Source of the DNA: an uncultured Rhodopila sp.
GTDB taxonomy: Bacteria; Pseudomonadota; Alphaproteobacteria; Acetobacterales; Acetobacteraceae
DNA: 64,000 bases
Direction: 5' to 3'
Assembly (NCBI GenBank): GCA_903932145.1
Contig: CAIZFE010000053.1
Location: 1 to 64,000, forward strand
Shown: positions 1 to 64,000 of the stretch, in pieces
Position numbering within the stretch: position 1 is the first letter of the stretch
How the letters are laid out: every line of letters begins with the position of its first letter
The notes under the pieces: generated by a model
The model's input: only the letters and a program-made list of their open reading frames with translations
Told to the model about the DNA's origin: nothing
Databases searched by the model: none
Position numbers and translations under genes: made by a program

Positions 1-101
1 CCTATTTTGCCGATTTGCTGACACGCCTCGTCAACGGCTGGCCTCAAAAACGTATCGACGAACTGATGCCGTGGACCTGGGCGCTCCAACAAACCCCCTG
101 A
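1..101 (+). CDS. IS66 family transposase (TnpC-type), C-terminal fragment
   Basis: An open frame (first full codon at 3) enters from the left edge and stops at a TGA at 99-101. The visible 32 residues carry a 'LVNGWPQKRIDELMPW' segment, which matches the conserved C-terminus of IS66 transposases (general pattern LxNGHPxxRIDELLPW). Only the tail is present, so catalytic residues cannot be assessed. The DDE transposase would act on the IS66 ends, one of which is visible at 121-141. Confidence 0.75.
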   Translation, partial: YFADLLTRLVNGWPQKRIDELMPWTWALQQTP

Positions 102-1240
102 CTCGCTGGCATGTTCCCAAGGGTGGCAGAGCACCGCTTACTGTAGATCAGATAACCGTCGTTGCTTGCGTCCTTGATGAGATTGTCGAGCAGGTGGCCG
201 ATTTCCGAATGGACCGGCACGAAGCGATCGCCCGCAGCGGTCTTATCGTCCATTCTCATGAACCGGATACCCGAGGTAGGATCAACTCGGATGTCCGTCA
301 CCTGAAGCTGCGACACGCCCTCGATTCGAGCGCCCGAAAATGCGGCGATCTTGATAGCAGCCGCCAGTGGCGCGTCTGCCCTTTCTTCCGCAGCCGTCCA
401 GCAGCGAACCACATCCTCGGTAGCAAACCTTTGGCGAAGTGCCTCCTTGCCCTTTCTTCGACTGGTAGGATTTACGACCCGACGACCGGCGAACGGATTT
501 CGGTCGTCTGGCACGATCTGGTGGGATTGCATCCACGTCCAATAGTTCCGTATTTCGCCTAATTTGCGATTGACTGTTTTTGAGTGCAGCCCTGTCTCGC
601 TATCGGCGGCGATTAATCCGTCGATCCATTTCTGAACGTCCTTGCTCTCGATCTGCTCGATCGACTTTCCGACGGCTTTGTCGAATTGCTTGATCGAAGA
701 TGTCGCCTGATCGAGGGGGCGGGGCTTCAGGCCAGCGTCGGGCTTCCATTGGTCGATATAAGTGAGCAATGGCGTGGCATGGCCGGTTATAAGGTCCGCC
801 GCCTCTGCTGCTGTCTCGCCCCCTGGTAGGTGCCGAAGTGCCGAATGAACGTCGTAGCCAGCGTTACGGACCTGTTTGGCGTGATCGGCCCAGCTGTGGC
901 CATGTGCGGTGAGGACAAAATTAATTACGTCGGTAATCCGTGTGATCTCTGACGTTTCTCGATCCGTGAGTCGTTCGGAGCGGTACCGTTCGGCAAGACT
1001 TTCAGCCGTGACCAGTTCCAGCCGTTTGCCAGTTTGGCGGGCCGTTCTGATTCGGTCCTGGAGTTCGACTATTATTGGCGCGGCCACGGTCGCAGCGCGA
1101 TGCTCATCCGTGTGGCCGGTCGGCACCTTGAAAATCGATTGGCCGATAATGGCACGCACGTCGGCAGGCACCACCATCCGAACAAACCAGCGGCGGCGTT
1201 GCTGCAAGAGATAGGGATAATGTGACCTGACCATAGACAC
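44..1240 (-). pseudogene. Tyrosine recombinase/phage-type integrase, 3' end removed by IS66
   Basis: Site-specific tyrosine recombinase that would integrate or excise a genomic island. The frame encodes 398 residues, but only about the first 366 (DNA 142-1240) are native; the last ~32 are read from the inserted IS66 end. A core-binding SAM-like region is visible around residues 150-240. The first catalytic arginine is at about residue 305 (GARIEG) and the beta-strand lysine at about 333 (MDDKT). The HxxR box and the nucleophilic tyrosine, which should follow, are missing, so the product should be inactive. Translation can begin at the GTG at 1240 or the ATG at 1234; the N-terminus (RRRWFVRMVVPADVR) is typical of island integrases. 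It lies 116 bp from the 3' end of tRNA-Ser and reads away from it, the usual arrangement for a tRNA-targeted integrase. Confidence 0.8.
121..141 (-). repeat. IS66 terminal inverted repeat (right end)
   Basis: Read on the minus strand this begins GTAAGCGGTGC, the family-typical IS66 terminus. It lies 20 bases past the transposase stop codon. The junction with integrase DNA is at 141/142. Confidence 0.65.
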
Positions 1241-1355
1241 CCGAAATCGGCTTCACGCCGGACCTTAGGCGTTGGGCAAACGTTGGTCAAATCGTTGGTC
1301 AGAAACTTCGCCCGAAGGTCGATTAAGTTATTGAAATTGCCGATAATTGTGTGAC

Positions 1356-1445
1356 TGGCGGAGAGGCAGGGATTCGAACCCTGGGAACCCGCAAAGGCTC
1401 AACGGTTTTCGAGACCGCCCCGATCGACCGCTCTGGCACCTCTCC
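1356..1445 (-). tRNA. tRNA-Ser (anticodon CGA)
   Basis: The minus strand reads as a 90-nt type II tRNA. It has an acceptor stem GGAGAGG/CCTCTCC, a long variable arm typical of serine, a T-loop GGTTCGAATCC, and an encoded CCA at 1356-1358. The anticodon CGA is at 1409-1411, in the loop CTCGAAA, and decodes UCG. An integrase gene starts just beyond the 3' end, so the 3' half of this tRNA is the likely attachment site of the neighbouring island. Confidence 0.95.
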
Positions 1446-1626
1446 AGTCATAAAAGCGCAAGCGCTTTGTGCGTCGGTGGGGTCAAGTAGCCGGTCCAGG
1501 TTCGCGATGCAAGCGTCTGTTGCACAGGGCCGATCTTCCTTCGGCAACCGGACTGTCGGGCCCCTTGCCCTGTGCGCGGCAAGGTGGATTATACCGGCGA
1601 CTCACACCGCGACGGGGAAACGAAAC

Positions 1627-2010
1627 ATGACAAAATTCAATTGGGAACACATCCATCTGCGCTCACCCGATCCCGAGGCGACCGCTGAGTGGTATCAGGA
1701 CAAATTGGGCGCCGAGATCATCCGGTCGCCGATGGCCGACGGGTCCACACGCATCGATCTCAATCTGGCCGGGCAAAAAGTGTTCATCGCCAAGGCCCAA
1801 CCCGGCAAGGCGGCCGAGGCGCCGTCCTCGCCCTATTTCGGCCTGGACCATTTCGGTCTGACCGTCAGCGACATCAGGTCGGCCGTGGCCGAACTCAAGG
1901 CCAAGGGTGTGGCCTTCACCATGGACGTCACCACGAATCGGCCGGGGGTGCAGATCGCGTTCCTGACCGCGCCACAGAATGTGTCGATCGAGCTGATCCA
2001 GCGGGGCTGA
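1627..2010 (+). CDS. VOC family (glyoxalase/dioxygenase superfamily) protein
   Basis: Small single-domain vicinal-oxygen-chelate protein of 127 residues. The opening NWEHIHLRSPDPEATAEWYQ and the later GLDHFGLTVSDI are the two beta-alpha-beta-beta-beta half-modules of the fold, each supplying a candidate metal-binding histidine; a glutamate near the C-terminus (SIELIQ) is a third candidate ligand. The substrate cannot be told from sequence; glyoxalase, dioxygenase and resistance-type members look alike. The ATG at 1627 is preceded by GGGGAAAC. The open frame extends upstream through the tRNA gene but without a plausible start signal. Confidence 0.8.
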   Translation: MTKFNWEHIHLRSPDPEATAEWYQDKLGAEIIRSPMADGSTRIDLNLAGQKVFIAKAQPGKAAEAPSSPYFGLDHFGLTVSDIRSAVAELKAKGVAFTMDVTTNRPGVQIAFLTAPQNVSIELIQRG

Positions 2011-2123
2011 TCCATCGGCGTCCGGGTCTCGGCGGCTTCTTCTGATGCCGATCGGGCGGAGCGCCGCCCTCTGCGGCATCGGCCGCTTTCCAAGCCGGAG
2101 GATCTCACTATGGTGCGGCTCGC

Positions 2124-3050
2124 ATGCTTCGAAAATTCTGGTATTCGCCGTGGGCGCTTCTGGTGGCGGCCAATCTGTTTTGGGCGGGCAACATCGTCCT
2201 CGCCCGGGGCCTCACCGGCCACGTTCCGCCGATAGCGCTGGCGTACTGGCGGTGGACGGGAGCGTTCGTCGTCGCGGTGGGCTTCGCATGGCCGCGGCTG
2301 CGAACCGATTTTCCGGTCATGATGCGACACTGGAAGACCATGCTGGTTCTGTCGGCAACCGGCATCGCATCGTACAACACCATGTCCTATATCGGCCTGA
2401 ACACCACCACGGCGCTGAACGTGCTGCTGCTCCAGTCCGTCACGCCGGTGATCATTATCGTGTGGGCCTATGTGCTGTTCCGGGAACGGCCGGGGCCATG
2501 GCAAGCCTGTGGCGTGCTGGTATCGCTGGCCGGTGTTGCCGCTATCGCCGCCCGGGGTTCGCTCGAAGCTTTGGTGAACCTCAGATTGAACCCCGGCGAC
2601 GTCTGGGTTCTGGTCGCCCTTGCCATCTACGCCTTTTATTGCGTCGCCCTGCGCAAGCGTCCGGCGGTGCACCCGCTCAGCTTCCTGGTCGCCGCCATGG
2701 GCATCGGCTCCCTCATGATGCTTCCTTTCATGATCTGGGAGTTCACAACCGGCGCTCGGATCAACGGCGGTGCGGCCTCTTACCTCGCCATCGCCTACAC
2801 GGCGATTCTCCCGTCGTTCATCGCCTACCTGTTCTTCAATCGCGGGGTCGAGCTGATCGGCGCCGGACCAGCCGGTCAGTCGCTTCATCTGATGCCGCTG
2901 TTCGGCAGTATCCTGGCCGTGCTGTTCCTGCATGAAAGTTTTCAGATGTACCACGCCGCCGGCATCGCGATGATCGCGGCCGGCATTGTCCTGGCATCCA
3001 TTCAACCCGGACCGCGCCGGCTGCCCTCACCTGAACCCAAGACAACGTGA
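2124..3050 (+). CDS. EamA/DMT-superfamily transporter
   Basis: Inner-membrane protein of 308 residues with about ten hydrophobic segments arranged as two EamA repeats (about residues 8-140 and 155-295), the usual size for the drug/metabolite transporter superfamily. Landmarks include ANLFWAGNIVLARG in the first helix and the end-of-repeat glutamate motif LFRERP; the second repeat closes with LFLHESF. Members export amino acids, metabolites or drugs, and the substrate here is unknown. It is a separate transcription unit from the flanking genes as far as spacing shows (114 bp upstream gap, 75 bp downstream). Confidence 0.85.
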   Translation: MLRKFWYSPWALLVAANLFWAGNIVLARGLTGHVPPIALAYWRWTGAFVVAVGFAWPRLRTDFPVMMRHWKTMLVLSATGIASYNTMSYIGLNTTTALNVLLLQSVTPVIIIVWAYVLFRERPGPWQACGVLVSLAGVAAIAARGSLEALVNLRLNPGDVWVLVALAIYAFYCVALRKRPAVHPLSFLVAAMGIGSLMMLPFMIWEFTTGARINGGAASYLAIAYTAILPSFIAYLFFNRGVELIGAGPAGQSLHLMPLFGSILAVLFLHESFQMYHAAGIAMIAAGIVLASIQPGPRRLPSPEPKTT

Positions 3051-3124
3051 TCGGGTTGCTTCCAACAATCGCTTGATCCCCGGGTGCCCGGTGCCGACTT
3101 GTGGCCTCTGGCACGGGGGCTCGG

Positions 3125-3643
3125 ATGCAACGATCGGCTCTGGTTTTTGGGATGGTCGTCGCTTTGTTTGCCGGTTCGGTTGCGCAAGCCGATGAAACGC
3201 CAGCAGCGGACACGGTTCAACCGGTAGCGCCAACACCGGAAACCCCGGTCGCACCCGCGGTTCCGGAACCGCGGGCGAAAATCGAAACGCCGCCGCCGCC
3301 CCCGAGCGCGATCCAATCCGTTGCACCGGAGACCGCCGAGGCGATCCTCGGTCAGCGGGTTGTCGATCCGGCCGGCAAGGACATTGGCCGTTTGGTCGAT
3401 GTTCTGGTGGATGCGAATGGCCAGCCGCAGGCCGGCATCATCGACTTTGGCGGCTTCATGGGAGTGGGCAATCGCAAGGTCGCGGTGCATTGGGGTGCGC
3501 TGCATTTCAATCCCGGAGACGCCACGCACAAAATCGCGCTGGACATGACGCCGGACCAGATTCAGGACGCGCCAGAGTTCCGCAATGCCAACAAGGCGGC
3601 ATCTGTCGTCACGCCGGCCGAACCCGCGCCATCTTCGCCTTGA
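3125..3643 (+). CDS. Exported PRC-barrel domain protein
   Basis: Protein of 172 residues. Residues 1-23 form a signal peptide (MQRSALVFG..GSVAQA), followed by a Pro/Ala-rich linker and, from about residue 75, a PRC-barrel (ILGQRVVDPAGKDIGRLVDVLVD, then GGFMGVGNRKVAVHW). PRC-barrels occur in photosynthetic reaction-centre H subunits, RimM and many small alphaproteobacterial envelope proteins; here the role is unknown. The ATG at 3125 is chosen because GGGGG lies just upstream and the signal peptide starts there; a GTG at 3101 is an alternative. The next gene begins 8 bp after the stop, so the two are probably co-transcribed. Confidence 0.75.
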   Translation: MQRSALVFGMVVALFAGSVAQADETPAADTVQPVAPTPETPVAPAVPEPRAKIETPPPPPSAIQSVAPETAEAILGQRVVDPAGKDIGRLVDVLVDANGQPQAGIIDFGGFMGVGNRKVAVHWGALHFNPGDATHKIALDMTPDQIQDAPEFRNANKAASVVTPAEPAPSSP

Positions 3644-3650
3644 CCGCGTG

Positions 3651-4868
3651 ATGCTACGGTTCGCTTTCCTTCGGCCCGGCAGTAACCGAGCCCTTGATCT
3701 GGTCAATTTCTTCGTTGCCGATGTGCAGACGGGGTTTGGACCGTTCGTTGCCGTTTATCTGACCACCCATAAATGGACGCAGGTCGAGATTGGCTTTGCC
3801 CTGACATTAGGCACTGTCACCTCGCTGCTCAGTCAGTTGCCGGCGGGAATTCTGGTCGATTCCATGCGCAACAAGCGCATGGCGGCATCGGGCGCGCTGA
3901 TTGGGGTCATCATTGCCGCGCTGCTGCTGGCGGTGCAGCCGGAACAACTGCCGGTGCTGGTCGCTCAGATCCTGCACGGCTTTGCCAGTTGTGTGATCAC
4001 ACCGGCCATCGCCGCGATCAGCCTGCATCTGGCCGGTCACGCCGGCTTGGGCGAGCGGCTCGGGCGCAACGCGCGCTTTGCCTCGATCGGCAACGGGCTG
4101 GCCGCCGCGGTGATGGGGGCGACGGGAGCCTATTTCTCGTCGCGACTGGTCTTTTTGCTGACGGCCGCCTTATGCGTGCCGGCGTTGGTCGCCTTATGGG
4201 CGATCGGGCCGGGGCATCATGCGCGGTCGCAGACAACCAGCCGGGTGATGGATGTTCCGGGCTTGAAGCGGCTTTTGGCCGATCGCCGTCTGCTGGTGTT
4301 CGGCGTGTGCGTGATGCTGTTCCATTTGTCCAATGCCGCCATGCTGCCGCTGGCCGGGGCGGCGGTGACGATGCGCGCCGGTCATTTCGCCAATCTGATC
4401 ATTGCGGCCTGTATCGTGGTGCCGCAGTGTATCGTCGCCCTGCTGTCCCCTTGGGTTGGACGCGCCGCCGAGAAAATCGGGCGCAAGCGTCTGCTGCTGA
4501 TCGGGTGGGGGGCGTTGCCGTTGCGCGGTTTGCTGTTGGCGGTCCTGCCGGGCTCCTGGCCGCTGGTCATGGGCCAGGCGGTCAGCGGCGTGAGTGCCGC
4601 CGTCTTCGGCGTGCTGTTGCCCCTGCTGGCCGCCGACCTGACGTTGGGGACGTCGCACTTCAACCTGTGCATGGGCATGTTGGGGCTGGCCATGTATCTC
4701 GGTGCCGCCCTCAGCACGACCATGTCTGGTGGCATCGCGGACGCGGCCGGCATGCAGGCCGCGTTTCTGGTACTGGCCGGCGTCGGCCTGATCGGCTTCC
4801 TGACGGTTTGGCTGGCCATGTCAGAGACACGGCCAGCCAGTGACCTCAGTCCTTTAGTTCAGGAATAA
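3651..4868 (+). CDS. Major facilitator superfamily transporter
   Basis: Inner-membrane carrier of about 405 residues with twelve predicted transmembrane segments. The loop after helix 2 has the MFS signature pattern (GILVDSMRNKRM), and the mirror-image loop of the second half reads GRAAEKIGRKRLL. The opening FFVADVQTGFGPFVAVYL resembles a family of putative exporters, but the substrate cannot be assigned. It starts 8 bp after the PRC-barrel gene (ATG at 3651, with an adjacent GTG at 3648). Its 3' end overlaps the 3' end of the convergent dehydrogenase gene by 23 bp. Confidence 0.85.
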   Translation: MLRFAFLRPGSNRALDLVNFFVADVQTGFGPFVAVYLTTHKWTQVEIGFALTLGTVTSLLSQLPAGILVDSMRNKRMAASGALIGVIIAALLLAVQPEQLPVLVAQILHGFASCVITPAIAAISLHLAGHAGLGERLGRNARFASIGNGLAAAVMGATGAYFSSRLVFLLTAALCVPALVALWAIGPGHHARSQTTSRVMDVPGLKRLLADRRLLVFGVCVMLFHLSNAAMLPLAGAAVTMRAGHFANLIIAACIVVPQCIVALLSPWVGRAAEKIGRKRLLLIGWGALPLRGLLLAVLPGSWPLVMGQAVSGVSAAVFGVLLPLLAADLTLGTSHFNLCMGMLGLAMYLGAALSTTMSGGIADAAGMQAAFLVLAGVGLIGFLTVWLAMSETRPASDLSPLVQE

Positions 4869-5814
4869 CCCAGAGCGGTTTGTCGCCACGAATCACGCGC
4901 TGGCAGTTGTCGAACGCGTTGCGAAAACGGGTGTATTGATTGTCCCAGGTCGGACCCGCGAAATGCGCGGTCAGCACCACGTTTTGCAGCGCGAACAGAG
5001 GATTGTTGGGCGGTGGCGGCTCCTGATCGAACACATCCAGGCCGGCCCCGGCGATGGTGCCGTTTTGGAGTGCCTCGATCATCGCGGGTTCGTCCACGAC
5101 CGGCCCCCGGCAGGTGTTCACCAGATAGGCGGTCGGCTTCATCATTTTGAATTGCGCCGCACCCATCATGTGCCGCGTCTCTTTGCTCAGCGGCACATGC
5201 AGCGACACCACGTCGGATGTCCGCAACACTTCCTCGAACAGCGAGAACCGGACGCCCATGGCGTCGGCCTGTTCCTCGGTCAGGCGCGTGGTGTCGTAAT
5301 ACTGCACATGCATGCCGAACGCCTGCGCGAGGCGGGCGGTCTTTTTGCCGATCGTGCCTAACCCGACGATGCCCAACGTGCGGCCCTTGAGTTCATACAG
5401 CTTGATGTCATCGACATTGTTGCCGCGCCAACGGCCGGCCGCGACGTTGGTATGCTGCCAGACGATGCGCCGGCATACCGCCAGCATCAGCAGGATCGCA
5501 TGCTCCGACACCGCCGTGGAATTGGCACCACCGTTGTTGCAGATCGGTACCCCGGCTCGGCGGGCGGCTTCGATATCGCAGCGGTCGTAGCCGGCGGACA
5601 GAAGCTGGACCAATTTCAGGTTCGGAGCCGACTTGTAAAAGGCGTCATCCATGGTGCCATCGCCGAAACCAACAAGGCAGACGGCATCGGCCAGGGCAGC
5701 CTGAAATTCCGGCGTGCCGTGCCGCGCGACGACTGCGTCGAGGCTGGGTGGCAGAAGTTCGCGAGCGATGCCGATTTCGTTTAGCGGATTGTCGGCAATG
5801 ATGATTTTAGCCAT
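4846..5814 (-). CDS. D-isomer-specific 2-hydroxyacid dehydrogenase
   Basis: NAD(P)-dependent oxidoreductase of 322 residues acting on 2-hydroxyacid/2-ketoacid pairs; related to glycerate and phosphoglycerate dehydrogenases. The Rossmann motif GIVGLGTIGKK lies at about residues 148-158. The catalytic arginine is in NTCRGPVVDE (about 235), followed by the glutamate in FDQEPP and the catalytic histidine in LTAHFAGPTWDN. The last motif replaces the usual HxAG/S with HFAG. The exact substrate is not predictable. A second, only distantly similar paralogue lies at 57726-58685. Confidence 0.85.
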   Translation of the reverse strand: MAKIIIADNPLNEIGIARELLPPSLDAVVARHGTPEFQAALADAVCLVGFGDGTMDDAFYKSAPNLKLVQLLSAGYDRCDIEAARRAGVPICNNGGANSTAVSEHAILLMLAVCRRIVWQHTNVAAGRWRGNNVDDIKLYELKGRTLGIVGLGTIGKKTARLAQAFGMHVQYYDTTRLTEEQADAMGVRFSLFEEVLRTSDVVSLHVPLSKETRHMMGAAQFKMMKPTAYLVNTCRGPVVDEPAMIEALQNGTIAGAGLDVFDQEPPPPNNPLFALQNVVLTAHFAGPTWDNQYTRFRNAFDNCQRVIRGDKPLWVIPELKD

Positions 5815-6139
5815 CGGTTTCCCCAGTTTACGTTTCCGGGCCGCAGCCTAAACCGGTTTCGCCAACGCGCCAAAACTACAGCCGCGAGTCATCCCGCATG
5901 ACAGAATGCAGGCACGGTTGCGAATAGTGGCGAATTTTTGGGCAATTGCCTGCGCAAATCAGCGGGAGTTGTTACCGACTCTCGTCTCCATCGTCATGGC
6001 CCGGCGTGTCCGGGCCACCTATTGCGGCACCGTCAATGCACAGATGGCCCGGATGATCGTCCGACTAGATCGGGGGAGGGCCAGGAAGGCGTCGGTAAAG
6101 GCGTCCGTTTTGCCAGAACGAGAATAGGGGCCATGCGTA
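5815..6139. other. Intergenic region upstream of the urea operon
   Basis: This gap between the divergent dehydrogenase and urtA contains one copy of a dispersed palindromic repeat (5995-6058) and, at its right end, a sigma-54 promoter. No convincing gene is seen; open frames here show no recognisable protein. An NtrC enhancer would be expected in this stretch, but I could not identify a clear site by eye. Confidence 0.5.
5995..6058 (+). repeat. Dispersed palindromic repeat, copy 1 (degenerate right arm)
   Basis: The left arm reads CATGGCCCGGCGTGTCCGGGCC, followed by a spacer ACCTATTGCGGCACCGTCA and a partly decayed right arm (GATGGCCCGGATGAT). The same arm and spacer sequences recur at 29906-29980 and 47880-47952, and related arms at 52061-52228. 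Confidence 0.75.
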
Positions 6140-6155
6140 TGGCACGCTCGTTGCA
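6140..6155 (+). promoter_or_regulatory. Sigma-54 (RpoN) promoter of the urea transport/urease operon
   Basis: TGGCACG-CTCG-TTGCA matches the sigma-54 -24/-12 consensus (TGGCACG-N4-TTGCW) at every position, with GG and GC in the right spacing. Transcription would start near 6166, which excludes the GTG at 6158 as the urtA start and supports the ATG at 6218. It implies nitrogen-limitation control through NtrC. Confidence 0.8.
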
Positions 6156-6217
6156 TTGTGAAACATCGCCTCCGATCTCCGGGGAAACCGAAGCAACAAG
6201 CACGGGAACAGGCGCTG

Positions 6218-7555
6218 ATGTCATTGGACGAACCCATTCTTTCTCGCCGCGGTCTAGGCCGTCTCGGCGTGGCTGCTGCGACGCTCGCGGCCGTCGGCGC
6301 CGTCAAGGCCGCGAACGCGCCGGCTGAGGCGCAGACCACCGGCGGCACCATCAAGGTCGGCATTCTGCACTCCTTGTCCGGCACCATGGCGATCAGCGAA
6401 ACCACGCTGAAAGACGTCATGCTGATGCTCATCGAGCAGCAGAACAAAAAAGGCGGACTGCTCGGCAAGAAGCTCGAAGCCGTGATCGTCGATCCGGCGT
6501 CCAACTGGCCGCTGTTCGCCGAAAAGGCCCGTCAGCTGATCTCGGTCGACAAATGCGCCGCGACTTTCGGCTGCTGGACATCCGTTTCCCGCAAGTCCGT
6601 GCTGCCGGTGTTCGAGGAACTGAACAGCATCCTGTTCTATCCTGTGCAGTACGAAGGCCAGGAGTGCAGCCGCAACGTGTTCTACACCGGCGCGGCGCCA
6701 AACCAGCAGGCGATCCCGGCCGTGGATTACCTGATGGAACAAGGCAAGGTGAAGCGTTGGGTGTTGGCGGGGACTGACTATGTCTATCCGCGCACGACGA
6801 ACCAGATCCTGGAAGCCTACCTGAAGTCCAAGGGCGTCGCCGCTGCGGACATCATGATCAATTACACACCGTTCGGTCATTCCGATTGGCAGAATATCGT
6901 CGCCGACATCAAGAAATTCGGTTCGGCCGGCAAGAAGACCGCCGTCGTTTCGACCATCAATGGCGACGCGAACGTGCCGTTCTACAAGGAACTCGGCAAC
7001 CAGGGCGTCAAGGCGACCGATATCCCGGTCGTTGCCTTCTCGGTTGGCGAGGAAGAACTCGCCGGCCTCGACACCAGGCCGCTGCTCGGACATCTGGCCG
7101 CCTGGAACTATTTCCAGAGCGTCGATACCAAGGAAAACAAAGCCTTCATCGCAGCGTGGAAGGCGTTCACCAAGAACCCCAAGCGTACCACCAACGATCC
7201 CATGGAAGCCCACTACATCGGCTTCAATATGTGGGTGAAGGGTGTCGAGAAGGCCGGAACGGTCAACCCCGACGCCGTGATCGATGCATTGATCGGCGTG
7301 TCGGTGCCGAACCTGTCGGGCGGTTACTCGGCCATGATGCCAAACCATCACATCACCAAGCCGGTCCTGATCGGTGAGATCCAGGCCAACGGGCAGTTTA
7401 ATACTGTTTCCGAAACGCCCGGACTGGTCGTGGCACAGGAATGGTCCCCCTACGTCGAAGATACAAAAGATCTGATCGGCGACTGGCGGGCGCCACTGAA
7501 ATGCGGTGCGTTCAACGTGAAGACCGGCACGTGCACCGCGGGCAAGAAGGCGTAA
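6218..7555 (+). CDS. urtA: Urea ABC transporter, periplasmic urea-binding protein
   Basis: Captures urea in the periplasm and delivers it to the UrtBC permease. The protein has 445 residues. A Tat-type signal peptide is visible at the N-terminus (LSRRGLGRLG followed by a hydrophobic stretch to about residue 40). The mature part starts TIKVGILHSLSGTMAISE, the standard opening of the type-I periplasmic binding fold in UrtA/amide-binding proteins; FGCWTSVSRK and FYPVQYEGQE are characteristic of the urea-binding branch. The ATG at 6218 fits the twin-arginine signal and lies 50-odd bases downstream of the predicted sigma-54 start site. It is the first gene of the urt-ure cluster and is followed by a hairpin. 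Confidence 0.95.
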   Translation: MSLDEPILSRRGLGRLGVAAATLAAVGAVKAANAPAEAQTTGGTIKVGILHSLSGTMAISETTLKDVMLMLIEQQNKKGGLLGKKLEAVIVDPASNWPLFAEKARQLISVDKCAATFGCWTSVSRKSVLPVFEELNSILFYPVQYEGQECSRNVFYTGAAPNQQAIPAVDYLMEQGKVKRWVLAGTDYVYPRTTNQILEAYLKSKGVAAADIMINYTPFGHSDWQNIVADIKKFGSAGKKTAVVSTINGDANVPFYKELGNQGVKATDIPVVAFSVGEEELAGLDTRPLLGHLAAWNYFQSVDTKENKAFIAAWKAFTKNPKRTTNDPMEAHYIGFNMWVKGVEKAGTVNPDAVIDALIGVSVPNLSGGYSAMMPNHHITKPVLIGEIQANGQFNTVSETPGLVVAQEWSPYVEDTKDLIGDWRAPLKCGAFNVKTGTCTAGKKA

Positions 7556-7573
7556 CAGCCAACTTGCCGGAAA

Positions 7574-7613
7574 GGGGACGGCCGTTCCTCCCGGCCGTCC
7601 CCATTTCTTTTTT
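7574..7613 (+). terminator. Intercistronic hairpin with T-tract (attenuator) between urtA and urtB
   Basis: GGGGACGGCCG (7574-7584) pairs perfectly with CGGCCGTCCCC (7592-7602) across a 7-nt loop, followed by ATTTCTTTTTT. It has the form of an intrinsic terminator, yet urtB starts only 13 bp later in the same direction. It probably causes partial termination and/or stabilises the urtA message. Confidence 0.8.
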
Positions 7614-7625
7614 GAAGGGTTTGCG

Positions 7626-9230
7626 ATGCATCGGCTGATCGCACTGTTGTTGTTGATGACTCTGATGCTTCCGGCATCGCATGCCAAAGCGGACGATGCC
7701 TACGAAGAAATCGCCGCCTCTGCCCAGTCTATTTCCGCCGCCAATTTCGATTCGGTTCGCCGCGGTATCGAGGAACTCGCCGTGTCGGACGATCCGCGTG
7801 CCGCCGTGGTGATCGGGGCGTTGAACGACAGTCTGCTGTTCGCGAATGAGGACCATACGCTGGTCATTCAGCAGCCGGATGGCACCTATGTCGACGCCCG
7901 CACCGGCTCGCCGCTTCCCGACCTTACCGATGACGACGTGAAGTCGGTCCGTGTCAACAACGCCGTTCGCAGCGCGATCGATGCCGCGCTCGGTAGTCTG
8001 CAACTCTTTGCAGCGGATGCGCCGAAACGGCTACAGGCGGCCTCGGCGGTGTTCACGTCACATGACCCGGCCGCGCTGCCGGCTTTGGACAAGGCGCTGG
8101 CGAAGGAAACCAATGCCGATGTGAAGCGGCGGATGGAGCAAGCGAAGGCCGCGGCGCTGCTGTATTCTCCCGATGCCGGTCAATCCGATAAGCTGGCGGC
8201 GGTCGCGACCCTGAAGGCACGCGGCGACCAGGACGCACGCAGTGTGCTTTCGACGCTGGCCGGTGAAACCGGACCCGTCGCCGAGGCCGCGGGCGCGGCA
8301 GTCGTTTCCATCGACCGCGTCCTGCAAATCTGGAGCCTCGCCCAAAGCGTTTATTACGGCGTCAGCCTGGGGTCGGTCCTGCTTCTGGCGGCGGCCGGTC
8401 TGGCGATTACCTTCGGTGTCATGGGCGTCATCAACATGGCCCACGGCGAGATGGTCATGATCGGTGCCTATACGACCTTCGTCGTGCAACAACTGATGCA
8501 CACGTATCTGCCGTCTCTGTATGACATCAGCCTGCTGATCGCCATTCCGATGGCGTTTCTGGTCTCCGGCGGCATCGGCGTCGCTGTCGAGCGCAGCCTG
8601 ATCCGCTGGCTGTACGGAAGGCCGCTGGAAACCTTGCTCGCGACCTGGGGCCTTTCGCTGGTGTTGCAGCAGGTGGTCCGGTCGTTGTTCGGCGCCAACA
8701 ACCGTGACGTCGATACCCCGGGTTGGATGAGCGGAGCCTTCCAGTTAGGCGGCCTGAACCTGACCTGGAACCGCATGTATATCATTGTCTTCGCGTTCCT
8801 GGTGGTCGCCGCTTTGATGGCCGCCCTGCGCTACACGCCGCTCGGCTTACGGATGCGGGCGGTGACGCAGAACCGCAGGATGGCCGCCGCGATGGGTATC
8901 CGCACGCCCTGGATCGATGCGCTGACGTTCGGACTTGGTTCGGGCGTCGCCGGCATCGCCGGTGTGGCGCTGTCGCAAATCGACAACGTGTCGCCCAATC
9001 TCGGGCAGGGCTACATCATCGACAGCTTCATGGTCGTCGTGTTCGGCGGCGTCGGCAATCTGTGGGGCACGACATTGGGAGCGCTGACCCTGGGTATCGT
9101 CAACAAGTTCCTGGAGCCGATCGCCGGCGCGGTGCTTGGCAAAATCGTTGTGCTGGTCTTGCTGATCCTGTTCGTGCAGCGAAATCCGCGCGGCATGTTC
9201 CCGCTTAAGGGACGGGCGGTGGAAACATGA
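7626..9230 (+). CDS. urtB: Urea ABC transporter permease UrtB
   Basis: Inner-membrane permease of 534 residues. Residues 1-22 are a signal peptide and about 23-230 form the soluble periplasmic domain usual for proteobacterial UrtB. From about residue 240 the LivH-type permease follows, with about eight membrane helices; landmarks are GVMGVINMAHGEMVMIGAY and GVGNLWGTTLGA. With UrtC it forms the membrane channel for urea. Its stop overlaps the urtC start by 4 bp (ATGA), indicating translational coupling. Confidence 0.93.
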   Translation: MHRLIALLLLMTLMLPASHAKADDAYEEIAASAQSISAANFDSVRRGIEELAVSDDPRAAVVIGALNDSLLFANEDHTLVIQQPDGTYVDARTGSPLPDLTDDDVKSVRVNNAVRSAIDAALGSLQLFAADAPKRLQAASAVFTSHDPAALPALDKALAKETNADVKRRMEQAKAAALLYSPDAGQSDKLAAVATLKARGDQDARSVLSTLAGETGPVAEAAGAAVVSIDRVLQIWSLAQSVYYGVSLGSVLLLAAAGLAITFGVMGVINMAHGEMVMIGAYTTFVVQQLMHTYLPSLYDISLLIAIPMAFLVSGGIGVAVERSLIRWLYGRPLETLLATWGLSLVLQQVVRSLFGANNRDVDTPGWMSGAFQLGGLNLTWNRMYIIVFAFLVVAALMAALRYTPLGLRMRAVTQNRRMAAAMGIRTPWIDALTFGLGSGVAGIAGVALSQIDNVSPNLGQGYIIDSFMVVVFGGVGNLWGTTLGALTLGIVNKFLEPIAGAVLGKIVVLVLLILFVQRNPRGMFPLKGRAVET

Positions 9231-10345
9231 AACTCGATCGCACCAGTTTTCTCACGATCACCGGCGTCCTTGGTTTGGCACTGGTGCTCGCCGTGCTGAA
9301 CCAGGTGACGGCCGTCGGTTCGGCGTTGCACGTTCCTACCTATGTGTTGGCGCTCACCGGCAAGTATCTGTGCTTCGCGATGCTGGCACTCGCTGTCGAT
9401 CTGGTCTGGGGGTTTGCCGGTATTCTCTCGCTGGGTCACGCCGCGTTCTTCGCGTTGGGTGGCTATGCGATGGGCATGTATCTGATGCGCCAGATCGGCA
9501 CCCGAGGCGTCTATGGCAATCCAAATCTGCCGGACTTCATGGTGTTCCTGGGCTGGAAAGAACTGCCCTGGTATTGGTACGGCTTCGAATGGTTTGGCTT
9601 CGCCATGCTGATGGCGATCCTGGTGCCGGCGGTGCTGGCCGGCGTGTTCGGATGGCTGGCATTCCGGTCGCGGGTTACCGGGGTTTACCTGTCGATTATC
9701 ACGCAGGCGCTGACCTATGCGCTGTTGTTGGCGTTCTTCCGCAACGACATGGGCTTCGGCGGCAACAACGGGATGACTGATTTCAAGGACATTTTGGGGT
9801 TCAACGTCCAGGCGGATTCGACGCGGTCTGCTCTGTTGGTCGTTTCGGCGCTGTTGTTATGCGGGCAGTTCTTGTTGGCTCGCTTCGTCGTGGACTCACG
9901 TTTCGGTAAAATCCTGATCGCGGTGCGGGATACCGAAAGCCGCACGCGGTTTCTTGGCTATCGGCCGGAATCCTACAAACTCGTCGTGTGGGTCTTGTCG
10001 GCGGTGATGGCCGGCATTGGCGGCGCGCTGTATGTGCCTCAGGTCGGCATCATCAATCCGAGTGAATTCGCGCCGGGCAATTCGATCGAGGCGGTGATCT
10101 GGGTGGCCGTCGGCGGTCGTGGCACGCTGGTTGGCGCGATCCTGGGTGCGATCCTGGTGAACTTCGGCAAGACCTGGTTCACCGGGGCGCTACCGGAAGT
10201 CTGGCTGTATGCGCTGGGCGCCATGTTCATATTCGTAACGTTGTTCCTGCCCCGTGGTGTCATGGGTCTGTTCCGGGCGAGGACGGCAAAGGAGCCGGAA
10301 CCGGAACCTCCCACGGTCGCGGCAGCGCATGAGGTGACGGGATGA
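9227..10345 (+). CDS. urtC: Urea ABC transporter permease UrtC
   Basis: LivM-type inner-membrane permease of 372 residues with about ten hydrophobic segments. The signature GFAGILSLGHAAFFALGGYAMG lies in the N-terminal half, and AVGGRGTLVGAILGA near the cytoplasmic coupling region. It pairs with UrtB to form the urea channel. It starts inside the urtB stop codon and its own stop overlaps urtD by 4 bp, so the translated block is continuous. Confidence 0.93.
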   Translation: MKLDRTSFLTITGVLGLALVLAVLNQVTAVGSALHVPTYVLALTGKYLCFAMLALAVDLVWGFAGILSLGHAAFFALGGYAMGMYLMRQIGTRGVYGNPNLPDFMVFLGWKELPWYWYGFEWFGFAMLMAILVPAVLAGVFGWLAFRSRVTGVYLSIITQALTYALLLAFFRNDMGFGGNNGMTDFKDILGFNVQADSTRSALLVVSALLLCGQFLLARFVVDSRFGKILIAVRDTESRTRFLGYRPESYKLVVWVLSAVMAGIGGALYVPQVGIINPSEFAPGNSIEAVIWVAVGGRGTLVGAILGAILVNFGKTWFTGALPEVWLYALGAMFIFVTLFLPRGVMGLFRARTAKEPEPEPPTVAAAHEVTG

Positions 10346-11088
10346 GTGACGCCGACACGCTGCTTTACCTGGATGGCGTCACCGTCACGTTCGACGGATT
10401 CCGAGCGCTGAACGCTTTGTCGCTGGTGTTGAACGAAGGCGAGATGCGGGCGGTGATTGGCCCGAATGGCGCCGGCAAGACCACCATGATGGACGTCATC
10501 ACCGGCAAAACCCGGCCGGATACCGGCAAGGTCGTGTTCTCCACAGGCACCGACCTGACCAAGCTGGACGAGCCGGCGATCGCCTCCCTGGGCATTGGCC
10601 GCAAGTTTCAGAAGCCGACGGTGTTTGAGCCACACACGGTTTGGGACAATCTTCTGTTGGCATTGGCCGGTGATCGTAGCCCTCGCTTCAGCATGTTTGC
10701 CCGCGAGACCGCCGAGGAAAAGCGACGCATCGAATCGATCCTGGAAACGACGCGTCTGACTGATCAGCGCTACCGGCGTTCGGCGGACCTGTCGCACGGC
10801 CAGAAGCAGTGGCTGGAGATCGGCATGCTGCTGGCTCAGGAGCCGCAATTGCTGCTGGTCGATGAACCGGTGGCCGGTATGACCGATGCTGAAACCGAAC
10901 AGACAGCCGAATTGCTGCGTGAAATTAACAAGACCCGCAGCGTCGTTGTTGTCGAGCACGACATGGCTTTTGTCCGTGCGCTGGGGGTGAAGGTTACGGT
11001 TCTGCACGAAGGATCGGTGTTGTCGGAGGGGTCGATCGACTTTGTCAGCGATGACCCAAAGGTCATCGAAGTGTATTTGGGGCGCTGA
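10342..11088 (+). CDS. urtD: Urea ABC transporter ATPase UrtD
   Basis: LivG-type ATP-binding subunit of 248 residues that powers urea import from the cytoplasmic face. Walker A is GPNGAGKTT (about residues 39-47). The ABC signature is degenerate but recognisable (LSHGQKQWLEIGMLLA), and Walker B is LLLVDEPVAGM, followed by the switch histidine in VVVEHDM. UrtD and UrtE are expected to form a heterodimer. The stop overlaps the urtE start by one base (TGATG). Confidence 0.93.
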   Translation: MSDADTLLYLDGVTVTFDGFRALNALSLVLNEGEMRAVIGPNGAGKTTMMDVITGKTRPDTGKVVFSTGTDLTKLDEPAIASLGIGRKFQKPTVFEPHTVWDNLLLALAGDRSPRFSMFARETAEEKRRIESILETTRLTDQRYRRSADLSHGQKQWLEIGMLLAQEPQLLLVDEPVAGMTDAETEQTAELLREINKTRSVVVVEHDMAFVRALGVKVTVLHEGSVLSEGSIDFVSDDPKVIEVYLGR

Positions 11089-11783
11089 TGCTGGAAGTCG
11101 AAAAAGTCGATCTGCATTACGGCGCCGCTATCGCGCTGCGGCAGGTCTCCATTACCGTCAACGTCGGCGCGGTCACTTGCCTGCTTGGGCGCAACGGTGT
11201 CGGCAAGACGTCCATGTTGCGGGCCATCGTGGGCGCGCATCCGATCTCGGCCGGTTCGATCCGGTGGGAGGGCGAGAATATCACCAAGCTGCCGATGTAT
11301 GATCGGGCAAAGCGGGGAATCGCCTGGGTGCCGCAGGGACGCGACATCTTTCCGTTGCTGACCGTGAAAGAAAATCTGGAAACCGGCTTTGCCGTCTTGC
11401 CGCGTGGCCAGCGCAAAGTACCGGACGAAATCTTCGACCTTTTCCCCGTGCTGAAAACGATGCTCGGGCGGCGCGGCGGCGACTTGTCCGGCGGCCAACA
11501 GCAGCAACTGTCCATCGCGCGTGCCCTGGTCATGAAGCCCCGGTTGATTGTGCTGGATGAACCGACCGAGGGCATCCAACCCAGCATCATCAAGGATATC
11601 GGGCGCGTGATCGCCCTGTTGCGGTCGCGCGGCGATATGGCCATCCTGCTGGTCGAACAGTATTTCGATTTCGCCCGCGAATTGGCCCAAACCATGGTGG
11701 TGATGGATCGCGGCGACATCGTGCTGTCCGGACGGCGAGAGGACCTCGACGAAGCTGATGTACGACGGCGCCTGTCTGTCTGA
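11088..11783 (+). CDS. urtE: Urea ABC transporter ATPase UrtE
   Basis: LivF-type ATPase of 231 residues, partner of UrtD. Walker A reads GRNGVGKTS (about residues 35-43), the signature LSGGQQQQLSIARALV and Walker B LIVLDEPTEGIQPS; the switch region is LLVEQYFDFA. GRNGVGKTS and EPTEGIQPS are typical for UrtE rather than generic LivF. The gene overlaps ureD by 26 bp, which physically and probably translationally joins urea uptake to urea hydrolysis. Confidence 0.93.
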   Translation: MLEVEKVDLHYGAAIALRQVSITVNVGAVTCLLGRNGVGKTSMLRAIVGAHPISAGSIRWEGENITKLPMYDRAKRGIAWVPQGRDIFPLLTVKENLETGFAVLPRGQRKVPDEIFDLFPVLKTMLGRRGGDLSGGQQQQLSIARALVMKPRLIVLDEPTEGIQPSIIKDIGRVIALLRSRGDMAILLVEQYFDFARELAQTMVVMDRGDIVLSGRREDLDEADVRRRLSV

Positions 11784-12597
11784 ACCAACCCGGCTGCAAC
11801 GCGCGGTTGGAGAATTGCGCGTTACGGTCAAGCGGTTCGGTTCGGAGACGGTGCTGGATGAACTGCGTCAGGTCGGGTGCCTGAAGGCCAGATTTCCGAG
11901 ATGCATCGTTCCCGGCTGGAAGGATGTCGTCATGTTGAACACCGGCGGCGGCGTGGCCGGTGGCGATCGGCTGGATCTATCGATCGGAGTAGGCGAGGGC
12001 GGTCAGGCCACCATCGCCGCGCAGGCAGCGGAACGATTCTATCGGGCGCGAACATCTGACGCGCCGTCGCGGGTGCGGACCCGTTTGACGGTGGCGGCCG
12101 GCGCCGCGCTGGAATGGTTGCCGCAAGAAACCATCCTGTTCGATCGTTGCGCCCTGGATCGACGGTTGGACGTCGATCTGGCCCCCGACGCGCGTTTCCT
12201 GGGTGTCGAGACCGTCGTGTTCGGCCGCACCGCGATGGGTGAGCGCGTCCAGCAAGGTTGGCTGCGCGATTTAATCCGCGTGCGGCGCGGTGGCGAATTG
12301 CTGCTGCACGACGCGATCCGGTTGGATGGCGAGATCGATGCGGCTCTGCAGCGCCCCGCCGTGGGTGGTGGTGCTCGGGTGGTCGCGACGTTGGCATACG
12401 CGGCCCCGGATGCCGGCGATAAACTGGAGGCCGTGCGAACTGCGTTCGGTGCGGCCGAAGCCGGGGCGAGCGTCTGGAACGGAATGCTGATTGCGCGTAT
12501 CCTGGGCGCCGATAGTGCATCGGTGCGGGGCACCGTAGTTGCTGTATTGGCAATATTACGCGACGCTCGGCCATTGCCGCGCGTATGGCTGTGTTAA
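11758..12597 (+). CDS. ureD: Urease accessory protein UreD
   Basis: Chaperone of 279 residues that binds apo-urease with UreF and UreG so that nickel and CO2 can be placed in the UreC active site. Family landmarks: LKARFPR followed by [14 protein letters not shown] in the first third, then [13 protein letters not shown]. Length is normal for UreD. The start at 11758 lies inside urtE, and the following ureA begins 13 bp after the stop. Confidence 0.92.
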
Positions 12598-12610
12598 TGG
12601 GACGACCGGA

Positions 12611-12913
12611 ATGAATTTGACTCCGCGAGAGAAAGACAAGCTGCTGATTTCAATGGCCGCGATCGTGGCGCGACGCCGGCTGGAACGCGGCGTGAAGCTG
12701 AACCATCCGGAAGCCGTCGCCCTGATCACGGATTTCGTCGTCGAGGGGGCCAGGGACGGCCGAACCGTCGCCGACCTGATGGAGGCGGGCGCGAAAGTCC
12801 TGACCCGAGACCAAGTAATGCCGGGCATTTCCGAAATGATCCACGACGTGCAGGTAGAGGCGACGTTTCCGGACGGAACCAAGCTGGTCACCGTGCATGA
12901 ACCGATCCGGTAG
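12611..12913 (+). CDS. ureA: Urease gamma subunit
   Basis: Structural subunit of nickel urease, 100 residues, the standard gamma length. It begins [13 protein letters not shown], and the family motif [11 protein letters not shown] and the segment [24 protein letters not shown] are present. The frame continues upstream but the ATG at 12611 is the canonical start. Separate ureA and ureB genes (not the fused form of Helicobacter) agree with a proteobacterial three-subunit enzyme. Confidence 0.95.
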
Positions 12914-12924
12914 GGAGATAAAAA

Positions 12925-13233
12925 ATGATCCCCGGTGAACTCCTCCCCGAACCAGGCGAGATCGAACTGAACGTCGGCTTGCCGCGTTCGGTGCTAACAG
13001 TAGCCAACACCGGCGACCGGCCGATCCAGGTCGGCAGCCACTACCATTTCGCCGAAACCAACGCCGCGCTGTCGTTCGACCGCGGCGTCGCCAAGGGCCA
13101 GCGCCTGGACATCGCCGCCGGCACCGCTGTGCGCTTCGAACCGGGGCAAACCCGAGAGGTGACGCTGGTGCCGTATCGCGGCATCCGCGCTGTCTATGGG
13201 TTTCGCGGCGACGTCATGGGAGCACTCGACTAA
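12925..13233 (+). CDS. ureB: Urease beta subunit
   Basis: Structural subunit of 102 residues, opening [37 protein letters not shown] is the family signature, and the C-terminal [10 protein letters not shown] is intact. A GGGAG ribosome-binding site (12913-12917) precedes the ATG. The stop shares one base with the ureC ATG (TAATG), giving tight coupling. Confidence 0.95.
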
Positions 13234-14942
13234 TGGCCCGCATCACCCGTGCTGCCTATGCCGACATGTTTGGCCCAACCACCGGCGACCGCGTGCGGCT
13301 GGCCGACACCGACCTGATCGTTGAGGTGGAGAAAGATTTCACCATCTACGGTGAGGAAGTAAAATTCGGCGGTGGCAAAGTCATCCGCGACGGGATGGGT
13401 CAGTCCCAATATTCGCAGGCTCAGGGAGCGGTCGATACGGTCATCACCAATGCGCTGATCATCGACCATTGGGGGATTGTCAAAGCCGACGTCGCGATCA
13501 CCAACGGCCGCATCGCCAGGATCGGCAAGGCTGGTAATCCCGACGTTCAACCCGGCGTCGATATCATCATCGGCCCGGGCACGGAGATCATTGCCGGAGA
13601 AGGCAAGATCCTGACCGCCGGTGGAATCGACAGCCATATTCATTTCATCTGTCCACAACAGGTGGACGACGCCATCGCCGCCGGAATGACCACACTGGTC
13701 GGTGGCGGCACCGGACCCGCGACCGGCACGGCCGCGACGACCTGCACGCCCGGCCCCTGGCATCTCGCCCGCATGTTACAGGCGGCCGAGGGACTGCCGG
13801 TCAACATCGCTTTCGCCGGGAAGGGCAATGCTTCTCAGCCGCAGGCACTGGAAGAAATGCTGCGCGCCGGGGCGTCTTGCCTGAAGCTGCACGAGGATTG
13901 GGGCACCACGCCTGCCGCGATCGACAACTGCCTTTCCGTCGCGGATCGTTTCGACGTTCAGGTGATGATCCACACGGATACGTTGAACGAGTCCGGTTTC
14001 GTCGAAGACACCATCGCCGCCTTTCAGGGCCGCACCATCCACGCCTTCCATACCGAGGGTGCCGGCGGCGGCCACGCCCCTGATATTATCAGGGTCGCCG
14101 GTCTGCCAAACGTGCTGCCCAGCTCCACCAATCCCACGCGGCCGTACACAGCCAATACGCTGGACGAACATCTCGACATGTTGATGGTCTGCCATCATTT
14201 GGACAGTTCCATCCCCGAGGACGTTGCGTTCGCCGAAAGCCGCATCCGCAAGGAAACCATCGCCGCCGAGGACATCCTGCACGACCTGGGCGCGCTTTCG
14301 ATGATGTCGTCCGACAGTCAGGCCATGGGGCGCGTCGGAGAGGTGATCATCCGGACCTGGCAGACCGCCCACAAGATGAAGACCCAGCGCGGTTGTTTGC
14401 CCGGCGACACCGATCGAAACGACAATGCTCGAGTCAAGCGCTACATCGCGAAATACACCATCAATCCCGCGATTGCTCAGGGTTTTGCCAATGAAATCGG
14501 CTCGATCGCCGTCGGAAAATTGGCCGATCTGGTGCTGTGGTCGCCCGCGTTTTTTGGCGTGAAGCCCGATTTGGTCATCAAAGGCGGATCGATCGCCTGC
14601 GCCCCGATGGGCGATCCCAACGCCTCCATTCCGACGCCGCAGCCGGTTCATTACCGCCCGATGTTTGGCGCGATCGGCCGAGCCATGGCTGCAAGCTGCA
14701 TCACCTTCGTTTCGGGTGCCGCGATCGATGCCGACCTTGGCCGGGCACTCGGTTTGCAACGCAGGCTGGCGGCGGTATCGAATACGCGCGGCCAGATCGG
14801 CAAGAGATCGATGATTCACAACGATGCCACCCCGGTCATTGAGGTCGATGCTGAAACTTACGAGGTCCGAGCGGACGGCGTGCTGCTGACCTGCGAACCG
14901 GCGACGATTCTGCCGATGGCGCAGCGGTATTTCCTGTTCTGA
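13233..14942 (+). CDS. ureC: Urease alpha (catalytic) subunit
   Basis: Cytoplasmic amidohydrolase that splits urea to ammonia and carbamate at a dinuclear nickel site. It has 569 residues, full length. All active-site residues are visible: nickel ligands His135 and His137 ([10 protein letters not shown]), the carbamylated Lys218 (CLKLHEDWG), His247 (MIHTDT), His273 ([11 protein letters not shown]) and Asp361 ([10 protein letters not shown]). The mobile-flap Cys320/His321 (MVCHHLD) is also intact. The enzyme should therefore be functional. It sits between the other structural genes and the maturation genes ureEFG. Confidence 0.97.
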
Positions 14943-14949
14943 AAGCGGT

Positions 14950-15429
14950 ATGATGACACTCGTAACGAAAATCCTGCCGGCTGGTAGCTGGAGTGCCGAG
15001 CAGGAGACAGATCGGGTCCTGATCGATTATGACCGGCGCTTCCGCCGCCGTATCGTTCTGACCACCCTGCTCGGATCGGACATCCTGATCGACCTGCCGC
15101 AGGCCGTGCGGCTGCGTGACGGCGACGGTCTGCTGACGCAAAAGGGCGTGGTCCGGGTTTGCGCGCAGGCCGAGGAACTGATGGAAATCCATGCCCATGA
15201 GGACGGTGACCTGATCCGCATCGCCTGGCATCTCGGCAACCGTCATCTGCCGGTACAGTTGCTGGAAGACCGTATTCGCATCCGAACAGACCATGTGATC
15301 GGGGAAATGGTCGAGGGCCTGGGCGGACATGTGGACCTGATCCAGGCCGCGTTCGATCCGGAGGCTGGCGCCTACGCGGGCGGCGGCCACTCTCACCAAC
15401 ACGACGATGATGACGACCATCACCACTGA
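14950..15429 (+). CDS. ureE: Urease nickel metallochaperone UreE
   Basis: Nickel carrier of about 159 residues that donates nickel to the UreD-UreF-UreG complex. The N-terminal UreE domain is followed by the conserved WHLGNRHLPVQ motif (about residues 96-106), whose histidine is the interface nickel ligand. The C-terminus is histidine/aspartate-rich (GGGHSHQHDDDDDHHH) and would bind additional nickel. Two adjacent ATGs (14950, 14953) could start the protein. The coding sequence of the His-rich tail overlaps alternative starts for ureF. Confidence 0.92.
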   Translation: MMTLVTKILPAGSWSAEQETDRVLIDYDRRFRRRIVLTTLLGSDILIDLPQAVRLRDGDGLLTQKGVVRVCAQAEELMEIHAHEDGDLIRIAWHLGNRHLPVQLLEDRIRIRTDHVIGEMVEGLGGHVDLIQAAFDPEAGAYAGGGHSHQHDDDDDHHH

Positions 15430-15442
15430 CAGCGACCAGATA

Positions 15443-16096
15443 ATGACGACCCTGCCAGCGTTGCTGCACCTGATGGCATGGCTGTCACCCGCGTTTCCCA
15501 CCGGCGGGTTCGCCTACTCGCACGGCCTGGAATGGGCCGTTGAAGCCGGCGACATCAAAGACGGTGACAGCCTGCGCGAATGGCTGACAGATGTCGTGAC
15601 AAACGGCTCGGGCCGCTCCGACACGATCCTGCTGCGACACGCCCATAGAGCCGTTTCTGATCCAGAGGCGCTGCGCGATATCGTTTCTCTGGCATCCGCC
15701 ATCGCCCCTGCAAGGGAACGCCGCGACGAAGCGCTCAATCAGGGGCGAGCGTTCCAACTCGCGGTGGCACCCTGGACCTCCACCCATCTGCCCGAGGACG
15801 CGCCCTACGCCGTTGCGGTCGGCGCCGCGGCCGGGTCGCAAAATATTTCGGAAGACGATACGGCCGTTGCCTATCTGCAAGCCTTTACCACCAGCCTCAT
15901 CTCCGCCGCCGTCCGCCTCGTGCCGCTGGGGCAAACCGCCGGATTGAAGGTTCTGGCGGCGCTCGAAACGACTATTCTGGCCACCGCGTCCGAAACAAAA
16001 ACCGCGACGCTCGACGATGTTGGCGGCTGCGCATTCCGATCCGACCTCGCCGCGATGCGGCATGAAACCCAATACACAAGGCTGTTCCGCTCATGA
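15443..16096 (+). CDS. ureF: Urease accessory protein UreF
   Basis: All-helical chaperone that with UreD forms the nickel tunnel into urease and controls the UreG GTPase. The start [30 protein letters not shown] matches family N-termini, which favours the ATG at 15443 (217 residues). An in-frame ATG at 15407, inside ureE, would add twelve residues. The [12 protein letters not shown] signature and the C-terminal [13 protein letters not shown] are both present. The stop overlaps the ureG start (ATGA). Confidence 0.92.
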
Positions 16097-16716
16097 ACAC
16101 ATCTCCGCACGGCCCCCTGCGCGTCGGTATCGGCGGCCCGGTCGGCACCGGCAAAACCGCGTTGATGGACGCATTGTGCAAGCATTTTCGCGACCATTAC
16201 GACATCGCCGCGATCACCAACGACATCTACACCAAGGAAGACGCGGAATTCCTGACACGCGCCGGATCGCTTCCGGTCGAGCGCATCATGGGCATCGAAA
16301 CCGGTGGCTGTCCGCACACCGCGATCCGCGAGGACGCCTCGATCAACCTCGCCGGCGTCGCGGACCTGCGCAAGAAATTCCCCAATCTCGACCTGATCCT
16401 GATCGAATCCGGTGGCGATAATTTGGCGGCAACTTTCAGTCCGGAACTGGCGGATCTGACGATCTACGTCATCGACGTTTCGGCCGGCGACAAAATCCCC
16501 CGCAAAGGCGGCCCGGGGATTATGCGCAGCGATATGCTCGTGATCAACAAGATCGATCTCGCCCCCTACGTCGGTGCCAGCCTGGAGGTCATGGACCGCG
16601 ATGCCAGGAAGATGCGCGGCGAGCGCCCGTTCGTGTTCGCCAATATCCGCGCCGGCAAAGGCGTTTCCGAGATTGCCGCCTTCATCGAAAAGCAAGGCGG
16701 CCTCCGCTCGGTCTAG
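16093..16716 (+). CDS. ureG: Urease accessory GTPase UreG
   Basis: SIMIBI-class GTPase of 207 residues that couples GTP hydrolysis to nickel insertion. The P-loop GPVGTGKT is at residues 15-22, the nickel-binding CPH motif at 73-75 ([13 protein letters not shown]), the switch segment at [17 protein letters not shown], and the guanine-specificity motif in VINKIDLAP. It is the last gene of the urease block; 54 bp separate it from the next gene. Confidence 0.95.
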
Positions 16717-16770
16717 TCAAACGCCGCCGCTTGTCGGACACTCTCCAGACCAACGGGAGGGATGAAAAAC

Positions 16771-17157
16771 ATGGCCGACGAACTGCGCACCAAGGGCAAG
16801 GCAATGCGCCGCAAGCTGATGGGCGACGCCTATGCCGACAAGCTCGATAACGGGCTCTACAAGCACCCGATCATGGAGAAATTCGCCGCCTACACCCAGG
16901 AAGCGATCTTCGGCTCGCTGTGGACGCGGCCCGGCCTGGACCTGAAAACACGCGCGATGATCTGCGTGGTGTCCGACGCGGCGACCGGGCGTGATCCGGA
17001 ACTGAAACTGCATTTGCGTTTTGCCCTCAACCAAGGCTGGACCGAGGACGAATTGTCCGAGGCGCTGCTGCATCTGGCCGGTTACGTCGGGGCGCCGCTG
17101 GTGCGGGAAGCGTTGCTGACCGCGATCGAGACGTTCAAGGAAATCGCTGCCGAATAA
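16771..17157 (+). CDS. Carboxymuconolactone decarboxylase (AhpD-like) family protein
   Basis: Single-domain CMD-family protein of 128 residues. Family features are GSLWTRPGLDLKTRAMICVVSDAATGR and the later W(T)EDELSEALLHLAGYVGAPLVREAL. It lacks the CxxC of AhpD, so it resembles gamma-carboxymuconolactone decarboxylases, but no aromatic-pathway neighbours are present and the reaction is uncertain. The ribosome site GGGAGG (16755-16760) is one base from an ATG at 16762 and ten from the ATG at 16771, so the latter is chosen. It follows ureG closely and may share its transcript. Confidence 0.8.
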   Translation: MADELRTKGKAMRRKLMGDAYADKLDNGLYKHPIMEKFAAYTQEAIFGSLWTRPGLDLKTRAMICVVSDAATGRDPELKLHLRFALNQGWTEDELSEALLHLAGYVGAPLVREALLTAIETFKEIAAE

Positions 17158-17267
17158 AACAAGCCGAAGCCTGCTGCCCGCCGGGCGGCAGGCCCGCGAG
17201 ACGCCGGTTCAGGCATGGACAGGGGGCCGTCACCTGCTATGACCGCCCGGACGACAGGGTGACCAAC

Positions 17268-18116
17268 ATGCGTGACTTCAAAGGCAAGACAGCGATCGTA
17301 ACGGGCGCGGCTTCCGGTATCGGACTGGGCATCGCCAAGGCGCTCGCCCATGCGGGTGCCAACATCGTTCTGGCCGATTTGCGCCCGGAACCGCTGGAGG
17401 TCGCCCGCAAGGCAATCGAATCGATCGGTGTCCGCGCGATCGGCGTAACGATTGACGTGTCCGACGCGGCCTCGGTCGCGGCGGCCGGCCAGGCTGCTCT
17501 GGATGAGTTCGGCGCGCTGCATATCGCGGTGAACAACGCCGGGGTCGCGATGCACGCCACACCGCTGGAGCAAGTCACGCCAGAGGAATGGGAATGGGTG
17601 ATGGGCGTCAACATCAAAGGCGTCATCAACGGCATTCGCACCTTCGTGCCGCTGATTCGCAGCCACGGGCAGGGCGGCCACGTCGTCAACACCGGTTCGG
17701 TATCCAGCCTGTTCGTGCGCGAAGGCCGCCATCAGGGCGCCTACGCGATGACGAAATACGCCGTTCTGGCGCTGTCCGAGGCGCTGGAGCAGGAACTCAA
17801 AGGCTCCGGTATCGGCGTGTCGATCGTCATGCCGGGCGGCGTCAACACCGCGATTTTTGATTCCGCCGCGACACGGCCGGAACGTTTCGGCGGCACCTAT
17901 CGCCGGCCGGAGCAGGAGGCCCTGAAATCGGCGTTCGCGCCCGGGATGTTGGCACCTGAGGTCGTCGGCCGGCGCGTCCTACAGGCCATGCAGGACGATG
18001 AATTCTACGTCCTGACGCACACGACAGAGCGGGATATCATCAGCGAACGTCTGGATCGGATCAAGGCGGCGTTCGATCATGCGGATCAGATCATGCCGGC
18101 GATCGACCGGTCGTGA
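17268..18116 (+). CDS. Short-chain dehydrogenase/reductase
   Basis: NAD(P)-dependent oxidoreductase of 282 residues. The cofactor motif TGAASGIGLGIA lies near residue 14, NNAG near 88, a catalytic serine in TGSVSS and the YxxxK pair in YAMTKYA. An acidic residue after beta-2 (LADLRPEP) suggests NAD rather than NADP. The C-terminal third (RRPEQEALKSAFAPGML) is longer than in minimal SDRs. Substrate unknown. The ATG at 17268 is preferred over a GTG at 17259. Confidence 0.88.
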   Translation: MRDFKGKTAIVTGAASGIGLGIAKALAHAGANIVLADLRPEPLEVARKAIESIGVRAIGVTIDVSDAASVAAAGQAALDEFGALHIAVNNAGVAMHATPLEQVTPEEWEWVMGVNIKGVINGIRTFVPLIRSHGQGGHVVNTGSVSSLFVREGRHQGAYAMTKYAVLALSEALEQELKGSGIGVSIVMPGGVNTAIFDSAATRPERFGGTYRRPEQEALKSAFAPGMLAPEVVGRRVLQAMQDDEFYVLTHTTERDIISERLDRIKAAFDHADQIMPAIDRS

Positions 18117-18146
18117 TGCCTTTGGGCTGACGGCACGGTCCATGCG

Positions 18147-18419
18147 CTACCTGACTTCGAAAAATGCCAAACTATAGGGGCTGCCGCTGACGCTTGGTTC
18201 CAGAGCAGGGACCGAGAAAATCCACGATGGATAGATTCGTTTCAATTTGTCGCTCCATGCGTCTCGCATGATATGTGCCCATTCCACCTCAATGGCATCG
18301 TCTGTAATGCTATCGTTGGTTCGGAAAAGATAACCGATTTCGATAAAATTAAACGACGTTTCCAGTGCCGCGAGGCTCATTGCGGTAGCTTTTTTTGCGA
18401 GGGAAAACCGTCCTTCCAT
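18147..18419 (-). CDS. Hypothetical small protein in AT-rich segment
   Basis: An open frame of 90 residues (MEGRFSLAKKATAMSL...) with no recognised domain. The DNA from about 18150 to 18600 is clearly more AT-rich than its neighbours, and codon use in this frame does not show the strong GC third-position bias of the rest of the window. A GGAGGA lies about 12 bases ahead of the ATG, a little too far. It may be an acquired gene, a decayed remnant or a chance frame. The following 210 bases up to 18629 show no convincing gene. Confidence 0.3.
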   Translation of the reverse strand: MEGRFSLAKKATAMSLAALETSFNFIEIGYLFRTNDSITDDAIEVEWAHIMRDAWSDKLKRIYPSWIFSVPALEPSVSGSPYSLAFFEVR

Positions 18420-18629
18420 GTCGCGGTGTTATCCTCCACGAGAATGCGTCCTTCAACTTCGATAAAATCCGGAGATAAAATTGTCGAATAGAGCAATGCA
18501 AATCAGATATCGCCATAAGGCATGAGTAAATCACAAGATGGTATCGTAATGTCGCGTCATACCGCAAGAAATATTGGTCGACATTAGATTTTTTCGTCAC
18601 GTTGGCTGGACGGCCGGCATCGGCGGGGT

Positions 18630-19865
18630 TCAGGTTCTTTTCGCTTTAGCCACTCTCGTCACCGCCGTTTGCTTTCTTGAAGCAACGGCTATCGGCTTGG
18701 CGGCAGCCTTCGCTTTTGCAACCAGCATCGATGGTGCGGCACCCCCGGGCGCCGCCCACGCGCGGCTTGATTGTGCGGCGATCTCGCGTGCCGTCGCCGG
18801 CTTTGGTAATGGCTTCACTGGAGCGGCGGCTTTCGGCTTCACTTTTACTGTTGCAACAACCGTCGGTGCTACCAAGGCTTTCAGTTTGGGAACCGCTTTC
18901 GGCTTCGTGACGGCCTTCGGTGCAGCCACGATTTTTAGCTTCGGCACCTCGTTGGCCTTAGCAACACTGCCTGGTGCCGCGCCGGCCTTCTGCTTTGCGG
19001 CGGGAGCAGGTTTCGGCGTATTCTTTAACTTTGCAACGACGGTCGGCGTCGTCGCACTCTTTTTTGGGGGGACAAGCGTGGAGGGCGAGGATTTTTGAGC
19101 GATTACTGTTTTTCGCTTCAACGGAATGGCCGCGGCAGGCTCATCGGCGTCACCCATATCCAGCCCGAACAACGCTGCCATATCGTCGAGTTCCAGCACC
19201 TTGCCGCTTAGCGGTCCTTGCTTCGTCAACGGCAACACCTTGCCGATATCGGCGACAAGTTCATTCTCGTTTACCGCGCGCAGGCGGAACAGCAATTCCG
19301 GCTTCGCATCCAATCGCGCCCCCACGCCATACAGCGCGGCGGCGACATGCTTGCACATCGATGCATAATCGGGGCAGCTACAGGAGAACTTGATTTCTGA
19401 CGGTTTTGGAAACAACCCGGCACCCTGACGGCAAATACGCTCCATCACGCCCTTGGAAAACCGGCCCTGTAGCAGTTCCACCAGCGAATCGATGCCGCCG
19501 GAGCAGTCCGTGCAGATCGACTTCCAGTGGGCCTTGGCGACCTCGCCGATAGTGATTTTCACCTGGTAGATCGACGATCCGCTGACCATCGCGGTGACCT
19601 CTCGCGGCGCGATCTGTAGATCGACCACCGATCCGTTGCGGATATAGGTGCGCCCTCGCGGCAGGCGGTTTTCGTAGTCGTGGTAGCTTTCCAGATTCTC
19701 GCACCACGCCTTGCCCCAGAAGGTGGCGGCGATCGTCTTGGTCGCCAGCGTGACCGGAGTAATCGTGGCGCCCTTCTTGCGCAGTTTGTCCATCTCCCGC
19801 GCGGCCTGCTCCCGGCGATCCGCAACCGACACGTAGGGCGCCCAACCTCCATAATAGTGCGACAT
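18630..19865 (-). CDS. SWIM zinc-finger protein with long Ala/Lys/Pro tail
   Basis: Protein of 411 residues. Residues 1-150 form the conserved region of SWIM proteins paired with SNF2 helicases (FWGKAWCENLESYHDYENRLPRGR). The SWIM motif CxCxnCxH is at about residues 160-172 (CSCPDYASMCKHVAAAL). From about residue 255 the protein is a low-complexity tail rich in Ala, Lys and Pro, resembling histone-H1-like DNA-compacting tails. SWIM modules bind DNA or proteins. The gene lies 4 bp after the SNF2 helicase stop, so the two are co-transcribed and probably act as a complex on chromosomal DNA. Confidence 0.85.
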   Translation of the reverse strand: MSHYYGGWAPYVSVADRREQAAREMDKLRKKGATITPVTLATKTIAATFWGKAWCENLESYHDYENRLPRGRTYIRNGSVVDLQIAPREVTAMVSGSSIYQVKITIGEVAKAHWKSICTDCSGGIDSLVELLQGRFSKGVMERICRQGAGLFPKPSEIKFSCSCPDYASMCKHVAAALYGVGARLDAKPELLFRLRAVNENELVADIGKVLPLTKQGPLSGKVLELDDMAALFGLDMGDADEPAAAIPLKRKTVIAQKSSPSTLVPPKKSATTPTVVAKLKNTPKPAPAAKQKAGAAPGSVAKANEVPKLKIVAAPKAVTKPKAVPKLKALVAPTVVATVKVKPKAAAPVKPLPKPATAREIAAQSSRAWAAPGGAAPSMLVAKAKAAAKPIAVASRKQTAVTRVAKAKRT

Positions 19866-19869
19866 GCCT

Positions 19870-22554
19870 CTACTCCTTCATCGCGGCGTTCAAATCCAGG
19901 GCGACCAGCCGCATAATGTCCGCGTTGCCCATCTCGGTCAGGTTGATCTCGGACCCTCCGGACAGCAATTCATCAGACAGGGTCTTCTTCGAGTCGATCA
20001 AGCCGTCGATCTTCGCTTCCACCGTGCCGCGGCAAATAAATTTGTGAACCAGCACGTTTTTCTTCTGGCCGATGCGGAAGGCGCGGTCGGTGGCCTGATT
20101 TTCCACCGCCGGATTCCACCAGCGGTCGAAATGAACCACATGCGACGCCGCCGTCAGGGTCAGGCCGGAGCCGCCCGCTTTCAGCGACAGCACGAAGAAC
20201 GGCACCGTCTCATCCTCTTGGAACGTCTTGACCAGCGTCTTGCGGTTCTTCACCGCGGTATCGCCATGCAGCACCAATCCGGGGCGGCCGAATATCTGCC
20301 CCAGGAAAGCGGCCAGCGGGCCGGTCATTTCCCGGAACTGAGTGAACACCAGCATTTTTTCTTGCTTGGCGGCGACAACCTCGGCGATTTCGCGCAGGCG
20401 GCCCCATTTGCCGCTGTCTTCCTCGGCCCAGTCATTGTCGTTCAACCATTGCGAGGGATGATTGCAAATCTGCTTCAACCGCATCAGCGTCGTCAGCACA
20501 ATGCCCTTGCGCTGGATGCCTTCGGAGTCCTCCAAAGCTTTCGCCAAGGCCTCCACCGTTTGTCCGTACAGCGCGGTTTGGCGGCGGCTGAGGCTGCACA
20601 GCGCCTTCACTTCCGTCTTATCCGGCAAGTCGGCGATCACCGATTTGTCGGTTTTCATCCGCCGCAAAATGTATGGCCGCACCAGTTCCCGTAACGGCCC
20701 GTACGGATTATGCGTCCGTTCGGCCAACCCCTTGGCGTAACGGGAAAATTGTTTCGCGTTACCCAGCAGGCCGGGATTGATGAAGTCGAAGATCGACCAT
20801 AGGTCGCCGAGGTGGTTCTCGACCGGCGTGCCGGTCAAGGCAATCCGAGCGTGCGCGTGTAACGATTTGGCGGCTTTGGTTTGGCGGGCGGCGGCGTTTT
20901 TGATGGCCTGCGCTTCATCCAGAATCACAAACCGCCATTGCGTTTCTGTCAATGCGGTCAGGCGCAGCAGCGAACCGTAGCTGGTGATGATCAGATCGAA
21001 ATCCGCCGCGCGTTCCGGTGTGAAAGCCTTGACCTGGTCGGCCGGCATCGCCGACGGGTGCAGGATCGCGGCTTTCAGATCGGGGGCGAATTTCTCGATT
21101 TCCGCCGCCCAGTTTCCAAGTAACGACGCAGGCGCGACCAGCAGGCTGGGTTGGCCGGCTTTCTGTTCCACCAATAGTAATGACAACACCTGGATCGTCT
21201 TGCCCAACCCCATGTCGTCGGCGAGGCAGGCGCCCAGGCCGAGCCGTGACAGCATTTGCAACCAGCTTGCGCCAGCGCGTTGATAGGGCCGCAACGTTCC
21301 TTTCAGCGCCGGCCCCGGATCGGCGCCGTTGGCATCCGGCGACCGCAGTTCCTTGAGCGTTTGTTCCAGCCACGGCCCGGCGGTCACACGCGACCAGTCA
21401 GTGTCGGCGGCGATGGGATCGTCGCTGGTGACCCCGGTTCCGGACAGCATGCGCATGGCTTCCGCGAAGCTGAGGCCGTCGCGGGCGGCGAGGGCCTCGG
21501 CTTCGCGGAACCGCAGCATGGTCTTTTCCAGGCGGGCACGATCGACCTCGACCCATTGGCCGCGCAGCAGCACCAGATCCTCGGTGCCAGCCAGAAGGGT
21601 GTGGATTTCGTCTTCCGTCAGCGGCTCGCCGTCCAGGATGACGCTCATTTGGAAGTCCATCAGGCCGCCCAGGCCGACTTCGGACGGCTTGCGGCTGCCC
21701 ACGGTGGCGGAGACGCGCGGGCGGGCGGGACGGTTGGCGCGCCAGGCCGCGGGCATGCGGACGACAACGCCGGCGCTTTCCAGTTCGGGCAGGCTTTGCA
21801 GGAAGCGCGATGCCTCCGGCGCACCCCAGCGCAACGGATGAAAAATTTCTCCGGCGTCGATCATCGGGCGCAGCCAGGCGCAGTGTTCGGCGGCGCGCTG
21901 GACCGGCAGCAGCAGCGACAGCAGTTTGTCTTTGTTCGCCGCCCCGGCGTATTCGCGCAGCGCCTGACCCAGCGGAACATGCTGCGCCCGCGCCCGGGCG
22001 GAGAGGCGGGTGGTGTAGGTCGCCAAGAAGGCGAACGGCTGGTCCGCGTCCTTGCGATTTTCGGCGAGGTTGAAATGCACCCGGCCCACCAGGTTCCAGG
22101 CGGGGTTCAACCCGTTCAGGAAGCGCTGCAATCCCAGGCCGGAGGCAGCCAGAGCCTCCGCGAAGGCCAGCGCGATATCGTCCCACAATCCCAGCAAAAG
22201 GTTGTCGGTCAGGTATTCGGCGCCGTCCATCATGGGGGCGGTCAGCACCAGGGAGGCGAGGTCACCGGCGTCGGGTGGCGGGATCGGCGGAATTTCGGCG
22301 TCGTCCCCGCGTCCCGCCGCGTTCAGGCACAGCGCGCCAACGTAGCGCGTGGCGAAGGCGCGCCACCAGACGAACACCGGCGGCAGCGCGTGGCCGACCT
22401 CGGCGGCGCCCAGTTGCACCAGTCCGGGGCCGTTGCCGCGCGCGAACGCTTCGGTCAGCCGCTCGCACGCGGCGGCATCGAAGTCCGGCGCGTCGTAGGA
22501 GGCTTCGGCGACCAGATGGCCGTTGGGTGTCAGGCGAAGTCCGACTCGGGGCAT
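19870..22554 (-). CDS. SNF2-family DNA-dependent ATPase/helicase
   Basis: Large Swi2/Snf2 ATPase of 894 residues. The N-terminal ~400 residues contain the bacterial SNF2 accessory region (GGLMDFQMSVILDGEPLTEDEI). The helicase core follows: Walker A DDMGLGKTIQ near residue 446, the DEAH-like DEAQAIKN near 545, and a C-terminal helicase lobe ending in QATDRAFRIGQKK near 820. Such proteins translocate on duplex DNA and remodel protein-DNA complexes or assist repair and transcription restart. Size and layout fit the HepA/RapA-like branch that occurs with a SWIM partner, encoded here 4 bp downstream. Confidence 0.92.
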   Translation of the reverse strand: MPRVGLRLTPNGHLVAEASYDAPDFDAAACERLTEAFARGNGPGLVQLGAAEVGHALPPVFVWWRAFATRYVGALCLNAAGRGDDAEIPPIPPPDAGDLASLVLTAPMMDGAEYLTDNLLLGLWDDIALAFAEALAASGLGLQRFLNGLNPAWNLVGRVHFNLAENRKDADQPFAFLATYTTRLSARARAQHVPLGQALREYAGAANKDKLLSLLLPVQRAAEHCAWLRPMIDAGEIFHPLRWGAPEASRFLQSLPELESAGVVVRMPAAWRANRPARPRVSATVGSRKPSEVGLGGLMDFQMSVILDGEPLTEDEIHTLLAGTEDLVLLRGQWVEVDRARLEKTMLRFREAEALAARDGLSFAEAMRMLSGTGVTSDDPIAADTDWSRVTAGPWLEQTLKELRSPDANGADPGPALKGTLRPYQRAGASWLQMLSRLGLGACLADDMGLGKTIQVLSLLLVEQKAGQPSLLVAPASLLGNWAAEIEKFAPDLKAAILHPSAMPADQVKAFTPERAADFDLIITSYGSLLRLTALTETQWRFVILDEAQAIKNAAARQTKAAKSLHAHARIALTGTPVENHLGDLWSIFDFINPGLLGNAKQFSRYAKGLAERTHNPYGPLRELVRPYILRRMKTDKSVIADLPDKTEVKALCSLSRRQTALYGQTVEALAKALEDSEGIQRKGIVLTTLMRLKQICNHPSQWLNDNDWAEEDSGKWGRLREIAEVVAAKQEKMLVFTQFREMTGPLAAFLGQIFGRPGLVLHGDTAVKNRKTLVKTFQEDETVPFFVLSLKAGGSGLTLTAASHVVHFDRWWNPAVENQATDRAFRIGQKKNVLVHKFICRGTVEAKIDGLIDSKKTLSDELLSGGSEINLTEMGNADIMRLVALDLNAAMKE

Positions 22555-22614
22555 GCCCGTAGTTTACCTGATATCCCGATGGGGCGTCTTGCCGTCTTTG
22601 CCTGCGCGTGTCGG

Positions 22615-22941
22615 TCAGTGCGTCAATTCAGGTTGGGTGGCTTTAGCGTTCATACGGCTTCGGCGAAGACACGCTCCCGCAGTGCGCCGCGAAGCGCTCC
22701 GGAGGTCGTCACATGCACCGGAACACCCAATCAACGGTTCCAGCTCCCGTTCTATTGCCGCGATATCGAACCGACTTGTGGCGCCGGTCGTATCGACCAG
22801 AAGGTCGAGGTCGCGGTGTTCAGTTTCGTCGCCGCGGGCCACTGATCCGAATACGCGGGGAGTCCGCGCCTGATGCGCGACAACAACGCTGCGGATGGCG
22901 GCACGGTGAGTATCGAACGCTTGCGATGGTGTGACTGACAT
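22615..22941 (-). pseudogene. MNT-type nucleotidyltransferase (MntA-like), frameshifted
   Basis: The first ~70 residues are a minimal nucleotidyltransferase with the GSVARGDE...DLDLLVD active-site pattern found in MntA antitoxins. After ELEPLIG the frame turns into nonsense (CSGACDDLRSASRR). Shifting by one base restores a normal family ending (GVPVHVTTSGALRG...ERVFAEAV, stop at 22650-22652). A one-base insertion near 22724-22728 therefore breaks the gene. The usual HEPN toxin partner is not found next to it. A strong start is present at 22941. Confidence 0.65.
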
Positions 22942-23070
22942 GCCGGCCTACCGTCCTCGGGCGGAATCCCGTAGCACAAAGGCCGAAATCATTCATCTTC
23001 CCGCCCCAACATGGACGGCGCCGGGAACCCCGCCTATCCTGCGTCCTAACGAACCAGAGGAAACCCAATC

Positions 23071-25179
<2,109 letters not shown>

Positions 25180-25192
25180 GTGTTTGAGTAAC

Positions 25193-25229
25193 CCGTAGCC
25201 CGGGGTCCGCGTCGGACCCGGGGCTACGG
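25193..25229 (+). terminator. Strong hairpin after the FadJ-like gene
   Basis: CCGTAGCCCGGGGTCCG (25193-25209) faces CGGACCCGGGGCTACGG (25213-25229) across a three-base loop, with one displaced base in the stem. There is no T-run, so it could be a Rho-assisted or stability element rather than a true intrinsic terminator. Confidence 0.55.
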
Positions 25230-25401
25230 CATGCAGCGGCCTCTTGTGCTGATCGCGCCGAACCTTGCTTGCCGCGAGGTTTTGGCTCAGAGCCTGTCCG
25301 GCGCCCGGGCTTGACGGTCCCAATGGGCGTCGTCACGCTGAACCTCAAGCAGCATCAGCCTGTAGTGAGACGTGGCGTCTCGGCCCAGGGGAGACTATCG
25401 G

Positions 25402-26976
25402 ATGAAACGCGGACGCCTCGTCGTTATCGGTTTGGCCGCCGCGTCTGCCCTGTTTTCGATGGCGGCGCGGGCGGAACCATTCAAGTGTCCGCATGTCGGT
25501 GGCACTTTCGTGTTCGGCCAGGAAGCCAACATCAACACGCTCGATCAAATGGCGTCTTCAACAATTTCCACCCGCAACATCGCGATGAACATTTACGAAT
25601 CGCTGATGACCCGGGATGAGAACAACCATCCGATCCTGGAGTTGGCGGCGGCGATGCACGAAGCCCCCGACCACCTGACCTATACCTTCACTCTGCGCCC
25701 GGGCGTACATTTTCATAACGGCAAGGCGCTGACCTCGGCCGATGTCGTCGCGTCATTCGATCGCTATGCGCGGGTGGGCATTCAGCGGAATATTCTCAGT
25801 AACGTAGATCGTTGGGACGCCCCGGATGCGGCCACATTTACCATTCACATGAAACATATCCAGCCGACCTTTATCGAGGGGCTGTCGTCATTTAGCGTGC
25901 CGATCGTCATCATGCCGGCGGAGCAGCGTGACGTTCCGGCTCAGCAACTCGCCGAACCCATAGGCACGGGTCCGTATCAGTTTGCCGAAACCGAGCCGGG
26001 CGTATCGGTGAAATTAAAACGATTCGATGGGTATAAGCCAAATACAAGTTTCCAGGATCGCACTGGTCTTGGCGGCTATAAGCAGGCATGCTTCGACACG
26101 GTCACTTTCCAAATTGTTACGGAGCCCGGTGACAGAGTCGCCGGGCTGGTCAGCGGAGCGCTTCACGGGATCGAAGATCTGCCGGCGCAATCGGTGGCCG
26201 CGGCAGACCTCGATAAGAATATTTCCGTGATGCCGTTGAAGAACTGGTGGATACAGATCGCTAATCCTAACGTTTCAAACCCGCCAACCGACAAGCTGTT
26301 GGTGCGCAAGGCGATCCAGGCGGCGCTGGACATGGATGAAATCATGCAGGCGGTCTCAGACGGCAACTATCAGTTGAACGTTGGTTTCCAGTATCCCGAT
26401 CAAGCCGATTACACTGACGCCGGCAAAGAAACGTACAACTTGCATAATCCGGAACTGGCGAAGAAATACCTCGCCGACGCGGGGTATCAAGGGGAACCGG
26501 TCGTTCTGCTGACCAACAAGGACTATCCGGCGATGTACAACTCCGCGCTGGTGGTGCAGCAGCAGCTTCAGGCGGTGGGGATCAATGCCCAGATGAAAGT
26601 GGTGGATTGGCCGACGTCGATTCAAATGTCGAGGAATACGACGGAAGGTTGGAACCTTCTCTTTACTGCCTGGGGGACGCAACCCGCGCTGGGAAGTCTT
26701 GCCGCCATGCGGTTCCTGGTGCAGCCGAACGCCACGTATAAGCCGGTCGACGGTAAGGACGATCCGGATGTCCTGGCGGCCTGGGACGACATGAACATGC
26801 TGCCGACCGCTGAAGGACGGCAACAGGCCTTTGCTCAGATGCAGTCACTGGTTCTTGATCGGGTTTACGCGATTCCATTCGGTGCATTCACAAAAGTCCA
26901 GGCTGTCAGAGCCAATGTCGAGGGTTTCGTGCCGTTCCGCATACCGCGCATGTCGAACGTGTGGTTCAATCACTGA
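25402..26976 (+). CDS. ABC transporter substrate-binding protein, family 5 (peptide/opine type), orphan
   Basis: Periplasmic binding protein of 524 residues. A signal peptide covers about residues 1-24 (ends AARA). The mature protein has the SBP-bac-5 layout: GTFVFGQEANINTLD near the start, RPGVHFHNGKALTSADVVASFDR (family signature) and GTGPYQF. The ATG at 25402 has a well-spaced AGGGGAG. Ligands of this family include peptides, nickel, opines and glutathione; none can be assigned. No permease or ATPase gene lies nearby, so it must use components encoded elsewhere. Confidence 0.88.
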   Translation: MKRGRLVVIGLAAASALFSMAARAEPFKCPHVGGTFVFGQEANINTLDQMASSTISTRNIAMNIYESLMTRDENNHPILELAAAMHEAPDHLTYTFTLRPGVHFHNGKALTSADVVASFDRYARVGIQRNILSNVDRWDAPDAATFTIHMKHIQPTFIEGLSSFSVPIVIMPAEQRDVPAQQLAEPIGTGPYQFAETEPGVSVKLKRFDGYKPNTSFQDRTGLGGYKQACFDTVTFQIVTEPGDRVAGLVSGALHGIEDLPAQSVAAADLDKNISVMPLKNWWIQIANPNVSNPPTDKLLVRKAIQAALDMDEIMQAVSDGNYQLNVGFQYPDQADYTDAGKETYNLHNPELAKKYLADAGYQGEPVVLLTNKDYPAMYNSALVVQQQLQAVGINAQMKVVDWPTSIQMSRNTTEGWNLLFTAWGTQPALGSLAAMRFLVQPNATYKPVDGKDDPDVLAAWDDMNMLPTAEGRQQAFAQMQSLVLDRVYAIPFGAFTKVQAVRANVEGFVPFRIPRMSNVWFNH

Positions 26977-27029
26977 CAAACCCGAACGCGGTTTCTTCGT
27001 TATCGCTGCTGGCAACAGGAGCAATAAAG

Positions 27030-27198
27030 ATGAAGCAACCCCACACGGAACAAACAGTAGATCATACCGAGACGCAGCAGGACACAGGAAACCACAAAAA
27101 AGCCCGGCACGCGGGAGGAACACGGCGCCGATCGCTTCGGCGGAACCCGCGCCGGCAAGGAGAATATCGAGAAAACCGCCGACAAACCGGCTGGCTGA
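27030..27198 (+). pseudogene. Small hypothetical gene with a one-base shift in an A6 run
   Basis: An AGGAG site (27017-27021) precedes an ATG at 27030 that opens MKQPHTEQTVDHTETQQDTG. At an A6 run (27096-27101) the frame becomes low-quality arginine-rich sequence. Shifting one base gives a more protein-like tail (REEHGADRFGGTRAGKENIEK, ending at a TGA at 27196-27198). I read this as a roughly 55-residue charged protein carrying a homopolymer indel, either a mutation, a sequencing error or slippage. No family recognised. Confidence 0.4.
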
Positions 27199-27254
27199 TG
27201 TGACAAGTGCTTCCCATCCCTTTATCGTCCGGTTCAGGGATGGGAGACGCACAG

Positions 27255-27875
27255 ATGATCATCGAAGTTCGGACGTATCAGCTAAAGCCGGGGTCGGTTG
27301 CCGAAGTGGAGAAGCGCTTCGCGGAGGGACTACCTGCGCGCGAAAAACTCTCAAAATTGACCGCGCTCTGGCACACGGAAGTTGGCGCGCTGAACGAAAT
27401 TACGCACATCTGGACCTATGACAGCTTCGAGCAGCGCATGGCGATCCGCTCGGAAGCAGTCAAAACCGGTGTCTGGCCGCCGCCGCTTCGCGACTTCATC
27501 GTGAATATGCAAAGCGAGATCTTCATTCCGGCACCGTTCTCCCCGCCGCTGGAACCGCGTTCGGTTGGGCCGTTGTTCGAGATCAGGTCCTACACCTTGG
27601 CGCCCGGCGCGGTGCCCGGCATGATCGAACGCTGGAGCAGCAAGATCGAGGAACGGGTGAAATTGTCGCCGCTTGTCGGTGCCTGGTATTCGGAATTCGG
27701 CGGCCTGAACAAATGGGTGCATATCTGGGCCTACAAGGACGCCGCCGAACGACAGCGCATCCGGTCGGACGCAGTGGCACGCGGCATCTGGCCGCCCGGC
27801 GGTGCCGCGCCCGGCACGATGATCAAGCAGGAAAACAAACTGGTGATGCCAGCGTCGTGTTCACCACTGCGGTAA
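27255..27875 (+). CDS. NIPSNAP family protein (two tandem domains)
   Basis: Protein of 206 residues built from two ferredoxin-like NIPSNAP repeats: residues 1-100 (MIIEVRTYQLKPGSVAEVEKRF, ITHIWTYDSFEQR) and 105-200 (LFEIRSYTLAPGAVPGMIERW, WVHIWAYKDAAERQRIR). Bacterial NIPSNAP proteins often sit beside catabolic oxidoreductases, and the function is unsettled. The ATG at 27255 has a GGGAG eight bases ahead. The stop is 15 bp before the next gene, a flavin-dependent monooxygenase, and the two are likely co-transcribed. Confidence 0.82.
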   Translation: MIIEVRTYQLKPGSVAEVEKRFAEGLPAREKLSKLTALWHTEVGALNEITHIWTYDSFEQRMAIRSEAVKTGVWPPPLRDFIVNMQSEIFIPAPFSPPLEPRSVGPLFEIRSYTLAPGAVPGMIERWSSKIEERVKLSPLVGAWYSEFGGLNKWVHIWAYKDAAERQRIRSDAVARGIWPPGGAAPGTMIKQENKLVMPASCSPLR

Positions 27876-27890
27876 ATGCGGGAGGGGATT

Positions 27891-29033
27891 ATGCAAGTCG
27901 GGACAGCACTGAGCATTCTCGCCCAGCCCGGGCGGCCGGATGTTGCGCTCTTTAACGAACACATGGCACTCGGTGATTTGGCCGAACCGCTGGGTTTTGA
28001 TTCGTTATTTGCGTTGGAGCATCACTTTACCGGCTACTCGATGTCTCCGTCGCCGTTGCAATTGTTGAGTTACTACGCCGGGCGGACGAAGCGGATCACG
28101 CTGGGGACCTGCGTGATTGTGCTGCCCTGGCACGATCCGATCCGCGTGGCGGAACAGATCGCGCTGCTGGACGTGATCAGCGGCGGACGCACATTGATGG
28201 GCTTCGGACGCGGGGCGGCCAGCATTGAATACGAAGGGTTTCGCATTCCGATGGAGGAAGCGCGGCCGCGATTCGTCGAATCCGCGCAGTTGATCATCAA
28301 GGCGTTGAGCAACGACTCCTTTGAATGGGACGGGGAATTTTACAAGATTCCCCGCGTGGCGATCCGGCCGCGGCCTATTTCTCACCCGGAGCGCCGGTTT
28401 TATGCCTCTTCCGTCAGCCCTGAATCAGCCGAGGTCATGGCGAAGCTGGGCTTCGGGATGTTGATTGTGATGCAGAACGAATGGCCGAAAGCGGCCGAAG
28501 ATGTGCATCGCTATCGCGAAATGGTGCAAAGCGTCGGCCACACACCGCGTCCGCCGATTATCCTGACGAACGTCGCCTGTGCGCCGACCCGCGAGGAAGC
28601 CGTGGACTGGGCGCGGCGCTACTTAAGCGAGAAGTGGGATTCCATTGATAACCACTACCATTTTTCCGACGGCCATCTCGGAGAGGTGAAGGGGTACGAG
28701 TCGTATGGTAAACTCGCCAAAACCTACACGAAGATGAAGGATGACACGTTTCGGGCGAAGGCGACGGATTTTTATCTGAGTATTCAGATCGTGGGGACAC
28801 CGGACGACTGCATCCAGCAAATAGCTGAACTGCGCCGCCTGACGGGCATGGATCATCTGGTGACCGAGTTTTCCTTCGGCAGCATGCCGCATCACCTGGC
28901 CGAACTGAACATGCGTTTGTTCGCGGAAAAGGTGATGCCCGTGTTGCAAAGGGATGCCGCCTTCCGGGGAATTATCGATCCGTTGGCGGAAAAGACTCAG
29001 GCGGGCGATGACAGGTTGTTCGCGCCAGCCTGA
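27891..29033 (+). CDS. LLM-class flavin-dependent oxidoreductase (luciferase-like monooxygenase)
   Basis: TIM-barrel protein of 380 residues of the bacterial luciferase superfamily, using FMN or F420 and molecular oxygen. Features: FDSLFALEHHFTGYSMSPSPLQLLSYYAGRT in the first third, LDVISGGRTLMGFGRGAA (family signature) and the C-terminal GTPDDCIQQIAEL. The GGAGGGG at 27880-27886 makes the ATG at 27891 the start rather than the ATG at 27876. Neighbouring NIPSNAP and SDR genes suggest a small catabolic unit; the substrate is unknown. Confidence 0.87.
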   Translation: MQVGTALSILAQPGRPDVALFNEHMALGDLAEPLGFDSLFALEHHFTGYSMSPSPLQLLSYYAGRTKRITLGTCVIVLPWHDPIRVAEQIALLDVISGGRTLMGFGRGAASIEYEGFRIPMEEARPRFVESAQLIIKALSNDSFEWDGEFYKIPRVAIRPRPISHPERRFYASSVSPESAEVMAKLGFGMLIVMQNEWPKAAEDVHRYREMVQSVGHTPRPPIILTNVACAPTREEAVDWARRYLSEKWDSIDNHYHFSDGHLGEVKGYESYGKLAKTYTKMKDDTFRAKATDFYLSIQIVGTPDDCIQQIAELRRLTGMDHLVTEFSFGSMPHHLAELNMRLFAEKVMPVLQRDAAFRGIIDPLAEKTQAGDDRLFAPA

Positions 29034-29082
29034 GTTGGCGTAGCTCCGGGAAACGGGCGAGGCGTATTCGAATGGGAAAAAC

Positions 29083-29841
29083 ATGACGAGCTTGGCAGGG
29101 AAAATCGCCTGGGTGACCGGCGCGGGAACAGGGATTGGCGAGGCCGCCGCGCTGGCGCTGGTCGAGGCGGGGGCTACGGTGGTCCTGACCGGGCGACGGC
29201 CGGGTCCGTTGGAGGATGTCGCCCGTCGTATCAACCAGACCGGCGTGGCGCATGTGCAGCCGGCCGATCTGACCAAGGCCGATCAGGTCGAAAAGGTCGG
29301 CGACTATATTCGTGCGACGTTCAATCGGCTGGACATCCTGGTGAACAATGCCGGGGTGAACATCGTTGATCGGCACTGGGACAAACTGACGCCGGCCAGC
29401 ATTGATACGCTGGTGCAGGGGAATCTAAGCGCCGCGCTGTATTGCGTGACCGTGGCGCTGCCGTTCATGCGGGAGCAACAGGATGGAGTGCTGATCCATA
29501 CCGCATCGATGGCGGGGCGGTTTATCGGCGGCGTCAGCGGGCCGATTTATACTGTCGCGAAACATGGCATCGTGGCGATGAGCCATGGGTTGAACATGCA
29601 GGAGTGCATCAACGGGATACGCTCGACGGTGTTTCTGCCGGGAGAGGTCGCGACACCGATCCTGGATATGCGGCCGAATCCGGTGGGTCCGGAAGTGCGC
29701 GCTCGGATGGTGCAGCCAGCGGATTGTGGCGATTTGATCCGGTATATCGCGTGTTTGCCCAGGCACGTTGTGATGAATGAGGTGCATCTGGCGCCGACGC
29801 ATAACCGCGGTTACGTGGCGGCCCTGCAGCGGCAGTTGTAG
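29083..29841 (+). CDS. Short-chain dehydrogenase/reductase
   Basis: Classical SDR of 252 residues: TGAGTGIGEAAA cofactor loop near residue 12, NNAG near 88 and YTVAKHG as the YxxxK catalytic pair. An arginine after beta-2 (LTGRRPGP) suggests NADP preference, in contrast to the SDR at 17268. It starts 49 bp after the flavin monooxygenase and reads in the same direction, so it is probably part of that unit. Confidence 0.87.
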   Translation: MTSLAGKIAWVTGAGTGIGEAAALALVEAGATVVLTGRRPGPLEDVARRINQTGVAHVQPADLTKADQVEKVGDYIRATFNRLDILVNNAGVNIVDRHWDKLTPASIDTLVQGNLSAALYCVTVALPFMREQQDGVLIHTASMAGRFIGGVSGPIYTVAKHGIVAMSHGLNMQECINGIRSTVFLPGEVATPILDMRPNPVGPEVRARMVQPADCGDLIRYIACLPRHVVMNEVHLAPTHNRGYVAALQRQL

Positions 29842-29905
29842 GGGCTGCGCCGGACGCTTGGTCAGTAAGAGCGGCCAGGTCGGCGTGGTATCGTTGTAAT
29901 CTCCT

Positions 29906-29980
29906 CATGGCCCGGCTTGTCCGGGCCAACTATCGCGGCACCGTCAGCGCACAGGTGGCCCGGACAAGCCGGGCCCCATG
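29906..29980 (+). repeat. Dispersed palindromic repeat, copy 2
   Basis: The most complete copy. CATGGCCCGGCTTGTCCGGGCC and GGCCCGGACAAGCCGGGCC form the arms, with spacer ACTATCGCGGCACCGTCAGCGCACAGGT between. It lies between convergent genes, the usual place for REP-like elements. Confidence 0.85.
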
Positions 29981-30127
29981 ACGGGGGAGCAACAAAGGGG
30001 TTCGAACAACGCCGAAGCAATAAGGACGTTGCGGCGGTGAGACGGCCGATACGCGTTAGCAGTGGCGGGGCCTCTCCATTTGGGGGCGGTTTTCTTGCCT
30101 CCCCACATCTAAAGTCCCCGCCCGGCC

Positions 30128-31228
30128 TTATTCGCCGCCCAGCGGCTTCATGTTCCGCTCGATCGCGCGGCGCAGTAGCGCCGCCGAACGATAAACCCCA
30201 TGCACCATCTTCGAGTAAGGCAGCACCAGGAAGAATGCCAGGATGAAACCGAGGTGGATCGCCATGGCCAGGCCCATCGCGCCGGTCGCCCTCGCTGCGA
30301 GCAGCACCAGTCCGGTGATCGCGATCATCGCCAGCAGCATCAGCAGGGCCACGTCTCCACCCAGCAGGCGGCGCACGTTGGGGATCGGGTCGTCCACGAA
30401 CTTCATCGCCAGCAGGCCGATCGTGCCGATCACCATCAGGATGCCGCCGACGGTGCCCAGCAGGACCGGGGCGCTGATGAACGGGTACGGGGCGGGCCAG
30501 CCCAGGAACGAGTGGTAAATAAAGCCGGTGGTTGTCGCGGCGAAGCACAGCAGGAAGCCGTAGAACATCGCGTGATGCAGGTATCTCCGGCGCATGGAGA
30601 ATGCCTCGGAGTTATCGTTACAGCCGTTGCCGGCGCCGCCCAGGTTCTTCAGCGTCAGGACGTCCCACAGGGCGATGGCGACCGCTGTGGGGCCGATTTT
30701 GTCCTGCGGGCCGGCGTCTCGCCAGAAGTTGCGGGCGCCCATCCCCAGGGCAAACAGCGAATAGCCGAACGTTGCAATCCCGACGATCTGCATCGCCCAT
30801 AGCGGAATGATGTTGTAGAACGATTCCGCAGCGTCGCCTTGCGCGACCCAGAAGTTCGAACCCAGCGAGCAAAGCAGCAGCACCAGCGCGATCCCCAGTG
30901 CCGCGACCAGAGAAACGACGGTACCGTTGCGTTCGAACACGCCCGCCATCTGTTTTGGCCACGCGTATTCCGCATAGCTCTCGGCACGCACTTCCGCCAA
31001 TGCGGCGGGGACATTGATGCCCCATTCGTGGGGCGGGCTGTATTGGCAGGCGTAGTAGCAGCCTTTGCAGCCGTGGCACAGATTGGCCAGATAGCTCAGG
31101 TCGCCGGCGGAGAATTCCCGGCGCAGCTCGACCGCTGGGAAGACGGCGCAAAAGCCCTCGCAGTAGCGGCAGGCGTTGCAGATTTCCATCTCCCGCCGAG
31201 CAGCGATGATGGCATCAGTTTCTTGCAC
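30128..31228 (-). CDS. tcuB: Tricarballylate/citrate utilisation 4Fe-4S membrane protein TcuB
   Basis: Membrane-bound electron carrier of 366 residues. The N-terminal cytoplasmic part has two ferredoxin-type cysteine clusters (CNACRYCEGFCAVFP near residue 18 and CHGCKGCYYACQYSPPHEWG near 51). About six transmembrane helices follow, with helix histidines suited to haem binding (RYLHHAMFYGF). In the characterised Salmonella system TcuB re-oxidises the FADH2 of TcuA. The gene overlaps the tcuA stop by 14 bp. Confidence 0.88.
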   Translation of the reverse strand: MQETDAIIAARREMEICNACRYCEGFCAVFPAVELRREFSAGDLSYLANLCHGCKGCYYACQYSPPHEWGINVPAALAEVRAESYAEYAWPKQMAGVFERNGTVVSLVAALGIALVLLLCSLGSNFWVAQGDAAESFYNIIPLWAMQIVGIATFGYSLFALGMGARNFWRDAGPQDKIGPTAVAIALWDVLTLKNLGGAGNGCNDNSEAFSMRRRYLHHAMFYGFLLCFAATTTGFIYHSFLGWPAPYPFISAPVLLGTVGGILMVIGTIGLLAMKFVDDPIPNVRRLLGGDVALLMLLAMIAITGLVLLAARATGAMGLAMAIHLGFILAFFLVLPYSKMVHGVYRSAALLRRAIERNMKPLGGE

Positions 31229-32615
31229 GACGGGCTGCCTCCTGGCCTGCGATACGACCGAAGACCGTCCCGATCGTCATTCCGAACCCGGCAAGATAGC
31301 CCTTGCCGAGGATGTTGCCTGACATGATTTCGCCTGATGCGAACAGGTTGCCTGACACCTGGCCGTTGTCCATCATCACTTGAGCCTTTTCATTCACCCG
31401 GACGCCGAGATAGGTGAAGGTGATGCCGGGCCGCAGCGGATATCCGTAGAACGGTCCTTTATCCACCGCACGTGCCCAGTTGGTTTTCTCGGGTGTCAGG
31501 CCGCTGGTGGCGTTGCCGTCCAGCTTCAGATTGTCGAAGGCTTGGCCGGGTTTGACGGCTTTGTTGAAGCCATCGATGGTTTCGCGGATTTTTGCCGGGT
31601 CCAGCTTCATCTTGACCGCCAGTTCCTCCAGCGTGTCCGCTTTGTAGGCCGGGAAAACCGACGGCATGAACAGCGGAAACGCCTTGGAATCGCAGATTGA
31701 ATAGGCGATCTGGTCGGGCTGCTGAGCGATCAGTCGCCCCCAGATGGCATAGCGCTTGGGCCAGACGTCCTCGCCTTCGTCATAGAAGCGATCACCGTGC
31801 TTGTTGACCACCACGCTGTAGGGCACGCTGTCCAAACGGGTCGTGATGCCGCCGTCGAATTTCGGAGCGCGTGCATCCAGGGCGACCGCGTGGCATTGGG
31901 TGGGGTCGCCGATCGGGGCCACGCCCTGGTCCAGCAGGCTTTTGAGCACGCGGCCTTTGTTGTAGGGCGTGCCGCGGATGACGAAATTGTCCACCGCGTC
32001 GCCCCAGTATTGGCGCATCCAGTCCAGGTTCGCCTGGAACCCGCCCGACGACGCGACGACGCAGCGGGCGTGGACGGTTTCGGGAAAGCCTTTGTAGCGG
32101 ATATCGACCGAACGGACCGATCCGTCTTCCATGTTCAGGTCGGTGACCTCGGTGTCGTACATGATCTCGACACCCAGCTTCTCGGCGGTGAGGTAATACG
32201 CGTTCACCAACGCCTTGCCGCCGCCCAGGAAGAAGGCGTTGGTCCGGCCCAGGTTCAGCGTGCCGGTCAGGGACGGCTGGAAGCGAACCCCGGCGTCCCT
32301 CATCCAGCCGAACACGCCCGACGATGCTCGGATTGTCATGCGGGCCAGAGCCTCGTCGGTCTGGCCGCCGGTGACGCGCAGCAGGTCATCCCAGTATTCG
32401 TCTTCCTTGTAGGCGTCGGTCAGCACCGCATTGGGCTGGTCGTGCATCGCCCTCAGGTTGCGCGTGTGGCGGCTGTTGCCGCCGCGGAACGCCTTGGGCG
32501 CTGATTCTACCAGCAGCACGCTGGCCCCCGCCTGGCGCGCGGTGATCGCCGCGCACAGGGCCGCGTTGCCGCCGCCGGCCACCAGCACGTCGTATGTCTT
32601 TGTCCGATCAGGCAT
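31215..32615 (-). CDS. tcuA: FAD-dependent tricarballylate dehydrogenase TcuA
   Basis: Flavoprotein of 466 residues of the fumarate-reductase/succinate-dehydrogenase flavoprotein superfamily; characterised TcuA oxidises tricarballylate to cis-aconitate. The dinucleotide motif VLVAGGGNAALCAAITARQAG is at residues 9-29, followed by GGNSRHTRNLR, VVASGGFQANLDW and the C-terminal GKGYLAGFGMTIG. The open frame continues far upstream, but the ATG at 32615, with GGAGGGA ahead of it, is the real start. No tcuC carrier or tcuR regulator is nearby, so another polycarboxylate is possible. Confidence 0.87.
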   Translation of the reverse strand: MPDRTKTYDVLVAGGGNAALCAAITARQAGASVLLVESAPKAFRGGNSRHTRNLRAMHDQPNAVLTDAYKEDEYWDDLLRVTGGQTDEALARMTIRASSGVFGWMRDAGVRFQPSLTGTLNLGRTNAFFLGGGKALVNAYYLTAEKLGVEIMYDTEVTDLNMEDGSVRSVDIRYKGFPETVHARCVVASSGGFQANLDWMRQYWGDAVDNFVIRGTPYNKGRVLKSLLDQGVAPIGDPTQCHAVALDARAPKFDGGITTRLDSVPYSVVVNKHGDRFYDEGEDVWPKRYAIWGRLIAQQPDQIAYSICDSKAFPLFMPSVFPAYKADTLEELAVKMKLDPAKIRETIDGFNKAVKPGQAFDNLKLDGNATSGLTPEKTNWARAVDKGPFYGYPLRPGITFTYLGVRVNEKAQVMMDNGQVSGNLFASGEIMSGNILGKGYLAGFGMTIGTVFGRIAGQEAARRARN

Positions 32616-32708
32616 CCGGTTCCCTCCGCCTTTCTTCCTACGAACGGTTGCGAGATCGTGCAAGGCGTGCGAATCGATGATGAAGAGTTTTGAGGGAAGG
32701 AGGGCGAC

Positions 32709-33227
32709 GTGGCCGAAACCTGGTACGAGATCGTGGTCGAGGTGCTGAAGCGCCATAATGTCAGTCTGGTGACGTATGTTCCAGACAATGTGCTGCGGCC
32801 GCTGGTGGCAGCGATCGAGGCCGATCCGTTCTTCACCGCCTTCGCCTGCACGCGGGAAGAAGAGGCGCTGGGGATCAACGCCGGCGCCTATATGGGCGGT
32901 GTGCGGAGTATTCTGCTGATGCAGACCTCCGGCTTCGCGACGCTGCCGAACGTACTGGCGTCGTTGTCGGTGCCGTTTTCGATTCCGACGGTGATGATGG
33001 TGTCGGAACGCGGCACATTGGGCGAATTCAACATTGGCCAGTCGCTGGTGGCGCGCACGATGCGCCCGGTGCTGGATGCGCTGTCGATCGAGACCCATAC
33101 GATGACACGGTTGGATGAGGCGGAATTCATCCTGGACCGCAGCCTTGTGCAGGCGTTCGCCACGATGGCGCCGGTGTGTTTCATCCTGTCGCCGCTGCTG
33201 ACCGGCGGCAAAGTCTTTTCAAAGTAA
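32709..33227 (+). CDS. TPP-dependent decarboxylase, alpha subunit (sulfopyruvate/phosphonopyruvate decarboxylase-like)
   Basis: Protein of 172 residues equal to the N-terminal pyrimidine-binding half of thiamine-diphosphate decarboxylases, similar in layout to ComD. It contains the catalytic glutamate region CTREEEALGINAGAYMGG (near residue 50) and LLMQTSGFATLPNVLASL. It has no cofactor-diphosphate motif of its own; that is supplied by the next gene, 12 bp downstream. The pair is divergent from tcuA across a 93-bp promoter region. The true 2-oxoacid substrate is unknown, since no sulfonate or phosphonate genes are visible. Confidence 0.82.
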   Translation: MAETWYEIVVEVLKRHNVSLVTYVPDNVLRPLVAAIEADPFFTAFACTREEEALGINAGAYMGGVRSILLMQTSGFATLPNVLASLSVPFSIPTVMMVSERGTLGEFNIGQSLVARTMRPVLDALSIETHTMTRLDEAEFILDRSLVQAFATMAPVCFILSPLLTGGKVFSK

Positions 33228-33239
33228 GGGAGCTGGGTC

Positions 33240-33869
33240 ATGGCTGTATTGTCGAACCACCCGGTGAACCGGGATCAGGCCAAGGTGATGAACCGTTACG
33301 ATATTACGAAACGGTTGGTCGGGCTGCTGCACGCTGATGAGGCGGTGATCGGCGGCATTGGATACACGAATTTCGATTTATGGGCGGCGTCGGAGTCCGC
33401 CTCCGGACGGCGGCAGCAGAACTTCTATATGCTCGGTTCCATGGGGTTGGCGGTGCCGATCGCGATGGGGGTGGCGATTGCTCAGCCGCGCCGAAAAGTG
33501 TTCGCGCTGGAGGGGGATGGGTCGGTGCTGATGCAGCTTGGCTCGCTGTCCACGGTGGCGGCGCGGAAGCAGACAAACCTGTGCGTCGTGATCATGGATA
33601 ACGGGGCGTATCAGATCACCGGCGGCCAGAAGACGGCGACCGGGGAAGGGGCTGATATCGTCGGCATCGCTCGGGCGTCGGGGTTGGAGCAGAGCGCGTG
33701 GGCGGCCGATGAGGATGCCTTCGTGGAGCTGGTTGCGCGGTCGTTGAAGGAAGACGGGCCGTGGCTGATCGGCTGCCGGATTGATACCGCGAAGCCGGTC
33801 GATACGACGGAGCGGGACCCGGCGCGGATACGGGATAACTTTATGAAGGGGTTGGGGGTTAGGGCTTAG
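33240..33869 (+). CDS. TPP-dependent decarboxylase, beta subunit (ComE-like)
   Basis: Protein of 209 residues forming the TPP-diphosphate-binding half of the split enzyme. The GDGS...N motif is clear (LEGDGSVLMQLGS, then VIMDNGAYQITGGQ). MLGSMGLAVPIAMGVAIAQP precedes it, as in sulfopyruvate and phosphonopyruvate decarboxylases. Together with the gene at 32709 it should decarboxylate a 2-oxoacid to an aldehyde. A perfect long hairpin follows the stop. Confidence 0.85.
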   Translation: MAVLSNHPVNRDQAKVMNRYDITKRLVGLLHADEAVIGGIGYTNFDLWAASESASGRRQQNFYMLGSMGLAVPIAMGVAIAQPRRKVFALEGDGSVLMQLGSLSTVAARKQTNLCVVIMDNGAYQITGGQKTATGEGADIVGIARASGLEQSAWAADEDAFVELVARSLKEDGPWLIGCRIDTAKPVDTTERDPARIRDNFMKGLGVRA

Positions 33870-33880
33870 AGGGCTTGAGC

Positions 33881-33920
33881 GTTCGCGGGCCCTCGACTGC
33901 GATGTCGAGGGCCCGCGAAC
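33881..33920 (+). terminator. Perfect 17-bp stem hairpin after the decarboxylase genes
   Basis: GTTCGCGGGCCCTCGAC (33881-33897) pairs without mismatch with GTCGAGGGCCCGCGAAC (33904-33920) around the loop TGCGAT. No T-tract follows. It sits 11 bp after the stop codon, so a terminator or mRNA-end stabiliser is likely. Confidence 0.6.
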
Positions 33921-34019
33921 CCGAAGCCGCCCTGAGTTCCCTCGGCACCATCCACACCGCTGAACCCGAACTTTTCGGGCCAGGAAGAGTGCCATTTACC
34001 ACGAATCGTGCTTGAAAAT

Positions 34020-34050
34020 GAACTCAGATAAGAACGGATCAGAACGGATG
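34020..34050 (+). repeat. Inverted repeat, left arm, flanking GxxExxY pseudogene
   Basis: GAACTCAGATAAGAACGGAT followed by CAGAACGGATG. The same sequence, inverted and slightly expanded, occurs at 34439-34480. The AGAACGGAT core is itself repeated within each arm. Confidence 0.7.
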
Positions 34051-34438
34051 AATCAGGAACCTCATCACCTGAGCCGCATCACCGAATGCGGTCATCGGCC
34101 GATCGTTCGCGGTGTTGAACAGGCTCGGCGCCGGTTTCGTCGAGAAAGTCTATGAAAACGCGCTGGCCCACGAATTGCGCAAGGCCAGGATGAACGTTTA
34201 CCAGCAGCGCGCCGTCGATGTCATATAATGGGTCGTAATAGGATCATACTTTGCGGATATCCTCGTTGAAAACGTAGTGGTCGTCGAGTTGAAGGCGGTC
34301 AGAGCGCTCGACCCTGGGCATACCGCGCAAGGATTGAACTACCTGCGAGCGACCGGGCGACCGCTATGCCTGCTTTTGAACTTCGGCAATCCGAAACTCC
34401 GGGTAAATCGCATCGCCCATCCGACAGTGCGGTTTTAG
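34048..34438 (+). pseudogene. GxxExxY family protein, inactivated
   Basis: Remnant of a ~125-residue GxxExxY protein (PD-(D/E)XK-nuclease-like fold, function unknown). Across frames one can read GAGFVEKVYENALAHELRKA (the family's name motif), then ADILVENVVVVELKAV and GLNYLRATGRPLCLLLNFG, all typical. The ATG at 34048 is in a different frame from the rest: a one-base shift near 34085 is needed, and an in-frame TAA interrupts the body near 34227. The DNA is less GC-biased than its neighbours. It is tightly bracketed by inverted repeats. Confidence 0.75.
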
Positions 34439-34480
34439 CATCCGTTCTTATCCGTTTTGATACGTTCTTATCTGAGTTCC
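34439..34480 (+). repeat. Inverted repeat, right arm, flanking GxxExxY pseudogene
   Basis: Contains CATCCGTTCTTATCCGTTTTG followed by ATACGTTCTTATCTGAGTTC, the reverse complement of the left arm at 34020-34050 with a few substitutions and one extra internal unit. Confidence 0.7.
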
Positions 34481-34549
34481 AAATCCAAGCCACCGGCGCC
34501 CGATCCAAAAACTCCAACCTGCGACGGTCCAACAATTGAGTTAGCGCCG

Positions 34550-35860
34550 CTATGGCGCGGCAGGTGCGATACCTGCCAGCACCGACGGCTGCGAAGGCGC
34601 CGCCAGCGTCGTGATGACGACATGATCGAAACTATCCACGCTGATCAACTGAATCGGAAACGTGGTCGAAGCTGGCACGCCCATGGTGCACGTCCAGGTC
34701 ACGGGCGGGCTGGTATCAGCCGGTGGCACCTGCACCGGCGCACACGCGGTTGTTGCGGAATCCAGAGGCAGCGTGCCAACGATCTGCCCGAAGGCGTCAG
34801 GTTGTCCCCAGGTCGGCGGCGAGACGATTTGCATGGAGCGGATGCCATTGGTGGCACCAAAGAGCGGATTCACAACAATGCTGGTGAATGACACTGTCAG
34901 CAGGGTGTTGTTCACGGTGACAACGTTCGGTCCGGCACTCGAACTCAGCGGTCCGTTCTGATCGGGGAGAATTTGGTTGGCCAAAAGCGCCGGCGGCGGC
35001 GGGGTTGCAGAGGCAGTAACGGCTGGCGTCGGGTCGGTGAATGTTGGCACATACATCCCGTTCGAGCCGATGAAATCGATCGTTTCAAAAGGACCGCGCG
35101 TTGTGCCATCGGGCTGTAGTTGCGCCGCTGCGATCCCCACCCCCGCGTTGGTGTAGTTGCACCCCAGGATGTTGGAGCGATGACCAAAGCCGGAGGCGGA
35201 ATCGGCATACACCCATGTGAACACGGCCGCTTCCACGGTCAGGGCTTCATTGACGTTCTCACCAAACCAAAATTCGATGTTTTGCGGCACCGTAAGCGGA
35301 GCCCCGAACATCGGCGGACCATTCGCCGTCAATACCGCGGGGATGGAGAGTATTCGGACGTATAAATCATCTTCAATACTGTTTTCATGCGCTGTCACGT
35401 CGCCAGCCGCTACGCCCGCCGTAGGCAGATCGGTCGAGAACGCGCCATTCGTGGTGAAAAGCGCCGGTATTGTTGCCAGAAGTGTACTGTGATTGTACGC
35501 TGCCAGGTCAAGCTGGAGATCGGGCAGTGATGCAGCCGTGTTTAGCGGGGGCAGGCCGCGGTCGGCACGCTCTTGGTTAACCAGCATCAGTATTTTTTGA
35601 GAATTCGGCGCGGTCGCGTAGTTGGCCGGGAGTGCCAACGCTGGCAAACCGTCACGCGTCCGCCCCACGTTGAGCGCGGTAATACTATCAGCGGCACTCT
35701 GACTCGCGGTAGTAATGTCTGGGCCGGTCGGGTCAAGTGCGTGACCACAGGGTACTGTGACATTGGCCACCGGCACGGCCCCGGCCGGTGTCTGGGCGAA
35801 ACCCGGCATCGAGAGGACAAGCCCGCCCACTGCAAATAAGAATGCTTGTCGCAATGCCAT
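34550..35860 (-). CDS. Secreted CAP (SCP/PR1-like) domain protein
   Basis: Exported protein of 436 residues with a signal peptide (residues 1-22, ending GFAQ). The CAP domain spans about residues 85-275, with helix-1 motif LVNQERADRGLPPL, the active-site region FGENVN and GFGHRSNILGCNY near the end. The C-terminal ~130 residues are a Pro/Ala/Thr-rich linker and a beta-rich tail of unknown type. Bacterial CAP proteins are extracellular or envelope proteins with uncertain, sometimes cell-wall-related, roles. No co-directional neighbour. Confidence 0.82.
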   Translation of the reverse strand: MALRQAFLFAVGGLVLSMPGFAQTPAGAVPVANVTVPCGHALDPTGPDITTASQSAADSITALNVGRTRDGLPALALPANYATAPNSQKILMLVNQERADRGLPPLNTAASLPDLQLDLAAYNHSTLLATIPALFTTNGAFSTDLPTAGVAAGDVTAHENSIEDDLYVRILSIPAVLTANGPPMFGAPLTVPQNIEFWFGENVNEALTVEAAVFTWVYADSASGFGHRSNILGCNYTNAGVGIAAAQLQPDGTTRGPFETIDFIGSNGMYVPTFTDPTPAVTASATPPPPALLANQILPDQNGPLSSSAGPNVVTVNNTLLTVSFTSIVVNPLFGATNGIRSMQIVSPPTWGQPDAFGQIVGTLPLDSATTACAPVQVPPADTSPPVTWTCTMGVPASTTFPIQLISVDSFDHVVITTLAAPSQPSVLAGIAPAAP

Positions 35861-36491
35861 TTTTCATCTCCATTTATGGAGGGTTTCCCGTGGGACGATT
35901 AAAGCAAGGTTTCTCAATCCTGTTGGCCTGTAAACCCGAGCAGGTATGAAGAATGCGTTATCCCTTTTTCGTCGATTCGTAATGAATAGGCGTTGACATG
36001 ATAATGATGGCAACGATGAAGTAATACGTTTTTTGGCGCAAGGCGCGCCCGCATCTGGAAGGTGAGCGAGGCGATCGGCCGCAAGGTCGGCCACCTCACC
36101 GGAAGCTCGGGTTTTCTATGAGGAGGTCGGCGCACCGACGACCGATCCCAGCTGAACGGGCACTCTTGCTCCTGCATGCCGGATAAAACCCGCGTGTGGA
36201 TAAGCGTGGCGACGCGCTGCCCGAGGAACCCAATAATGGTTGCCGCGAAGACTGCTGGGCGGCCCCAACGGCGCCTTCCAGGCACGTATCCGGCCGACCA
36301 AGTCTCGGTTAGCCCGGGATCATGCGGATTGAATCCGGCGACAGATCGGCATGACGTTGGGTCTTGAAACCGCGGCAGTGCCAGCCTGTCGTCGCCAGGA
36401 CTGGAAATGCGCGACGAGCAACCCCAACTGGGCGATGAACCGGTGCAAGGCGCACCAGGTAAACTGTCCAGGTTTAGTTGAGGATATTGCA
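35861..36491. other. Long intergenic region, no gene recognised
   Basis: About 630 bases between the divergent CAP gene and the small repeat protein. Open frames exist on both strands but none has a ribosome site, recognisable domain or consistent codon bias. The first 130 bases next to the CAP gene are AT-richer and should hold its promoter. Confidence 0.4.
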
Positions 36492-36767
36492 ATGAACATA
36501 CGTTATATTTCTGCAATGGCGATGGGGCTTGGCCTGTTGGTGGCAAGCCCGGCCTTCGCGCAGACGCAACAGGGCACGACCGACAGCGGTCCGCAGAAAC
36601 AGAACACCCAGGGCGTGACCCCCAGTTCGGTCTATGGCGACGCCCAAAAGCAGAAGACACAAGCCAGCGAGACTCCGAGTTCGGTCTATGGCGATGCCCA
36701 AAAACAGAAGACCCAGGCCGGTGAGACACCGAGTTCCGTTTACGGTGACGCGACGAAAAAGCACTAG
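36492..36767 (+). CDS. Small secreted protein with 18-residue repeats
   Basis: Protein of 91 residues. Residues 1-23 form a signal peptide (MNIRYISAMAMGLGLLV...AFAQ). The mature part is nearly all repeat: three copies of an 18-residue unit, consensus QKQKTQAGETPSSVYGDA, the first slightly diverged (QKQNTQGVTPSSVYGDA). At DNA level this is a 54-bp tandem repeat. No family recognised. The ATG at 36492 is chosen because the signal peptide starts there. An HtrA protease gene follows 69 bp downstream. Confidence 0.65.
   Translation: MNIRYISAMAMGLGLLVASPAFAQTQQGTTDSGPQKQNTQGVTPSSVYGDAQKQKTQASETPSSVYGDAQKQKTQAGETPSSVYGDATKKH
36585..36752 (+). repeat. 54-bp in-frame tandem repeat
   Basis: Three consecutive units each encoding ...TPSSVYGDA... 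with CAGAAG(A)C-type ends; the second and third are almost identical and the first carries a small deletion. Copy number could vary between strains. Confidence 0.7.
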
Positions 36768-36836
36768 GCGACTGCGCGCGCCGCTTCGGACGAGCCGAAC
36801 CGCGACGATGACACGTCGGCATCAAAGGCGTCTGGC

Positions 36837-38237
36837 ATGAAGCGCGCGGTTCGCTTTGCCGCGCCTTTGGTGGTGCTTCTGCTGTGGACCGCAGCCCGCG
36901 CCGACTTGATCGGTGCCGACAGATCCGAGCTCCTGAGCAAATTGATTCCGACGGTAGTCAACATCTCCGTCAGAAAGGATGAGCCAAAGCCTCCATCCGG
37001 GGCGTCCGGGATGGTCGCCGCCCCGGATGCCCGCACCATCAAGGGCTATGTCGGTTCCGGCTTTGTCATCGATCCGTCCGGCGTGATCGTCACCAACTAC
37101 CATGTCCTGGAGTATGCGTTCGAGATCACTGTCATGTTCTCCGACGGCTCCCGCTTGCCAGGAAAGATGCTGAGCGCCTCACGGCTCGCCGATCTGGCGA
37201 TCATCAAGGTGGAGGCGGATCACCCGTTACCAGCCGCGCACTGGGGTGACAGCGACGCGCTACAGGTTGGCGACGAGGTCTTTGCCGCCGGCAATCCATT
37301 CGGAGTCGGTCTCTCGGTGTCCGCCGGAATTGTCAGTGGGCTCAACCGCGATATTCAGAATTCGCCTTATGACGACCTTATCCAAACCGACGCCGCGATC
37401 AATCATGGCAACTCCGGTGGTCCGCTGTTCGATATGCAAGGCAATGTGATCGGTGTGAACTCGACGATCATCTCGCCCACCGCCGGGTCGGCGGGGATTG
37501 CCTTCGCTATTCCGTCGGACAGTGCGCGATTCGTGGTTGATCAACTGCGGACCTATGGCTGGGTGCGGCCCGGTTGGATCGGCGTCAAGCTACAGGCCGT
37601 GACCCGAGAGATAGCCGACGCCATGGGCATGGCTCGGCCGGAAGGCGCGATCCTGTCCTGGGTGATGCCGAACGGACCAGCCAGGCGGGCCGGGCTGGAG
37701 ATCGGCGACGTGATCCTGCGATACGATGGTATGACGCCGAGCGACGAACGGGCGCTGCTGCGGAGCATCGCGGAAACGCCGGTCGCCAATACCATCAACC
37801 TGACGGTGCGGCATGACGGGCACCAGCGCTCGGTTCCCATCACGGTCGAAGCCTGGCCGCGGGATCAGTGGGACGCCCGCGACGCGCCGACGCTTGTGCA
37901 ACGGCCGCACATTGTTATCCCGCCTGATCTTGGTCTGGGATTGGCGATGCTCAGCGCCGAGGACAAGGCGAAGCTCGGGATGGATAACGGCCTGACTGGT
38001 GTTCTGGTGGACAGTGTTGCTCCGGATTCCGATCCCGCTCATCGCGGCATGGTGAGCGGCGACGTGATTCTGCGGGTGCAGGATACGCCGGTGGATACTC
38101 CGGACGAGGTGCGATCTGACGTCGATGCGGTGCGCGGCCGCCAGCGCCACTTCGTGCTGATGCTGATCCTGCCGAAGGTGCGTGACGCGCCCGGCCCGAA
38201 ATGGATCGCGCTGCAACTGGATGACCCTGGCGGTTGA
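36837..38237 (+). CDS. HtrA/Deg-type periplasmic serine protease
   Basis: Envelope protein quality-control protease of 466 residues. A signal peptide covers residues 1-22. The trypsin-like domain has the full catalytic triad: His89 (NYHVL), Asp119 (ADLAIIKV) and Ser193 (GNSGGPLF). Two PDZ domains follow (about 260-350, with GWIGVKLQAVT and AGLEIGDVILRYDG; about 365-460, with HRGMVSGDVILRVQD). Length and layout match DegP/DegQ-like enzymes, which degrade or refold damaged periplasmic proteins. No two-component neighbours are visible. Confidence 0.9.
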   Translation: MKRAVRFAAPLVVLLLWTAARADLIGADRSELLSKLIPTVVNISVRKDEPKPPSGASGMVAAPDARTIKGYVGSGFVIDPSGVIVTNYHVLEYAFEITVMFSDGSRLPGKMLSASRLADLAIIKVEADHPLPAAHWGDSDALQVGDEVFAAGNPFGVGLSVSAGIVSGLNRDIQNSPYDDLIQTDAAINHGNSGGPLFDMQGNVIGVNSTIISPTAGSAGIAFAIPSDSARFVVDQLRTYGWVRPGWIGVKLQAVTREIADAMGMARPEGAILSWVMPNGPARRAGLEIGDVILRYDGMTPSDERALLRSIAETPVANTINLTVRHDGHQRSVPITVEAWPRDQWDARDAPTLVQRPHIVIPPDLGLGLAMLSAEDKAKLGMDNGLTGVLVDSVAPDSDPAHRGMVSGDVILRVQDTPVDTPDEVRSDVDAVRGRQRHFVLMLILPKVRDAPGPKWIALQLDDPGG

Positions 38238-38313
38238 TCCGCCATCCTCTCGGTCGTGACACAGAAAAATCCGCTTGACGCGAAATAGCAACCGGAGGTA
38301 GTAAGTTCTTATA

Positions 38314-39078
38314 ATGTTCTTAGTGAGCCGCATGACCCGGTCCAGCTCCCTCGCCGAACCACCGTCCGCAAAGCCCTCATCCGCGGGCTTCGTGATGAGC
38401 CTGATCGTCAGCCTGTTGGCGCCGCTCTTCCTGGGCATAACCGGCGGAGATGTCGGACTGGCCCGCATGGCGGCGGCGGAAACGCTGGAAGAGTATCGGC
38501 TTCGCACTGAGCTGGACTCGATCGCGGTCGCGCAGATTGTCCTGAATGGGCTGGCGGCATTGGACTCGCTCAGCCGGTCGTTGATGGATGATCTGCCGCT
38601 GACGATGGTGTTGCGGCTGCGGTGTAACGGCCTCGGGCTGAACCGGGCGGTCGAGCAAAACCGGCGTGTGCGGCGGGGAGGCGGGCAGGTTGAAGCGATG
38701 TCATTTCTGACCGTTGCCGTATCGGAGCCGGTCGCCGCGGTGCGGCGTGCTGCAAGCGTCGAACCGGCGGAACCCGAAATATTGGCGGCCGAACCATCGC
38801 CCGTGGAGGCCGCCGTACACGAAGAACCGGCGCAGGCCGAACAGGCTGCCTCCGTCGTGATCCCAGCCCCAACGGCGGACCCCGGGCAGCGGCGCATGCG
38901 GGTAATGGCGATGGTGAATGAGGTCGCGGACCTCAAGGCCAGCCTCCGCACTTTGCCGCCGGACGACCATGCGGCGGTCAACATCCAGATCGCCGCTCTG
39001 GACAGCATGATGCACGCGATGCTGGCAGGCCCTAAGGCGGCTGACCGAACCGGTGGCGAGATACGCGCATCGGGTTAA
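38314..39078 (+). CDS. Hypothetical membrane-anchored protein
   Basis: Protein of up to 254 residues with no recognised domain. One hydrophobic segment lies at about residues 27-45 (FVMSLIVSLLAPLFLG). A variable Ala/Glu/Pro-rich region spans about 145-190, and a helical C-terminus (VNEVADLKASLRTLPPDDHAAVNIQIAALDSMM) could be a coiled coil. The start may instead be the ATG at 38332. Codon bias agrees with a real gene. It follows the HtrA gene by 76 bp. Confidence 0.55.
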   Translation: MFLVSRMTRSSSLAEPPSAKPSSAGFVMSLIVSLLAPLFLGITGGDVGLARMAAAETLEEYRLRTELDSIAVAQIVLNGLAALDSLSRSLMDDLPLTMVLRLRCNGLGLNRAVEQNRRVRRGGGQVEAMSFLTVAVSEPVAAVRRAASVEPAEPEILAAEPSPVEAAVHEEPAQAEQAASVVIPAPTADPGQRRMRVMAMVNEVADLKASLRTLPPDDHAAVNIQIAALDSMMHAMLAGPKAADRTGGEIRASG

Positions 39079-39157
39079 CCCGGGGGTGTTTGGCTTCTCC
39101 CGTCGCCGAAACATCGTTAGGCTGGCGGCGTCCGTTTAACACAGGATTCGTCAGACA

Positions 39158-39526
39158 ATGAAAATCGATTGGGACACTGTACCGACCGCCGCCGGTATGC
39201 GGGCCGGCTCCTCCCGCAAAGCCGTGTGCGGGGACAAAATGTCGGCCGTGTTGGTAACCACCGCCCCCAACGCCGTGTTCGATCGCAAGACGCACTGGCA
39301 CGACAACGAGCAAATGTTGGTGATGATCGCCGGTCGCGTTACCCTGCTGGTGGACGAGAAGGAATTCGATTGCCACCCCGGCGAGTTGGTGTTTTTCCCG
39401 CCCGGATCGCGGCATGCCGCGGTTGGCGTCGGCCCGGAAGGCGCCACCTACTACGAATTGTTCTCCCCCGCTCGGCCGGATCAATTGCCGGGTTGGGTCG
39501 GACGTTCGATCCTGCGCTTCGATTGA
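39158..39526 (+). CDS. Cupin-domain protein
   Basis: Single cupin barrel of 122 residues. The first cupin motif (HWHDNEQMLVMIAGRVTLLVDE) gives two histidines and a glutamine in the metal-ligand region, and the second reads PGELVFFPPGSRHAAVG. Metal binding is therefore likely, but the reaction or ligand is not predictable. It faces a convergent acyltransferase gene across an 11-bp gap occupied by a hairpin. Confidence 0.82.
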   Translation: MKIDWDTVPTAAGMRAGSSRKAVCGDKMSAVLVTTAPNAVFDRKTHWHDNEQMLVMIAGRVTLLVDEKEFDCHPGELVFFPPGSRHAAVGVGPEGATYYELFSPARPDQLPGWVGRSILRFD

Positions 39527-39541
39527 ACCCGACCGGTTCAA
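39523..39541. terminator. Small bidirectional hairpin between convergent genes
   Basis: TTGAACC (39523-39529) pairs with GGTTCAA (39535-39541) around CGACC. It overlaps the stop region of the cupin gene and the convergent acyltransferase end. The stem is short, so this is tentative. Confidence 0.4.
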
Positions 39542-40569
39542 ACGGCCGACATCGAGGCCACGGCGGGGACACGGCGTCGGGGCACGCCGATCCAATTATT
39601 GCCGGTCACTGCCACGCTCAGCAGAGGGACGCGGCGCGCGATGTGATGCATCGCGATCGGGGCCGCGATCGCCACCAACAGGCAGACGAGAAATAATGCC
39701 GGAGTATTGGTTACGCCAGCTTTGACCAGAAAAGTCCTGACGGCTGCTCCGGCAGCAATGTGCCAGAGATAGATTGTGTAAGAATAACGTCCAATATTAC
39801 CGAGCAGCACGTTCTTCGGGAAGCGTTGCAGCAGGACGACGACCCCGGCCATGCCGGCGATCGCCGCGGGCAACTGCACGGCCGTGACTCCGCTGGTCAG
39901 GCCCCACAAACCAAGCTGCTGGCTTGTCAGCACAATGACGATGATGCCGAGTGCCATGAAGCCGGCCCGTGGATCGCTCAGCCATTGCGGATGCTCCCGC
40001 AACACGATCCCGAACAGGAAATGAGGCGCGAGATATAACGCCCCGGCGATGCCAAAAAAGGTTGGCGCCACCCAGTCCGATTGCGAGATCATGATCGCGG
40101 TCAGGCCAGTCAGCACGATTCCAGCAGTATTCGGATGAAAGAACGCGTCGGCGACCGAGATCGCGGCGAAGAGCAGCAAGAGCGCCTGCAGGTACCAGAG
40201 ATGCCCGAACTCAAAGAACAACGCTTCAAGGAACGGTGTTGGGTCGTTTTCGGCATAACGGCGCAGCGACCAATAGACGAGTGTTCCGAACAGCAGCGGA
40301 ACGCCCAATCGGCGGAATTTTGCGAACCAAAAACGCGAAAATGCGATCCGCGTGACGCGGCGGCCAGCGTAAAGATAGCCGGACAGGGCGGTAAACAAGG
40401 GAATTCGGAGAAATTCAATACTGGTGTTCGCATAATGCCAGGCGGAGCCTTCAGGCAGGCGCAGCCCGGTCGTGTCGGAGACACCCACCACGTGCAAGGC
40501 GACCACAAACAGGCAGGCGAGACCTCGGACGGTGTCGATGTTTGGGGCAATACCAATGTCAGGCTTCAT
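39538..40569 (-). CDS. Acyltransferase family 3 membrane protein
   Basis: Integral membrane O-acyltransferase of 343 residues with about ten hydrophobic helices. It opens with the family motif NIDTVRGLACLFVVALHVVG, whose histidine is thought to be catalytic; FRIPLF-type and RRLGVPLLFGTLV segments follow. Family members acetylate or acylate cell-surface polysaccharides, lipid A or peptidoglycan, or move acyl groups to small molecules. The acceptor is unknown here, and no polysaccharide cluster is adjacent. Confidence 0.83.
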   Translation of the reverse strand: MKPDIGIAPNIDTVRGLACLFVVALHVVGVSDTTGLRLPEGSAWHYANTSIEFLRIPLFTALSGYLYAGRRVTRIAFSRFWFAKFRRLGVPLLFGTLVYWSLRRYAENDPTPFLEALFFEFGHLWYLQALLLLFAAISVADAFFHPNTAGIVLTGLTAIMISQSDWVAPTFFGIAGALYLAPHFLFGIVLREHPQWLSDPRAGFMALGIIVIVLTSQQLGLWGLTSGVTAVQLPAAIAGMAGVVVLLQRFPKNVLLGNIGRYSYTIYLWHIAAGAAVRTFLVKAGVTNTPALFLVCLLVAIAAPIAMHHIARRVPLLSVAVTGNNWIGVPRRRVPAVASMSAV

Positions 40570-40697
40570 CTCTGGCTTTGTTCCGGTCGAAAGCGCCGAT
40601 CAAGGGGGCAACTTAACACCTATCCTAATGGCGCAATGGTCTGCGAACTCGAAACAAAGCCGTTATCTGACAAAATTGTTACGGGTATGGTGGAGGG

Positions 40698-40723
40698 CCG
40701 CCCGCCACGGATGCGGCGGGCGG
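40698..40723 (-). terminator. Hairpin downstream of the PQQ dehydrogenase gene
   Basis: CCGCCCGCC (40698-40706) pairs with GGCGGGCGG (40715-40723). It lies just after the minus-strand PQQ gene. An A-rich stretch 20-50 bases further along the plus strand gives U-rich RNA but not directly at the stem, so termination is only probable. Confidence 0.5.
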
Positions 40724-40734
40724 GATGGCGGGGT

Positions 40735-42822
40735 TCACGGCCCTTCGACGATCACCTGCCCGTACATCCAGGGATGCGGCGTGCAGATATAGTAATAGGT
40801 GCCAAGCTCGGAGAACGTGATGGTCTTCGACTCGCCTTTCGTCAGTGCTCCGGTATCCCATTTCTTGTCGGCCGCCCCCGGCGCGATGGTCGAGGTCGCG
40901 GTGTGCACGATGTCGCCGACATTGGTGAACGTGACCGGCGTCCCTGCCTTGACCCGCGTGCGGGCCGGCCAGTAGGCATATTCGACGTTATTGTCGCCGA
41001 TCTTGATCGTGCTGGTTCCGTCGGCGATCGCCCCCAATGGCCCCGCGATCCTCGACGGCGGTACTGGTGGCGGCATCGGCGCCATGGTTCCGTTCATCCC
41101 GAATACCCAGACGGCGTCGCCGGTGGCACTGCCCTGGATCGAATTGCCGCCAGTCACGATCGCGATGTACTCCTGACCATCGACCTCATACACGGATGGG
41201 GGAGCATCGGCGCCGAACCCGGTTTGGAACTTCCACAAGACCTCTCCCGAGCGTGCGTTCAGCACGACGAAATTGCCGTCGGGTTCGCCGCGCAGCAGCA
41301 AGCCGCCGGCGGTGACGCTGGAGCCTCCGCCGCCACCCATGCGATATGGCATCTGGTTCTGCCACGCGATCTTGTTTGACCGACTGTCAATGGCGGTAAA
41401 CGTGCCGCCAAACTGCGAGCCGATGGGGGCCGATTGCGTCCCGCCCGTGTAGCGCAAGCCGTTCTTATAGGTGTCCCCATAGCGGGCGAATGTGCTCGAT
41501 CGGATGGTGCCGGGGACATAGAAGAAGCCGGTGTCCGGGCTATACGGCATCGGCGACCAGTTGGTGCCGCCCTGTCCGCCGGGCTGGATGATGACCGGAT
41601 CCTCCCAGAACGACTGGAAGATGCAGCCGGGCTTGTCGAAGCCCGGTGTCGGCGGAGCACAGGTCGGCACGGTGTTGTCGCCGATGGGATAGGGCTGCGT
41701 CGCCGCCGTGTGCTGCCTCGGTTCCTGCGGGACGGGCTTTTCCTCGATACCGATCAGCGGCTTTCCGTTGGTGCGGTCCAGGATATAGACCCAGCCGGTG
41801 CGTCCCGCCTCGGCGATGCCTTTTCTTGGCTGGCCGTTGATGACCGTGTCGAACAGCACGGTCGGACTGGCGGCGTCATAATCCCAAATATCGTGATGTA
41901 CCTCTTGAAAGTGCCAGGCATAGGCGCCAGTCTTTGCGTTGACCGCCATGATGGAAGAACAGAACAGATTGTCGCCCTCACGGGGTTCACCGTTATAATC
42001 CGGGCCGCAATTGCCTGTCGCGAAGTAGAGCAGCCCCAGGTCCGGATCGATCGTCGGGGTGTTCCAGATTGGCGCGCCCCCATGCATGGCCTGCGTGCTG
42101 CCCTTCGGCCAAGTCTCGCTGCCGACCTCTCCCGGCCCGGGCAGCGTGAAGGCCCGCCACAGGATTTTGCCGGTTTTGGCATCCATGGCGGTCAACCGCC
42201 CGCGGGTTCCGAACTCCCCGCCCGCGATGCCGCTATAGACGATACCGTCGTAGTAAAGCGGTGCGCTGGTGACGACGTAGCCGTTGTGCCAGTCCTCGAT
42301 CGGCGTTTTCCAAACCTCCTTGCCGGTCTTGATATCAAGGGCCACGACATTGGTATCGAGTTGGCCGAGGAAGACCAGGCCCTCGCCCATTGCGAGGCCA
42401 CGGTTGAGCCAGCCGCAACACACAGTGTTGATCGATTGATCGATATGCGACCACCGTTCCCACAGGAATTCGCCGGTTTTCGCATTCAGCGCGAAGACGT
42501 CGTCATTCCCGGTAACGACATACATAATGCCGTCACGGACCAGCGGTGTGGCCTCGGCCGAGTATTTTCCGCCGACGCCGGAGCCCTTCAACCGGGTCAT
42601 CCAGGCGCCTTTAAGCTGGCCGGCGTTGTCGGTGTTGATCTGCTTCAGGGTGGAATAGCGTTGATTGGTCAGGTTGCCGCCATTCGTCACCCAGTCCTTG
42701 CCAACCGGGCTTTTCAACACTTGATCGATTTCGGAATCCGCCGCCCGTGCCGGCGCACCGCCGGCCAAAAACAAACAAATCGCTGCCGCCGCCGGCATCA
42801 ACCGGCTGTGATGATAGACCAT
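40735..42822 (-). CDS. PQQ-dependent alcohol dehydrogenase with C-terminal cupredoxin domain
   Basis: Periplasmic quinoprotein of 695 residues. A signal peptide covers about residues 1-28. The eight-bladed propeller contains the vicinal disulfide pair in NTVCCGWLNRG (near residue 134), the glutamate in GGEFGTRGRLTAMD, FATGNCGPDYNG and the catalytic aspartate region HHDIWDYDAASP. From about residue 605 a plastocyanin/azurin-like domain follows, with type-1 copper ligands VHTATS and CTPHPWMYG near the C-terminus. In related type-II enzymes this place is taken by a cytochrome c domain, so copper probably carries the electrons. The ATG at 42822 has GGGGGGAGAGG upstream; the frame extends further, but without a signal peptide at its start. 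Confidence 0.85.
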   Translation of the reverse strand: MVYHHSRLMPAAAAICLFLAGGAPARAADSEIDQVLKSPVGKDWVTNGGNLTNQRYSTLKQINTDNAGQLKGAWMTRLKGSGVGGKYSAEATPLVRDGIMYVVTGNDDVFALNAKTGEFLWERWSHIDQSINTVCCGWLNRGLAMGEGLVFLGQLDTNVVALDIKTGKEVWKTPIEDWHNGYVVTSAPLYYDGIVYSGIAGGEFGTRGRLTAMDAKTGKILWRAFTLPGPGEVGSETWPKGSTQAMHGGAPIWNTPTIDPDLGLLYFATGNCGPDYNGEPREGDNLFCSSIMAVNAKTGAYAWHFQEVHHDIWDYDAASPTVLFDTVINGQPRKGIAEAGRTGWVYILDRTNGKPLIGIEEKPVPQEPRQHTAATQPYPIGDNTVPTCAPPTPGFDKPGCIFQSFWEDPVIIQPGGQGGTNWSPMPYSPDTGFFYVPGTIRSSTFARYGDTYKNGLRYTGGTQSAPIGSQFGGTFTAIDSRSNKIAWQNQMPYRMGGGGGSSVTAGGLLLRGEPDGNFVVLNARSGEVLWKFQTGFGADAPPSVYEVDGQEYIAIVTGGNSIQGSATGDAVWVFGMNGTMAPMPPPVPPSRIAGPLGAIADGTSTIKIGDNNVEYAYWPARTRVKAGTPVTFTNVGDIVHTATSTIAPGAADKKWDTGALTKGESKTITFSELGTYYYICTPHPWMYGQVIVEGP

Positions 42823-42960
42823 GTCGCCTCTCCCCCCGAGACATCTGGCGATATTCTTGTCTGGTCTGCCCAGATTGCCGGAGAACGATGGCCCCTTCTG
42901 GTTTCCCCGGCAAGTGTCCGAGGGGTTGGTCTTGTTCTGATGCAAGATAGACTGGTCGGG

Positions 42961-43233
42961 CTACGCCTCCCCGAACGTGGCGATTCGGTCAATCCCGCAG
43001 AAAAACAACACGCGCTTTTTATCAATCTTCGGGTCACGCAATCCGTAAGGTCCTGGCTGGCCGGTATATTTTGTCCAGATCCGATACACCTGTTTCGTAA
43101 TGAAGTCGCCGCCCTTATCCCACCGAACCGTGCTCTTGATCTGTACCCATTGGTACGAGTTCCCAGGGTTCACCAGCAGCACCGTCAATTTAGGATTATC
43201 CCGGAAATTCGCGATGGTGAATCCGTCCGCCAT
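42961..43233 (-). CDS. Short PPOX-class (pyridoxamine-phosphate-oxidase-like) protein
   Basis: Protein of 90 residues resembling the middle and end of the split-barrel flavin/F420-binding family (FRDNPKLTVLLVNPGNSYQWVQIKSTVRW, then YTGQPGPYG). Full-length members are ~130 residues and carry about 45 more at the N-terminus. Here a strong GGGAGGA site directly precedes the ATG at 43233, so the short form appears to be what is translated. Whether it binds flavin or F420 is unclear. It lies upstream of, and in line with, the PQQ dehydrogenase gene. Confidence 0.6.
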   Translation of the reverse strand: MADGFTIANFRDNPKLTVLLVNPGNSYQWVQIKSTVRWDKGGDFITKQVYRIWTKYTGQPGPYGLRDPKIDKKRVLFFCGIDRIATFGEA

Positions 43234-43384
43234 ATCCGTTCCTCCCTATCGTGTTGGTATTTATATCGAAACGATGAATGGGGCGAACCCGGCGCGCAAC
43301 CGCCACCGGCCCATGACACAGGCCATGAAACGGCTTAGGCAGGTCGTGCGATGTGCCATCAAAAGAACCAAGGGATGAGAAACG

Positions 43385-44404
43385 ATGCGGCTTCTGCTCG
43401 CGGCCTTGCTGACCGTCATAACATGCGCGCCCGCCTCGGCCAGGGATTCACCCTATGGTTCCGAGGACCTGATTGCTGCCGCGAAGGCGGAAGGTTCGAT
43501 TTTCCTTTATTCCGTCAACTTCAATGAAACCGAGCAGGCCTGGATCGCGGCGTTCAATCGGCGATTTCCGTTCATCAGTGTGCATCTGACCCGCTCCCCG
43601 GGCGGCCAGTTGATCACCCGCATCCGCACCGAAGCCGCGGCCGGCAAACTCGCGGCTGACGTGATCGACTACTCGGATCGCGGGCATTTGCTGACGATGC
43701 TGGATCTGTATCAGGACTATCGGCCGCCGAACGCCGCCGATTTCGACCCGTCAGCCGTAACTGACCAACAGAAACTCTGGCCTCGCACCACGACCGGCTG
43801 GTGCATTGCCTACAACAGCGAACTGGTGACCGAAAACCAGCCGAAAACCTGGAATGACCTGCTCGACCCGCGCTGGAAGGGCAAGCAGATCGCCGAGGTC
43901 GGCGGGGGCACCGGCGGTCCGCAATGGACGCGCATTCTGTTCCAGCGCCAGGTCCTCGGAGCGGATTACTGGAGCCGGCTGGCGGCGAACGAGCCACAGA
44001 TCTATCCCAGCGGCGCCCCGGCCACCGATTCGATTATCCGGGGCGAAACCCGGCTGGGCGCGGCGCAGACCAACATCGTCATTCCGCGTCAGCGCGAAGG
44101 CGCCCCGATCGCCTGCGAAATCCCACCCGAAGGCGTGCCGCTGACATCTTACGGTGCCGGCATCCCCAAAACCGCCACCCACCCCAACGCCGCTCGGTTG
44201 TTTCTGAACTGGTCGTTGTCGCGGGAGGGTCAGGAGTCGTTCGTCCATGAGTCCGGTGGGTTCTCCGCGCTGAAGGATGGCCCGGTCCCGGAGGGGTTTG
44301 ATTACAAATCGGTCAAGCCGTGGTACGCGAAGATGGAGGACTACATTGGTCTGCAAGCGAAGTGGGTGGACGAGTGGAACCACATTTTCGGTTATCGCCA
44401 ATGA
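43385..44404 (+). CDS. ABC transporter substrate-binding protein (iron/thiamine/putrescine-like), orphan
   Basis: Periplasmic binding protein of 339 residues with a signal peptide at residues 1-19 (ends ASAR). It begins EDLIAAAKAEGSIFLYSVNF and has WNDLLDPRWKGKQIAEV and YGAGIPKTATHPNAARLFLNW, all typical of the SBP-bac-1/FbpA-like class (Fe3+, sulfonate or thiamine carriers). Tyrosine ligands of true ferric-binding proteins are not clearly in place, so the ligand is left open. No permease or ATPase lies next to it. Confidence 0.82.
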   Translation: MRLLLAALLTVITCAPASARDSPYGSEDLIAAAKAEGSIFLYSVNFNETEQAWIAAFNRRFPFISVHLTRSPGGQLITRIRTEAAAGKLAADVIDYSDRGHLLTMLDLYQDYRPPNAADFDPSAVTDQQKLWPRTTTGWCIAYNSELVTENQPKTWNDLLDPRWKGKQIAEVGGGTGGPQWTRILFQRQVLGADYWSRLAANEPQIYPSGAPATDSIIRGETRLGAAQTNIVIPRQREGAPIACEIPPEGVPLTSYGAGIPKTATHPNAARLFLNWSLSREGQESFVHESGGFSALKDGPVPEGFDYKSVKPWYAKMEDYIGLQAKWVDEWNHIFGYRQ

Positions 44405-44595
44405 TCGCGGTCCAGAATACTATAGTATGGAAATAAAGTGTTGGGAATTTCACACATTGAGCGAATACAAAAACATCAGAGAAAAATGTAAATTAAATGG
44501 TAACGACAAAATATTGATACGACACTTGCTTGTGCTCCTGTCAACTATCGCGCGGAGTAAGCCCCAACGCGATAGTCCTGGATGGGAGACGCCAC

Positions 44596-45714
44596 GTGAG
44601 CAAGCAATCGAACCGGCCGATCGCGGCCGTAGCGCTATTCGGTTTCTGTCGCGGTTCAGCTTGTCCAAGCCGTCTATGCCATGGACCAGATGAACCGAAA
44701 CATAACAATGGACCCGTTTTCACGAGACCCACGACAACCATCCGGGCAATTCTCGCCTTTGCGTTGCTCATGTCGCCGGTCCAAGCCCGCGCCGAACCGG
44801 ACACCGCGAGCATTTGGACGTTGCAGGACGAAAATGCCGGCGTGTCCCTGCAAAGGCCGCGCGATCACTTCTACACCAACGGTTTGCGTCTGGGGTGGGT
44901 GTCACCGGAGACGATGGTGCCGGATGCGCTGGCCGGCTTCAGTCGGAGTCTGTGGGGCGACGGCCAGACCCGGATCGGCGCGGCGCTGTCGCAGCGTATC
45001 GACACGCCCACCGATACGCATGTCAGCAACCCTACTCCTAGCGGCGAACCCTACGCTGGCATGCTGCTGGGGGATCTGTCGCTGCTGCATGATACTCCGA
45101 CCGCTCGGACCATGCTGACGTTGAGCCTGGGTATAGCCGGCCCGGCGGCAGGCGCCGAGGGCGTCCAAAACGGCTTCCACCACCTGATCGGGCAGCCGGA
45201 CGTCCTGGGTTGGAGCCACCAGATCCCGAACACCGCCGTGGCCGAACTGACACTCGAACGGATCTGGCGCTTCGGTCTTGGGACGATCGCCGGGATGGAA
45301 ACCGATCTGCTGCCGTCGGCCGCGATCGGGGCCGGGGATCTCAACGACTACCTTCAAGCCGGTGTGACCGCGCGGATTGGCCGCGGGCTGGACGCTGATT
45401 TCGGTGTTCCGCGTCCCCGCCCGGGGCTGAACGGAGGCGACGCCTTCACGCCGGGTCCGGCTCCGTCCTGGTATGTCTTTGCCGGAGCCGATGTGCGGAC
45501 CGTTGCCTACGACCTGCTGCTGCAGTCAGCCCCGTTCCGCTCCGGCCCGCATGTTTCGCCGGTTTGGGACGTGGTGGAACTTCAGGGCGGGTTCGTTGTG
45601 ATCGCCGGGGGCGTCCGCCTGACGCTGGCCTACGTGGCGCAGACGCCGGAGTTCCACGGCCAGATCGGGGGCATGCATCAGTTCGCTTCGGCGTCGCTGT
45701 CGCTGCGGTTTTAA
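44596..45714 (+). CDS. Lipid A deacylase LpxR-like outer-membrane protein
   Basis: Outer-membrane beta-barrel of the LpxR/DUF2219 family, which removes the 3'-acyloxyacyl group of lipid A. Signature segments are NDxxxG-like region HFYTNGLRLGWVSP, GEPYAGMLLGDLSLL, QNGFHHLIG and LGWSHQIPNTA..LTLERIWR; the C-terminus ends in SASLSLRF with a terminal phenylalanine, as outer-membrane barrels do. The GTG at 44596 has GGGAG seven bases ahead. This leaves an odd ~50-residue stretch before the hydrophobic signal segment (AILAFALLMSPVQARA), so the start is uncertain. The ~190 bases ahead of it are AT-rich and hold no gene. Confidence 0.72.
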   Translation: MSKQSNRPIAAVALFGFCRGSACPSRLCHGPDEPKHNNGPVFTRPTTTIRAILAFALLMSPVQARAEPDTASIWTLQDENAGVSLQRPRDHFYTNGLRLGWVSPETMVPDALAGFSRSLWGDGQTRIGAALSQRIDTPTDTHVSNPTPSGEPYAGMLLGDLSLLHDTPTARTMLTLSLGIAGPAAGAEGVQNGFHHLIGQPDVLGWSHQIPNTAVAELTLERIWRFGLGTIAGMETDLLPSAAIGAGDLNDYLQAGVTARIGRGLDADFGVPRPRPGLNGGDAFTPGPAPSWYVFAGADVRTVAYDLLLQSAPFRSGPHVSPVWDVVELQGGFVVIAGGVRLTLAYVAQTPEFHGQIGGMHQFASASLSLRF

Positions 45715-45723
45715 TGGCGCGGG

Positions 45724-45909
45724 TTATCCCTTGAGCAACCGTCTGCGACGGCGGGGTTGGGCGATCTTCACAGCGCCGCCGCCACGTTCCATCTCGTGAT
45801 CGAACAGCATGCGGTGGATATCGTCATTGACGTCGGCGGTTTCCAGCGCCGCCTGTTCAGCGGACTTGATATCGGCCGCCGGCTTCGGTTTGTCTGGCTC
45901 GTCGGTCAT
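45724..45909 (-). CDS. Small hypothetical protein
   Basis: Charged protein of 61 residues, starting MTDEPDKPKPAADIKSAEQ and ending in a basic RRRRRLLKG. No domain recognised. AAGGA nine bases ahead makes the ATG at 45909 preferable to the one at 45918. Codon bias is good for a real gene. It is convergent with the LpxR gene (9 bp between stops). Confidence 0.55.
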   Translation of the reverse strand: MTDEPDKPKPAADIKSAEQAALETADVNDDIHRMLFDHEMERGGGAVKIAQPRRRRRLLKG

Positions 45910-46011
45910 GGCATGCATTCCTTCGGTCGCGGGACGATCGTAGCCGGATGGCGGATCAGGGCAACGGCGGCGGGGACAACGTATATCCCCACCGCCGGGG
46001 ATGGCCGTCGC

Positions 46012-47802
46012 TTAGAACGCCGCCTCGTCCATCTCCATCATCGCGCCCTTGCCGGCTTTGATCGCGACCAGGAGCCCGCCGACCTGGGGCAGAATGCGTT
46101 CCATGTAGAACCGCGCGGTCGTCAGTTTCGCTTTATAGAACGGCGCGTCGGCATCCGGTTTGGCCAGTTTCTCCACCGCAATGACCGCCGAGCGTGCCCA
46201 CATGAAGCCCAGGGCCACCAGTCCGAACAGACGCAAATATTCAGTCGCGGCCGCGCCGGCTTCCTCCGGATCGGCCATACCCGCCGACGCAACCTGGCCG
46301 GTCGCAAGCTGCAACGCCCCGAACGCCTTGCTGAAGCCTTTCACCATCTCGCCGAGCACGGGATGGGCGCTGTTCTTTTCGATGAATTCACTGACCGGGT
46401 GGAAGAACGTTCGCAGCATCCGTCCGGCGCCCTGAGGCAATTTCCGGCCGACAAGGTCCAGCGCCTGGATGCCGTTGGTGCCCTCGTAAATCATGGAAAT
46501 ACGGGCGTCGCGGACGAGTTGCTCCATGCCGTGGTCGCGGATGTAGCCGTGGCCGCCATACACCTGCATGCCGATGTTGGTCGCCTCGAACCCCAGATCG
46601 GTGAACAACGCCTTCACCACGGGGGTCATCAGCGCGGTAAAATCCTCGGCGCGCTTGCGGGCGTCGGGATCGTTCGACCGTTCCATCTCGTCCAGTTCCC
46701 GCGCCACCCAACCGCCCAGCGCCCGGCATCCCTCGGTGTAGGCTCGGATTGTCAGCAGCATCCGCCGCACGTCGGGATGCACGATGATCGGGTCGGCGGC
46801 TTTGTCGGCGGATTTGGCGCCGCTCAGGCTGCGGCCCTGGATGCGGTCGCGGGCATAGGCGACGGCGCTTTGATAGCTGGTTTCCGCCGCGCCGAGCCCC
46901 TGGATGCCGACCGACAAACGCTCGCTGTTCATCATGGTGAACATGGTGGCGAGGCCCTTGTTGGGCTCGCCGACCAACCAGCCGGTGGCATCCTCGAACA
47001 GCAACTGGCAGGTGGCGGAGCCTTTGATCCCCATCTTGTGCTCCAGCGCGGTGCAGACCACGCCGTTGCGCGGGCCGGGACGGCCGTCCGCCGAGGGAAT
47101 GAACTTCGGCACCAAGAACAGGCTGATGCCGCGCGTGCCTTTCGGCGCGTCGGGCAACCGTGCCAGGACCAGGTGGATAATGTTCTCGGTCAGGTCATGC
47201 TCGCCGGCGCTGATGAAGATCTTGGAGCCGCTGACAAGGTAGCTGCCGTCGGTCTGTGGGACGGCGCGCGTGCGCAGCATGCCCAGATCGGTGCCGCAAT
47301 GGGCCTCGGTCAGGCACATGGTTCCGGACCAGGTGCCATCGACCATCTTCGGCAGATACCGGTCCTTCAGTTCGTCGGAGGCGTGGCTGGCGATCGCCTG
47401 ATAGGCGCCGTGCGTCAGGCCGGGATACAGGCTGAACGCGAGATTGGCGGAACAGATCATTTCCTCCACCAGCTTGTTCAGGCTCTCCGGCAGCCCCTGG
47501 CCGCCATAAGCGGGGTCCGATGCCAGCGAGGTCCAGCCGCCGGTGCGAAACGTGTCGTACGCCTCCTTGAAGCCTTTTGGGGTGCGGACGACTCCGTTTT
47601 CCAGGACGCAGCCGATCTCGTCACCGACGGCGTTGGTCGGCAGCAGGACTTCCTCGGCCAGCTTGGCGGCCTCTTCCAGGATGCTGTCCATCAGTTCGGG
47701 GGAGACGTCCTCCAGGCCCTTCAGATGCGTGAGAGCGGCGCTGTCGTGGAGTTCGTGCAACACGAAACGCATGTCGCGGAGGGGGGCTTTGTAGGTTTGC
47801 AT
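46012..47802 (-). CDS. Acyl-CoA dehydrogenase (large, DmdC/FadE-like type)
   Basis: FAD-dependent enzyme of 596 residues that makes trans-2-enoyl-CoA in the first step of beta-oxidation. Typical motifs are GTMCLTEAHCGTDLGMLRT, SGSKIFISAGEHDLTENIIHLVLAR, and the catalytic-glutamate region MIYEGTNGIQALDLVGRKL. The size and the extra C-terminal helical region (about residues 470-590) place it with the long acyl-CoA dehydrogenases that include DmdC. It is the last gene of the minus-strand fad cluster, separated from the preceding one by 288 bp containing a palindromic repeat. Confidence 0.9.
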   Translation of the reverse strand: MQTYKAPLRDMRFVLHELHDSAALTHLKGLEDVSPELMDSILEEAAKLAEEVLLPTNAVGDEIGCVLENGVVRTPKGFKEAYDTFRTGGWTSLASDPAYGGQGLPESLNKLVEEMICSANLAFSLYPGLTHGAYQAIASHASDELKDRYLPKMVDGTWSGTMCLTEAHCGTDLGMLRTRAVPQTDGSYLVSGSKIFISAGEHDLTENIIHLVLARLPDAPKGTRGISLFLVPKFIPSADGRPGPRNGVVCTALEHKMGIKGSATCQLLFEDATGWLVGEPNKGLATMFTMMNSERLSVGIQGLGAAETSYQSAVAYARDRIQGRSLSGAKSADKAADPIIVHPDVRRMLLTIRAYTEGCRALGGWVARELDEMERSNDPDARKRAEDFTALMTPVVKALFTDLGFEATNIGMQVYGGHGYIRDHGMEQLVRDARISMIYEGTNGIQALDLVGRKLPQGAGRMLRTFFHPVSEFIEKNSAHPVLGEMVKGFSKAFGALQLATGQVASAGMADPEEAGAAATEYLRLFGLVALGFMWARSAVIAVEKLAKPDADAPFYKAKLTTARFYMERILPQVGGLLVAIKAGKGAMMEMDEAAF

Positions 47803-47879
47803 GGGTGGTTACCTTATGGAATGTTTGGTTGGCGGATCGCCTCGATTCCGCCGTTCCCGACCATCCTAACCCCGATCGT

Positions 47880-47952
47880 CATGGCCCGGCTTGTCCGGGC
47901 CACCCGTGCCCTGACGGTGCCGCGATAGGTGGTCCGGACAAGCCGGGCCATG
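47880..47952 (+). repeat. Dispersed palindromic repeat, copy 3 (inverted spacer)
   Basis: The arms match copy 2 (CATGGCCCGGCTTGTCCGGGCC and GGTCCGGACAAGCCGGGCCATG). The spacer CTGACGGTGCCGCGATAGGT is the reverse complement of the spacer in copies 1 and 2, so the element lies in the opposite orientation. Confidence 0.85.
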
Positions 47953-48090
47953 ACGTTGGGCGTTATGGCGGCCTTACTCATGACGTCAGAAATCATAACG
48001 ATAGCGGACGTATGAGTAGCAGGCGTGGCGGTAGCGGCAATGACGGAACGGGAGCGATGTCGGGCGGTAGGAATCAAGTTATGGCGTGTC

Positions 48091-50418
48091 TTAATTTCGC
48101 AACGGCTTTCCGGTTTCCAGCGTGAACTCAATCCTCGCCAGCGTCGGTGCCGTCCGCACCAGCCGCATGAACGCGGCCCGTTCCAGATCCAGCATCTGCT
48201 GTTCGGTGACGGTATCGATGATGTCCGTGTCACCACCGCACAGAACCTCGGCCAGCGCGTCGGCGACCACCAGATCGTGGTCCGTAGCCATCCCGCGCCG
48301 ATGGAACCCCTCGGCCGCGGCGTTCAGTCCCACCCGGCCAGCCGGCCCGGGCAACACGAATTCGGGAGGCTTCGGCGGCACGTACCCGTCCACCATCGCC
48401 AGTGCCCGCTTCTTCGCATCCGCCAGCAACCGGTCGCGATTCATGCTGATCCCGTCGGTCGGGCGCAAAAACTTCTTTTCGATCGCCTGATGCGCCGACT
48501 TCGACACATCCGCCACGCTGACCGTTTCGAACACTTTGGCCGGGGCCGGCATCGGCCCGCGTGGCAGTTTCGGTTCCGCCTTCCAACGAGTCAGCATTTC
48601 ACCGCAACCGCCCCAGCCGGGGATCAGGCCAACGCCGCACTCGACCAGCCCGATATACGTTTCGGCATGCGCCTGAACCGCGTCCGCATGCAGAACGATC
48701 TCACAGCCGCCGCCCAACGCCATGCCGGCCGGCGCCGCCACGACGGGGAAGGGGGCGTATTTCAGTGCCTTGTAGGTCTGTTGCCCCGTTGCAAGGGCCT
48801 TGTCGATCTCTCCCCACGCCGCGATGTTGGCGGCGAACAGCGCCAGCCCCAGGTTCGCACCGAGCGAGAAGTTGCTGCCCTCATTGTAGATGACAAGCGC
48901 CTTATATTTTTGCTTCACCAGTTCGATCGACCGCCCCAGCAGCGCGATCGTCTTATCATCCAGGGAATTCGACTTGGAGGTGAACTCGAAACACACGACG
49001 CCATCGCCGATATCCCACAGCGAGGCGGAGCCATTCCGCAGCACCGGCTTCGAGGCCAGCTTGACATCCTCCAGCAACACCACCCCGGGTGCTCGGACCA
49101 GGTCGCGATACGTACCATCCGCGCCGAGGTACTGCCGCCTGGCACCCTCCAGGCGGTAGAAACTCTTGTCCGCCGCATCGGCCAGCAACGGCGGGACCGT
49201 CATGCCCTCGGCCGTCAGCCGTTCAACCAGCCACGCGGACCCCAGTTTGTCGGCCAGCTCGAAGGGCCCCCAGCGCCACGCGTACCCCAGCCGCATTGCC
49301 TCATCGATATCGGCGATGGAGCCTGCCGCCTCGGGGATCAGGGTCGCGGCATAGGCGATCGTCTGCGCCAGCACGCGGAAAGCGTAAGTCCCGGCCTTGG
49401 TCGGGGCGGACAGCAAGGCGCGCAAATCCCGCCCGGCGGCGGTGATCTCGGGGAGCACCGGCTTTCGTTCGGGGCGGTAGTCCCCGGTCTTCAGGTCGAT
49501 CGCCAGCATCGAACGGCCGCCACCAGAACGATCGAGACGATAGAAACCGCCCTTACCCTTCCGTCCGGTCAGCCCCTGCGCGATCATGCGTCCGATCAGC
49601 GGCACGTCCTGGTCTATGGCGTGAAACGCGTCGGACTTCGGCAGCACCCCGCGCATCGAGGCGTGAACCTGAGGCCCAAGATCGACTCCGACCAGATCCA
49701 TCAGCCCGAACACGCCGGTTTTCGGAATACCCATCGGAGGGCCAACGATCGCGTCGGCTTCCTCAACCGTCAGCCCCTGATCGATGGCCTCGATCAGCGC
49801 CAGTTGCAGCCAGTAGATTCCCAACCGGTTGGCGATAAATCCGGGGCTGTCCTCGCAGCGGACAACGCTCTTGCCCAGCGCGACATCCGCGAATCCGGCG
49901 ACCACGGCGACCGTTTCCGCCGCTGTCTCCGGCCCGGAAACGATTTCCAGCAACCGCATATAGCGCGGCGGATTGAAGAAATGAGTGATCAGGAAATCAC
50001 GCCGAAACGCCTCGCCCATGCCCTCGGTCAGCACCTTCAATCCGATGGTGGAGGTGTTGGAACTGATCGCGCTGCCGGGGCGGCGAACCGCTTCCAGGCG
50101 GCGGTACAGCGCCTGCTTGATGTCGGTGCGTTCCAGCACCGCCTCAACGATCCAGTCACAATCGGCCAGTTTGCCCAGATCATCGTCCAGGTTGCCGGTT
50201 TCGACCAGCCTGGCGGCGCCATCATGCATGAAGGCGGCGGGTTCGGCTTTGCGCAACCGCGCGACGGCGCCTTCCGCCAGCGCATTGCGGTTGTTGGCGC
50301 CGTTCGGAACGATATCGAGCAGTACCACCGGCACGCCGGCGTTGGCGACCTGGGCGGCGATGCCGGCCCCCATCGTGCCGGCGCCGATCACGCCGACCTT
50401 GCGGATAGTGGCCACCAT
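48091..50418 (-). CDS. 3-hydroxyacyl-CoA dehydrogenase/enoyl-CoA hydratase (FadN/FadB type)
   Basis: Bifunctional beta-oxidation enzyme of 775 residues. The dehydrogenase comes first: Rossmann motif VGVIGAGTMGAGIAAQVANAG at residues 7-27, SSNTSTIGLK, THFFNPPRYMRLLE and SPGFIANRLG. The crotonase part is at about residues 460-650 (SNFSLGANLG, APAGMALGGGCEIVLHADAVQ). This order, dehydrogenase before hydratase, is that of FadN and the reverse of the 23071 gene. The ATG at 50418 overlaps the thiolase stop by one base (TGATG), so the two are translationally coupled; the longer upstream frame is only the thiolase in another frame. Confidence 0.92.
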   Translation of the reverse strand: MVATIRKVGVIGAGTMGAGIAAQVANAGVPVVLLDIVPNGANNRNALAEGAVARLRKAEPAAFMHDGAARLVETGNLDDDLGKLADCDWIVEAVLERTDIKQALYRRLEAVRRPGSAISSNTSTIGLKVLTEGMGEAFRRDFLITHFFNPPRYMRLLEIVSGPETAAETVAVVAGFADVALGKSVVRCEDSPGFIANRLGIYWLQLALIEAIDQGLTVEEADAIVGPPMGIPKTGVFGLMDLVGVDLGPQVHASMRGVLPKSDAFHAIDQDVPLIGRMIAQGLTGRKGKGGFYRLDRSGGGRSMLAIDLKTGDYRPERKPVLPEITAAGRDLRALLSAPTKAGTYAFRVLAQTIAYAATLIPEAAGSIADIDEAMRLGYAWRWGPFELADKLGSAWLVERLTAEGMTVPPLLADAADKSFYRLEGARRQYLGADGTYRDLVRAPGVVLLEDVKLASKPVLRNGSASLWDIGDGVVCFEFTSKSNSLDDKTIALLGRSIELVKQKYKALVIYNEGSNFSLGANLGLALFAANIAAWGEIDKALATGQQTYKALKYAPFPVVAAPAGMALGGGCEIVLHADAVQAHAETYIGLVECGVGLIPGWGGCGEMLTRWKAEPKLPRGPMPAPAKVFETVSVADVSKSAHQAIEKKFLRPTDGISMNRDRLLADAKKRALAMVDGYVPPKPPEFVLPGPAGRVGLNAAAEGFHRRGMATDHDLVVADALAEVLCGGDTDIIDTVTEQQMLDLERAAFMRLVRTAPTLARIEFTLETGKPLRN

Positions 50419-51554
50419 CACACGCGTTCCAGGATGGTGGCGATGCCTTGACCACCGCCGATGCATTGACTCGCCAGGGCGTAACGACCGCCGGTGCGCG
50501 CCAGCAACGATGCCGCCTTGCCTGTGATCCGCGCGCCGGTCGCGCCCAACGGATGACCCAGCGCGATGGCGCCGCCGTCGATGTTGAGAATCTCGTCGCG
50601 GATGCCGAGCTCGCGGGCGCAGGCCAGCGCCTGGCTGGCAAAAGCCTCGTTCAGTTCGACAACATCCATCGCCCCGATGTCCAGACCGGCGCGGGCCAAA
50701 GCCTTCTTTGTGGCGGCGACCGGGCCGATGCCCATGATTTCCGGCGCGCAGCCGGCGACGGCGATGGACTTGATGCGAGCCAATGGTTGCAGGCCATGCT
50801 TTTCGGCGTAGGTCTCGCTGCACACCAGCACGGCGGCGGCGCCGTCGGTCAGCGGAGAGGATGTTCCGGCCGTTACGGTGCCGTCCTTGTCGAACGCCGG
50901 CTTCAACCCGGCCAGCGTTGCCGCCGTCGTATCGGGACGAATGCAACCATCCTGACCGACGCTGCCGGCTTTGCCGGTGATCGCCACGATCTCATCATTG
51001 AAACCACCGGCAGCGACAGCGGCCGCGGCGCGCTGATGGCTGCGAACGGCAAACGCGTCCTGGTCGTTGCGAGATATCTGCCACTTGCGGGCGACGTTTT
51101 CGGCGGTTTCGCCCATGCCGATATAGGCCGCCGGCATCGCTTGCATCAGCGCCGGATTCAGCAACGGATTGTAGCCCATCATCGGCACGCGGCTCATGCT
51201 TTCCAGCCCGGCACAGATGAAAACATCACCGGCACCGAGTGCGATCTGGCCGGCGGCGATGTGGATCGACTGCATGGATGATCCGCAGAAGCGGTTGACC
51301 GTGACACCGGCGACGGACAGCGGCAGATCGGCCAGCAGCCCGATCAGGCGGGCGACGTTCAGGCCTTGCTCACCTTCGGGGAAGGCGCAACCGAGGATAA
51401 TGTCCTCGATATCCTCGGGATTGACACCAGTCCGGGCGATCAGCGCCCGCACCACCTGGGCGGCCATATCGTCGGGCCGGATGCGGGTCAGCCCACCCTT
51501 GCCGGCGAAATGGAAAGGCGAGCGGGCATACCCGGCGATTACCGCATTGGTCAT
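50418..51554 (-). CDS. Acetyl-CoA acyltransferase (thiolase)
   Basis: Thiolase of 378 residues performing the last, thiolytic step of beta-oxidation. The nucleophile is Cys90 (NRFCGSSMQSIHIAA); the C-terminal catalytic motifs are NEAFASQAL, GHPLGATGARI and the second cysteine in QCIGGGQG. It lies 16 bp after the MerR regulator gene and is coupled to the FadN-type gene. Confidence 0.93.
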   Translation of the reverse strand: MTNAVIAGYARSPFHFAGKGGLTRIRPDDMAAQVVRALIARTGVNPEDIEDIILGCAFPEGEQGLNVARLIGLLADLPLSVAGVTVNRFCGSSMQSIHIAAGQIALGAGDVFICAGLESMSRVPMMGYNPLLNPALMQAMPAAYIGMGETAENVARKWQISRNDQDAFAVRSHQRAAAAVAAGGFNDEIVAITGKAGSVGQDGCIRPDTTAATLAGLKPAFDKDGTVTAGTSSPLTDGAAAVLVCSETYAEKHGLQPLARIKSIAVAGCAPEIMGIGPVAATKKALARAGLDIGAMDVVELNEAFASQALACARELGIRDEILNIDGGAIALGHPLGATGARITGKAASLLARTGGRYALASQCIGGGQGIATILERV

Positions 51555-51570
51555 GGTCGTCTCCTATGGT

Positions 51571-51981
51571 TCAGCCGCTCGTCGCACGTTTGGCGCGCGA
51601 GGCGGGTCGTTGCAAGGCCGCTTGGGTTTGGGCTTCTATGTCGGACAATTCGGACAAGGCTTCGTCGATCGCCTGGCGCTGCGCCTCCAGTTGCGTCCGG
51701 CGCTTGGCAATCGACCCCAGCAACAGCTTCAACTGCGCGTGCCGGGTTATGTCGATATCGTAAAGATCAAGGTATTCCTTAATCGTGCTCAGCGAGAAAC
51801 CCAGCCGCTTGCCGCGCAAAATCAGGATCATGCGGGCGCGGTCGCGGGCGGAATAGACCCGGGTCGTGCCTGCGCGTTGCGGCGTGATGAGACCCTTATC
51901 CTCATAGAAACGGATGGCGCGCGCGGTCATCCCGAGCTCCTTCGCCATTTCCGTGACTGTGTAGAGAGGAGCCTGCGTCAT
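51571..51981 (-). CDS. MerR-family regulator of the beta-oxidation operon
   Basis: Regulator of 136 residues. A MerR winged helix-turn-helix lies at residues 7-75 (YTVTEMAKELGMTARAIRFYEDKGLITPQR), followed by a dimerisation coiled coil and a short basic C-terminus, with no metal-binding cysteines. Similar MerR proteins (LiuR-like) control fatty-acid or branched-chain amino-acid degradation, which suits its position as first gene of the thiolase/FadN transcription unit. It probably controls its own operon and perhaps the fadD gene downstream of the shared gap. Confidence 0.85.
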   Translation of the reverse strand: MTQAPLYTVTEMAKELGMTARAIRFYEDKGLITPQRAGTTRVYSARDRARMILILRGKRLGFSLSTIKEYLDLYDIDITRHAQLKLLLGSIAKRRTQLEAQRQAIDEALSELSDIEAQTQAALQRPASRAKRATSG

Positions 51982-52060
51982 GTGCGGTTGAATATCCTTG
52001 GTTTACCTATACGTCAACTATCTTACCTAAAATCCTCATCGATATCCCGCCAAGTGTCGT

Positions 52061-52228
52061 CATGGCCCGGCTTGTTTGCCCGGGAAGCAACATCAGTGGT
52101 CGGCAGAGAACATTGTTTCCCGGACGAGGCCTTATGCTCTCTGTCATGGCCGGGCTTGGCCCGGCCACCCACGACTTCCTCTGCCGCGCCAAGCAAAGTC
52201 GTGGGTGACCGGGCCAAGCCCGGTCATG
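52061..52228 (+). repeat. Dispersed palindromic repeat, copy 4 (compound)
   Basis: Two related palindromes side by side. The first (52061-about 52125) starts CATGGCCCGGCTTGT and has a diverged right arm. The second (52145-52228) is a long hairpin: CATGGCCGGGCTTGGCCCGG followed by CCACCCACGACTT pairs with AAGTCGTGGGTGACCGGG followed by CCAAGCCCGGTCATG. It fills the gap between the MerR gene and the acyl-CoA ligase gene. Confidence 0.75.
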
Positions 52229-52316
52229 AGGAAGGGGCAAATCCTCCCTTGCAGACGCCATAAGTTGGTACCTATGCGGACAAGTCGGGCCAAGACGCGT
52301 TTGGCGAGACCTAATA

Positions 52317-53948
52317 TCACCCGGCATTGGACCCGATCGCTTCCTCGACCAGTTCCTTCCGCGACAGCTTGCCGATCACGGTCTTGGGCAGGCTGGTTCT
52401 GATCTCGACGCGCACCGGCATTTCGATGACCGAGATCCGGTCGCGCAGGAATTCCCGCAGTTCATCGCCGGTGCGGAATTCGCCGGCGCGCAAAGTGACG
52501 AAGGCCAACGGGACCTGACCGCGGTATTCGTCCGGAATGGCGATGACGATTGCCTCCGCCACCGCCGGATGTTCGTACAGAGCGTCCTCGATCACCCGCG
52601 GATACACGTTGTAGCCGCTGCAAATGATGAGATCCTTGATCCGGTCGGTAACGAACAGATAGCCGTCGGTGTCCAGGTAGCCGACATCGCCGGTGCGCAA
52701 GGCGCCATCGATAAAGACATCGCGGGTTTCCGCCTCGCGGTTCAGATAGCCCTTCATCACCTGCGGCCCGCGCACACAGATTTCGCCGCGCTCACCGGCC
52801 GCCAAGATGCGGCTGACGTCATCCAGGCCGCGGATTTCCACGCTCGAGTCCTGCATCGGAATGCCGACGGAGTCCGCCCGCACCTCGCCATCCGGCGGAT
52901 TGGAGGTGACGGCCGGGGAGGCCTCGGTCAGTCCGTACCCTTCGATAATCCTGGCGCCGGTCAGGTTTTGGAAGCGTTCGCGGACCTCGGCCGGCAGCGG
53001 GGCCCCGCCGGAGACGCAGACCCGCAGGCTGGAGATGTCGATGCGGTGCTTTTCCGCCGCCGTGGCGATGGCGTTGTAGATCGTTGGGACGGCATGCATC
53101 ATGGTGGGTTTGTCGTGCACCAGCGACTTCATCATGGCGCCGATCTCAAACCGCGGGTGCAGGATCAACTCGCCGCCCATGCCGATGCCGCCGTTCAGCA
53201 CCGACGTCATGGCGAACACATGGAAGAACGGCAGCACCGCCATCAAACGTTCTTCGCCGGCCCGCATGCTGGGCATGTGATGCGTGGTCTGCTGCGCGTT
53301 GATCGACAGATTGGCATGCGTCAGCATGGCACCCTTCGGACGGCCGGTGGTGCCGCCGGTATATTGCAGCACCGCGACATCGGACGGGTCGATGCGAATC
53401 GGCACCGGCGGTGCGCCGGGTGCGACGACCTGACGATACGGCACGGTCCGCGCCGTCCAGGTTGGGTGTGCCACCATTTTGCGTTTCAGCAGGGAGAATG
53501 CCACGCGCTTGACCGGCGGCAGAACGCCCGCGAACGGACAAACGATGACGTGCTTCAGCAATTCGATATCGGCGACCTTCTCATAGATCGCGACAAGGTC
53601 GATCACCACCATCGCGATGGTGCCGGAATCCTCGATTTGCTGACGCATCTCCCGCACCACGTACAGCGGGTTGTAATTGACCACGACAAGTCCGGCCTTC
53701 AACGCCGCGTAGTAGAAGATCGGAAAATGCGGTGTATTCGGCAGGCACAGCCCAAGCTGGTCACCCGGTTTCAGCCCCAGACGCTGCAACCCCGCTGTCG
53801 CGCGATCGACCAGGGATGCGAGCTCCCGGTAAGTCCAGCGGCGGCCCTGGAAAGACAGAGCGGGGCGATCCGGGAAGGACACCGCCGATCGGTCCAGCAG
53901 GGTTGGAAGAGGGACCGCTGTCAGCGGTTTGTGTGAAACGGCGTCCAT
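52317..53948 (-). CDS. fadD: Long-chain acyl-CoA synthetase (AMP-binding)
   Basis: Activates fatty acids to acyl-CoA at the cytoplasmic face with ATP. It has 543 residues. The P-loop-like AMP-binding motif is LQYTGGTTGRPKGAMLTHANL (near residue 195), followed by EGYGLTEASP (near 330), the YLDTDGYLFVTDRIKDLIICSGYNVYP hinge region and the catalytic lysine in PKTVIGKLSRKEL near the C-terminus. The position between FadL and the beta-oxidation genes supports a fatty-acid role. The substrate chain length is not shown by sequence. Confidence 0.9.
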   Translation of the reverse strand: MDAVSHKPLTAVPLPTLLDRSAVSFPDRPALSFQGRRWTYRELASLVDRATAGLQRLGLKPGDQLGLCLPNTPHFPIFYYAALKAGLVVVNYNPLYVVREMRQQIEDSGTIAMVVIDLVAIYEKVADIELLKHVIVCPFAGVLPPVKRVAFSLLKRKMVAHPTWTARTVPYRQVVAPGAPPVPIRIDPSDVAVLQYTGGTTGRPKGAMLTHANLSINAQQTTHHMPSMRAGEERLMAVLPFFHVFAMTSVLNGGIGMGGELILHPRFEIGAMMKSLVHDKPTMMHAVPTIYNAIATAAEKHRIDISSLRVCVSGGAPLPAEVRERFQNLTGARIIEGYGLTEASPAVTSNPPDGEVRADSVGIPMQDSSVEIRGLDDVSRILAAGERGEICVRGPQVMKGYLNREAETRDVFIDGALRTGDVGYLDTDGYLFVTDRIKDLIICSGYNVYPRVIEDALYEHPAVAEAIVIAIPDEYRGQVPLAFVTLRAGEFRTGDELREFLRDRISVIEMPVRVEIRTSLPKTVIGKLSRKELVEEAIGSNAG

Positions 53949-54017
53949 CGTATCCCCCTCTCCGGCGACTGGTGGTTCACCGGCCGGAAACGATCCGGCC
54001 GGTGGCAGGTATGCGGC

Positions 54018-55349
54018 TCAGAAGCGGTATTTCACGCCCAGGCTGGCCGTGTCGGCGGCGTTGGTGTATTTGCCGACAAGAACACCAGACGTTGTCGATG
54101 CCTGGGACGTCAGTTCCGCCGATGCGAAGAAGATATGCGAATAGGCTGCCTGCAACGTCAGATTCGGCAAGATATCGTACTGCGCACCGACACTGACAAG
54201 ATAGCGATTGCTGTCGGGAATACGAGAGGTGCGGTTGGAATCCGTTACGGGGCTTTGATCGAAACCGATACCACCCTGTAGCATCAACTCTTTGGTCAGA
54301 TTGTAGTTGGCACCCACGGACACGGCGACCGTGTTGCGCCAGTTCTCGTTAATGGTCGAGGGCGCCGCGAACGGCGCCGAGGGTGTGACGTTGATGGACT
54401 TCAGCAGCGACCAGTCGGTCCAACTGATGTCGCTCAACAGTGCGAGTTGCGGCGTCATCTGCCAGTAAGCGCCCCCGGTCAGACTGTCCGGCAGGGTGAT
54501 GCCGGTCGTGGCCGGTGAGTTCTGTGCGTTCAGGGCGCCTGCCAGCGCACTGCCGCCCGGCAGCAGGCTGTAAACCGCCGGAATCGAGATCGACTGCGTG
54601 CCCGAGATGTTGTGCTGAATGCGGCTGCGGTAATCCAGGCCAAAGCGCAGATCGGGACTCGCCTGAAACATCACACCGAGGTTGAAACCGGCCGCCGTGT
54701 CGCTGCTGGCATGCAGGTCGGCGCCCGCATCTCCGAATGCCGCCGCCGGCGTATTCAACGCCTGCGTCAACCGCGCGGTGAACACATCGATGACCGGACC
54801 GCCGCCGATCGACCATTGCTCATTGATCTTGTAGGCGGCGGACAGATTGAACTGCACGTCCGTGATTGACGACACCAGGCTCTGATACCGGCCAACAAAA
54901 TTGCTCGGATTGGTCACCCGCTGGCCGAACGGAGAGCCGGTGCCGAAACCCAGCTTGAAGTCGGGCGAGACGCTCCAGACACCGTAGATGCCGGCTGTCG
55001 CGGCCGATTCCAACAGGTTGCCGCCGGTTGTGCCTGGCGTGGTCGTGGCCGGCCCGACGAAATTGGCGCCGGAGAAGGTGCTGTTCGGGAAGATGCCATT
55101 GATCGACCCGTCGATCTCATTCTGGTTCAGCCGGACCATGCCGGCCGGGTTCGACCAGACGGTGGAGGCATCGTACGCCTTGGCGGTGTCGCCGGCGAAG
55201 CCGGTCGCCATCCAGTCGGTGTCGCCTTCACGCAATGCGAAGCCGGAAGCCTGCGCTTTGGTCGTATAGCCGCAGCCGTAGGCGGCCAGGGCGCCGAGGG
55301 CGGTGGTGCACAGCAGCTTGCGCAAAGTCCTGTTTGGGGTGGTCGGCAT
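54018..55349 (-). CDS. fadL: FadL/OmpP1/TodX-type outer-membrane transporter
   Basis: Outer-membrane barrel of 443 residues that passes long-chain fatty acids or other hydrophobic compounds. A signal peptide covers about residues 1-35 and ends QASGFALRE, close to the usual FadL mature start. Motifs include ASTVWSNPAGMVRLNQ (the hatch region NPA), LGFGTGSPFGQ, and the C-terminal barrel strand ending LGVKYRF with terminal phenylalanine. It is the most upstream gene of the minus-strand fatty-acid cluster. Confidence 0.9.
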   Translation of the reverse strand: MPTTPNRTLRKLLCTTALGALAAYGCGYTTKAQASGFALREGDTDWMATGFAGDTAKAYDASTVWSNPAGMVRLNQNEIDGSINGIFPNSTFSGANFVGPATTTPGTTGGNLLESAATAGIYGVWSVSPDFKLGFGTGSPFGQRVTNPSNFVGRYQSLVSSITDVQFNLSAAYKINEQWSIGGGPVIDVFTARLTQALNTPAAAFGDAGADLHASSDTAAGFNLGVMFQASPDLRFGLDYRSRIQHNISGTQSISIPAVYSLLPGGSALAGALNAQNSPATTGITLPDSLTGGAYWQMTPQLALLSDISWTDWSLLKSINVTPSAPFAAPSTINENWRNTVAVSVGANYNLTKELMLQGGIGFDQSPVTDSNRTSRIPDSNRYLVSVGAQYDILPNLTLQAAYSHIFFASAELTSQASTTSGVLVGKYTNAADTASLGVKYRF

Positions 55350-56177
55350 CCAGTCTTTCCTCCGGTTCGATGGTCATTTCGGACAGTGTCCTTGACCTAT
55401 CGGGTTTTTGGTTGACGTAAGCGGAAAGCGACGTGCCCTCGCTCCATTTGGATTGCAAGAGTGAAACAGGGGAGTGAGGCGGGCTATTCGCGGATTTAAC
55501 TTTTCCAGGCACGAACAGGGGCGCTCAATGGCGCGGCCACGTCTGAGGCAGCGTATCGTTGGGAATTACAAGTGTGCCCGGGATGGCGTGGAGCCGAGCG
55601 TGGTTCCGGGCCTGCATCCAGGGTCGACGGCCATGACGCCGGCGCGCAGTGTCGCGGCGTATTTGATTATCCGGCCGATCACGCTGATAGTTGGGGTGAT
55701 GCCGGCCGCTGGAGTCTCACTTGTTGTAAGTCCGACAGGGGGGGGCTTCGCTTCAAGATCATATCGTCGCGATCCTTGGTGGGGTGTTCCCATCTGCCAG
55801 ACGCCCGTTTTTTGCCTGGATGGCTGAACCGCGCGGGCTTTGGCGTTTGACAGTCATGATCGCATCTTGCCGATCAGGGTCGTAACCGTCACTGACGTAT
55901 TTATGGTCCATTGACTGTCCTCAAGATTCAGGCGGATAGATTGGTTCTGGGGTGGCTCAAATTCTGGTGTTGATTTTATTTTTTCATCACGGGAATTTCA
56001 ATTGTTAGTCGAACGTCTGTCTGCTTCCAGTGTGGTGTGTCCAATTTTTGATCTGGATTTGCGTTGAAAATGCAACTCTAGGTTCTGATCCAAAAATTCT
56101 CACAGAAACGTTTTTTGCGATCCAGGACCTAATCCGATAGAGAGATGACTACGGCTTTAAAACGTAAGGATAACAAC
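55350..56177. other. Long intergenic region upstream of fadL and the response regulator
   Basis: About 830 bases between divergent genes. The part from roughly 55850 to 56150 is AT-rich, as expected for promoters of the response regulator. I see no convincing gene: the short open frames near 55470-55830 lack ribosome sites and family similarity. No repeat copy was found here. Confidence 0.4.
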
Positions 56178-56888
56178 ATGTCGTCTGCGAGACCTATTTT
56201 GATCGTCGAGGATGATGACGCGCTTCGGCAGGTGTTGGCCGACCAGGTCGCCGCCGGCGGTTTCTTCCAATCGGTTGAGGCGGCCACGCTGGACGAGGCC
56301 AGCCGCTTTCTGGGAGCTCCCGAGGCTCGGTTTGACTCCATCATCCTGGATGTCAGCCTGCCCGACGGTGATGGCCGTGATTTCTGCGCCAAAATTCGCA
56401 AGCAGGGGCATTCGATGCCCATCATCATGCTGACCGGGGCGACCAGCGAAAGCGATGTCATCAGCGGCCTGAATTCCGGCGCCAACGACTACATCGCCAA
56501 ACCGTTTCGCGCCAACGAACTGATCGCCCGCCTGCACGCGCAGCTTCGGTTGTTCGACACCAGCGAAGACGCGGTGTTTACCATCGGGCCCTACACCTTC
56601 CGCCCCGCGGCGAAATTGCTGATCGGCGCCGGCGACCGGAAACAGCGGCTGCGGCTGACCGCGAAGGAAGTCGATATCCTCAAATTCCTGTATCGCCACG
56701 CAAATAAAGTGGTGTCGCGCCAGGTGCTGCTGGACGAAGTCTGGGGCTACAACGCCGGGGTAACGACCCACACGCTGGAAACCCATGTTTACCGGCTCCG
56801 CCAGAAGATTGAGGTCGATCCGAGTAACTGTCGTCTGCTGATGACGGCGCCGGGCGGTTACAAACTCGATCCGACCGTAGCCGAATAG
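56178..56888 (+). CDS. OmpR/PhoB-type response regulator, orphan
   Basis: Two-component response regulator of 236 residues. The receiver domain covers residues 5-120 with the acidic pair at 12-13, phospho-acceptor Asp58 (IILDVSLPDGDG), switch threonine in MLTGATSE and the lysine in DYIAKPF. The winged-helix DNA-binding domain covers about 140-235 (LTAKEVDILKFLYRHANKVVSRQVLLDEVWGYN, TLETHVYRLRQKIE). AAGGA precedes the ATG at 56178. No sensor kinase is adjacent, so its signal partner must be elsewhere. Confidence 0.9.
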   Translation: MSSARPILIVEDDDALRQVLADQVAAGGFFQSVEAATLDEASRFLGAPEARFDSIILDVSLPDGDGRDFCAKIRKQGHSMPIIMLTGATSESDVISGLNSGANDYIAKPFRANELIARLHAQLRLFDTSEDAVFTIGPYTFRPAAKLLIGAGDRKQRLRLTAKEVDILKFLYRHANKVVSRQVLLDEVWGYNAGVTTHTLETHVYRLRQKIEVDPSNCRLLMTAPGGYKLDPTVAE

Positions 56889-57095
56889 GGGCGGGCGTAC
56901 CTCTCAGCGCCTCGGCAAGCGCTTGTCGAACGCCGGCCCGCATCCCGAGACTCTATCGGGTGCGGCCGGGTTTGGCTTTACCGTCCGGGATAGTGGTGTC
57001 GGTCCCGGACGAGAGTAACAATTCGTCCAAGGTCCACATCTTCGGATCGCGCCGTGACGCCCCATGTGTGGTGGGCATCGCGGAGAGCAAGTTCC

Positions 57096-57335
57096 ATGTC
57101 CAAACTTCACTATAAGGTTGTCGCACACGACGGAGGCTGGGCGTATCGCCTTGATGGGGTGTTCTCGGAACCGTTTCCCACCATGGCAGCCGCTTTGGCT
57201 GCGGCGAGGCGCGTCGCCGCCGAACAGCACGTTCCTGGCGATACGCGATGGATCGAATATCAGGATCAGGCCGGCAAATGGCACACCGAGTTATCGCGGG
57301 GCAGCGACCGGCCGGACGCTGACGTAGAGGCGTGA
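57096..57335 (+). CDS. DUF2188-like small protein
   Basis: Protein of 79 residues with the layout of DUF2188 proteins: KVVAHDGGWAYRLDGVFSEPFPTMAAALAAARRVAAEQ followed by a short beta hairpin (TRWIEYQDQAGKWHTEL). Function unknown; such proteins are common in proteobacteria and sometimes stress-related. CGGAGAG nine bases ahead supports the ATG at 57096. Confidence 0.65.
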   Translation: MSKLHYKVVAHDGGWAYRLDGVFSEPFPTMAAALAAARRVAAEQHVPGDTRWIEYQDQAGKWHTELSRGSDRPDADVEA

Positions 57336-57364
57336 GGCCGAACCCTGCCGACGCTCACGCGGCC

Positions 57365-57670
57365 TCAGGATGGCGTGGCCCAACCGATCGGCTTGACGAA
57401 ATCAGCCTCGTCCCGCGCATCCGGTGCGGTCGGACCTTGTGCGATCATGTTATCCACCAGCACGACGCTGTCGGCGTCGCGGTTCCATATCGGGTGTGGT
57501 GCTGAATCGTCGGTCGGGTCAGGTGCGGCGGTGTCAAAGCCCGGTGAGGTGACGAGGTCGATCAACACGGCAACCGCGACGTCCCTGGCGAAGCCCTGCG
57601 CGACGGCGGCATCTACCAGCGCGCTCAGGCGTGGCAACAGAAAGTCGCGGGCTGGTGAAGCCGTGGTCAT
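57365..57670 (-). CDS. Hypothetical protein
   Basis: Protein of 101 residues, starting MTTASPARDFLLPRLSALVDAAVAQGFARDVAVAVLIDLV (an amphipathic helical half) and ending in an acidic, Pro-rich segment. No family recognised. AAGGA precedes the ATG at 57670. Codon bias supports a real gene. It lies 22 bp before the end of the dehydrogenase gene that follows on the map and reads in the same direction as it, upstream or downstream promoter unknown. Confidence 0.5.
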   Translation of the reverse strand: MTTASPARDFLLPRLSALVDAAVAQGFARDVAVAVLIDLVTSPGFDTAAPDPTDDSAPHPIWNRDADSVVLVDNMIAQGPTAPDARDEADFVKPIGWATPS

Positions 57671-57725
57671 GGGGTACGTCCTTCGAGGTCGCGAGGGTCG
57701 CAAGCGAAGCGGCCGAACCGGTCGA

Positions 57726-58685
57726 TCAGTAGCCGGCCGATCGGTCCACGACTTCTTTCAGCGGCTGGCCGTCGAGGAAACGGCCCAAATTATCGACAAA
57801 CAGTTTCGCCACGATGCTGTCGCGATGTGGGTGCGGGCCGCCGATATGCGGCAGCACCAGGATACCGTCGGCCGCCCAGAACGGGTGATCCTTTGGCAGC
57901 GGCTCTTGCCGGAACACATCCAGGATCGCGCCGGCAATGGTCTTGTTCTTCACGGCCGTGATCAGGTCGGCGTCCTTGATCAAATGGCCGCGCCCGAAAT
58001 TCAGCAACCACGCGCCCGGCTTCATCTGCGCCAGTCGGCCCGCATCGATAAAATTGTCGGTCTCCGGTGTGGCCGGCAGCAGCAACAGGACGAAGTCGGA
58101 TGCGGCCAGAATCTCGTTGGTCCGGTCTGACGGCAGAACCTGCTCCACATGCGGCATCGGGGCCGGACGCCGCTTCGTGCCGATCACGCGCATGCCCAGC
58201 GCACTCGCCAACCGAGCGACTTCCTGCCCGATGGCGCCAAGCCCGAGGATACCCAGCGTCTTGCCGTTCAGTGGCGTGGCCACGCGGTGCCGCCAAAGGC
58301 TGTCGCGGTTGTCCTCGACAATCGCGGCGTAGGGTTTGGTGATGTGGAACAGCGCGGCCAGGATGTTCTCCGGCATCGACTCCTTGTGGGTTCCGCGCGC
58401 GCAGGTCAGCGTCAGGCCGGGAGGTAGGTCGGGCAGGGCGATCCAGCCTTCCACGCCGGCGGTCATCGATTGCGCCCATTTCAGGTTCGGCATGGTCGGC
58501 AGCACGCCGGCCGGAACGCCCGGCGACAGCAGCACGGAGGTGTTCGCCCGCTGCGTATCCGAGGGCAGGTCCTTGCGGCTGAGCGTGTCGATGGCGACGC
58601 GATCCGACAGACCGGCTTTGGCAATGGCGTCGATGTAGGCGCTGGTGGAATCGGTCCACAACAGGAGATGGGGCATGTTACGCAT
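57726..58685 (-). CDS. D-2-hydroxyacid dehydrogenase
   Basis: NAD(P)-dependent enzyme of 319 residues in the D-isomer 2-hydroxyacid dehydrogenase family. It has GILGLGAIGQEVARLASALG (Rossmann motif, about residue 145), the catalytic arginine in LNFGRGHLIKD, the glutamate in DVFRQEPLP and the histidine in LPHIGGPHPHRD. The GRG and HIGG forms resemble the glyoxylate/hydroxypyruvate reductase branch (GhrA-like). The ATG at 58676 is an alternative start. Confidence 0.85.
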   Translation of the reverse strand: MRNMPHLLLWTDSTSAYIDAIAKAGLSDRVAIDTLSRKDLPSDTQRANTSVLLSPGVPAGVLPTMPNLKWAQSMTAGVEGWIALPDLPPGLTLTCARGTHKESMPENILAALFHITKPYAAIVEDNRDSLWRHRVATPLNGKTLGILGLGAIGQEVARLASALGMRVIGTKRRPAPMPHVEQVLPSDRTNEILAASDFVLLLLPATPETDNFIDAGRLAQMKPGAWLLNFGRGHLIKDADLITAVKNKTIAGAILDVFRQEPLPKDHPFWAADGILVLPHIGGPHPHRDSIVAKLFVDNLGRFLDGQPLKEVVDRSAGY

Positions 58686-58786
58686 ATGGGCGGCTCCTCA
58701 GGATTTGAACCAGCTTAGGACAGCCGGAGCCGGAGAGCCAACCGGTGGCACGATGCGCGGATACTTCACGCATCGTGCCAGGTTTT

Positions 58787-59476
58787 TCAGGCGGCCGTCG
58801 GGTAGTTGGACGGGAACATTGCCCGCTTGGCGTCCTCGTCCATTTCGGTCTTGAACGTGTGATCGGTGCCAACCGCCCGGGCGCGCGCAACCGCAGGACG
58901 GGCGTTGATGGCATCGAACCAGCGCTTGATGTTCGGATAGGCCGCCAGCGGATCGGTGCCGCCGAGGACGGTGGTCGCCCGATCGATCCAGCCCCAGGCC
59001 GAGATGTCGGCGATGGTCAGGCTGTCACCGACGATGAACGTCCGTCCTTCAAGGTGCTTGTCCAGCACTTCGTAGTGACGCTCGGTTTCGCGGCGATAAC
59101 GGTTGATCGCGTACGGCAGTTGCTCCGGCGCGGCGCGCTGGAAATGCACGGCCTGGCCCGAATACGGCCCGATGCCGGTGCCGATGAACATCAGCCAGGA
59201 CAGCAATTCGCCACGATCCGCGGCCGAACCCATCAGCTTGCCGGTCTTCTCGCCGAGATAGATCAGGATCGCGGTCGAATCGAACACGCGAGAGCCCGTG
59301 TCGGTATCAACGATCGCCGGCAGTTTGCCATTCGGGTTGATGGCGCGAAACGCATCAGCATGCTGTTCGCCGCGCCTCGTGTCCACCGGAACGATTTCAT
59401 AGGGCGTTCCTGTCTCTTCCAGAAACAGCGATATCTTCATCGGGTTGGGCGTCGGGTGGTAGTAAAAGCGGATCAT
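58787..59476 (-). CDS. Glutathione S-transferase family protein
   Basis: Cytosolic GST-fold protein of 229 residues. The thioredoxin-like N-terminal domain (MIRFYYHPTPNPMKISLFLEETGTPYE) carries the conserved cis-proline/acid segments NPNGKLPAIVDTDT and RVFDSTAILIYLGE. The helical C-terminal domain has FIVGDSLTIADISAWGW, the N-capping box. The sequence resembles bacterial GSTs similar to YfcG/YghU-type disulfide reductases. AAGGAAA before the ATG at 59476 fixes the start. It is 10 bp after the end of the peroxiredoxin-like gene, so the two redox genes are probably co-transcribed. Confidence 0.87.
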   Translation of the reverse strand: MIRFYYHPTPNPMKISLFLEETGTPYEIVPVDTRRGEQHADAFRAINPNGKLPAIVDTDTGSRVFDSTAILIYLGEKTGKLMGSAADRGELLSWLMFIGTGIGPYSGQAVHFQRAAPEQLPYAINRYRRETERHYEVLDKHLEGRTFIVGDSLTIADISAWGWIDRATTVLGGTDPLAAYPNIKRWFDAINARPAVARARAVGTDHTFKTEMDEDAKRAMFPSNYPTAA

Positions 59477-59486
59477 GGTGTTTCCT

Positions 59487-60131
59487 TTATAGATTGCGTA
59501 GCACGTCAAGCGCCGCGTCGACCTCTGGCCGGTGCGTGTAGTCCGGATCGGCTTCCGCCATGGCAACGACACCGTCGCGGCCGATAACGATCCGAGCGGG
59601 TATCGATAATCGCCAGCTTTCGTCGCCATTGTAACGAGGCAGATCGACGCCGATTGTCTTGTAAACCTCGATCAGGTCGTCCGGCAGGCGGAACGTCAGC
59701 CCCAGGCTGTCACCAACCTGATTGTCGTGGTCGGTCAGGATTGGAAAGCTCAGTTTCTGTGCCCCCGCACCCGGTTTGGTGAATTCAGGCAATTGCGGGC
59801 ACAGCACGACGAGGCTGGCTCCGAGGGCTTCGATTTGGGGCAGTACTGCTTGCAAAGCATCCAGCTCATGCCGGCAGTACGGTCACCAAAAGCCCCGAAA
59901 AATGCCTACCACAACGGGTCCGGCGCTCAATAGGGCAGACAGCACGACCATCTGGCCGTTCTGGTCGTTCAAAGCGAAGTCGGACACCTTGGCGCCGGGC
60001 TTGATCACCCGGTCCAGAATGCCCGATCCGCGTAGCCGTACTGTCGCGTCATGCATGATGGTTTGCAGCGCGGGTGGAATGCGTTTTGCCGACGCCTCCC
60101 GCGTTGCCGCCAGTGTCGCTTCCAAATTCAT
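59487..60131 (-). CDS. Peroxiredoxin-like (AhpC/TSA, PRX-like2) protein, predicted selenoprotein with in-frame UGA
   Basis: Read through a single in-frame TGA (59883-59885), this gene encodes a complete 214-residue redoxin. The N-terminal part ends VVVGIFRGFW, then TGA, then PYCRHELDALQ. Cysteine homologues in the PRX-like2 family read FxRGxWCPYCxxEL, so the TGA sits exactly at the first, nucleophilic cysteine of CxxC (residue 83), giving UxxC with Cys86. Both halves are otherwise intact, with good codon bias, and the rest of the fold is recognisable (FPILTDHDNQVGDSLGL, ARIVIGRDG). A hairpin suited to a bacterial SECIS element starts within three bases after the TGA. The ATG at 60131 has CGGAGAA upstream. 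Likely role: thiol/selenol-dependent peroxide or disulfide reduction in the cytoplasm, with the GST gene downstream. The alternative is a Cys-to-stop mutation. Confidence 0.75.
59843..59880 (-). promoter_or_regulatory. Candidate bacterial SECIS element
   Basis: In the RNA, GUACUGC starting three bases after the UGA pairs perfectly (7 bp) with GCAGUAC. Inside it GCAU pairs with AUGC around the apical loop GAGCUGG. The apical loop starts 16 bases after the UGA, within the distance known for bacterial SECIS elements, and contains guanines as SelB recognition needs. An alternative fold (CCGGC/GCUGG) is also possible. Confidence 0.6.
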
Positions 60132-60238
60132 GATTGTTCTCCGGTTGGACGGTTGCCCCGAGGTGTGGAGTTCCCCTGTACCCGAGGGGCGGCCCATCGT
60201 CGGCTCTCCCGCGGTATTGGTTCGGATCGCCCGATCGA

Positions 60239-61207
60239 TCATGGCGTCTCCGGTTGTCTTGACGCAAAGCGTTGGACAACACCAATCGCTGTCAGCAAGC
60301 CCACCGTTACCAGCACAACCCCGAGTATTTGCTCGGTTGTCGGGATTTCACCCAGGATGGGAATGCCGATCAGTATCGATATCGCCGGTACCGAGGCCGG
60401 GAACAGCACGGCGCGGCTGACGCCCAGCACACGGATCGCGTGACTGTAGCCGACAATGCCAACGGCGCCTTGCAAGCCGCCCTGGATCAAACCTTGAACG
60501 ACCAGTGTCTCGACCGGCAACGAACGCCAATGCGGTAAGCCTACGAACAGCAGGTAGTAAGGGATCATGATCAATGCGGACAGCACGGAGACGACGGCGA
60601 TGGCGCGCAACGCCTCCAGCCGCCAAAGCCGCAGCAGCACGGTGAAGCCGGCCCACATCAGGCTGGAGCCGATAAACAGAAGATCGCCGATCCAGGTTTG
60701 GCTGCCGGGGGACGCGGTCAGGCCGTGCCAACTGATCAGCACGATACCGGAGATGACCAGTGCGGCGCCGACCAGATGGGCGGTACCCAGCCGCTCCCGC
60801 AGAAACAGTCCCGCCATGATCGTGCTGGCAACGGTGACGGTGGCCGGCGCGATCACGCCGCCATGGGCCAACGGCGCGAACGCGTAACCGGCTGCTTGCG
60901 GCAGAATGAACAGAGGACCGCCCAGAAGCAGTAGCGCCATGCCGCGCGGCCAGCCGATGCCGGCCAGAGAGAACACGCCGTAGCGGATCAGAACCGGCAG
61001 CAGGATCGCGCCGGCCACGGTAAACCGCAGCAAAGTGAGGTCCGCCGCGTACATCCCGTTCAGAATGCCCACCCGCGACCACGCAAAAGAAACCGCCGCG
61101 CTGATTGCCAGCAAACAGCCACAGAACAGGCCGAACGCCTCGCTGTTGGTGTCGAATGTCGCCCGAACCGGTGGTGCCGGCAGGGTCATGGACGGATCGG
61201 TCGGCAC
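60239..61207 (-). CDS. EamA/DMT-superfamily transporter
   Basis: Inner-membrane exporter of about 322 residues with ten predicted helices in two EamA repeats (AVSFAWSRVGILNGMYAADLTLLRF in repeat 1, LFIGSSLMWAGFTVLLRLWRLEA in repeat 2; glutamate motif FLRERLG). A GTG at 61207 with AGGAG six bases ahead is taken as start; GTG 61231 and ATG 61189 are alternatives. It is divergent from a LysR regulator across about 105 bp and is therefore its probable target. The exported compound is unknown. Confidence 0.83.
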   Translation of the reverse strand: MPTDPSMTLPAPPVRATFDTNSEAFGLFCGCLLAISAAVSFAWSRVGILNGMYAADLTLLRFTVAGAILLPVLIRYGVFSLAGIGWPRGMALLLLGGPLFILPQAAGYAFAPLAHGGVIAPATVTVASTIMAGLFLRERLGTAHLVGAALVISGIVLISWHGLTASPGSQTWIGDLLFIGSSLMWAGFTVLLRLWRLEALRAIAVVSVLSALIMIPYYLLFVGLPHWRSLPVETLVVQGLIQGGLQGAVGIVGYSHAIRVLGVSRAVLFPASVPAISILIGIPILGEIPTTEQILGVVLVTVGLLTAIGVVQRFASRQPETP

Positions 61208-61281
61208 GCGGCACTCCTGCTGGATCGTCACCCTGATCCATGCGGTTGCAAAAGGGAACGCCCGGCGGTTGGATAGGACCT

Positions 61282-61296
61282 ATACGCTGGACGTAT
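61282..61296. promoter_or_regulatory. Candidate LysR-type operator
   Basis: ATAC-N7-GTAT is an inverted repeat fitting the T-N11-A LTTR box. It lies 17 bp before the lysR start and between the divergent lysR and EamA genes, suiting autoregulation and control of the exporter. Confidence 0.45.
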
Positions 61297-61312
61297 GGAT
61301 GGGAGAGCCGAG

Positions 61313-62218
61313 ATGGATTTTCTGGCCGGCATGAAGCTGTTCGTCCGCGTCGCCGAAACCGGCGGCTTCAGTGCGGTCGCCCGGCAGGCCGCGACCACTC
61401 AGCCCACTGTCAGCCGCACCGTCGCGGCGCTGGAGACGCACCTGGGCGTCCGGCTGCTGAACCGGTCCAGCCGGGCGGTCACGCTGACCGAGGACGGACG
61501 TGCGTTTTATGCCCGGGCGACCGCGGCATTGGAGGCGATCGCCGAGGCCGAGGCATCCGTCGGCCGGCGGCATGGCCAGCCGTCCGGACTGTTGCGTCTG
61601 GGGACCCCGGTCGCGTTCGGGCGCCTGCACGTCGCGCCGCGTCTGCCGGCGTTTCTGGCGCAATACCAGGATGTGGAGATCGATCTGTCGATGACCGACG
61701 CGTTCGTCGATCTGGTGGGGGGCGGCCTGGATATGGTCGTCCGTGTCGGCACGCTGGAGGACCCGTCGCTGATCGCCCGCCGGATCGGCACGACAAGGCG
61801 GGTGACGGTTGCGTCGGCGGAGTATCTCGCGCGCCGGGGCGTGCCGATGGTGCCGGCCGATCTGAGCGGACACGACTGCATCGTTTACACGCGGCTGGCG
61901 ACCGGCAACCGGTGGCATTTTGGCGGGACCGGCGGTTCGGTCAGCGTCGATGTGCGGGGGCGATTCAGGGCGGATAATTCCGAAGCGGTACGGGAGGCGG
62001 TGATCGCCGGTGCCGGGATAGCGGTTATCCCGGTATGGATGTTCACCGACGAGATCGTGACGGGACGGGTGCGGATTGTTTTGGACTCGTTCGAACCCAG
62101 TGCGTTGCCGATCCATGCGGTGTATCCGTCGCGGCGGCAGGTTCCGGCGAAGGTGCGGGCGATGATCGATTATCTCGCGGCGGGGTTCGCGGCGTCGCCG
62201 CTGCTGTCCGGGGTCTGA
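61313..62218 (+). CDS. LysR-family transcriptional regulator
   Basis: Regulator of 301 residues. The winged helix is at residues 1-60 (FVRVAETGGFSAVARQAATTQPTVSRTVAALE), followed by the periplasmic-binding-like effector domain (LRLGTPVAFGRLHVAPRL to the C-terminus). The sequence falls with the large DsdA/CrgA-like group that often controls an adjacent exporter or oxidoreductase. GGGAGAG five bases before the ATG at 61313 makes it better than the ATG at 61295. It is divergent from the EamA transporter gene. Confidence 0.88.
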   Translation: MDFLAGMKLFVRVAETGGFSAVARQAATTQPTVSRTVAALETHLGVRLLNRSSRAVTLTEDGRAFYARATAALEAIAEAEASVGRRHGQPSGLLRLGTPVAFGRLHVAPRLPAFLAQYQDVEIDLSMTDAFVDLVGGGLDMVVRVGTLEDPSLIARRIGTTRRVTVASAEYLARRGVPMVPADLSGHDCIVYTRLATGNRWHFGGTGGSVSVDVRGRFRADNSEAVREAVIAGAGIAVIPVWMFTDEIVTGRVRIVLDSFEPSALPIHAVYPSRRQVPAKVRAMIDYLAAGFAASPLLSGV

Positions 62219-62425
62219 TCGCCGTCAGTGCGCGGCCGATGAAGTGCCGCCGCGGCGACCATCCAGCGGGAGTTGCTACTTCGTGCGGTATCCGGGTTGG
62301 CAGGTGTCAGAGCAAAGCATTCCGGGAACGGGTCGTTGCCCACGTCTGCTGAGATCGAGCGCGGAAACTGTTGACACCCATATGTTAAAACCGGCGAGCC
62401 AATTACCGATCGCATGGAAAACTGC

Positions 62426-62781
62426 TCAGGTTTCAGTATCCAGTTGGTTTTCGGGTGGCACAAGTGATTTCAATTTGACAATCAAGTCCGGTCGTTTTCC
62501 TTGCACTGTCCGCCAAACGACGTCCAATTTCACGGCGGCATGGTTATGAATCAGCCGGTGCCGCATTCCGATCATTTCACGCCAATCGATCTCGGGGTGT
62601 GCGTGCCAAAATGGACGGGACACTTTCGACGCAGCCTCGCCGATGACTTCAAGGCTGCGGATACCGCGCCCTGATGCAGCTTGCTTGCATTGAACTGCTT
62701 CTGATTCAGGCCGGCGACAAACTCGAGCGCATCGGTGGCGGCGAGCAGCCTATCCAGGAGCAGTGGTTCATCCCGCGACAA
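62426..62781 (-). pseudogene. HEPN-domain RNase toxin (HepT/DUF86-like), frameshifted
   Basis: Two frames together encode a complete HEPN toxin of about 118 residues. The first (from the ATG at 62781) reads MSRDEPLLLDRLLAATDALEFVAG...HQGAV and the second continues RSLEVIGEAASKVSRPFWHAHPEIDW then MRHRLIHNHAAV. The last is the RX4-6H ribonuclease motif. One base is missing near 62660-62664 (between GAV and RSLEVIGE). The intact toxin would cleave RNA and be neutralised by MntA. It overlaps the MntA gene by 14 bp in the usual operon order. Confidence 0.72.
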
Positions 62782-63088
62782 AAATCGGCTCCGCTTCCTG
62801 AAGAATGCGGTGGCGGCGCAGGTAGTTTCGGCTTTGCTCCACGGCGCCTCTGTCGATCAGGTCGACCGGCCGTTCGAGAAGCTTTTCGAGCGCTTCCTTC
62901 ACGTCGAGATACGTGGTCATGTTGGCCGCGTCCTCCGGTGCGAACTCGACCAGCAGGTCGATATCGCTACGAGTTGGATCGAAATCCTGCTCACGCGTGG
63001 CCGATCCGAAGACGTCCAGGCGCTTGATGTTGAAGCGCCGGCAAAGGTCTGCCAGGTTTTCGGTCTGACTGCTGACAATTGCGTGCAT
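62768..63088 (-). CDS. MNT nucleotidyltransferase antitoxin (MntA-like)
   Basis: Minimal nucleotidyltransferase of 106 residues. The catalytic pattern GSATREQDFDPTRSDIDLLVEF (GSx...DxD) is complete, and the C-terminal part (YLDVKEALEKLLERPVDLIDRGAV) is normal for the family. In characterised pairs MntA neutralises the HEPN toxin by adding AMP to it. The ATG at 63088 fits the family N-terminus (MHAIVSSQTENLADLCRRF); a start at 63151 is less likely. The downstream HEPN gene is frameshifted, so the antitoxin may have no target here. Confidence 0.82.
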   Translation of the reverse strand: MHAIVSSQTENLADLCRRFNIKRLDVFGSATREQDFDPTRSDIDLLVEFAPEDAANMTTYLDVKEALEKLLERPVDLIDRGAVEQSRNYLRRHRILQEAEPIFVAG

Positions 63089-63180
63089 GGGCGGTTCCGG
63101 TCCAGGATCGTGAGCGGCGACGCCTTCATAGCACAGTGCGGCTATCGACACAGCAACGCCGTTGCGCCCCGAGGCTTGTG

Positions 63181-64000
63181 TTACTCCGCCATCGCCACCC
63201 GGGTGTCATGCCGGTGCCGCAACCAACCCAGCGTCGCCACGCCGATCGCAACGCACGCCGCCGGGCCTGACGCCGCCAGGAAGATGTCCCGCGATGCCCA
63301 GCCCATCCCCAGCAGCGTCCCGCCAATCAACGGACCGCCGATCTGCCCGATCCGCCCGAATCCCAGCGCCCAGCCCGCCCCGGTCGCCCGGATCGACGCC
63401 GGATACAGCGCCCCCGACACCGAGTTGATCCCATGCTGGCACCCGCCGATCCCGATCCCGGCGCCGCACACCACCACGCACAGCAGCCAGAACGGCAGTT
63501 CGAACAGCCCGACCGACAGCACGCACAGCGCGCCCAGGCACAGGATGCCGGCGATGATGCGCTCTACGCCGAAACGATCGACGATCGGCGCGGTGATCAG
63601 CGCACAGATGATGGAACCGAGCGCATACATCGTGGTTGCCAGGATCGCCGCGGACGGGGTCAGGCCCTTGGCGTGCAGGATAGCCGGCAGCCAGAACAGA
63701 ATAAAGTAATTCCCGACCAGATTGAACAGATTGACCATCCAGAGGATCGTGGTGCGCAATGCCAATCCGTTACGGAACAGATCGGCCGGTGTGGTCTTGC
63801 GAGCCTGTGGATCGACCGCATGCAACGCCTGCGATTCCGGCATGAACCTAACCAGCAACGGGATCACCAGCAGAGGCAGCAAGCCGCCGACGACGAAAAT
63901 CGCCTCCCACCCCGTCAGCTTGACGATCTGGGAGGCGATGAATCCGCCCATTGTGTTGCCCACGGAAATCCCGGCGCTCATCAGGATCACCAGCCGCCTG
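63181..64000 (-). CDS. Major facilitator superfamily transporter (aromatic-acid:H+ symporter-like), partial
   Basis: The visible 273 residues cover the second two-thirds of an MFS carrier; the N-terminal part lies beyond the right edge. Six to eight helices are seen, with the central cytoplasmic loop PESQALHAVDPQARKTTPADLFRNGLALRTT followed by LWMVNLFNLVGNYFILFWLP and SGALYPASIRATGAGWALGFGRIGQIGGP. The last segment, with YPxxxRxTGxGWxxGxGRxGxIxGP, is characteristic of the aromatic acid:proton symporter (AAHS) group, so uptake of an aromatic or related acid is probable. The C-terminus ends at 63181. Confidence 0.82.
   Translation of the reverse strand, partial: RRLVILMSAGISVGNTMGGFIASQIVKLTGWEAIFVVGGLLPLLVIPLLVRFMPESQALHAVDPQARKTTPADLFRNGLALRTTILWMVNLFNLVGNYFILFWLPAILHAKGLTPSAAILATTMYALGSIICALITAPIVDRFGVERIIAGILCLGALCVLSVGLFELPFWLLCVVVCGAGIGIGGCQHGINSVSGALYPASIRATGAGWALGFGRIGQIGGPLIGGTLLGMGWASRDIFLAASGPAACVAIGVATLGWLRHRHDTRVAMAE

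Follow-up and report, generated by a model that had tools for sequence, protein, structure and literature searches.

Does the in-frame TGA at codon 83 of a peroxiredoxin-like gene specify selenocysteine (Sec), or does it mark a gene that is broken, misread or divided in two? The question is raised by the minus strand at 59487..60131 of the window, the term used here for the whole stretch of 64,000 nucleotides that was analysed. On sequence evidence the gene almost certainly encodes a single Sec-decoded selenoprotein of 214 residues, of the UxxC peroxiredoxin-like kind. Standard annotation would split such genes or label them pseudogenes.

Reading frame and product

The gene extends on the minus strand from an ATG at 60131-60129 to a TAA at 59489-59487, with the sequence GGAG, a likely ribosome-binding site, 7 nt 5' of the ATG (60139..60142, minus). 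Under Table 11 it is split into frames 59883-60242 and 59487-59855, just as the original prediction, whose coordinates are correct and whose unstated strand is minus, had said of ordinary annotation. Read-through of the UGA at codon 83 (59883..59885, minus), a codon that is also TGA in relatives, gives the 214-residue protein with FRGFW-U-PYC-RHEL. The UxxC motif of this protein is W-U83-P-Y-C86, and its second redox residue, Cys86, is encoded by TGC at 59874..59876 (minus). That the two same-phase frames parted by TGA make up one protein, as had been proposed, is borne out by Pfam AhpC-TSA (PF00578), which matches with 65.2 bits (cut-off 26) in a single stretch, residues 46-190, spanning the TGA. 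The redoxin family PF08534 also matches (58.8 bits). Alignment A3, consisting of 34 of the 57 main-motif-group (group A) proteins from genome_contigs together with P0001, has PF00578 matches in 35 of 35 members (E up to 1). Cys86 is invariant in all 35 aligned Sec proteins, 34 of which were picked by a pattern demanding Cys86.

Codon 83 in relatives and the decoding machinery

Within the same family 194 of 299 genomes have a redoxin match at E <=0.001, and codon 83 in the 30 best-match family loci is TGA in 9 and TGC in 21. The three closest family relatives (69-72% identity) have TGA at codon 83, and the same codon is TGA also in relatives of 46-51% identity and Cys in others. Strong matches with one TGA are present in 11 family genomes, and the TGA position was inspected in the nine other than G244 and G274. 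At the level of the class 45 of 385 genomes are matched at E 1e-30; among 29 further class loci, TGA stands exactly at codon 83 in 15 and TGC or TGT in 14. Family and class thus agree with the expectation, formulated beforehand, of Cys at this position in some homologues and TGA in relatives. The TGA form occurs also in a named strain, Rhodopila globiformis DSM 161 (L161). One Cys form, L207, has an in-frame TAG five codons upstream, at the Tyr of its FYRG motif, which may be an error or the sign of a decayed copy.

A scan of genome_contigs for F-R-G-x-W-TGA-P-Y-C returned at least 118 loci, and the titles of the matches listed include Pseudomonadota, Acidobacteriota, Gemmatimonadota, Myxococcota, Planctomycetota, Desulfo-type bacteria and others. 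When the matches listed are taken together with the nine family loci, all 127 of 127 show homology to the window protein in the read-through frame (121 distinct, since six contigs occur twice), a figure that measures homology and not the frequency of Sec use, as the pattern demands TGA. In a quick tree built from 159 rows (125 Sec and 34 Cys; short rows, identical rows and L207 removed) the window gene falls among 28 rows from Acetobacteraceae, Reyranella and other alphaproteobacteria that form a group of Sec forms only. The Sec/Cys label changes 3 times on the tree against a shuffled mean of 31.2, and the tree carries limited information on the direction of Sec/Cys change because the Sec rows were picked by the TGA pattern. 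Downstream of the TGA dN is 0.17-0.56 against dS of 0.93-1.56 in 8 relatives, and upstream 0.23-0.60 against 1.16-1.81 (8 relatives, dS saturated in one); by this simple count method, in which dS is high, both sides of the TGA look to be under purifying constraint.

All three of selA, selB and selC, whose absence the original prediction had named as the result that would count against it, are present in the window genome (6.66 Mb in 115 contigs, completeness 100), and so is selD. The selC gene, a tRNA-Sec with UCA anticodon, scores 71.8 bits (cut-off 47), selA, directly before it, 555.1 bits (cut-off 267.9), selB 409.5 bits (cut-off 242.25) and selD 300.4 bits (cut-off 125). Within the family all 11 of 11 TGA-form genomes carry tRNA-Sec (E 1e-9), against 99 of 299 genomes overall and 5 of 32 with a strong stop-free form (a match of at least 150 bits); Fisher tests of the two comparisons give 3.5e-6 and 7.6e-7 respectively, uncorrected for relatedness. 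Within the class the corresponding numbers are 15 of 15 TGA-form genomes versus 7 of 29 genomes lacking that form. Two family genomes were set aside from the count, G192 (51.6 bits, one TAA) and G065 (29.9 bits, one TGA), and weak redoxin matches of this sort are known only among the matches listed. The weak match at G065:C162:5715-6074 has its TGA in frame, lies in a genome with tRNA-Sec, and is possibly another Sec redoxin.

Three UGSC-family genes of the window genome (L179, L180 and L181, on contigs C4, C48 and C111) each have TGA at the U of UGSC, followed by a hairpin, and score 99.5-109.5 bits, below the cut-off of 125; they are likely further selenoproteins of this genome. Sec formate dehydrogenase was rejected as the reason for the machinery, as none was detected in the window genome among 14 listed TIGR01553 matches, all of which are stop-free and below the cut-off. 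A TGA-containing FdhA match occurs in 4 of 20 genus genomes (one partial, below cut-off), and in the 11 family genomes that carry the TGA redoxin, FdhA contains a TGA in 3, is stop-free in 1 and goes undetected at E 1e-60 in 7. The accessible part of a 2006 survey (PMC1794560) gives Alphaproteobacteria one selenoprotein family, with FdhA the sole selenoprotein of the Sec-decoding organisms there; by contrast, the window genome, probably one of Acetobacteraceae, has a non-FdhA candidate. One non-FdhA selenoprotein and three UGSC genes would be added to an alphaproteobacterial genome.

The hairpin after codon 83

A bSECIS-like hairpin, evaluated by folding, synonymous shuffles and a published model, lies at 59843..59880 (minus), in keeping with the hairpin predicted just after the UGA. 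On the minus strand it consists of a lower stem of 7 bp (59880-59874 with 59849-59843), an upper stem of 4 bp, one bulged base and 3 bp (59871-59864 with 59858-59852), and the apical loop UGGAU (59863-59859), which lies 19 nt past the UGA. Counted from the UGA, the first 48 nt have a folding energy of -20 kcal/mol (z -3.47), compared with a shuffled mean of -11.8 kcal/mol (sd 2.36), and 1 of 200 shuffles is equally stable. The bSECIS model, as given in the accessible text of PMC13188914, has an apical loop of 3-9 nt with G in the first two loop positions, and an upper stem of 4-16 bp, 16-37 nt from the UGA, with MFE <=-7.5 kcal/mol. The window hairpin falls within these constraints, as do, in a similar loose test, 588 of the 1771 TGAs of the window (both strands, any frame); 27 of the 1771 pass the loose test and also reach -20 kcal/mol, as the redoxin TGA does.

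Open frames on both sides of a TGA are likewise frequent. Within the window 42 TGAs, among them that of the redoxin, are preceded by at least 80 open codons and followed by at least 125, and 13 of the 42 have a bSECIS-like hairpin. The split frame was rejected as proof of Sec decoding, the pattern being too frequent in the window, and a hairpin by itself is common in the GC-rich DNA of the window. From these counts it follows that split frame and hairpin alone are insufficient for the claim of a selenoprotein, which exceeds chance because of the comparative evidence and not because of the split frame.

The hairpin was compared among relatives in a pair test on 88 of 89 loci (L083 being too short, and 38 further scan loci left out), divided by motif into groups of 66, 18 and 4 loci, with the group of 4 excluded. 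Its apical-pair register was picked after the folds of the same sequences were known. In the main motif group the 58 distinct Sec sequences form on average 6.03 of 8 apical pairs versus 4.19 in synonymous-codon shuffles, 37 of the 58 at p <0.05, with a mean folding z of -1.39. The 18 sequences of the second group have 6.89 of 7 pairs versus 4.42 when shuffled (16 of 18 at p <0.05; z -1.08). Among 18 Cys forms there are 4.67 pairs versus 5.25 in shuffles, 0 of 18 significant and z 0.06, and thus the excess structure of the Sec relatives is absent from the Cys forms. A bulge in the upper stem leaves the window sequence with 4 of 8 pairs in that register (p 0.12), though in energy it lies 3.0 sd below its own synonymous shuffles.

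Alignment A2, of 53 sequences, from which five of the 58 (L052, L062, L121, L125 and L129) were omitted as distant before counting, has 80.2% of cells paired versus 38.0-45.3% in slid registers, and its covariation score is above all 500 column shuffles. Double-sided changes occur in 3 of 8 pairs, a count that 382 of the 500 column shuffles equal or exceed, and within the 9 family sequences double-sided covariation is absent.

Alternative readings, active site and gene neighbourhood

A nonsense change of TGC or TGT, whether in a dead gene or through sequencing error, would fit the TGC at codon 83 of other family members, and a split frame alone is not unusual in the window. However, the same TGA recurs in numerous separate assemblies and in tree groups made up of Sec forms only, tRNA-Sec is present in 26 of 26 TGA genomes, and selection downstream of the TGA appears to be purifying. 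Random decay would moreover scatter stops of all types, whereas TGA stands at the motif codon in the 24 loci inspected codon-wise, and a pseudogene or misread gene is very improbable. Hardly any probability attaches to two separate proteins, the first ending at the UGA and the second starting at TTG 59855, where a 122-residue ORF does begin: Pfam and the AF2 model show one domain across the junction, the Cys relatives are a single open frame, and the product from the TTG (residue 93) would be without the motif and without model strands 53-55, 61-63 and 73-77. Near-cognate tRNAs can read through UGA, and so Cys or Trp might be inserted through suppression or an altered code, with no part for selenium. 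TGA terminates five of the six neighbouring genes inspected and is therefore an ordinary stop here, contrary to a code in which UGA generally means an amino acid. The complete Sec pathway of the genome and the excess structure confined to TGA forms also argue against insertion of Cys or Trp, which is scarcely to be credited.

With Sec at codon 83 as the preferred reading, the gene is, to the extent that sequence can show, a selenoprotein gene that is conserved and accompanied by its decoding parts. Those parts are present, and their action here would follow the known bacterial Sec pathway by analogy. Translation would arrive at the UGA of codon 83, SelB on the hairpin a few bases downstream would bring Sec-tRNA(Sec), and elongation past the UGA would run to the TAA. 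In the product Sec83 would most likely attack and be resolved by Cys86; the selenenylsulfide so formed may then be reduced by glutathione or thioredoxin, and the substrate would be a hydroperoxide or a disulfide.

The AF2 model (pLDDT 96.9) is one domain across the UGA site with a predicted peroxiredoxin fold, in which the active-site helix begins with W-U-P-Y-C, and its nearest solved fold in a VIA-align structure search is AhpE. The product may be a peroxidase or a thiol oxidoreductase, the two functions originally proposed. In place of the signature PxxxT(S)xxC/U, sequence alignments give R79-x-x-x-U83-x-x-C86, with Sec83 in the Thr/Ser position and Arg79 for the conserved Pro; in this the window protein differs from Sec-peroxiredoxin (TxxU) and from classical Prx such as AhpE. 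Cys86, and not Sec83, aligns with the peroxidatic Cys of AhpE- and Bcp-type proteins, and with AhpE as the nearest solved fold this would favour a true selenoprotein in which Cys86 is peroxidatic and Sec83 resolves. Such an arrangement is nonetheless unlikely. In UxxC and CxxC redoxins the first residue attacks, and alignment with ResA puts the first motif residue at the attacking position. The second Cys is gone altogether in the UxxS cd02970 selenoprotein listed in the accessible part of PMC13188914. Sec83 is thus probably the attacking residue. It is possible, though doubtful, that Sec at the catalytic-Thr place and Cys at the peroxidatic position jointly form a selenenylsulfide-cycling site, representing a chemically distinct class of peroxidase/reductase in several bacterial phyla, and that the window genome, Sec formate dehydrogenase being undetected in it, has at least four users of its Sec machinery. 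The natural Sec and Cys forms of this peroxiredoxin fold make up a large series that could serve for tests of what Sec contributes.

SelU/PRXL2A-type and SelL-related proteins share with the window protein a Prx-like character and redox motifs containing Sec or Cys. Membership in AhpC-TSA_2 (PF13911), the family linked to SelU, was rejected at 12.6 bits against a cut-off of 27, as was membership among SelL-related redox proteins (NF040769) at 24.4 bits against 120. UxxC Prx-like selenoproteins have been predicted before. The Sargasso Sea set has a Prx-like family of distant Prx homology with UXXC replacing TXXU (PMC1088965), the GOS set has Prx-like 1 (pfam00578, UxxC) with 225 sequences (PMC2398784), and 32 Prx-like thiol:disulfide oxidoreductases are given for 28 organisms in PMC5029168. 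A 2026 review puts the UxxC Prx-like family under 'predicted with high confidence' and not under 'experimentally verified' (PMC13188914). The window protein is likewise PF00578, Prx-related, with UxxC for TxxU and UGA-coded Sec (compare PMC1088965, PMC2398784 and Table 1 of PMC13188914), and by domain and motif alone it would be placed in this family. Table 1 of PMC13188914, in its accessible form, lists also the PRX-like2 (cd02970) selenoprotein as UxxS and a 'Redoxin family protein' (PF08534) as UxxC; with both the window protein shares the AhpC/TSA or redoxin type and Sec at the motif start, while it differs from the former in being UxxC. The PRX-like2 name used in the original prediction is a CDD label and, for the window protein, a provisional one. 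This kind of enzyme is already known, and this member is without description in searchable sources: literature searches returned no account of the window protein in its organism family and none of a selenoprotein in Rhodopila globiformis.

A glutathione S-transferase-fold gene (58787..59476, minus; Pfam GST_N/GST_C) starts 10 nt past the redoxin stop and is possibly co-transcribed with the redoxin gene. It resembles glutathione-dependent disulfide-bond oxidoreductases, and the best NCBIfam match of the longer frame, 58787-59629, is NF010579 with 170.2 bits (cut-off 332). As a conserved partner it was rejected, since a tblastn comparison covering 88 of the 89 loci, many of them short, finds it adjacent in the window only; weaker GST matches lie elsewhere in 3 other loci. 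Further along the window, at 62426-63151 (minus), a small nucleotidyltransferase (Polbeta/NTP_transf_2) is followed by two short overlapping frames, which resemble a frameshifted HEPN-type partner in the manner of MntA/HepT pairs. At 13382-13671 (minus) there is a match to the Rfam family 5_ureB_sRNA with 107.9 bits (cut-off 40).
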